IMG/VR virus record: IMGVR_UViG_3300043444_000423
Span: 1-27,475 of that record
Reading direction: 5' to 3' (one strand)
DNA length: 27,475 bases
Source: a virus
Shown: positions 1-27,475 of the stretch, piece after piece
How positions within the stretch are numbered: the first letter of the stretch is position 1
Layout: each line of letters begins with the position of its first letter
Translations under genes and position numbers: made by a program
Notes under the pieces: generated by a model
What the model was told of the DNA's origin: nothing
Database searches by the model: none
The model's input: the letters and a program-made list of their open reading frames with translations, nothing else

Positions 1-1205
1 TACAGATCAGGATGAACGCTGAGGTCAAGCTCAAGGAAGTCTTCGGCCCACTGTACTTGCCAGATGGCAAGCCTTTCTCGCCCAAGCGGGATAACAAGAA
101 GTCTGGCTATGTGGCCGGTGCGGTGGTGCAGAAGGTTGTGCTGACCGAATTCAACCCGGGCAGCCGTGACCACATCTCCCGCTGGCTCAAAGTGATGCGC
201 GGCTGGAAGCCTACGGTTTTCACGAACGACGGAAAACCAAAGGTAGACGAAGATGTCTTGAAGCTGCTTCCGTACCCTGAGTCAAAGCTGCTCGTTGAGT
301 ATCTGACGATTCAGAAGCGCATTGGCCAACTCGCTGAGGGTGACCAAGCGTGGCTCAAGCATGTGCGCAAAGGCCGCATCCATGGCAGCGTCATCACCAA
401 TGGTGCTGTCACTGGCCGTGCCACCCATGCGTACCCCAACATCGCTCAGGTCCCCTCTGTGAAGAAGAACAAAGAGGGCAACATCTTGATGGGCTTGGCC
501 GGTGGCTTTGGTCACGAAAGCCGTGCTCTTTTCACAGTACCCAAAGGTCACATCCTCGTGGGTGCTGACTTGTCGGGTATCGAGCTTCGCTGTCTGGCCC
601 ACTACATGGCGCCTTGGGACAAAGGCGCGTATGCCAAGGTCATCCTTGAGGGTGACATCCATAGCGAAAATCAAAAGGCTGCAGGACTTCCCACACGCAA
701 TGACGCGAAGACATTTATCTACGCGTTCCTCTACGGTGCCGGCAACGCCAAGATAGGTTCGATCATCGGCAAGGGTGCCCACGCAGGTGGGATGCTCAAG
801 CAGAAGTTCCTGTCAGGTTTACCAGCCTTAGACAAGTTGATCAAGGCCATTCAAAAAGCCAGCGCTCGCGGGTACTTGGTGGGTCTTGATGGCCGCCATC
901 TCCATTGCCGCTCTGCGCACAGCGCTCTCAACACGCTGCTGCAAAGTGCAGGCGCCTTAATTTCAAAACAAGCACTCATTGAATTCGACCGTCTTATCCA
1001 AGAGGCGGGATGGCAGGACCGCGTCCATTTAGTGGCGTGGGTCCACGACGAAATACAAGTGGAGGTGCAGGGAGATGAGAAGTTTGCTGAAGAGATTGGA
1101 CAAATGGCTGTCCGAGCCTTTGGACTCGCAGGGGAAGTCTTTAAGTTCGCAATGCGAATTGACGGAGAGTACCACTGCGGAGCCACTTGGGCCGAGACGC
1201 ACTGA
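1..1205 (+). CDS. 5: DNA polymerase, C-terminal part (T7 gp5-like, family A), 5' truncated by window
   Basis: This is the polymerase that copies the phage genome. The reading frame is open to the left edge (first whole codon at base 3), so the N-terminal part, including the 3'-5' exonuclease domain, lies outside; T7 gp5 is about 700 aa and about 400 are seen here. All three family A catalytic motifs are present: motif A GADLSGIELR, with its metal-binding Asp at bases 567-569; motif B RNDAKTFIYAFLYGAG; and motif C VHDEIQVEV, with its Asp at 1047-1049. The stretch KRIGQLAEGDQAWL and the following GRIHGSVITNGAVTGRATH also match T7 gp5 as I recall it. The ATG at base 12 is internal, not a true start. 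The stop codon overlaps the ribosome binding site of the next gene. Identification is very secure; processivity with thioredoxin is family knowledge and not tested here. Confidence 0.97.
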   Translation, partial: QIRMNAEVKLKEVFGPLYLPDGKPFSPKRDNKKSGYVAGAVVQKVVLTEFNPGSRDHISRWLKVMRGWKPTVFTNDGKPKVDEDVLKLLPYPESKLLVEYLTIQKRIGQLAEGDQAWLKHVRKGRIHGSVITNGAVTGRATHAYPNIAQVPSVKKNKEGNILMGLAGGFGHESRALFTVPKGHILVGADLSGIELRCLAHYMAPWDKGAYAKVILEGDIHSENQKAAGLPTRNDAKTFIYAFLYGAGNAKIGSIIGKGAHAGGMLKQKFLSGLPALDKLIKAIQKASARGYLVGLDGRHLHCRSAHSALNTLLQSAGALISKQALIEFDRLIQEAGWQDRVHLVAWVHDEIQVEVQGDEKFAEEIGQMAVRAFGLAGEVFKFAMRIDGEYHCGATWAETH

Positions 1206-1218
1206 GGTAGCGAGTTTG
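1204..1218 (+). promoter_or_regulatory. Ribosome binding site deciding a TTG start
   Basis: GAGG at 1204-1207 overlaps the polymerase stop codon (1203-1205) and is followed 8 bases later by TTG at 1216. This fixes the proposed start of the 5.7-like gene and suggests reinitiation by ribosomes finishing the polymerase gene. Confidence 0.5.
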
Positions 1219-1431
1219 TGGACAGTGGTTGCGAAAGCGCAGCTGTCCCCATTTCGCATCCAAAGTGACTTTGCCAGAGAGAACGCCCCAGTGGTTGCCC
1301 AAGCGGCATCACTGGGTTTCATAACAACCAAGCGACCAGACGGTCACTTCGGTCGCGACTGGTTGGTGTCCCGCAAGGGGACGCTGTACCTCGAACAACA
1401 AGAACAAGAAGAGGTAGAACAACATGCTTGA
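1216..1431 (+). CDS. 5.7: T7 gp5.7-like protein (candidate stationary-phase sigma factor inhibitor)
   Basis: A protein of about 71 aa if it starts at the TTG at 1216. The core pattern FRIQSDFARENAPVVAQAAS followed by LGFITTKR and DWLVSRKGTLYL lines up over nearly its whole length with T7 gp5.7 as I remember it (QSNYVRNNASLVAEAASRG). T7 gp5.7 inhibits RNA polymerase carrying RpoS; the same role here is an inference. The frame is open upstream to an ATG at 1075, but that would bury 130 bases in the polymerase gene and give an N-terminus without family resemblance. I prefer TTG 1216 because GAGG at 1204-1207, overlapping the polymerase stop, lies 8 bases before it; GTG 1225 is an alternative. 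The last 14 residues form a Glu/Gln-rich tail that I do not recall in T7. The gene overlaps the next start by 8 bases, suggesting translational coupling. Confidence 0.72.
   Translation: MWTVVAKAQLSPFRIQSDFARENAPVVAQAASLGFITTKRPDGHFGRDWLVSRKGTLYLEQQEQEEVEQHA
1397..1412 (+). repeat. 16-nt direct repeat, copy 1 (A/C-rich leader before a start codon)
   Basis: AACAAGAACAAGAAGA at 1397-1412 recurs exactly at 3394-3409. Each copy lies in the 3' end of one small gene and just before the SD and ATG of the next (ATG at 1424 and 3424). Confidence 0.6.
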
Positions 1432-1789
1432 GACAGCAGTACTGAGCGCACTCGCGCCCGCATTCATTGATGGTATCCGTGGCCTTGTGGCCAAGTGGAC
1501 AGGCTCCGAAGGCGCCAAACCGCAGAACCTCGACGAGGTCATCAAACTCATGGAGGCGGAGAACAACCGCTTTCGCATCATCGCGGAGCTGGACAAACCG
1601 GTGGAGAACATCTCCAAGTGGGTGGCCGACTTGCGCGCGTCATTTCGCTACATCGCAGCCACGCTGATCATCATCGGAACGATGGCCGGATGGATCGTCA
1701 ACGAAGAACCCATGGTCGTGGTCTGTGCATTCCTGTTTGGCGAGCGCTTCTACTTGAAGTTCAAGGCCGGCTTCGGAACAAAGCAATAA
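1424..1789 (+). CDS. Small membrane protein, possible holin-like
   Basis: A 121-aa protein. Residues 1-70 are amphipathic and charged. A strongly hydrophobic helix follows at about residues 77-94 (YIAATLIIIGTMAGWIV), then a second hydrophobic stretch at about 97-107 (MVVVCAFLFG) and a short basic tail. The layout of a helical soluble part, a W-x-R-rich approach and hydrophobic segments near the C-terminus recalls three-helix holins of gene-transfer agents, but only loosely. The start has a clear SD (GAGGT at 1411-1415) and overlaps the 5.7-like stop by 8 bases. Its place between the 5.7-like gene and the exonuclease is unusual for a lysis gene. A second holin candidate is present at 25074-25304, at the T7 gene 17.5 position, so this one may instead alter the host membrane or replication. 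Function unknown. Confidence 0.7.
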   Translation: MLETAVLSALAPAFIDGIRGLVAKWTGSEGAKPQNLDEVIKLMEAENNRFRIIAELDKPVENISKWVADLRASFRYIAATLIIIGTMAGWIVNEEPMVVVCAFLFGERFYLKFKAGFGTKQ

Positions 1790-1808
1790 CAACAACAAGG
1801 AGCTGGAG

Positions 1809-2000
1809 ATGAAAATTGTTTTAACACTGACAGACATCGCTGAAGATGAGATGTCAACAGATCTGACTGCGCAAGCCAATGGTGTCAACGATGATGCGGA
1901 GAAGTCCATTGCGACTTTCTACGCACTCATGATCATCAAAGGCATTGAGCAGTACAGCGAACGCCTTGGTGCATCCGTCCAAGAAATCAAGGTGCAGTGA
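1809..2000 (+). CDS. Small phage protein of unknown function (63 aa)
   Basis: A 63-aa acidic protein with a predicted beta-strand start (MKIVLTLTDIAEDEM) and a helical C-terminal half containing ATFYALMIIKGIEQYSERLG. I do not recognise a family with a known function; short proteins with a similar ALMIIK-type helix occur in phage replication regions. It has a good SD (AAGGAG at 1797-1802) preceded by an AACAACAACAAGG leader. Its stop codon overlaps the exonuclease start, so the two are probably translated together, and a role next to the exonuclease in host DNA breakdown or replication is a guess from position only. Confidence 0.7.
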   Translation: MKIVLTLTDIAEDEMSTDLTAQANGVNDDAEKSIATFYALMIIKGIEQYSERLGASVQEIKVQ

Positions 2001-2833
2001 TGCGCACACTGCTTCTTGACAGCGACATCATTGCTTACAAGTTCGCATCAGCAAACCAACAAACCTTTGCTTTTGACCCCGAGGCCCCCATCGTGCATGT
2101 GGGCAACCTCGAGGCGGCCATTGCTGATGTGGACAGCTACATCGAGTCACTCAAGGAGCAGCTCCAAGCGACACGCGTTGTCTCTTGTCTGAGCTGCCCA
2201 AGTGCGGACAACTTCCGCCTCAAGGTCCTCGATACCTACAAAGCCAACCGCAAGAACACAGTGCGTCCCGTGCTGCTGCCCGAGCTGCGCGCACACATGG
2301 CAACAGCATATGAGTGCATCACAAAAGACACCCTCGAAGGTGACGATGTGATGGGAATCCTTGCGACAAACAAGCGTGTCATTAAAGGTGAACGCATCGT
2401 AGTGAGCGAAGACAAGGACATGCGGCAAATCCCGGGTCTGCTATTTAACCCCCGCAGCATGACGGAGCCACTGCTCATCACGCCAGAGATGGCTGACCAG
2501 TACTTCTACACGCAGGTACTCACCGGTGACCCAACGGATAACTACTCGGGCTGCCCGGGTGTGGGTCCCGTCAAAGCATCAGCCATCTTGGAGGCAGCAG
2601 GGGACAACCCATGGCGCGCCATCGTGGCTGCCTTTGAGTTACGCGGACTGACGGAGCAGGACGCTTTGGTGCAAGCATGGGTTGCCCGCATCTTGCGCTC
2701 GGGTGAATTCAACGAAAAACAAAAGAAGGTCAAATTATGGAAACCAAAAGCTGCAAAACCTGTGCGTACGACTCGAGTGCCCAAAGCATCGACGCTGCCC
2801 CACCCGAGTGCTGGAACTGTGCATCCTCTTTGA
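2000..2833 (+). CDS. 6: 5'-3' exonuclease (T7 gp6-like)
   Basis: A flap-type 5'-3' exonuclease of about 277 aa, used by T7-like phages to degrade host DNA, remove RNA primers and recombine genomes. The metal-binding acidic clusters can be seen in order: LLLDSDIIAYKF at the N-terminus, NFRLKVLDTYKANRK as the helical arch, LEGDDVMGI, VSEDKDMRQIPG, and LTGDPTDNYSGCPGVGPVKA leading into the helix-3-turn-helix. Length is close to T7 gp6 (300 aa). A GTG at 1997 is directly followed by ATG at 2000. I use the ATG, which overlaps the previous stop (TGATG). The last 32 residues, rich in Lys, Pro and Thr, are overprinted by the next gene and look like a loose tail rather than a domain. Confidence 0.93.
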   Translation: MRTLLLDSDIIAYKFASANQQTFAFDPEAPIVHVGNLEAAIADVDSYIESLKEQLQATRVVSCLSCPSADNFRLKVLDTYKANRKNTVRPVLLPELRAHMATAYECITKDTLEGDDVMGILATNKRVIKGERIVVSEDKDMRQIPGLLFNPRSMTEPLLITPEMADQYFYTQVLTGDPTDNYSGCPGVGPVKASAILEAAGDNPWRAIVAAFELRGLTEQDALVQAWVARILRSGEFNEKQKKVKLWKPKAAKPVRTTRVPKASTLPHPSAGTVHPL

Positions 2834-3045
2834 ATCCAGATCTGACGCTGCCCGGCTGGACGCCTAAGGCTGAGCCAGATTTGGTCAGCCGCATGATGGT
2901 CAGCGCTGCGGAGTTGTCACGCACTTCTCCTCAGGCGGCCCTCTTGCTGCTCGATGGTGCCGAGAAGTTGCTTGAGATGGAGCAGCGCCTTGAGCAAGCC
3001 GATGAAATCATTGGCCGCTTTTGTGAAGTCTACGCAGGCAGGTGA
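2737..3045 (+). CDS. Small four-cysteine (zinc-ribbon-like) protein
   Basis: A 102-aa protein. The N-terminus carries two CxxC pairs (C6/C9 and C25/C28: CKTC and CWNC) with Pro and Trp around them, followed by LPGWTP. This looks like a small zinc-binding knuckle. The C-terminal half is a predicted coiled coil (GAEKLLEMEQRLEQADEII). The gene starts inside the exonuclease gene and overlaps it by 97 bases in another frame. A purine-rich SD (AAGAAGG, just before the ATG) supports the start. It is the last gene before the putative phi6.5-like promoter. The specific function is unknown; DNA or protein binding is only suggested by the Cys pattern. Confidence 0.72.
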   Translation: METKSCKTCAYDSSAQSIDAAPPECWNCASSLNPDLTLPGWTPKAEPDLVSRMMVSAAELSRTSPQAALLLLDGAEKLLEMEQRLEQADEIIGRFCEVYAGR

Positions 3046-3061
3046 TGGGGTGATGCCAATC

Positions 3062-3079
3062 ATGCCACCCTCGGAATAA
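3062..3079 (+). promoter_or_regulatory. Putative phage RNA polymerase late promoter, copy 1 (phi6.5-like)
   Basis: The 18-nt motif ATGCCACCCTCGGAATAA occurs exactly twice in the window, both times in an intergenic gap: here and at 20490-20507. Its core ACCCTC followed by an A/T-rich end resembles the T3 promoter core (AACCCTCACTAAAG), in which the CCCTC part is read by the specificity loop and the A/T part melts. The position after the exonuclease block matches T7 phi6.5. Transcription would start near base 3080. This is inferred from repetition, position and resemblance; no polymerase gene is in view to compare. Confidence 0.65.
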
Positions 3080-3085
3080 TGCGCA

Positions 3086-3096
3086 GGGCTATGCCC
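3086..3096 (+). other. Short hairpin just downstream of promoter copy 1
   Basis: GGGC (3086-3089), loop TAT, GCCC (3093-3096). It would lie within the first 20 nt of a transcript from the upstream motif. Copy 2 of the motif is followed by a longer hairpin at the same distance. Confidence 0.4.
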
Positions 3097-3201
3097 CTTT
3101 GGTTGTTCCGAAACGAGTCCCGGTTCCCATCCCCTTCCGGGCCTTGTTCATCTCCTCTCCTCCCGAGTGCCCCCTGCCCACAAGGCGGGGCTTCTGAGCA
3201 C

Positions 3202-3222
3202 TGCCGCAAAGCGTAAGCGGCA
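3202..3222 (+). other. Stem-loop before the structural block, possible RNase III processing site
   Basis: TGCCGC (3202-3207) pairs perfectly with GCGGCA (3217-3222) around a 9-nt loop and is followed by CTATTTTCCC. The T run is too short for a convincing terminator and an SD (GGAGG) follows directly, so an RNA-processing or stabilising role is more likely. Confidence 0.4.
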
Positions 3223-3242
3223 CTATTTTCCCGGAGGATGTC

Positions 3243-3446
3243 ATGGAAAAAATCCCATTCGCAGCAGTCGACTTGATTGAAAAGCTCGACCAGCTGTACC
3301 CCGAAAAGTGCCCCGCTGTCACAGATTCCGAAAGAGAAATCTGGATGTATGCCGGCGCACGCGAGCTGGTGCGAAGGTTAGTCCATCGCGCTAAACAAGA
3401 ACAAGAAGACGAAGGAGTTGGTCATGTGCTTACCCAGCGCACCTAA
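3243..3446 (+). CDS. Small conserved-looking phage protein ahead of the portal genes
   Basis: A 67-aa protein with a good SD (GGAGG, 6 bases from the ATG). The pattern of an N-terminal helix LIEKLDQLYPE, then SEREIWMYAGARELVRRL and a charged tail (RAKQEQEDEG) resembles small proteins I have seen just upstream of the portal in other T7-like phages, with no known function. It is the first gene after the putative late promoter and occupies the T7 gene 6.5 to 7 position. Its Glu/Gln-rich tail is encoded by the 16-nt repeat shared with the 5.7-like gene. It overlaps the next gene by 23 bases. Confidence 0.75.
   Translation: MEKIPFAAVDLIEKLDQLYPEKCPAVTDSEREIWMYAGARELVRRLVHRAKQEQEDEGVGHVLTQRT
3394..3409 (+). 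repeat. 16-nt direct repeat, copy 2
   Basis: Exact second copy of AACAAGAACAAGAAGA (copy 1 at 1397-1412). It is followed by GAAGGAG and, 15 bases after the repeat, the ATG at 3424. Confidence 0.6.
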
Positions 3447-3627
3447 GGTGAAGATGCCCGACCCTGTCGCGCCAACACCCCCACCAAAACGCATGCTCAC
3501 ACCAGAGGATTCTCTGGCGATGGCTGACAAACAAAACGGCATGGATGCTGCAAGGTTTGGCAAGAAGGCGTTGCGCATTGACCTGAACTCCAACATGGGT
3601 GGCTCCGGTCTTCACATCCCACAATAA
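3424..3627 (+). CDS. Small virion-type protein, possible T7 gp7.3 counterpart
   Basis: A 67-aa protein starting at ATG 3424 (GAAGGAG 7 bases upstream; an in-frame GTG at 3418 is less well placed). The N-terminus is Pro-rich (KMPDPVAPTPPPKRM), and the C-terminus is basic then Gly-rich (FGKKALRIDLNSNMGGSGLHIPQ in two parts: FGKKALRIDL and GGSGLHIP). The ending recalls the Gly-Lys-Lys-Ser-Leu and GGGINI end of T7 gp7.3, a small tail-associated protein needed for adsorption. With its place directly before the portal, this makes a gp7.3-like role plausible, but similarity is limited to composition and the end motif. Confidence 0.68.
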   Translation: MCLPSAPKVKMPDPVAPTPPPKRMLTPEDSLAMADKQNGMDAARFGKKALRIDLNSNMGGSGLHIPQ

Positions 3628-3642
3628 AAAGAAAGTGTCGCT

Positions 3643-5208
3643 ATGGACAAGAATACTCAAGATAGCGGCGCTTCAGGAAAATACGCGCGGATGGAATCCG
3701 ATAGAGGTCCGTACCTCTCGCGTGCTCGTGACGCAGCGCTGCTCACGATTCCCACTTTGATGCCACCTGCCTCCAACTCGGCAGGTACAAAGTATCCAAC
3801 CCCTTACCAAGGCCTTGGTGCTCGCGGTGTGAACAACCTCGCGTCCAAGCTGCTCTTGGCTTTGCTTCCGCCCAACAGCCCCTTCTTCAGGTTGTCTATT
3901 GACGACTACGAACTCGAGGCGTTGACTAAGCAAGAGGGCATGCGCGGCAAAATTGAAGAAGCATTCGGTCGCATCGAGCGCACCGTGATGAACTCGATTG
4001 AGACCAAAGCCGCTCGTGTGAAAACATTTGAAGGTCTCAAACAATTGATCGTCGCAGGCAACGTGTTGATCCATGTGCAGCCGGACGGTTCGATGAGGGT
4101 TTTCAGACTTGACCGCTATGTAGTCAAGCGGGACCCCGTCGGCAATGTGTTGGAAATCATTGTCAAGGAAGACATCGCCCCGCGCGTGATTCCTATGGAA
4201 ATCCGTAAAGCATGTGGAATGCTTGAGGGTGACAAATCCAACATCGAAAGCATTGCTCTTTACACGCACATCAAGCGTGAAAATTCCAAACAACAATTCA
4301 CGATTCACCAAGAGTTGAACAACCATGTGGTTCCCAACTCAGAGGGTACATACCCTATCGACGAGTGTCCTTGGCTTCCACTTCGCTGGACCTCAGTTGA
4401 AAACGAAGACTACGGTCGCGGTTTCATTGAAGAGTACATGGGTGACTTGAAGACCCTCGAAGGTCTGTCCAAATCGATTGTGGAGGGCGCTGCGGCTGCC
4501 TCCAAGATTGTGTTCTTACTTCGTCAAAACAGCACGATCAACAAGAGAAAGCTCATCGATTCACCAAACGGTGCGGTGCTGGACGGTAATGTCGAAGATG
4601 TGGGTATCTTGCAGCTCGAGAAGTACGCTGACTATCGCGTGGCTTACGAGACAGCTCAGGAAGTATCCAAGCGTCTGTCATATGCATTCATGTTGAACTC
4701 CAGCGTGCAGCGCTCAGGTGAGCGTGTGACTGCTGAAGAAGTCAGGTACATGGCCAGCGAACTCGAGGATGCCTTAGGTGGTGTTTACTCTATCTTGTCG
4801 CAAGAGATGCAACTGCCACTGGTGCGCATTCTGTTGTCCCAGTTGGGCAAAGACGGCAAGCTCCCAGAGCTGCCAAAAGATTTGGTTCGCCCCATGATTA
4901 CCACGGGCCTTGAAGCCTTGGGTCGTGGACATGACTTGCAAAAGCTCAACACCTTCTTCCAGCAGCTCCAGCCGCTGGGACCAGAAGCTTTGACCACTTA
5001 CATGAATATCTCTGAGTACATCGCCCGCATTGGCGCATCGCTCGGGATTGACACCAAGGGTCTCATCAAGTCTGACGAGCAGATTCAGCAAGAAAAGCAA
5101 CAAGCAATGATGGCGCAGATGGCTCAAAACGCTGCACCAACGCTTGCACAAGGGGCGGTAGACGCCATGCAACAGGGAGTACCACAAGATGGCAACACGC
5201 CGCAATAA
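3643..5208 (+). CDS. 8: Head-tail connector (portal) protein, T7 gp8-like
   Basis: A 521-aa protein, close to T7 gp8 (536 aa). It forms the dodecameric ring at the special vertex through which DNA is packaged and ejected. Typical features are an N-terminal helix with SRARDAALLTIPTLMPP, then YQGLGARGVNNLASKLLLAL and LLPPNSPFFRLSIDD, a mid-region LIHVQPDGSMRVFRLDRYVV, and a C-terminal half with RRT-like AFMLNSSVQRSGERVTAEEV followed by the Leu-rich barrel region. The extreme C-terminus is Gln/Met-rich. The SD is weak (AAAGAAAG before ATG 3643). It overlaps the next gene slightly if that gene starts at 5189. Confidence 0.96.
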   Translation: MDKNTQDSGASGKYARMESDRGPYLSRARDAALLTIPTLMPPASNSAGTKYPTPYQGLGARGVNNLASKLLLALLPPNSPFFRLSIDDYELEALTKQEGMRGKIEEAFGRIERTVMNSIETKAARVKTFEGLKQLIVAGNVLIHVQPDGSMRVFRLDRYVVKRDPVGNVLEIIVKEDIAPRVIPMEIRKACGMLEGDKSNIESIALYTHIKRENSKQQFTIHQELNNHVVPNSEGTYPIDECPWLPLRWTSVENEDYGRGFIEEYMGDLKTLEGLSKSIVEGAAAASKIVFLLRQNSTINKRKLIDSPNGAVLDGNVEDVGILQLEKYADYRVAYETAQEVSKRLSYAFMLNSSVQRSGERVTAEEVRYMASELEDALGGVYSILSQEMQLPLVRILLSQLGKDGKLPELPKDLVRPMITTGLEALGRGHDLQKLNTFFQQLQPLGPEALTTYMNISEYIARIGASLGIDTKGLIKSDEQIQQEKQQAMMAQMAQNAAPTLAQGAVDAMQQGVPQDGNTPQ

Positions 5209-5218
5209 GGGAGAGAAG

Positions 5219-5398
5219 ATGGAAAACACAGAACAAGTCGAACAAGTCGAACAAGAGCAAGTAGAACAAGCTCAGGCCGAACAAGTGGTTGACATAGCAC
5301 CGGAGTTGGTAGTCAAGGAAGCAGGCTATAGCCAGCCAATTGAATTCAAACCGCAGCGTGTCACCAAGGTCGGTGAGATGACTCGTAAAGACTGGTAA
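5219..5398 (+). CDS. Glu/Gln/Val-repeat small protein of unknown function
   Basis: A 59-aa acidic protein. Its N-terminal third is built from repeated Glu-Gln-Val triplets (EQVEQVEQEQVEQ), and the rest reads VDIAPELVVKEAGYSQPIEF and ends TRKDW. The start at 5219 has AAGGGAG close upstream; ATG 5189, which overlaps the portal gene by 20 bases, is also possible (69 aa). I recognise no family. Lying between portal and scaffold, it could be a minor assembly factor or virion component; this is inference from position only. Confidence 0.66.
   Translation: MENTEQVEQVEQEQVEQAQAEQVVDIAPELVVKEAGYSQPIEFKPQRVTKVGEMTRKDW
5231..5288 (+). repeat. Imperfect tandem 9-nt repeats (GAACAAGTC unit)
   Basis: Units GAACAAGTC at 5231 and 5240, GAACAAGAG at 5249, GAACAAGCT at 5264 and GAACAAGTG at 5279. 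They encode the Glu-Gln-x repeats of the small protein and resemble the GAACAA runs at 1397-1412 and 3394-3409. Confidence 0.7.
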
Positions 5399-5415
5399 TA
5401 AAAGGAGGAGGGGAG

Positions 5416-6273
5416 ATGACTTTGAATATCGATACAGGTACACCTAATGGTGCGCCACAAGACAACGCCGATCAGAACCAGATGTCTGATCATGACAAAG
5501 CGATGCTGGAGAAATCCAAGCAAGTGGAAGTCAACGGTGTCAAAGAGCCGGTAGATCCAAACACCGATCAAAACCAGCAGAACCAAGACGGCAATCCAGA
5601 AGACCGTCCTGCGTGGTTACCCGACAAGTTCAAAACCGTAGATGACTTTGTGAAGTCCTACGGTGAACTCGAGAAAAAGCTCGGCTCACGTCCTGCTGAC
5701 CCAAAGCCTGCTGATCCGGTGGATACTGCGGCTGACCCAGCAGCGGACCCCAAGGCTGACACTAAGGCAGCTGACCCTCTGGACTTCAACAGCTACTTCA
5801 CGGAGTGGTCCGAAAAAGGATCCATCGGTGACGAGAGCTACGCCCAGTTGCAAAAGGCTGGTATCCCTAAGGATGTCGTTGACGCGTACATTGCGGGCGC
5901 CCAAGCCTTGCAAGTACAGCGTGCCAATGAAGGCTTTGCCATTGCTGGTGGTCAAGAGAACTACACCAAGATGACCCAATGGGCCAAGGTGAATCTGCAG
6001 CGCGCTGAGATTGATGCGTTCAACAACGCTATCTCTGGCTCGCCCGAGCAGATGCAGTTGGCCATTCGCGGTATGCACGCCAAGTATGAGTCTGCTGTGG
6101 GTAAGACCCCAGCGCTCCTGAATGGCAGCGCTTCAAGCTTCAACGCAGCAGGCGGTTTCCGCTCGAAGGCTGAGGTTGTCGCAGCGATGAATGACAGCCG
6201 CTATGAGTCTGACTCTGCTTACCGCAACTCAGTGATGCAACGCTTGTCACTCACAGCGGGCGATGTGATTTAA
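5416..6273 (+). CDS. 9: Capsid assembly (scaffolding) protein, T7 gp9-like
   Basis: A 285-aa protein that guides procapsid assembly and leaves before maturation. It is acidic and rich in Asn, Gln and Asp. The N-terminal third is disordered; RPAWLPDKFKTVDDFVKSYG follows and is typical of T7-like scaffolds. Next is a Pro-Ala-Asp repeat linker (about residues 92-120), then the helical body with DEKG/DESYAQLQKAGIP-type segments, and a C-terminus with GGFRSKAEVVAAMNDSRYES, the capsid-contacting part in this family. It has the strongest SD in the region (AAAGGAGGAGGGG before ATG 5416). A terminator follows the stop. In T7 the capsid gene comes next; here the minus-strand cassette intervenes. Confidence 0.93.
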   Translation: MTLNIDTGTPNGAPQDNADQNQMSDHDKAMLEKSKQVEVNGVKEPVDPNTDQNQQNQDGNPEDRPAWLPDKFKTVDDFVKSYGELEKKLGSRPADPKPADPVDTAADPAADPKADTKAADPLDFNSYFTEWSEKGSIGDESYAQLQKAGIPKDVVDAYIAGAQALQVQRANEGFAIAGGQENYTKMTQWAKVNLQRAEIDAFNNAISGSPEQMQLAIRGMHAKYESAVGKTPALLNGSASSFNAAGGFRSKAEVVAAMNDSRYESDSAYRNSVMQRLSLTAGDVI

Positions 6274-6279
6274 CGCTAG

Positions 6280-6308
6280 GCAGGTCTTTCGGGACCTGCT
6301 TTATTTAA
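6280..6308 (+). terminator. Rho-independent terminator after the scaffold gene
   Basis: GCAGGTC (6280-6286), loop TTTCGG, GACCTGC (6293-6299), then TTTATTTA. The stem is perfect over 7 bp. The T-rich tract includes the complement of the stop codon (TAA, 6301-6303) of the convergent minus-strand gene. On the minus strand the hairpin has no T run, so it acts mainly on plus-strand transcripts. Confidence 0.8.
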
Positions 6309-7749
6309 AGAGTTTTCCTAAGATTCCTTGGGAACTTTGAGCAGACTTCATTTTTGTTTCATCAACAGAGAATGCTGTGTGAATCACACGGCTGGCCATA
6401 CTTTTTGGCTTGAAGAGGCTTGGACGGGTAGTCTTGTTATGTGCAGCCAAACGCTCGGCGAATGAGCCTGAACAGAACAAGTACTGGTACATATCATCTC
6501 GTGCTGATTCAATCTTCACGTCATATCCAGATCCAGCCATTTCTTCTCTGATGGTGTTTCTCAAAGAGTCATACCCATCACACAACCAGAATGCAGTTGT
6601 GTTTGTGATGCCCATCCACTTCTCTAGTGTGTTGTCTGGGTAGCTCGTAAAGAAGCTCTTGACCGCAGGGCTGTTGGATTCAACGGTGATGTTGTTGAAG
6701 ATGGTTGCATAACCCGCTGCTCTGATGATCAGATGCGGTGAGGTCAACATTTCTTCAGTGATTTTCTCGATGTCGTGCGCCACAGCGTGACTGCGCATCA
6801 AAGAAGACATGGTGAGGATGGCCACACCAGCAGTACTGATAAGTGCGGTTGTTTGTGGATAACCGTCATCACGGTCATACCAATCAGCAAAGTACTCAAA
6901 GACTTTGTACAACGCAGCGCGCTGCTTGCGGTTGTAACTCTCCATAAATTTTGAAGATGCAGTAATTTTTTCCTCAATGGATTGAATCTCCTCGGCAGTG
7001 AGCCAATCTTCTGCCCGTACATCAAGCGATGCCTTTGGCAGCTTCCATAGAAGAAGTCCCGTGAGGTACGAGTTGAATGTTTTTGCGTCGAGTGCTTCTT
7101 TCGCATCTTTGATCATGCGAACGAATGCTGCATTGACTCTGGTGAAGTAAATCTCGTGGGAGTCCGGAGAGTCTTTTCCAGCCCAGAATTCGGCAGGAAT
7201 CTCTTCAACACCGATGGCTTCTGCACCAATAAGCAATCTGGTTCCGATAGGAAGCGTCTCAAAACCCTTCTTGCCACACATTGCATCTGCAATGACGGTT
7301 CTGTCCATACGAGGGTTACGAACCATTGCATAGAGTAGCGATTTGTTTACAGGCTCCTCAAGATCAGCCGACAAGGTGTTTTGCAGTATGTTATTTCCTG
7401 CATCGTTTCTAAGGCTTAGCCGATACCAGTCTATGCGGCTGTTGCTAAGGAGCGCAGCTTTGAAAGCAGGGCCTTTGACAAACAGTTGCTCAAGTGCTCT
7501 TGTTTCCCAAAGCTCCATCACTTTCCCGTAAGTGGCAAGGACAAGCTTCAGGTCATCTCTGTCACTTGCAAGAATTCCATCACGGACAGGCTCAAGGTCT
7601 ACTAACAGTTCGTCACGACCATCTTCTGATTCCTGCGTGTGTGTCTTCAAGAGATGCTTAGTAAGTTCGTAGGCTGGGACGATTTTGATGAACTCAGCCG
7701 CGAGAAGCGGGTTCTCTCGGGCATCTTTGAAGTTGAAGATGTCAAACAT
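6301..7749 (-). CDS. Unknown 482-aa protein of the antisense cassette in the head module
   Basis: I do not recognise this protein. It is 482 aa, without signal peptide or clear membrane segment, and looks almost wholly alpha-helical. Short helix pairs with YAMVRNPRMDRTVIADAM and SPHLIIRAAGYATIF suggest an alpha-solenoid (HEAT or LRV-like) fold, but this is only a reading by eye. The N-terminus (MFDIFNFKDARENP) and C-terminus (GILGKLFK) are hydrophobic/basic. The start is ATG at 7749, with AAGGA about 7 bases upstream on the minus strand. It lies 47 bases downstream of the 67-aa membrane protein gene in the same direction, so the two likely form one operon, running against all neighbours. T7 has no gene here. 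Roles such as exclusion of other phages or blocking host defence are possible but unsupported by any motif. Confidence 0.88.
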   Translation of the reverse strand: MFDIFNFKDARENPLLAAEFIKIVPAYELTKHLLKTHTQESEDGRDELLVDLEPVRDGILASDRDDLKLVLATYGKVMELWETRALEQLFVKGPAFKAALLSNSRIDWYRLSLRNDAGNNILQNTLSADLEEPVNKSLLYAMVRNPRMDRTVIADAMCGKKGFETLPIGTRLLIGAEAIGVEEIPAEFWAGKDSPDSHEIYFTRVNAAFVRMIKDAKEALDAKTFNSYLTGLLLWKLPKASLDVRAEDWLTAEEIQSIEEKITASSKFMESYNRKQRAALYKVFEYFADWYDRDDGYPQTTALISTAGVAILTMSSLMRSHAVAHDIEKITEEMLTSPHLIIRAAGYATIFNNITVESNSPAVKSFFTSYPDNTLEKWMGITNTTAFWLCDGYDSLRNTIREEMAGSGYDVKIESARDDMYQYLFCSGSFAERLAAHNKTTRPSLFKPKSMASRVIHTAFSVDETKMKSAQSSQGILGKLFK

Positions 7750-7796
7750 AGTTAGTCCTTAGGTTTTTTATTTTCGCACTATAGCTCTTCAAAGTG

Positions 7797-8000
7797 CTAA
7801 GAATTATCTTCGCCGAACACCAAGTCGAAGATTACTAATCCCATAAACATACCACTTATGACAGCCGCAAGGCTGAACGGATAGATGAGCCACGCCTCAT
7901 CGACGCCAAGCAGTTGACTGTAGATGTCCGCTGCAAACATCCCCATCGCCAATCCACCAGCCGCAGCGAAGTAATTCTTGCGCGCGTCCCCACTCATCAC
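7797..8000 (-). CDS. Small two-helix membrane protein of the antisense cassette
   Basis: A 67-aa protein predicted to have two membrane helices: about residues 10-30 (FAAAGGLAMGMFAADIYSQLL) in part, and about 38-60 (LIYPFSLAAVISGMFMGLVI). A short acidic loop (GVDEAW) joins them and the C-terminus is acidic. The start is GTG at 8000 (GAGGAG 7 bases upstream) or ATG three bases further at 7997. It is the upstream gene of the minus-strand pair with the 482-aa gene. Small two-helix proteins in phages are commonly holins, antiholins or superinfection-exclusion proteins; the reversed strand and head-module position argue against a standard holin. I cannot assign a family. Confidence 0.72.
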   Translation of the reverse strand: MMSGDARKNYFAAAGGLAMGMFAADIYSQLLGVDEAWLIYPFSLAAVISGMFMGLVIFDLVFGEDNS

Positions 8001-8162
8001 TTTTCGACTCCTCGAAGCCAGACCTCTTTAGGTCGACTTCCGTAACCAGTCTGTTGACTGCATCTGGCCTTGCTGCGGCAAGACAACCTGATTCGCATGC
8101 GCTGACCTTGTGTTGCAGGAAGGGAAAACCCCAATCCCATCCAAATCACTAGGAGTTTCCTC
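8001..8162. other. 162-nt divergent interval between antisense cassette and capsid gene
   Basis: This gap must supply the leader of the capsid gene to the right and of the minus-strand cassette to the left. It holds two small perfect stem-loops: GACCT/AGGTC with CTTT loop (8021-8034) and CTTGC/GCAAG with TGCG loop (8069-8082). I see no copy of the 18-nt promoter motif on either strand and no convincing sigma70 promoter. The capsid SD (AGGAG) is at its right end. Confidence 0.55.
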
Positions 8163-9089
8163 ATGGCAAACGCAAACCCCAGCCGCCTCGGTCAGGTCAA
8201 CAAATCTGGCGCAACCGACGAGCTGTTCCTCAAAGTATTCGCAGGCGAAGTTCTGACTGCATTCGAAAAAGCAACTGTGTTCACACCACGAACCATGTCC
8301 CGCTCGATTGCTTCTGGCAAATCTGCATCTTTCCCCGTGGTCGGTCGCAACACTGCAGGCTACCACACCCCCGGTACCGAAATCCTCGGTAACAACATCG
8401 GCCACTCTGAAGTGGTCATCACCATCGACCAGCTGCTCGTGTCCCCTGTGTTCATCAGCTCCATCGATGAGGCAATGAACCACTATGAAGTGCGTTCTAT
8501 CTACTCTAAAGAGTGTGGCCTGTCTTTGGCTTACGAGATGGACAAGCACATCGCCGCTATGGCTTTGAAGGCTGCACGCTCACCTGCCATCCTCGATGGC
8601 TTTGATGGTGGTTCGACCATCGTGAACCCTAACTTCCGTACAGACAGCAACGCTTTGGCAGCTGGCTTGTTCGAAGCTGCAAAGGTGTTCGATGAGAAGA
8701 ACGTGCCTGAGACTGAGCGCTTCTGCTTCTTGCCTCCTGCTTTGTACTACCTCTTGGCTCAGAACACGACTGCTATCAACTCGCAGTTCGGTGGCTCTGG
8801 TGCTTACAAAGACGGTACCGTTGTAAAAATCGCTGGCATCGAATTGGTGAAAACCAACCACTTGCCACAAAGCAACGCTGCTGCTTCGAACAGCAAGTAC
8901 AACATCGACGGCACAAACACTGCTGCCATCGTGATGCAAAAAGGCGCCGTTGGTACTGTCAAGTTGCTTGACATGGCTGTTGAGTCTGAATACGACATCC
9001 GTCGTCAAGGTACGTTGGCTTTGGCTAAGTACGCTGTTGGTCACGGTGTTCTTCGCCCAGAGATGTGCGTTGAATTGGCTGTTGCCTAA
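8163..9089 (+). CDS. 10: Major capsid protein, T7 gp10-like
   Basis: A 308-aa HK97-fold shell protein. The start MANANPSRLGQVNKSG, then ELFLKVFAGEVLTAFEKATVF, GKSASFPVVGRNTAGYHTPG and the E-loop region follow T7 gp10A. IDEAMNHYEVRSIYSKECG and the C-terminal YDIRRQGTLALAKYAVGHGV are equally typical. T7 gp10A is 344 aa, so this is a shorter version. The SD (AGGAG) sits 8 bases before ATG 8163. Codon use favours GCT, AAC and CGT/CGC, as expected for the most abundant virion protein. I see no slippery site that would make a T7-style 10B extension; the gene is closed by a strong terminator soon after its stop. Confidence 0.97.
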   Translation: MANANPSRLGQVNKSGATDELFLKVFAGEVLTAFEKATVFTPRTMSRSIASGKSASFPVVGRNTAGYHTPGTEILGNNIGHSEVVITIDQLLVSPVFISSIDEAMNHYEVRSIYSKECGLSLAYEMDKHIAAMALKAARSPAILDGFDGGSTIVNPNFRTDSNALAAGLFEAAKVFDEKNVPETERFCFLPPALYYLLAQNTTAINSQFGGSGAYKDGTVVKIAGIELVKTNHLPQSNAAASNSKYNIDGTNTAAIVMQKGAVGTVKLLDMAVESEYDIRRQGTLALAKYAVGHGVLRPEMCVELAVA

Positions 9090-9099
9090 CCCACAAATT

Positions 9100-9137
9100 A
9101 AGGGAACTACTCGAAAGGGTGGTTCCCTTTTTTTCAT
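9100..9137 (+). terminator. Strong terminator after the capsid gene (T-phi counterpart)
   Basis: AAGGGAACTAC (9100-9110) pairs with GTGGTTCCCTT (9119-9129), with one G-T wobble, around a short loop containing CGAAAG, followed by a long T run. Position directly after the capsid gene is the same as T7 T-phi, which limits expression of the tail and ejection genes relative to capsid. Confidence 0.88.
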
Positions 9138-9155
9138 TTTTTCTAGGAGTTCGCC

Positions 9156-9728
9156 ATGAGCATCAGCGCAATGAGTGAATTGGAAGCTGTCAACTTGATG
9201 TTGACCACCATTGGTGAGGCTCCGGTGAATACCATCGAAGGCTCAAACATGTTGGACGTGGCCATTGCCCGCCAAGTGTTGAAAGAAGTGTTGATCGAAG
9301 TCTGTGAAACAGGCTGGCACTTCAATACAGAAAAAGACATCGTCGTCACACCCACGACTGCTGGGGAAATTCTCTTGCCACTGAATGCGCTGCGCGCGGA
9401 CACCATGGACGAGATGGACGGTGATGTGGTGATGCGTGGTCGTCGTCTGTACGACAAAGCAGCACACACCTACACATTTACACGCTCAGTGAGCTTGGAG
9501 ATTGTCTTTGGACTGATGTTCGAAGAGGTCCCCCAAGTGGTTCGCCAGTATGTGGCCATCCGGGCGGCACGCAGGTTTCAAAGGCGCATGGTCACTTCTG
9601 ACCTCATCGAGAAACTAACAGAACAAGAAGAAGTGGCGGCGTATGTGAAGTTGAAAGACTTTGACACAGACACCGCTGATTACAACATGTTGGACAACCC
9701 GCATTTCCAACGAATCCTCGCGAGGTAA
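9156..9728 (+). CDS. 11: Tail tubular protein A, T7 gp11-like (adaptor/gatekeeper)
   Basis: A 190-aa protein, near the 196 aa of T7 gp11. It forms the ring that joins the portal to the tail nozzle and carries the fibres. The N-terminus ELEAVNLMLTTIGEAPVNTI and the following ARQVLKEVLIEVCETGWHFN are the hallmark of this family. VPQVVRQYVAIRAARRFQRR and the helical C-terminus also match. AGGAG lies 7 bases before ATG 9156, just after the capsid terminator. It is followed after 4 bases by the nozzle gene. Confidence 0.95.
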   Translation: MSISAMSELEAVNLMLTTIGEAPVNTIEGSNMLDVAIARQVLKEVLIEVCETGWHFNTEKDIVVTPTTAGEILLPLNALRADTMDEMDGDVVMRGRRLYDKAAHTYTFTRSVSLEIVFGLMFEEVPQVVRQYVAIRAARRFQRRMVTSDLIEKLTEQEEVAAYVKLKDFDTDTADYNMLDNPHFQRILAR

Positions 9729-9732
9729 CCCA

Positions 9733-12177
9733 ATGAGCCTGATCAATAAAACAATCTCGCAGCTGGTCTCCGGTATGAGTCAGCAGGCTGACGAATTGCG
9801 CTACCCCGGTCAGGCTCAGGAAGTTGTCAACGCACGCTTGGATATCGCAACAGGTGTCTCCAAGCGCCCGGGCAGTGAGCACACCTCACGAATCACCGGG
9901 TTGACTGCAGATGAACTCAAGAATGCCGCAGTGCATATTTACTCACGCGACAGCGATGAGCAGTACCTCGTGGTGGCTACCTCAGGCGGCCTGCAGGTGT
10001 TCGACGAAAGCGGAACACCCAAGTCGGTTGTCTATGGAGCAACCTCAGCAACTGACACAGCGACTGCTGACGAGGTGACCAAAGCCAAAGAGTACTTGCT
10101 GTGCTCTTCCCCCCAAGCGTCCCTTCGCTTTACCACCATTGCTGACTACACTTTCGTGCTCAACAGGGCCAAGCGTGTGAAAGCCTCAGTGGGTACAGAC
10201 ACACGCACCCTGCGTCCCGATACGGCATACCTGTATGTGGCCTTCGCATCCAAGGACCTTTCATACAAGGTCACCATTGATTCCGTGCATGCGCCTACCA
10301 GCGCTGAGAGTAACGACACCTCAGGCACAGCAGGGCGCATCAGCTCTCAAATCAATGTGAGCATGGCTGGCAGGTTCGAAGCCAAGCACATGAACAACTC
10401 GAGCGTGATTCGCATTAGGTCACTCGACGGTAGTGCGCTGCCCAAAATCATTGCAACCGATGGTTACGCTGATCAAGCCTTGTTTGTTATCCAAAACGAG
10501 GTGGCCCGCTTTTCAGACCTCCCACCTCTTTGCGACGAGGGCTTTGTGGTTTCCGTCACCGGGGACCCAGACACCACCAATGACCAGTACTGGGTTGAGT
10601 ACAAAGATGGTCGTTGGCAAGAATGCTTGAAGCCTGAGCTGAACGACAACGCATTCGATGTGCATTCGATGCCGCATGTGTTGGTCCGCCAAGCTGACGG
10701 TAACTTCTACTTTCACCCCGCTGCGTGGGCCGAGCGCCTCGTGGGTGACAAAGAGTCAAACCCAGCCCCTACCTTTGTAGGCCGCAAGATAAACGACGTG
10801 TTCTACTTTAGGAACCGTCTGGGCTTCTTGTCCGATGAGAATGTGATTCTCTCTCGCGCTGGTAAACCCTTTATGTTCTGGCGTGAGAGCGCCACGATGC
10901 TGCTGGACTCGGACCCCATTGACATCTCGGTGTCATCGACCCGTGTCTCCACGCTGTACCACGCGGTTCCCTTCAACAAGGAACTCGTGTTGTTCTCAGA
11001 CCAAGGGCAGTTCATCATGACTGCTCAACAAACGCTGACACCGAAGTCTGCCTCCATCACGGAAGCGACAGGCTTTGCTGCTTCGAAGTTCTGCAAGCCA
11101 CAACAGTTTGGACCCAACTTGGTGTTCCCTGTGGAGCGTGAGGACTTCGCTGCATTGCGAGAGTACTACACCTCAAGCGACTCAGCACTGAACAATGCCG
11201 TAGACCTGACAGCGCATGTGCCTGCACTCATCCCCAAGGGCGTCTCAAAGATTTCCACAAGTACCCACGAGGACTTGCTGGTGACGATGACGGAAGCAAC
11301 GCCTAGCAAACTCTTTGTTTACAAGAGCTTTTGGAACGGTCAAGAGAAGGTGCAGTCCGCGTGGTCCTATTGGGACTTCGGGGTTGGCACTCAGATCAAC
11401 GGCTTTGAGTTCATTGGCTCTCGCCTGTACGTGGTCCTTACCCGTACCGATGGCGCCTTCATTGAGCGCATCGACATGAGTCAGCAAGATGTGGACGGGA
11501 CGCTGCCCTTCAAGGTTGCACTGGACAGGCGCCACTTGGCTGTGGGTGCGTACAGCGCGGCTCTTGATGAGACAGCCTTTGAAGTCCCGTACTTGGATGA
11601 CGCCCTCGTGGGTGTTGTTGTGGCACTACCTGCAGTGACCCAAGAGGCCACCACGGGTGCCCGCAATCTAGGCCTGAAAAAACCTGTGGTTGGCGGCGTA
11701 GTCCCCAGTGCGTCACGCATTGAGAAGTTCGAAGACAAGACCCGCGTGTGGGTCAAGGGTGACTGGGCGGGTGTTCAGGCCATCTTTGGTATTCCCTTTG
11801 TGTTCACCTTCAAGTTCGGCAGGTTGTTCTTGAAGGACGCCAACGAACGCATCGTGTCCACCGAAGTGAAGATCCGTCGCATGGCGCTCAAGTTCTCACG
11901 CGCAGGTCTCTTCAAGGTGGTGGTGACGCCATACGGCAGACCCACCTATGAGTACCCCTTCAGCCTCACTTTGGCCAACGGGTCCGCTGCGAGTGTGTTC
12001 AGCAAGGACGAGTACTACAGGCAAGGCGAGTTCTCCTCGCAGACGGCCTTCTGGTTTCCCGTGATGTCACGCTCTGATGCGGTGGACATCACCATCATCA
12101 ACGACAGCTATATCCCGGCCTCTTTCTATGGTGCCGAGTGGGAGGGTGTTTATGTCTCAAAAAGTAGGCGCTTCTAA
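9733..12177 (+). CDS. 12: Tail tubular protein B, T7 gp12-like (nozzle)
   Basis: An 814-aa protein, close to T7 gp12 (794 aa), which forms the hexameric nozzle at the tail tip. The N-terminus (MSLINKTISQLVSGMSQQAD, then ELRYPGQAQEVVN and VSKRPGSEHT) is the family signature. Mid-region FYFRNRLGFLSDENVILSRA and LLDSDPIDISVSSTRVSTLY are conserved. The true start is ATG 9733 (GAGG 7 bases upstream); the frame is open further to 9661 but would run inside the gp11 gene. The 3' end overlaps the next gene by 26 bases. Confidence 0.96.
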   Translation: MSLINKTISQLVSGMSQQADELRYPGQAQEVVNARLDIATGVSKRPGSEHTSRITGLTADELKNAAVHIYSRDSDEQYLVVATSGGLQVFDESGTPKSVVYGATSATDTATADEVTKAKEYLLCSSPQASLRFTTIADYTFVLNRAKRVKASVGTDTRTLRPDTAYLYVAFASKDLSYKVTIDSVHAPTSAESNDTSGTAGRISSQINVSMAGRFEAKHMNNSSVIRIRSLDGSALPKIIATDGYADQALFVIQNEVARFSDLPPLCDEGFVVSVTGDPDTTNDQYWVEYKDGRWQECLKPELNDNAFDVHSMPHVLVRQADGNFYFHPAAWAERLVGDKESNPAPTFVGRKINDVFYFRNRLGFLSDENVILSRAGKPFMFWRESATMLLDSDPIDISVSSTRVSTLYHAVPFNKELVLFSDQGQFIMTAQQTLTPKSASITEATGFAASKFCKPQQFGPNLVFPVEREDFAALREYYTSSDSALNNAVDLTAHVPALIPKGVSKISTSTHEDLLVTMTEATPSKLFVYKSFWNGQEKVQSAWSYWDFGVGTQINGFEFIGSRLYVVLTRTDGAFIERIDMSQQDVDGTLPFKVALDRRHLAVGAYSAALDETAFEVPYLDDALVGVVVALPAVTQEATTGARNLGLKKPVVGGVVPSASRIEKFEDKTRVWVKGDWAGVQAIFGIPFVFTFKFGRLFLKDANERIVSTEVKIRRMALKFSRAGLFKVVVTPYGRPTYEYPFSLTLANGSAASVFSKDEYYRQGEFSSQTAFWFPVMSRSDAVDITIINDSYIPASFYGAEWEGVYVSKSRRF

Positions 12178-12637
12178 GCTGCAAGTCGTCAAGGCCACGC
12201 CAGCACACATCGTCAATCTTGTCCCACGCATTGCCAAGCAGGACCTCGCTGAGATGAACGCTTCTACAGAGCTGCCTCCAGAGGCGGCCCTCATGAAGTC
12301 CATGGTCATCTCTGAGTACTGCTGGGCAGTCCTTGATGAGACTCAACAGTGCATTGCCGTCTTTGGGGTTGCCCCCTTGAATCCCGACACGGGTATTCCA
12401 TGGCTGATTGCTTCGGACAGTTTCCGCTCTCGATGGGTGGAGGTTGCCCGAGGCTCTCGTCTGTGGAGGCAAATCCTCAACGAGAGCTATCCGTGTCTCG
12501 TCAACTTCGTCCATGTGGACAACAAGACCGCCATTCGTTGGCTCGAGTGGTTAGGTTTTGACATCCACCAAGCTATCCCCTTTGGTGTCAGAGGGGAGCT
12601 TTTTCATCCATTTTCTAAAGGAGCGCACCATGTGTGA
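12152..12637 (+). CDS. 13: T7 gp13-like internal protein with acetyltransferase-like fold
   Basis: A 161-aa protein starting at ATG 12152 (GGAGGG at 12141-12146), inside the end of the nozzle gene. It resembles T7 gp13 (138 aa), an accessory of virion assembly whose family has a GNAT-like fold: SEYCWAVLDETQQCIAVFGV as the central strands, IPWLIASDSFRSRW, and the C-terminal FVHVDNKTAIRWLEWLGFDI, which is the usual last helix and strand of GNAT proteins. A canonical acetyl-CoA loop (Q/R-x-x-G-x-G/A) is not apparent, so enzymatic activity is doubtful. It overlaps the gp14-like gene by 8 bases. Confidence 0.85.
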   Translation: MSQKVGASKLQVVKATPAHIVNLVPRIAKQDLAEMNASTELPPEAALMKSMVISEYCWAVLDETQQCIAVFGVAPLNPDTGIPWLIASDSFRSRWVEVARGSRLWRQILNESYPCLVNFVHVDNKTAIRWLEWLGFDIHQAIPFGVRGELFHPFSKGAHHV

Positions 12638-13241
12638 ACCAGTCACGCTGTCGGCATTGGCCGGCGCAGGTACCTATGCAGGTGCTACCTCCGCAGCCGT
12701 GGGGATGTCCTCTGCCATGGCCAGTATGTTGGCCATCTCGGCTGCCCAAACGGTGATGCAAACCGCTGCAGGGCAGGAGCAAGCCAAGGCGCAACAGCGC
12801 GCCATCGCTGCTGGACACGACAACCAGCAAGCGCTGCAAAACGCACAGGCGCTGCAGATCAACAAGCAAGCCACTGAGCAGCAAAGCGCGGCAGCTCGCG
12901 AGATGATTCAAGAAAGAGCACGCTTGAGTGTTGCCTCGGGTGAGGCAGGTATTGCAGGCCAGTCGGTTGGCTTGGCAATCAATGACGCATCCATGCGCGG
13001 TGGTCAGAACATTGCGGCCATCGAATCAAATAGGGCCAGCTTGATTGCTCAAAACAGAGCAGAAGCAGCCGGTATGCGCGCTAACGCACAAAGCAAAGCG
13101 AACTCTGTGGACTACCCAACTTGGATTGGGGCAGGCCTCAAGATTGCCGGAGCGGGTACTTCTTCGTACATCCAGCAGCAAGAAGCTGTGGCAATGCGCA
13201 AGACCATGACGCCAAGAGCAAACCCAACTTATCAGCAATAA
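12630..13241 (+). CDS. 14: Internal virion protein B, T7 gp14-like (ejection protein)
   Basis: A 203-aa protein (T7 gp14: 196 aa). In T7 it leaves the virion first and makes the channel in the outer membrane. It has the family's N-terminal Cys (MCEPVTLSALAGAG), a small-residue hydrophobic region to about residue 45 (SAAVGMSSAMASMLAISAAQ), a long Ala/Gln-rich helix (residues 50-105), then a Gly-rich stretch and a second Ala-rich helix with SLIAQNRAEAAGMRANA. The start at ATG 12630 has AAAGGAG upstream; the longer frame back to 12558 overlaps gp13 without an SD. Confidence 0.9.
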   Translation: MCEPVTLSALAGAGTYAGATSAAVGMSSAMASMLAISAAQTVMQTAAGQEQAKAQQRAIAAGHDNQQALQNAQALQINKQATEQQSAAAREMIQERARLSVASGEAGIAGQSVGLAINDASMRGGQNIAAIESNRASLIAQNRAEAAGMRANAQSKANSVDYPTWIGAGLKIAGAGTSSYIQQQEAVAMRKTMTPRANPTYQQ

Positions 13242-13265
13242 GAAGAAAAAACCAAGGGAGGCACT

Positions 13266-16200
13266 ATGCCACGCGAAACACAAACCCGTTTGAATCAGAA
13301 CGCTCCAGTTCAGGAATCAAACGCACAGCAGCTGTTCACTCAGGTGACAAGCCGGCCTGTTGACACAACTGTGTCTCCCGCGCAGTCCAACATGATGCGC
13401 CTTGCCGGTGCTCTTGAGGGGTTGACCCCGGGCATTCAGGCGTTCGAGCAAGCGACCCTCAACGGGGTGCGCAGGGATGTGGCCCAAGAGGTGGAAGACA
13501 ACAAGCGCAAATTGATTGACCAAGGTCTCCAAGATGCTTTGGCAAAGCCAGAGGCACGCGGTGAGTCAGCCCTCAGGTATTTGAATCCTGAGTACAAGGC
13601 GGCCTACTTTGATGCAATGAGCATGACTACGGCCACAGATATCGACCGCGAGTTTGCCCTTGACTACAACAAGAACAGTAAAGATCCTGCGTACGACGTT
13701 AAGGCGGCCTATGACAGGATCTTGAAAGAAAAGACAGCAGGCATTTCTGACGGACAGTACCTTCAGAAAGTTGTTGCACAAACGGCAAAAACAGTTGGTA
13801 CCTACTCTGTGCATTTTGCGCAGACTCAGCAAAAGATGGCTGACCAAAAGATGATGGACAACGTCAACACCGCATTCAGCAATGTGCTCGATAGCTACCA
13901 AAGTGATACGAGCAACCCAGAAATGAATCAAGGTCTGGTGAGTGCTGACAAGGTACGCGATGTTTATAAGAGCGTGCGCGAGCAGGCCAAGGCCACAGGG
14001 ACAGACCCCCGAGAAATCGAGCGAATGTTTGTTCAGCAGATGAGTTCGCGCGGTCTTATCAATGAGGACTTGAAGAGGATTCTCTACGAGAAGGATGCCA
14101 GTGGACATGCTGCAGCTGACAGTCCGGAGGTGCAAAAGATTTTCACTGCTGACCGGATTAGGCGCGAGAACGCACTGGATGCGGCATCCAAAAAGCGCAG
14201 GGATCTGGAATCAATCCACGTCAAAAAAGACATCGTGGACAACCCCGATAACTGGTCTTTTGAAGCCATCAATGCGTATGTCAAATCAGAGCATCTGTCG
14301 CCTGATGAGGGTATGTCAATCTACACAAAGATGATGGATGAAAGGCGCAAGCGTCAGGAGAAAGCCCAACGGTTGGCTGATGTGCTTGGCCCTAACGGAA
14401 AACTCTTGGCCGCCACCGACACTGAGTACAAAAAGGTTCTCGACGAACACTTGGTTAACCAAGGACTCCCCGTGCTGGCAGCCCTTAGTGATGCTGTCAG
14501 GAGTGGTGACGAGACGAGTGCAGGAGTGGAGACAACTCGCATTGCAGCGTTGATTTCTGACCACAGTCTGGTCAAAGGGTACACAACACCACACCCCTTG
14601 ATGGAAGTCATCAAGACCAACATGTTCTCAGGAGCTGTCTCTGTGAACTCCAAGACGCCACCTGCTGAATTCTTGGCAGGGGTCCGCTTGTTTGACACCT
14701 TCAGTGCTGCGAACTCAGACCTTGTCTATCGTAATTTCGATGACGAAACTCGTTTGAAGATTGAAACCTTCAAAGCACAGCTTCGCGAGGGTAAAGAACC
14801 TGTGCAGGCATATGCGAATGCTATTGGTATGAGTGCAGCTCAAAAGCTGAACACGCAAGAAGGTGTGGCGAGTCCAATCATGCGCGATACCTTTAAGGCG
14901 TTGTGGAGTGGTGAAAATGAAGCTAATTCACGCAAGCCAAAAGACAGTGAAGTCCCCATTGGGTTCGAAGATGCTGTGATGAGGCGCGCCAACAAGCTCA
15001 AAGCACTCTCTCCATCCATTGGAGATGTTGAGGCGGTGACGCAAGCAAAGAAGGCAGAGCTTCAGAATTACTTCTATGACGAAGATTCCAAAGGTTGGGT
15101 GCGCCTTGTTTCCGGCTACAACCAAGAAGATTCGCAGAGCATCTTTAAAAACATCGCGCAAAAGCAGCACCCAGATGGTGGAACGCTCAGCAAGGTTATC
15201 TACGATGCTGCTGCTGACAAATACACGCTTCAGGTGAATACTGCAGATGGTCCTCAGTATGTTTCATTGACAACGGAAGGTATTAAGTCGGCTGTTCGTG
15301 AGTATGAACTGACGCCTGCGGCAGTTGCTGCAAACATCGAAGAGTACAACGGCGCTGAGAAGTGGTTCAAGGAGCAAGGTCTCTTTGGTAAGCCAAGTCA
15401 GCAGGTTGAAGACTGGATCAAAGTTCAGCAAGAGAATGCTCGACATGCAATCGATAGTCAGCCTACATATGCTGGCAAGAGGCAGCTCATCGAGCAGTAC
15501 GCTGCGATGGACAAGTACAACATCCTCGGATTTCGCAACAGGGCTGATGAAGCCATTGCGTCCCTGACCGGAAGTGCGAAGCGCCCAACGGTTGGTATGG
15601 ATGGAAGCCCTGTTATCAAGAGTGTTGGGTTTCCCGGTGTAAACAAGTTTTTGGCGGCCTATGGAATCTTTCCAGATGCCATCAAGCGCAATGCCGGTAA
15701 TGCATTCAGCACGCTGGCCAATTTGGGGCACAGTGCAGGTGAGTTTGTTGACACAGTGACAGGCAAGGCAACACCTCTGTCTAAGCCGGAATATGTCAAC
15801 GATAACTACATCGACAGGACGCGTTCAAAAGACACCCTCAACAAAAAGCTGAATGAGCTGCGGGCTGACCCCAAGTTCAGTAAGCCAAAACTGATCAGTA
15901 AAGAGAACGCTGAGTATGCAGCGTCAAAAGCTGATCAAGATCCAGCGTTTGCAGTCACGATGGCTACTGAGGATTTCGCAGCAAATATCACCAAAGACAA
16001 CAAAGGAAGAACCATAGGTTTTGGTTGGAACTTCGACATGATTGGGGATACCGCTGCTTTGAAGCATTTGCAAAGTGCGGGTTTTCCGAATCCAGCAAAA
16101 ACTCTGGAACGCCTAAAAGCAAACGACAAGACCCTCAAGATTACGCGTGACCAAGGTTATGCCCTGTACGCTGCACATCGTGAAGGCACTGACAAACTGA

Positions 16201-16526
16201 TGGCTAAAGTCATTGGAAATGAAACGTGGGATAAGTTGGGTGAGCACCACCCAGTCAAAATTATTCTGCGTGACTTTGCCTACAACATGGCGCCCGGAGC
16301 TGATGGGGAAAAGTGGAAGAAGTTTCAGTTCATCCAAGAAATCCGCAAAGGCGGTGACATTGGTACGGTGCTCACAAAGCTCTACCAGACGACTGTCTCT
16401 AACGATAAAGCAAACCAGACCAATTGGTCGAACAGGTTGCATATGTGGGACATCGCGCTCACCCATTCGAAAGCCCTCAAAGACTTGTTTCAGCAGGCCG
16501 CTACTAACGGAGGCAGGCTTCAATAA
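13266..16526 (+). CDS. 15: Internal virion protein (T7 gp15 position) with C-terminal lysozyme-like domain, phiKMV gp36-like
   Basis: A 1086-aa ejection protein (T7 gp15: 747 aa). Residues 1 to about 870 are mostly helical and charged, as expected for a protein of the periplasmic tunnel. The extra C-terminal part looks like a T4-type lysozyme: E902 in MATEDFAANITKD, D911 nine residues later and T916 in GRTIGFGWNF reproduce the Glu-Asp-Thr catalytic pattern and spacing of phage muramidases (Glu to Asp +9). phiKMV gp36 is likewise an ejection protein with a C-terminal muramidase. T7 instead has a transglycosylase at the N-terminus of gp16, and I see none in the gp16-like genes here. The enzyme would open the cell wall during DNA entry. 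SD GGGAGG, 5 bases from ATG 13266. Confidence 0.87.
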   Translation: MPRETQTRLNQNAPVQESNAQQLFTQVTSRPVDTTVSPAQSNMMRLAGALEGLTPGIQAFEQATLNGVRRDVAQEVEDNKRKLIDQGLQDALAKPEARGESALRYLNPEYKAAYFDAMSMTTATDIDREFALDYNKNSKDPAYDVKAAYDRILKEKTAGISDGQYLQKVVAQTAKTVGTYSVHFAQTQQKMADQKMMDNVNTAFSNVLDSYQSDTSNPEMNQGLVSADKVRDVYKSVREQAKATGTDPREIERMFVQQMSSRGLINEDLKRILYEKDASGHAAADSPEVQKIFTADRIRRENALDAASKKRRDLESIHVKKDIVDNPDNWSFEAINAYVKSEHLSPDEGMSIYTKMMDERRKRQEKAQRLADVLGPNGKLLAATDTEYKKVLDEHLVNQGLPVLAALSDAVRSGDETSAGVETTRIAALISDHSLVKGYTTPHPLMEVIKTNMFSGAVSVNSKTPPAEFLAGVRLFDTFSAANSDLVYRNFDDETRLKIETFKAQLREGKEPVQAYANAIGMSAAQKLNTQEGVASPIMRDTFKALWSGENEANSRKPKDSEVPIGFEDAVMRRANKLKALSPSIGDVEAVTQAKKAELQNYFYDEDSKGWVRLVSGYNQEDSQSIFKNIAQKQHPDGGTLSKVIYDAAADKYTLQVNTADGPQYVSLTTEGIKSAVREYELTPAAVAANIEEYNGAEKWFKEQGLFGKPSQQVEDWIKVQQENARHAIDSQPTYAGKRQLIEQYAAMDKYNILGFRNRADEAIASLTGSAKRPTVGMDGSPVIKSVGFPGVNKFLAAYGIFPDAIKRNAGNAFSTLANLGHSAGEFVDTVTGKATPLSKPEYVNDNYIDRTRSKDTLNKKLNELRADPKFSKPKLISKENAEYAASKADQDPAFAVTMATEDFAANITKDNKGRTIGFGWNFDMIGDTAALKHLQSAGFPNPAKTLERLKANDKTLKITRDQGYALYAAHREGTDKLMAKVIGNETWDKLGEHHPVKIILRDFAYNMAPGADGEKWKKFQFIQEIRKGGDIGTVLTKLYQTTVSNDKANQTNWSNRLHMWDIALTHSKALKDLFQQAATNGGRLQ

Positions 16527-16537
16527 AAGGAAAAATC

Positions 16538-17965
16538 ATGCCACCACAGCTGCTCGACGTGCCTCTTCAGAAAACTCTAGGGGCCGTACCTACGGAATCA
16601 TTTCAAGATATTGCAGATAACGAGGCCCAGAGGAGGGCATCTGTACAGGTCCAACAGATTGATGAACGCCAACAGGTCATCACACAACAAACCACAGATG
16701 TCTCCTTTTCTCAAGCCTTCGGTGCTGCGATAGACACTGAGATGTCTGCGAAAGCGATGTTTGATGCCTTCAACAAGCGCGGCAGTGTGCTGGATCCGGA
16801 CTATGTTTACGACCCGGCACAGGTGGACGCTATTGGAAAACAGTTTGATGGTGACAAGGAAGCTCAGCAGGTTTTCATTACTGAGTCGATAAAGGCAAAA
16901 AGCAAGGCTGACCTTGAGTTGATTGCCTACGATGTGGCGCAGTACAGAGCTAAGCAAAAGGCCATCACCGATGCCGGTGGAAAAGGCATTGCCGCTTCGG
17001 TGCTGGCAGCCATTGCTGATCCGACCAACGCTGTCTTTGGCGGCCTTGGCTGGGCAGGCGGTGCTGCGCGTGGCTTGCTTGCAGGGTCAAAGGTTGCTGG
17101 AAAAATCTCAAGCATTAAAACAGCAGCCAGTGCCGGTACAGCTGCAGAGTCTGTTGTTGGCGCCTCGAGGTTTTCTAAGGCTCTTACAGGTGCAGGAGCA
17201 GCGGTGGCAACCAACATGCCTATTGAAGCTGTTTTGCAAGCTACCCAGCCATTGAGGGAAATCGATGATGCTTATGCGACATTTGGCGCTTCCGCCATCT
17301 TGGGGGCTGCAGGTGGTTGGTTAGCGGGAGGTCAGACGAGAAGCAACAAGCTTTTCAATGAAATGACAAACCGTCGTGCATTAGCTGCTGAAAAGAGGGT
17401 GGAAGCCTACGCACTGGCTGGATTTGATAACAGTCCAAAGGTGGATGATGAGGTGGCTTTCATGTCTGGCACCACAGTCTTTCGTGGAAAAGCAAAGTCA
17501 TTCACTGATGATCATGTTGTTGTAGTGGATTCAGCAGGGGAATCCCATGTAGTACCTACGGGGATGCTCAGGCCGGCAACCTACAAACAGGCCAATGGTC
17601 TTGTGGATGGGATGTCACCCCCGTCGGTTCCAGCAGAAAAGGCGTCTTTGGTGTTCCAAACAGCGGATGAGGGTGTCCCCCCAACCGTAGCAGCAACACT
17701 TGGTCCATACGCTGGGCAGGTCAAAGCTAACCGAGGCAAGACGTTCTCAATGATCAAAGTGCAAAACGGTATCCCCGATTTGGACACACCGAGTGTGTAC
17801 ACAAAGGTAGACGGTGTAGATGTTCATCCAGACATCGACCCAAGGCCTTACACATCATCAGCAGCAAGTGCTACTGAAGTACCAGCGATGAGAATGTTTC
17901 ACGAGATGGTGCATGGGGACCCACAGATTGCGCAAGACTTGATTGACGCATGCGCTAGACGATAA
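16538..17965 (+). CDS. 16: Internal virion protein, N-terminal half of a split T7 gp16-like protein
   Basis: A 475-aa protein with AAAAGGAA before ATG 16538. Residues 1-130 are acidic and helical. A Gly/Ala-rich region at about 145-275 has several membrane-compatible stretches (IAASVLAAIADPTNAVFGG, ATFGASAILGAAGGWLAGG), as in large ejection proteins that enter the inner membrane. A small beta-rich module follows (about 302-345). Together with the next gene (832 aa) the sum is 1307 aa, almost the size of T7 gp16 (1318 aa) or phiKMV gp37. No lytic transglycosylase motif is seen at the N-terminus. The C-terminus contains FHEMVHGD, an HExxH string (H455, E456, H459) of uncertain meaning. Confidence 0.82.
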   Translation: MPPQLLDVPLQKTLGAVPTESFQDIADNEAQRRASVQVQQIDERQQVITQQTTDVSFSQAFGAAIDTEMSAKAMFDAFNKRGSVLDPDYVYDPAQVDAIGKQFDGDKEAQQVFITESIKAKSKADLELIAYDVAQYRAKQKAITDAGGKGIAASVLAAIADPTNAVFGGLGWAGGAARGLLAGSKVAGKISSIKTAASAGTAAESVVGASRFSKALTGAGAAVATNMPIEAVLQATQPLREIDDAYATFGASAILGAAGGWLAGGQTRSNKLFNEMTNRRALAAEKRVEAYALAGFDNSPKVDDEVAFMSGTTVFRGKAKSFTDDHVVVVDSAGESHVVPTGMLRPATYKQANGLVDGMSPPSVPAEKASLVFQTADEGVPPTVAATLGPYAGQVKANRGKTFSMIKVQNGIPDLDTPSVYTKVDGVDVHPDIDPRPYTSSAASATEVPAMRMFHEMVHGDPQIAQDLIDACARR

Positions 17966-17988
17966 AAAACAATAACAAAGGGGGCGCC

Positions 17989-20487
17989 ATGAGCACCTAT
18001 TGCGGAACAGGTTCATTCACACGAGAAGATGGTAGTAGTGTTGAGGGAACTATTGATGGAATCAATGGGGACAAACTGAAGGTAAACACCAAAGACGGTT
18101 TGATCGAGATTACCCCCGGCCAAATCGAAGAAGTTTCCGGACGCTTCACCGTTTTTGGTTTACCGATGCGCTTCAGGATTGACGCATTTTCAACCCTCGT
18201 TGGTTCGGGTTCTTCGACACTTGCCCGGTTGTCAGCAACTTTGTTTGATGGTCCTTTAGAGCACTTTGGAATGAGTGTTGAGACACGCTCACGCATGTTG
18301 GTAGGCGAGATGCAAGCAGAAGGCCAGCAGTGGTTGATGCACCACATGCGTAACGCCGTTGTGGAAGCAAAAGTACCATTGAAAGAGCGCTTTGCTTTTG
18401 AGGTGAAATTTCAAGAGGAAGTTGCCGCAGTTGCTCGTGGAGACACAAGAGCTATCGAAAATGCCTCAACACATGTGACAAAAGCTGCCAAAGCTTACTC
18501 GGATGCCATGTACAAGATGGCAGCTGAGTTGGAATCAAAAGGAATTGTTGACAAGGGTGTGCTGACAAGCCGTGCCAACCATGTGACCCGAAGCTGGAAT
18601 GACAACAAGGCTCTTCACTTTGAGAGGCGCTTTGGTAAAGAGGCTTTCCTGAATGTCATCGCAGGGGCAATTCGCAGTAGAGATGTCACCATGACCATGG
18701 ACGATTCTTTAGTAGTGGCCAATGTCATTCGCACAACACTACGCTCGAAAGACACTGCTGACCTTCTCGGTAGCGCAAGCGTTTTTGGTGAAAAAGCACT
18801 CAATGAGGCTGCTATCAAGGTGGCCCAAGAGCAAAACATCGACGAGTCCTTGGCCAAGTCAATTGTTTCCATGATGACCGGGGAGGCATCCGCTTTCAAG
18901 ACAGGTGTCTTACAAAAGCGTGTCGACTTGGACGAGGCGTACACACACACAGTGACCGATGTAAAAACGGGGCAGCAAATTGAAGTGAAGGTTTCCGATG
19001 TCTTCAACAACAATGCTTCCCAACTGCTTGATGGGTACACCAAGAAAGTTGCCGGCATTATTGCGTTGGCCGAGCGGGGTAACCTGCACAAAGAAGCTGT
19101 GTTTGAGCACCATTTGACCAAGGTTCGCGACGAATTGATTGATGCAGGAAAGTCTGCAAGGTTTATCGAAGAGCGCGTCTCGATGATCCGAGATTTGCGT
19201 AAAGCATTGATGGGAACACTGGATGCTGAAAGTGGGAACTTTGCAAGAGCTGCGCGCCTATTGATGAGCCTGTCGTTTGTTCGCTTCATGGCTCAGGCAG
19301 GTTTCTCACAGACAGCCGAACTTTCTGGCATCTATGGTTATGCTGGGTTTGGGGCTGTCAACAAGCACGTGCCTTTAGTTAAAAAACTCATCTCCGACAT
19401 GCGTAAAGGGCTTCCGGTAGATGATGAGTTTGCAAAAGACCTGCGCGTTATGGGACTAGGTATGGAGCAAATCAGCTCCAAGTTCTTCCTTAAGGGTGCT
19501 ACCGAGTACGAGGGTGACTTCTTGGGACACACCGAGCGCTACATGGAAAATGCAAAACAGGGCGTGGCTTTTGTCAGTGGACTGCGCCCAGCGAACGCCC
19601 TGCTACAACAGGTAGCTGGTCGCAGTTGGTTTCAGTTCATGTGGGAAGCCGCCTCTGGTATCAAGGAGCTGTCACCAGCAAACATCCAGCGATTGGAAGC
19701 AGATGGTTTGAATGCTCAAGACTTGCTGCGCGTAAAGGATGGTCTCAAAAAATATGCGACGTCCAAGAATGGCGTTGTGGACCACATCGATACAGAAGCT
19801 TGGCGCGTAGCGGACCCTGATGGCTACATGGCCATGATATCCACAATGCAAATGCAGACCCGCAAGATGTTCATTCAAGCCGGCGTGGCTGAGCGTCCAT
19901 TCTGGATGAGCAAGCTCGGTGGTCAATTGCTGATGCAGATGCGGGGATTCCTTGTGGATACCTACACGAAGTCAACGCTCAACCATGCCAAGCATCATGA
20001 CTCCATTGCGCTGATGACGATGTTCGTGGGGGTTACTTTGGGTTCCATGCAGTATGCGTTGAGAGCCTATGTCAACAACTTCAACAACAAAGAAGAGCGC
20101 GACAAGAAACTCAAAGCACGCGAGTTGATTGTCCAAGGGATTAACAACTCCAGTCCCTTCTCCGTCATGCCTATCCTTGTGGATGCTGGCCTCGAGGTTT
20201 CAGGCCACAAACCTGCGTTTGGTAGTCGTCTGAGTGATGGAAGCGCTAAGGATTTTCTGAGCGGATCCGGCGCACTCAGAACTCTTGATGACATCATTCG
20301 CGGGGGGGTCGTTGCAGGCAAGACAGTTGTTGGTATGGGTGACTACACACCGACCAAGAGCGAGGTCAACCGTAGCCTCTCGCTGTTTACCCCAAACCTC
20401 TTTGGTTTGCGAAATTTACAGCACGCCATTACGCAACATTTGCCCGACAAAAACCCTGAAGCAGTGGATTTGTTTGACGACAACTAA
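17989..20487 (+). CDS. 16: Internal virion protein, C-terminal part of a split T7 gp16-like protein
   Basis: An 832-aa protein that continues the gp16-like architecture. It starts at ATG 17989 after AAAGGGGG, 23 bases after the previous stop and in a different frame, so it has its own translation start. Residues 1-50 are a beta-rich module (GSSVEGTIDGINGDKLKV and LIEITPGQIEEV). The rest is helical, with LLMSLSFVRFMAQAGFSQTA, GRSWFQFMWEAASGIK and SIALMTMFVGVTLGSMQYAL as hydrophobic helices typical of the C-terminal half of large T7-like ejection proteins. It ends just before the second promoter motif. The N- and C-halves probably act together in the inner-membrane part of the ejection channel. 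Confidence 0.85.
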   Translation: MSTYCGTGSFTREDGSSVEGTIDGINGDKLKVNTKDGLIEITPGQIEEVSGRFTVFGLPMRFRIDAFSTLVGSGSSTLARLSATLFDGPLEHFGMSVETRSRMLVGEMQAEGQQWLMHHMRNAVVEAKVPLKERFAFEVKFQEEVAAVARGDTRAIENASTHVTKAAKAYSDAMYKMAAELESKGIVDKGVLTSRANHVTRSWNDNKALHFERRFGKEAFLNVIAGAIRSRDVTMTMDDSLVVANVIRTTLRSKDTADLLGSASVFGEKALNEAAIKVAQEQNIDESLAKSIVSMMTGEASAFKTGVLQKRVDLDEAYTHTVTDVKTGQQIEVKVSDVFNNNASQLLDGYTKKVAGIIALAERGNLHKEAVFEHHLTKVRDELIDAGKSARFIEERVSMIRDLRKALMGTLDAESGNFARAARLLMSLSFVRFMAQAGFSQTAELSGIYGYAGFGAVNKHVPLVKKLISDMRKGLPVDDEFAKDLRVMGLGMEQISSKFFLKGATEYEGDFLGHTERYMENAKQGVAFVSGLRPANALLQQVAGRSWFQFMWEAASGIKELSPANIQRLEADGLNAQDLLRVKDGLKKYATSKNGVVDHIDTEAWRVADPDGYMAMISTMQMQTRKMFIQAGVAERPFWMSKLGGQLLMQMRGFLVDTYTKSTLNHAKHHDSIALMTMFVGVTLGSMQYALRAYVNNFNNKEERDKKLKARELIVQGINNSSPFSVMPILVDAGLEVSGHKPAFGSRLSDGSAKDFLSGSGALRTLDDIIRGGVVAGKTVVGMGDYTPTKSEVNRSLSLFTPNLFGLRNLQHAITQHLPDKNPEAVDLFDDN

Positions 20488-20489
20488 CA

Positions 20490-20507
20490 ATGCCACCCTC
20501 GGAATAA
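20490..20507 (+). promoter_or_regulatory. Putative phage RNA polymerase late promoter, copy 2 (phi17-like)
   Basis: Exact second copy of ATGCCACCCTCGGAATAA (first at 3062-3079), lying 3 bases after the stop of the second gp16-like gene and 85 bases before the tail fibre start. T7 has phi17 at this place. Start of transcription would be near 20508. Confidence 0.65.
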
Positions 20508-20508
20508 C

Positions 20509-20524
20509 TGGCTAGTTTTAGCCA
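20509..20524 (+). other. Perfect hairpin just downstream of promoter copy 2
   Basis: TGGCTA (20509-20514), loop GTTT, TAGCCA (20519-20524). A transcript starting right after the motif would carry this hairpin at its 5' end, like the 5' stem-loop of T7 late transcripts. There is no T run, so it is not a terminator. Confidence 0.55.
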
Positions 20525-20548
20525 CTTCCGGGGACCCCTTTAACACGG

Positions 20549-20581
20549 CGCCTCACGAGAAATCGTGGGGCGTTTTCTTTT
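20549..20581 (+). terminator. Rho-independent terminator before the tail fibre gene
   Basis: CGCCTCACGA (20549-20558), GAAA tetraloop, TCGTGGGGCG (20563-20572), a 10-bp stem with one T-G wobble, followed by TTTTCTTTT. It lies downstream of promoter copy 2 and just before the fibre start at 20592, so it would attenuate transcripts from both upstream sources. Confidence 0.8.
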
Positions 20582-20591
20582 GGAACACGCT

Positions 20592-22310
20592 ATGTACTAC
20601 TCACGCGTTACATATGTGGGTGATGGGTCGACGGTACTGTTCGTTGTTCCATTTGACTACATGGACAGAAGCCACATTTCTGTCTTGCTGGATGGCAGCG
20701 AAGCAACTTTCGCATGGCATTCACAAACACAACTGCGGATTGAGCCGGCACCTCTACGGGGTGACAAAATTGAGCTTAAACGCACCACGCCCATTGACAG
20801 GTCACCGACCGATTTCATTGAAGGCGCAGTTATCACAGCCAACGACCTCGATGTCGTGGGCAACTACTACTTGCTTGTCGCCCAAGAGGCGGCAGACGCA
20901 CTGTCAGATGTCAAAAGTAGCGGAGATGGTTCACCCGGTGGTGGCCAAATCGTCTACACCGCAGATGTCTTGGCAGCAGAGGCAGCCGCTCGCAGAGCCG
21001 AAGCGGCCCTCAAAGCCTTCCGTAGCCAATACCTTGGCGCAAGCGCTACAGCGCCCACCACTGACGGAAACGGTGACCCAATCACAGCAGGTGACATCTA
21101 CTTTGACACGACTGTCAAACGATTGTTCACGTGGTCTGGGTCCGAATGGCTTGAAAACCCACATACCTACGAAAACGGTGCGGTCTTCTTCACGGAACCA
21201 TACACCGCTACCCAAGGACAAACCGACTTCACCACGGTTCACGCCTATGTGCCCCACGCAGACAGCATTGCTGTGTACCTCAGTGGCCAGCGCCTGACAC
21301 CCTATGTGGATTACGACGAAGTGGACCCCCATCACGTCGTTCTCAAAACGATTGTTGACGAGGGTGATACCGTTTTGTTCCACATCGGTGCCAATGTGAC
21401 CGGAAGTGTGGACGTTTCAGGCACTCTCACAGGTGGCGGCAGCGGTACGACCCCAACGGGTGACTTTGTGAAGCGCACGGGTGACACCATGTCTGGCCCA
21501 TTGGTCATGCAAAAGGCGTTCACTGCAGATCCAACCAGTGGCACTGAGATTCTTTCAGTCACTGCGACTGCTGATGTCAGTGGCACAGCGCAAGCCCTTG
21601 GTGGCCTTCAGGTGAAAACAGCGGCAAACGCCAGCACGCTTCACTTGCAAACCCTCAAGACCGGCTCAGTTGCACCTACAGATGCGCTGACCGTTCACGA
21701 AGACCAGAAGGTGGAGTTCTATAACTGCCTCATCCTTACGGGTGACGATGGCGCCAAGTACAGCTTGTGTGTCAAAGCCGGCGCTATGGTGCTCACCAGC
21801 TTGACACCTGTAGAGCCAGTACGCCTGACAGGTTACACATACGCTTCGATTCCCCAAGCGTTGAACACACAAGCCATTCAGATGATGCTGTTCACGCAAG
21901 ATGGTTTGAACCCAACCGGTTCATACGAAACGCGTCCGACAGCCGAAGGCTTTACATCCTTCCAAGACCACCCCGGGCAGCTCATTGTGAGCGCCAATGC
22001 GTCTTACGAATTGTTTGGACCTTCGTGGGGTGCTAACAGCACCACCATCTCGACACCAACACTTGTGAAAGTTGCGGGTGACGCTGAACTCATTGTTGTG
22101 AGTGACACGCTCACAGGCCGCACGCACACCAAAGCTTCCTTGCAAAGTGCTAACCCACCCAAGCTTGTACTGAAGCCTTTGGCTGGTTTTACGGAAGGCA
22201 CGAGCATCTTCTCGGTGCAGTTTGTGGTCACGGATCCAGAAGGCGGTTTGCCCCCTTCGGTGCGTTACCTCGACATCGTCATCAACTCGGTTAACACCTC
22301 CATTCCGTAA
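20592..22310 (+). CDS. 17: Tail fibre protein with T7 gp17-like N-terminal attachment domain
   Basis: A 572-aa protein. Residues 1-110 match the T7 tail fibre N-terminal domain that anchors the fibre to the tail: YYSRVTYVGDGSTVLFVVPF, VLLDGSEATF, KIELKRTTPIDR, and DFIEGAVITANDLDVVGNYY leading into a helix. An Ala-rich coiled coil (AAEAAARRAEAALKAFRSQY) and the common fibre module LGASATAPTTDGNGDPITAG, with YFDTTVKRLFTWSGSEW, follow. Further on is RTGDTMSGPLVM, another widespread fibre element. The C-terminal 200 residues are beta-rich and possibly Ig-like (VSVQFVVTDPEG-type end). ATG 20592 is the natural start, with only a weak GGA upstream; the frame opens from 20565 inside the terminator. 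Receptor specificity may be shared with the following genes. Confidence 0.92.
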   Translation: MYYSRVTYVGDGSTVLFVVPFDYMDRSHISVLLDGSEATFAWHSQTQLRIEPAPLRGDKIELKRTTPIDRSPTDFIEGAVITANDLDVVGNYYLLVAQEAADALSDVKSSGDGSPGGGQIVYTADVLAAEAAARRAEAALKAFRSQYLGASATAPTTDGNGDPITAGDIYFDTTVKRLFTWSGSEWLENPHTYENGAVFFTEPYTATQGQTDFTTVHAYVPHADSIAVYLSGQRLTPYVDYDEVDPHHVVLKTIVDEGDTVLFHIGANVTGSVDVSGTLTGGGSGTTPTGDFVKRTGDTMSGPLVMQKAFTADPTSGTEILSVTATADVSGTAQALGGLQVKTAANASTLHLQTLKTGSVAPTDALTVHEDQKVEFYNCLILTGDDGAKYSLCVKAGAMVLTSLTPVEPVRLTGYTYASIPQALNTQAIQMMLFTQDGLNPTGSYETRPTAEGFTSFQDHPGQLIVSANASYELFGPSWGANSTTISTPTLVKVAGDAELIVVSDTLTGRTHTKASLQSANPPKLVLKPLAGFTEGTSIFSVQFVVTDPEGGLPPSVRYLDIVINSVNTSIP

Positions 22311-22322
22311 AGCGAGGCTGCT

Positions 22323-22655
22323 GTGTCAAAAAACATCGTTTTTGCTGCAGCCATCAAGACATCACTACCGGACCCTACGAGTGCCAGCGGCAGAGCAATT
22401 TTGCTGGCGAGGGAATACACGGACACAAGTGGTGTTCTTCGAAAAGCGGGCGTCTATGTCAGTGATGGCACCCAATGGTCTGCACAACCGCAAACGCTTA
22501 GCGCGTTATCTGACGTTGACCCTAGCAACCCACCAGTTGCTGGGTCCGTTCTCTATTTCAACGGCACCAAATGGGTGGCCGCTGACTTGGGAACAAGTAT
22601 CGAAAACTCTTTCAACAACAACCCTAACTCGTCTATGGACGGAGGAACTTTCTAA
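22323..22655 (+). CDS. Small fibre-associated protein
   Basis: A 110-aa protein starting at GTG 22323 with GCGAGG upstream. It contains the fibre-type module TLSALSDVDPSNPPVAGSVL followed by YFNGTKWVAADL, seen in many phage fibre and baseplate proteins. It ends with SMDGGTF; the next gene product ends with EINGGTF. The N-terminal half (IVFAAAIKTSLPDP, REYTDTSGVLRKAGVYVSDG) looks beta-stranded. It stops directly before the next ATG. It is probably a virion component of the fibre complex. Confidence 0.75.
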   Translation: MSKNIVFAAAIKTSLPDPTSASGRAILLAREYTDTSGVLRKAGVYVSDGTQWSAQPQTLSALSDVDPSNPPVAGSVLYFNGTKWVAADLGTSIENSFNNNPNSSMDGGTF

Positions 22656-24353
22656 ATGATTACTCGCATCATCCTTAAAAACTCCCTGCAACCCGGTAAG
22701 GCACCACTGCCATCCGATTTGGTTGTTGGTGAAGTTGCACTGAACGTGGCCGATGGCACGCTCTACGCACTCAACACGATGGGTCAGGTGGTTGAAGTCC
22801 GCCCTTTGAACCTGCGCGACGGTCAAGTTCTGACCAGCAAACTGGCTGATCTGGCTGTCACCACTGACAAGATTGCTGACGAAGCAGTCACCGTCTCCAA
22901 GCTGTCTCCTGAAGTGCAAGCCCTGTTGGCTCGCACCATCGACACCGCTTCTATCGCTAACGGTAGTATCACCAATGAGAAGTTGGCTGATGGCGCTGTT
23001 ACTTCCGGCAAACTGGCCAGCCCACTTGAGCAATTCATCAAGGGCACCGGTGGTCGTTACCTCGGCGAAGCCTCTGGCTGGGCTGAAGGCAAAGGCCCTG
23101 TGTCGCGCGATTGGAACGGTGCATTCGTAGGTGAGAACTTCATCCGCAAAGGTGACTTCTTCTTCAACATCGAACAAGGTGCATTCTTCATTGCTTCCGC
23201 TAACGGTGGCGCTGAAGTGGTGTGGGTTCGCGTTGGTAACAAGACCATTGGTACCGCTTCGTTGGATGACGGCTCCGTCACCCTCAGCAAGCTGGCCACT
23301 GAAGTCATGGCCTTGGTGGACAGCAAAGTTGCTGCCGAAGGTTCTGCTCGCGAAGCTTCTGACGCTTTGATCAACGAACGCATCAGCAACTTGCTGAGCA
23401 ACGTCGATCCAGCTGCTCTGGACTCGCTCACCGAAATCGTTGCTGCTTTCCAAGCTGCCGACTCGGATCTGACTGCCACTCTGACCAACTTGTCGACCAA
23501 CGCTAGCTCTGCTTTGGCTGCTGAAGCCGCTGCACGCGCTGCTGCTGATGCTGACTTGCAAGCTCAAGTGTCCGCTGAAGTTACCGCACGCACTGCGTTG
23601 TCGGGCAAAGTGGATCAGGAAATTGCTGACCGCAAGGCTGCTGTTGACGCAGTGAACGCACGCGTGACGACCGAAGTCACCTCGATGGGTACCGCACTCT
23701 TTGCTGAGAGCGAGAACCGCATCAACGCTGATGCTGCCCTGCAAGCACAACTGAGCGCTGTCAACGCTGAAGTTGATGTTCTTCGCAATGACTTGTCCTC
23801 TGTGGACGCTACCCGTTTGTCTGACAAGACTGCCTTGGGTAACCGCATCGATGGCCTGCACAACGCCCTGCAAGCAGAAGCATCTGCACGCCTGAGCGGT
23901 GACTCTTCTCTGACCAATGCGGTTCAGACCGAAGTGTTCGAGCGCAAAGCTGCTGACCAACTCGAAGCTGACACCCGTGCTCAAGCCATCCTCGACTTGC
24001 AAGCACAAGTGGGCGATGAGCTGGATGCTGTCAACGCTGCTTTGGCTGCTGAGACTGCTGCTCGCGTAGCCGGTGATGCTGCCCAGCAAGCTGCTTTGAA
24101 CACCGAAGTGTCTGCTCGCCAAGCTGCTGATAGCGCTTTGCAAGTTGCATTGGACGCAGAAGTTGCCGCTCGCGTGGCCGCTGGTACTGCTAACGATGCT
24201 GCTTTGGCTGACCTTGAGACTGTGTTCCAAGGTGCCGTGGACGGTATCGAAGCTGGTATGGCTGCTGAGACTGCTGCCCGTGTGGCTGCTGACAACGCTT
24301 TGGCTGCTCGCGTGAGCACGCTCGAAGGCGAAATCAACGGTGGTACGTTCTAA
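22656..24353 (+). CDS. Second tail fibre protein with long Ala-rich coiled-coil repeats
   Basis: A 565-aa fibre-type protein. Residues 1-45 form a small module, MITRIILKNSLQPGKAP then LVVGEVALNVADGTLYA, repeated at the start of the gene at 24428. Residues 50-130 contain repeated KLAD-type units (VTTDKIADEAVTVSKL, SITNEKLADGAVTSGKLA). A globular insert with GGRYLGEASGW and GDFFFNIEQGAFFI follows. From about residue 220 to the end, E-x-AAR-x-AAD-x-AL repeats of roughly 20 residues form a long, probably trimeric coiled coil. There is no receptor-binding or chaperone domain at the C-terminus, which ends STLEGEINGGTF. Ala is mostly GCT; this strong bias resembles the capsid gene and suggests high expression. 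The upstream gene overlaps its SD region (GGAGG). Confidence 0.85.
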   Translation: MITRIILKNSLQPGKAPLPSDLVVGEVALNVADGTLYALNTMGQVVEVRPLNLRDGQVLTSKLADLAVTTDKIADEAVTVSKLSPEVQALLARTIDTASIANGSITNEKLADGAVTSGKLASPLEQFIKGTGGRYLGEASGWAEGKGPVSRDWNGAFVGENFIRKGDFFFNIEQGAFFIASANGGAEVVWVRVGNKTIGTASLDDGSVTLSKLATEVMALVDSKVAAEGSAREASDALINERISNLLSNVDPAALDSLTEIVAAFQAADSDLTATLTNLSTNASSALAAEAAARAAADADLQAQVSAEVTARTALSGKVDQEIADRKAAVDAVNARVTTEVTSMGTALFAESENRINADAALQAQLSAVNAEVDVLRNDLSSVDATRLSDKTALGNRIDGLHNALQAEASARLSGDSSLTNAVQTEVFERKAADQLEADTRAQAILDLQAQVGDELDAVNAALAAETAARVAGDAAQQAALNTEVSARQAADSALQVALDAEVAARVAAGTANDAALADLETVFQGAVDGIEAGMAAETAARVAADNALAARVSTLEGEINGGTF

Positions 24354-24372
24354 GCGTTACACAAACCAAACG

Positions 24373-24410
24373 AAAGGGGGACCCTCACGGGTTCCCCTTT
24401 TTTTCATTTT
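24373..24410 (+). terminator. Rho-independent terminator inside the fibre module
   Basis: AAAGGGGGACCC (24373-24384), TCAC loop, GGGTTCCCCTTT (24389-24400), a 12-bp stem with one G-T wobble, then TTTTCATTTT. It separates the coiled-coil fibre gene from the S74 chaperone gene. Confidence 0.88.
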
Positions 24411-24427
24411 ATTTTTGGAGCATCGCC

Positions 24428-25129
24428 ATGACGACACGCATCATCTTGCGTAACTCAACGACAGCAGGAGCAACCCCAGCTGCTCTGACTTTGGCTGTAG
24501 GCGAAGTGGCTGTGAACACAGCTGACGGCAAGCTCTACACCAAGCATGTTGACGAAACGATTCGGGCACTGACACCTGACATCTCAAACATCAGTCAACA
24601 CATTACCCCCAATTCAGACAACGCGTTGGACATCGGTTCGACAGCGTTGCGCATGCGTAATCTTTACGCAGCCTCGGGTGTCATCACGACCTCCGATGCA
24701 AACCTCAAGACAGACATTGAGGCCATTCCTGAAGAGTGGCTCAAGGCTTGGGGCACTGTTCAATTTACACGCTATCGATTTACAGACGCCGTGGCCACCA
24801 AAGGTGACAGCGCGCGTTGGCACGTGGGCTTGATTGCTCAGCGTGTCCACCAAGCCTTTGAGTCCCACGGTATCGACCCCGTGGCGATTGGTCTACTTTG
24901 CTTGGACCAATGGACGGACGAAGAGGGGAATCCCCAAGAGCGCTTTGGTGTGCGCTACGAAGAAGCATTGGCGCTCGAATGCGCTTACCTCAGGTGGCAG
25001 TTGAGCCAGCTGAGTGCTCCCAAAACGCGCACCCCAAGGACAAAAGAAAAAGAAAAACCAGAAGGTACGGACCATGGAAAACCAAAACAACATCGAAAGC
25101 CGCGTCGTCAAGTTGGAGACGGTGATTGA
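24428..25129 (+). CDS. Fibre protein with S74-type self-cleaving intramolecular chaperone domain
   Basis: A 233-aa protein. Residues 1-40 (MTTRIILRNSTTAGATPAAL, then VGEVAVNTADGKLYTKH) repeat the N-terminal module of the 22656 gene. Residues 60-88 are a short beta region (DNALDIGSTALRMRNLYAAS). An intramolecular chaperone (peptidase S74) domain follows: TTSDANLKTDIEAIP holds the Ser-Lys pair S89 and K94, and RWHVGLIAQRVHQAFESHGI and the C-terminal helix YEEALALECAYLRWQLSQL are typical. In known cases this domain trimerises fibres, then cuts itself off before the Ser. After the domain comes a very basic 40-residue tail overlapping the holin-like gene by 56 bases. Cleavage would leave only an 88-residue fibre piece. 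SD GGAG, 9 bases from the ATG. Confidence 0.88.
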   Translation: MTTRIILRNSTTAGATPAALTLAVGEVAVNTADGKLYTKHVDETIRALTPDISNISQHITPNSDNALDIGSTALRMRNLYAASGVITTSDANLKTDIEAIPEEWLKAWGTVQFTRYRFTDAVATKGDSARWHVGLIAQRVHQAFESHGIDPVAIGLLCLDQWTDEEGNPQERFGVRYEEALALECAYLRWQLSQLSAPKTRTPRTKEKEKPEGTDHGKPKQHRKPRRQVGDGD

Positions 25130-25304
25130 CGTGCATAAGCAAGAACTCAAGGAACTCAAGAACTCTTCGGAGTCCCTGAGCAAATCACTGGAATCCATCC
25201 AGCACAACTTGCAGCAAATCAAGTATGCAGCCCTCGGTGGCGTGCTTGGCTTGTTCGCGCAAGAGCTGGGCATTCTGGGCATCTTGAAGTCCCTCCTTCA
25301 CTAA
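25074..25304 (+). CDS. 17.5: Holin-like protein, XhlA-type layout (T7 gene 17.5 position)
   Basis: A 76-aa protein from ATG 25074 (GAAGGT upstream; the frame opens earlier at 25014 inside the S74 gene). Residues 5-50 form a coiled coil (VVKLETVIDVHKQELKELKN, SLSKSLESIQHNLQQI), and residues 53-75 form a single membrane helix (YAALGGVLGLFAQELGILGI) at the C-terminus. This coiled coil plus C-terminal helix design is that of the XhlA haemolysin/holin family, and position between tail fibre and small terminase is that of the T7 holin gene 17.5. It would act in the inner membrane at lysis. The endolysin (gene 3.5 in T7) would be upstream of the window. Confidence 0.75.
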   Translation: MENQNNIESRVVKLETVIDVHKQELKELKNSSESLSKSLESIQHNLQQIKYAALGGVLGLFAQELGILGILKSLLH

Positions 25305-25319
25305 TCCCAAGGAGACACC

Positions 25320-25562
25320 ATGGCACGCGCACATGAAGATGTCCTTGGCGAGCTGCATCAAGAGCTGGCCAAGGTTCTCAAAGAAGAAATCACAAAGACC
25401 TATCAAGACAAAGATGGCAATCAATCGCGCTCGGCAGCAATGCTGAGTGTGGCCCGCCAGTTCTTGAAGGACAACAACATCCAAGCCGAGGAATCTAACC
25501 CGGCTATGCAGTCACTTATTGGTTCACTTCCAGAGTTTGATAGTGAGTTGCCAATCCAATAG
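25320..25562 (+). CDS. 18: Small terminase subunit, T7 gp18-like
   Basis: An 80-aa acidic, helical protein (T7 gp18: 89 aa) that recognises phage DNA and brings it to the packaging motor. The N-terminus ARAHEDVLGELHQELAKVL followed by KEEITKTY, SAAMLSVARQFLKDNNIQAE and the C-terminal MQSLIGSLPEFDSELP follow the small terminase pattern of phiKMV-type and related phages. AAGGAG lies 6 bases before ATG 25320. The large subunit follows after a 121-base gap carrying direct repeats. T7 places the spanin gene 18.5 between the two; it is absent here. Confidence 0.88.
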   Translation: MARAHEDVLGELHQELAKVLKEEITKTYQDKDGNQSRSAAMLSVARQFLKDNNIQAEESNPAMQSLIGSLPEFDSELPIQ

Positions 25563-25683
25563 ACCCGCCAAGGGGTCACGTCGGCCCGCCAAGGGCATGA
25601 AAACGGGTGGTCAATAGCGACCCAGCGTGGTCATGCTTTAGCGCAACCAAGGGCCTTTAAACAAAGACCCCCAAGGAGGCGCC
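25563..25683 (+). repeat. Paired direct repeats in the terminase intergenic gap
   Basis: The 121-base gap contains CCCGCCAAGGG at 25564-25574 and 25585-25595 (21 bases apart) and GTGGTCA at 25607-25613 and 25627-25633 (20 bases apart). CCAAGG recurs at 25647 and 25671, the latter near the large terminase SD. The longest ATG frame is 6 codons, so there is no gene. Repeats spaced by two helical turns suggest protein binding. Confidence 0.6.
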
Positions 25684-27354
25684 ATGAAGGCCCAACAAGA
25701 CAACTTGCTGAAGATCAAAGCTGATTTTCGTGTGTTCCTTTGGTACGTGTGGCGACACCTGAGTCTGCCCGCCCCAACCCCTGTGCAATACGACATCGCG
25801 TTGTACCTGCAAAGTGGTCCACGCAGGCGAATGATCGAGGCTTTCCGTGGTGTTGGCAAGAGCTGGATTACCTCAGCGTACTGCTGCTGGTTGCTGCTCA
25901 ACAACGCAGAGGAAAAAATCCTCGTGGTGTCCGCTTCGAAGCAGCGCTCCGATGACTTTTCGATTTTCACGAAGCGTTTGATCCATGACTTGCCCATTTT
26001 GGCGCACCTCAAGGCCAAAGAGGGCCAGCGTGACTCCAACATCGCATTCGATGTGGGTCCCGCAAAACCTGCCCATGCGCCTTCCGTGAAGTCCGTGGGT
26101 ATCACCGGCCAGTTGACCGGTAGTCGTGCAACCCGAATCATTGCTGACGACATCGAGTCGCTCAACAACTCCCTCACGCAAAACAACCGTGACAAGCTCA
26201 TGGAGACCGTGAAGGAATTCGACGCGATTATCTTGCCGGGTGGTGAAATTACTTACCTCGGTACACCGCAGACCGAGATGTCGATCTACAACATCTTGCC
26301 TGAGCGTGGGTACGAAGTGCGCATCTGGCCGGCACGGTTTCCAATGGCCGACAAGCTCTCGAAATACGAGGGCAAGCTGGCCCCGTATGTGTCCGACATG
26401 CTGTCCCGTGACATCAACAACGCTGGTCGCCCTGTGGACCCCAAGCGGTTCACCGATTTGGACCTCGTGGAGCGTGAAGCCTCGTATGGCCGCTCAGGGT
26501 TTGCACTGCAGTTCATGCTGGATGTGTCCTTGGCTGACCAAGACCGCTATCCGCTCAAGTGCAACGACCTCACTGTGCTCGATGTGGACCGCGAGGTGGC
26601 CCCTGTGAAAGTCGTCTGGTCCTCCGCAGTGGAGCACCAGCTGGAGTTGCCCTGTGCGGGCCTCATGGGTGACCGTTTTCACAAGCCCATGTGGATTTCG
26701 CCAGAGTTCTTACCCTTCCAAGGCTCGGTCATGTTCATTGACCCCTCCGGTAGGGGCAAGGATGAGACCGGTTATGCGGTCGTGAAGATGCTCAACGGCA
26801 TGCTCTACCTGACCGCCTCGGGTGGTTTCCGGGATGGCTACACCGAGGAGACCCTGACCAAGCTGGCCATCGTGGCTTCTCAACAAAATGTGAACTACCT
26901 CATCATCGAGGACAACTTCGGTGACGGCATGTTCACCCAGCTGTTCAAGCCCATCTTGTTGCGTCACCACAAGGTCTCCATCGACCCCGAAGGTAAACGC
27001 CATCACACCCAAAAGGAACGCCGCATCATTGACACCTTGGAGCCTGTGCTCAACCAGCACCGTCTGGTGGTGGCCAAGAGTGTCATTGAGGCTGACCTGA
27101 AGGTTGAGGACCCCAAGTACCAACTGGTGTACCAGTTATCACGGATTACGAAAGACCGTGGTGCCTTGGCCCATGATGACCGCTTGGAGGCCGTAGCGGG
27201 TGCTGTGGCCTACTGGGTGGAACAAATGGGCAGGGATCAAGCGTTGGTCATGGACCAGCACCGCGAAGAGATGCTCCAGCAAGAGCTGGAACGCTTCATG
27301 GACAACGTCCTTGGAAACACATCACGGGATGAAGTTTTCTGGGGTAGTCGCTGA
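25684..27354 (+). CDS. 19: Large terminase subunit (packaging ATPase and nuclease), T7 gp19-like
   Basis: A 556-aa protein (T7 gp19: 586 aa), the motor that pumps DNA into the procapsid and cuts the concatemer. Its ATPase half has the Walker A loop EAFRGVGKSW (K59), Walker B RIIADDIES (D155, D156, E158) and the coupling motif EITYLGTPQTEMSIYN. The nuclease half has MFIDPSGRGKDETGYAV (D353), YLIIEDNFGDGMF, and the C-terminal LAHDDRLEAVAGAVAYWVEQ, giving the RNase H-like acidic residues. GGAGG lies close before ATG 25684. Its last 33 bases overlap the minus-strand frame entering from the right edge. Confidence 0.97.
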   Translation: MKAQQDNLLKIKADFRVFLWYVWRHLSLPAPTPVQYDIALYLQSGPRRRMIEAFRGVGKSWITSAYCCWLLLNNAEEKILVVSASKQRSDDFSIFTKRLIHDLPILAHLKAKEGQRDSNIAFDVGPAKPAHAPSVKSVGITGQLTGSRATRIIADDIESLNNSLTQNNRDKLMETVKEFDAIILPGGEITYLGTPQTEMSIYNILPERGYEVRIWPARFPMADKLSKYEGKLAPYVSDMLSRDINNAGRPVDPKRFTDLDLVEREASYGRSGFALQFMLDVSLADQDRYPLKCNDLTVLDVDREVAPVKVVWSSAVEHQLELPCAGLMGDRFHKPMWISPEFLPFQGSVMFIDPSGRGKDETGYAVVKMLNGMLYLTASGGFRDGYTEETLTKLAIVASQQNVNYLIIEDNFGDGMFTQLFKPILLRHHKVSIDPEGKRHHTQKERRIIDTLEPVLNQHRLVVAKSVIEADLKVEDPKYQLVYQLSRITKDRGALAHDDRLEAVAGAVAYWVEQMGRDQALVMDQHREEMLQQELERFMDNVLGNTSRDEVFWGSR

Positions 27355-27475
27355 GTGCCCGTAGTGTTCCCGCAAGGTCTTGGCACCTTCGGGGACATGC
27401 TCTGCACATCTTGCAATGCGACAACTGCCTGAGACCATCTGGTGCCCGGGTTCGCCGCACACCTCGCACACCCGA
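27322..27475 (-). CDS. Partial minus-strand frame with zinc-ribbon-like cysteines (runs off right edge)
   Basis: On the minus strand an uninterrupted frame comes in from the window edge and ends with TGA at 27322-27324. The visible 50 residues include RVCEVCGEPGHQMVSG, then SCRIARCAEHVPEGAKTL and a short tail. The CxxC...C-x4-C-x2-H pattern is that of a small zinc-binding protein and is unlikely from a random shadow frame. No plus-strand frame in 27355-27475 looks like a gene. It is convergent with the large terminase and overlaps its 3' end by 33 bases. The N-terminus is outside, so neither the start nor the full size is known. Function unknown. Confidence 0.45.
   Translation of the reverse strand, partial: RVCEVCGEPGHQMVSGSCRIARCAEHVPEGAKTLREHYGHSATTPENFIP
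27367..27397. other. Imperfect hairpin after the large terminase gene
   Basis: TCCCG and AAGGT arms pair with ACCTT and CGGGGA arms around CTTGGC, with a bulge. There is no T run, and it lies inside the minus-strand frame, so any terminator or processing role is uncertain. Confidence 0.3.

Follow-up and report, generated by a model that had tools for sequence, protein, structure and literature searches.

ORF1, an antisense gene between the scaffold and capsid genes of a T7-like phage, is most likely mobile, moron-like phage cargo and not a head gene, since its relative lies in the cargo block of a prophage and no other relative was found. Because it is also cargo in this unrelated prophage, ORF1 most likely travels as a passenger of advantage to the phage or its lysogen rather than forming part of the particle, and the two copies represent a new, rare cargo family of phages. 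The benefit may be exclusion of, or defence against, other phages, a reading that we place first while holding it tentatively.

The antisense insert in the head module

The window, meaning the whole stretch of DNA analysed, is an IMG/VR virus record of 27,475 bases, a fragment from which the early region is missing. In its T7 gene order and its sequence relatives the phage agrees with the T7-like Autographiviridae; one relative, with a 94% portal match, is the IMG/VR record IMGVR_UViG_3300031924_000051. The neighbours that match PHROGs all run on the plus strand in T7-type order from the DNA polymerase to the large terminase (DNA polymerase, exonuclease, portal, scaffold, the insert, capsid, tail tubular A and B, internal virion proteins, fibre, TerL), which agrees with the first-pass annotation. 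The interruption that it described, two minus-strand genes sharing direction and separated by 47 bases, is likewise present, in a scaffold-capsid gap of 1,889 bases, as are the forward terminator on the scaffold side and the plausible ribosome binding sites. A transposon origin was rejected, since a search for flanking direct or inverted repeats returned short, weak matches only. The features of this region are as follows:

3060-3079, plus strand: copy 1 of the putative phage RNA polymerase promoter, TCATGCCACCCTCGGAATAA, ahead of the portal block
5416-6273, plus strand: T7 gp9-like scaffold, bordering the insert on the left (head assembly phrog_1052, E 8.7e-58)
6279-6300, plus strand: forward intrinsic terminator after the scaffold (hairpin of -14.5 kcal/mol, then TTTATTT)
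6301-7749, minus strand: ORF1, 482 aa, ATG start, predicted all-alpha soluble cargo protein with a full-length prophage relative
7797-8000, minus strand: ORF2, small membrane protein of 66-67 aa (ribosome site, codon score, hydropathy)
8001-8162, minus strand: region upstream of the antisense ORFs and, on the other strand, upstream of the capsid (promoter scans)
8163-9089, plus strand: T7 gp10-like major capsid protein, bordering the insert on the right (major head protein phrog_267, E 5.9e-81)
20488-20507, plus strand: copy 2 of the putative phage RNA polymerase promoter, ahead of the tail fibre gene

ORF1 is a real gene. Its open frame spans 485 codons, whereas 500 dinucleotide shuffles of the gap gave 125 on average and 236 at most, and it is the only frame that matches the codon usage of the phage; together with a 52% identical relative under purifying selection, this makes ORF1 more than a chance frame. 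The ATG is preceded at ~7 nt by AAGGA. Neither ORF1 nor ORF2 gave a significant family or structure match in Pfam, PHROGs, NCBIfam, PADLOC or PDB, in line with the earlier view that no described family covers them, and the PADLOC profiles returned nothing for ORF1, ORF2 or the ORF1 relative up to E 5. By hydropathy, both ORF1 copies lack a clear transmembrane segment. AlphaFold models from either copy (two sequences) were all-helical with pLDDT of 45.7 and 47.3, too low for identification of a fold, and the Foldseek matches to these models, mostly solenoids (importin, catenin-like, TOG, STAG), were not significant and serve as a hint only. The HEPN motif R-x4-6-H is not conserved, as RSHAVAH occurs in ORF1 only and is missing from the relative. 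It is scarcely credible that ORF1 is a glycyl-radical (GrcA-like) protein, as its motif IRAAGYATIFNNIT and weak GrcA-type matches (NCBIfam, E 0.03-0.06; PDB 6owr, E 0.59; a phage PFL-like protein, E 4) might suggest: none of these is significant, the motif glycine, G346, lies 136 residues from the C-terminus and not near it as GrcA requires, and the same stretch can be read as a HEAT-type helix and is modelled as a helix at low confidence. The motif was judged to be chance or a HEAT-like helix.

ORF2 is probably a gene as well, although less secure than ORF1. It starts at GTG 8000 or ATG 7997, with GAGGAG about 10 nt ahead of the ATG, and scores +0.136 per codon in its own frame, whereas the other five frames score -0.02 to -0.43; the codon score and ribosome site therefore favour a gene. 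Frames of this size are common, with 138 ORFs of at least 60 aa in the window. Of the two membrane helices claimed previously, hydropathy supports one clear segment (about residues 33-62), while the second is only marginal. A role for ORF2 as the missing holin of the phage was considered and set aside as needless if the 121-aa gene at 1424-1789, whose counterpart in the close relative L009 holds hydrophobic segments, is the (putative) holin.

The same strand, the 47-nt spacing and the good ribosome sites on both ORFs are what would be expected if ORF1 and ORF2 worked as a dedicated pair linked to the membrane, such as an effector with an anchor. However, no ORF2 relative was found anywhere searched, and the prophage copy of ORF1 has different neighbours with no ORF2 counterpart among them, leaving the proposed two-gene system unsupported and such a partnership improbable.

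With regard to expression, ATGCCACCCTCGGAATAA is an 18-bp exact repeat (copy 2 at 20490-20507; 0.01 expected by chance) that also lies upstream of the portal gene in L009 (6417), and is probably a phage RNA polymerase promoter. Its ACCCTC core resembles the promoters of T3 and gh-1. The motif has no minus-strand copy near the insert, and sigma-70-like sites upstream of ORF2 or ORF1 on the minus strand did not exceed chance. A T7-like core, CGCACTATAG, at 7775 was rejected as a promoter, the match count in the window not being above chance. The terminator hairpin abuts the ORF1 stop and, when read on the minus strand, has no T tail. We infer that ORF1 is likely transcribed weakly by the host polymerase, and that the terminator likely shields it from forward transcription.

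Elsewhere in the window, two genes (16538-17965 and 17989-20487) stand in place of a single T7 gp16-like internal virion protein gene and match separate parts of phrog_342 (194-416 and 528-1190). The gene at the T7 gp15 place (13266-16526) codes for 1,086 aa with no PHROGs or convincing Pfam match. At 22656-24353 there is a 565-aa Ala-rich, coiled-coil-like tail protein with an SF-assemblin match and many degenerate internal repeats, and the gene downstream of it (24428-25129) carries an S74 peptidase chaperone domain.

The prophage relative of ORF1

Screening about 85,000 species genomes recovered the sole relative of ORF1, on the Comamonadaceae MAG contig JAIYCB010000012.1. It is 473 aa long, full-length and collinear end to end with ORF1. 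Within the sensitivity of the searches, no further relatives were found in 50,697 phages, 72,556 plasmids, IMG/VR or the species genomes. IMG/VR was queried by protein, by alignment and with two DNA patterns, and about 1,260 genomes were covered in four group searches; these yielded only the prophage copy. ORF1 was also not found among related T7-like loci or isolates. Identity between the two copies at codon positions 1, 2 and 3 is 0.60, 0.74 and 0.38, and synonymous sites are saturated with dN at about 0.43, which indicates purifying selection on the protein ever since the copies separated. The best-conserved blocks are SDRDDLKLVLATYGKV and LIIRAAGYATIFNNI.

The relative lies inside a siphovirus-type prophage of roughly 42.7 kb, integrated in tRNA-Cys, with genes for an integrase fragment, replication, terminase, portal, capsid, tape measure, tail tip and an M15 endolysin, these putative roles having been read from gene order and Pfam matches. 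The prophage ends are fixed by an exact 46-bp repeat of tRNA-Cys. The positions are:

about 53.18 kb: exact repeat of the final 46 bases (3' end) of tRNA-Cys
L008 3974-7719 (G001:C49 53,478-57,223): prophage cargo block
54,505-55,926: ORF1 relative, about 1.3 kb inside the prophage end distal to the integrase
about 95.83-95.90 kb: intact tRNA-Cys, adjoining one prophage end

The cargo block is AT-rich, with lysis genes on one side and the attachment site on the other, and the relative runs opposite to the late genes (lysis, tail). It is flanked by genes for proteins of 323 aa and 118 aa with signal-type N-termini. In total the block holds four AT-rich genes of unknown function (323 aa, the ORF1 relative, the lipoprotein-like 118 aa, and 246 aa), and the neighbours of the relative have no convincing Pfam or PADLOC match.

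Base composition is moron-like in both phages. ORF1 has 46.9% GC, less than any other window gene measured (49-56%), and the relative, at 34%, is below both its prophage (58%) and the chromosome (60%). The distribution is moron-like too, ORF1 being absent from related phages while its relative occurs in an unrelated siphovirus-type phage. The first-pass annotation had proposed a selected, non-structural accessory gene on the minus strand, and this is supported; the only homologue found has its place among cargo genes.

The scaffold-capsid junction and the probably temperate lineage

A comparison of the scaffold-capsid gap among related phages, as suggested in the first-pass annotation, covered 92 sequences with both genes, in which the window is counted twice, giving 90 other loci. 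The junction varies, and ORF1 was not found in any of the 90. Most gaps measure 130-330 bp, with inserts of 0.5-3 kb in about 30. On the plus strand, the large gaps contain lysis-type genes (a holin in L011, pairs of a small membrane protein and a lipoprotein elsewhere), psbA in cyanophages, and an endonuclease VII-like gene. Lysis genes occupy this junction in Pasto, tRNA-Asn in LUZ100 and in the Paadamvirus phages RHEph01 and RHEph21, and an HNH gene in CRP-118 and CRP-804. The psbA gene of T7-like cyanophages is, like the proposed cargo here, a host-benefit gene in the scaffold-capsid gap, although it is on the plus strand and encodes a known photosynthesis protein. Alongside psbA, the cyanophage gaps (L104, L106, L110, L112 and L122) repeatedly encode a small protein of about 116-124 aa that is probably secreted (MKKIALALAATTFASAPAMAGVYINAESN...). 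The gaps of L012, L015 and L044 contain long antisense frames, which overlap plausible plus-strand lysis genes and were dismissed as shadow frames.

Among annotated isolates, antisense genes at this junction occur in two phages, both integrase-bearing and T7-like. Rhizobium phage vB_RleA_TRX32-1 (Autographiviridae, Paadamvirus) has an accessory gene in the same place and orientation as ORF1, with GC below its surroundings (51.5% against 61%), but its 289-aa protein (phrog_25239) is unrelated to ORF1. This gene is missing from the sister phages RHEph01 and RHEph21, and the comparison shows a gain or loss of an antisense gene between close relatives. Mesorhizobium phage Lo5R7ANS carries in the same orientation a 109-aa gene (GC 49.7% against 61%), again with no detectable relationship to ORF1, whose product matches MtlR (E 9e-8), DUF4145 and, weakly, Abi_2 and AbiD, and contains the motif RAIRNLFAH. 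The gene (L145 2796-3125, minus strand) is annotated as a transcriptional regulator, but looks to be of a HEPN-type, MtlR/DUF4145/Abi-like kind. Given the varied contents of the gap and the unrelated antisense genes in the window phage, TRX32-1 and Lo5R7ANS, the junction is an accessory slot, where unrelated antisense genes have been gained at least three times. Hotspots of anti-phage genes have been documented for the prophages P2 and P4 (PMC9122126), and the junction resembles such temperate-phage hotspots in that its position in the genome is constant while the accessory genes there vary. It differs in that the slot lies inside a T7-type head module and in that ORF1, a putative defence gene, matches no known defence family. 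The junction between capsid and tail tubular A is perhaps a second accessory slot; it holds an esterase-like gene in RHEph01. A 614-aa ORF lies between the same two genes in a Comamonadaceae T7-like module (L160, L162 and L163; G369:C2).

The description of this phage as compact and lytic is probably wrong. A tyrosine integrase was found in 11 of the 20 related records searched. In the capsid tree, each of the nine records tested from the clade of the window (support 98/94) has an integrase, and the tested records that lack one branch elsewhere. The phage is thus probably temperate by descent; as the early region, where an integrase would lie near the RNA polymerase gene, is missing from the window, this state is inferred from the relatives. 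Temperate T7-like phages have been described, among them LUZ100 and the TRX32-1 group; LUZ100 falls in the clade of the window together with Pasto, and an integrase is reported for both (PMC10134795; PMC8631192). LUZ100-type phages share the integrase-bearing capsid clade with the window, but LUZ100 has tRNA-Asn and small plus-strand genes in its scaffold-capsid gap, and its antisense RNA downstream of the capsid was reported to be noncoding (PMC10134795). T7-like modules were detected in 4 of 401 Comamonadaceae genomes, and all four lack a large scaffold-capsid insert.

Possible functions of ORF1

The explanation we prefer, which falls somewhat short of being probable, is that ORF1 is prophage-expressed cargo whose most likely benefit is phage exclusion or defence. 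The gene would have been gained horizontally, as a moron-like gene common to the window phage and an unrelated siphovirus-type prophage, and placed at the scaffold-capsid junction, an accessory slot of the wider T7-like group, in a phage most likely of the integrase-bearing (temperate) T7-like branch. Being antisense behind a forward terminator, ORF1 would stay outside the late transcript of the phage polymerase, yet the host polymerase could read it from the prophage at a low level. The encoded protein, soluble, all-alpha and about 480 residues long, may then protect the lysogen from other phages, through superinfection exclusion or defence. The choice of exclusion or defence is based on context. 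Several observations weigh against this explanation: family and structure searches revealed no anti-phage or other function readable from the ORF1 sequence; no minus-strand sigma-70 promoter exceeds chance, so that expression of ORF1 is unproven; and there is a single known relative, with the four Comamonadaceae T7-like modules having no insert at this place.

Second in rank is lysogenic conversion, in which ORF1 would alter host physiology (stress, surface or metabolism) in favour of the lysogen without excluding phages. The AT-rich prophage block with its secreted and lipoprotein neighbours would suit such a role, as would the host-physiology gene psbA in the same slot of cyanophages, but ORF1 has no enzymatic or transport signature, and the Abi/HEPN-like antisense protein at the Lo5R7ANS junction points instead to defence; we consider conversion rather unlikely. 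An anti-defence or host-takeover protein acting in lytic growth ranks third and is unlikely. Rare phage accessory genes often have this role, and ORF1 has been kept under purifying selection in two unrelated phages; however, it is antisense in the late block, away from the early genes and both putative phage promoters, and its relative belongs to the cargo at the prophage end and runs against the lytic genes. That ORF1 is a structural or head-assembly factor particular to the window phage, as its location between scaffold and capsid might suggest, is highly improbable given its absence from the other gaps compared and the occurrence of its relative among cargo genes in a phage of another morphological type.

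Taking exclusion or defence further, ORF1 might found a family of single-protein exclusion factors in unrelated temperate phages, with the antisense slot an unrecognised defence hotspot whose members would be ORF1 here, the HEPN/Abi-like gene in Lo5R7ANS and the gene of unknown function in TRX32-1. This extension is speculative and its truth doubtful. Temperate T7-like phages have been recognised only recently, and ORF1, of which two unrelated phages keep diverged but intact copies, offers a clean first candidate. If the junction is indeed a slot for antisense, prophage-expressed cargo, exclusion and defence genes could be sought by position across many T7-like genomes.
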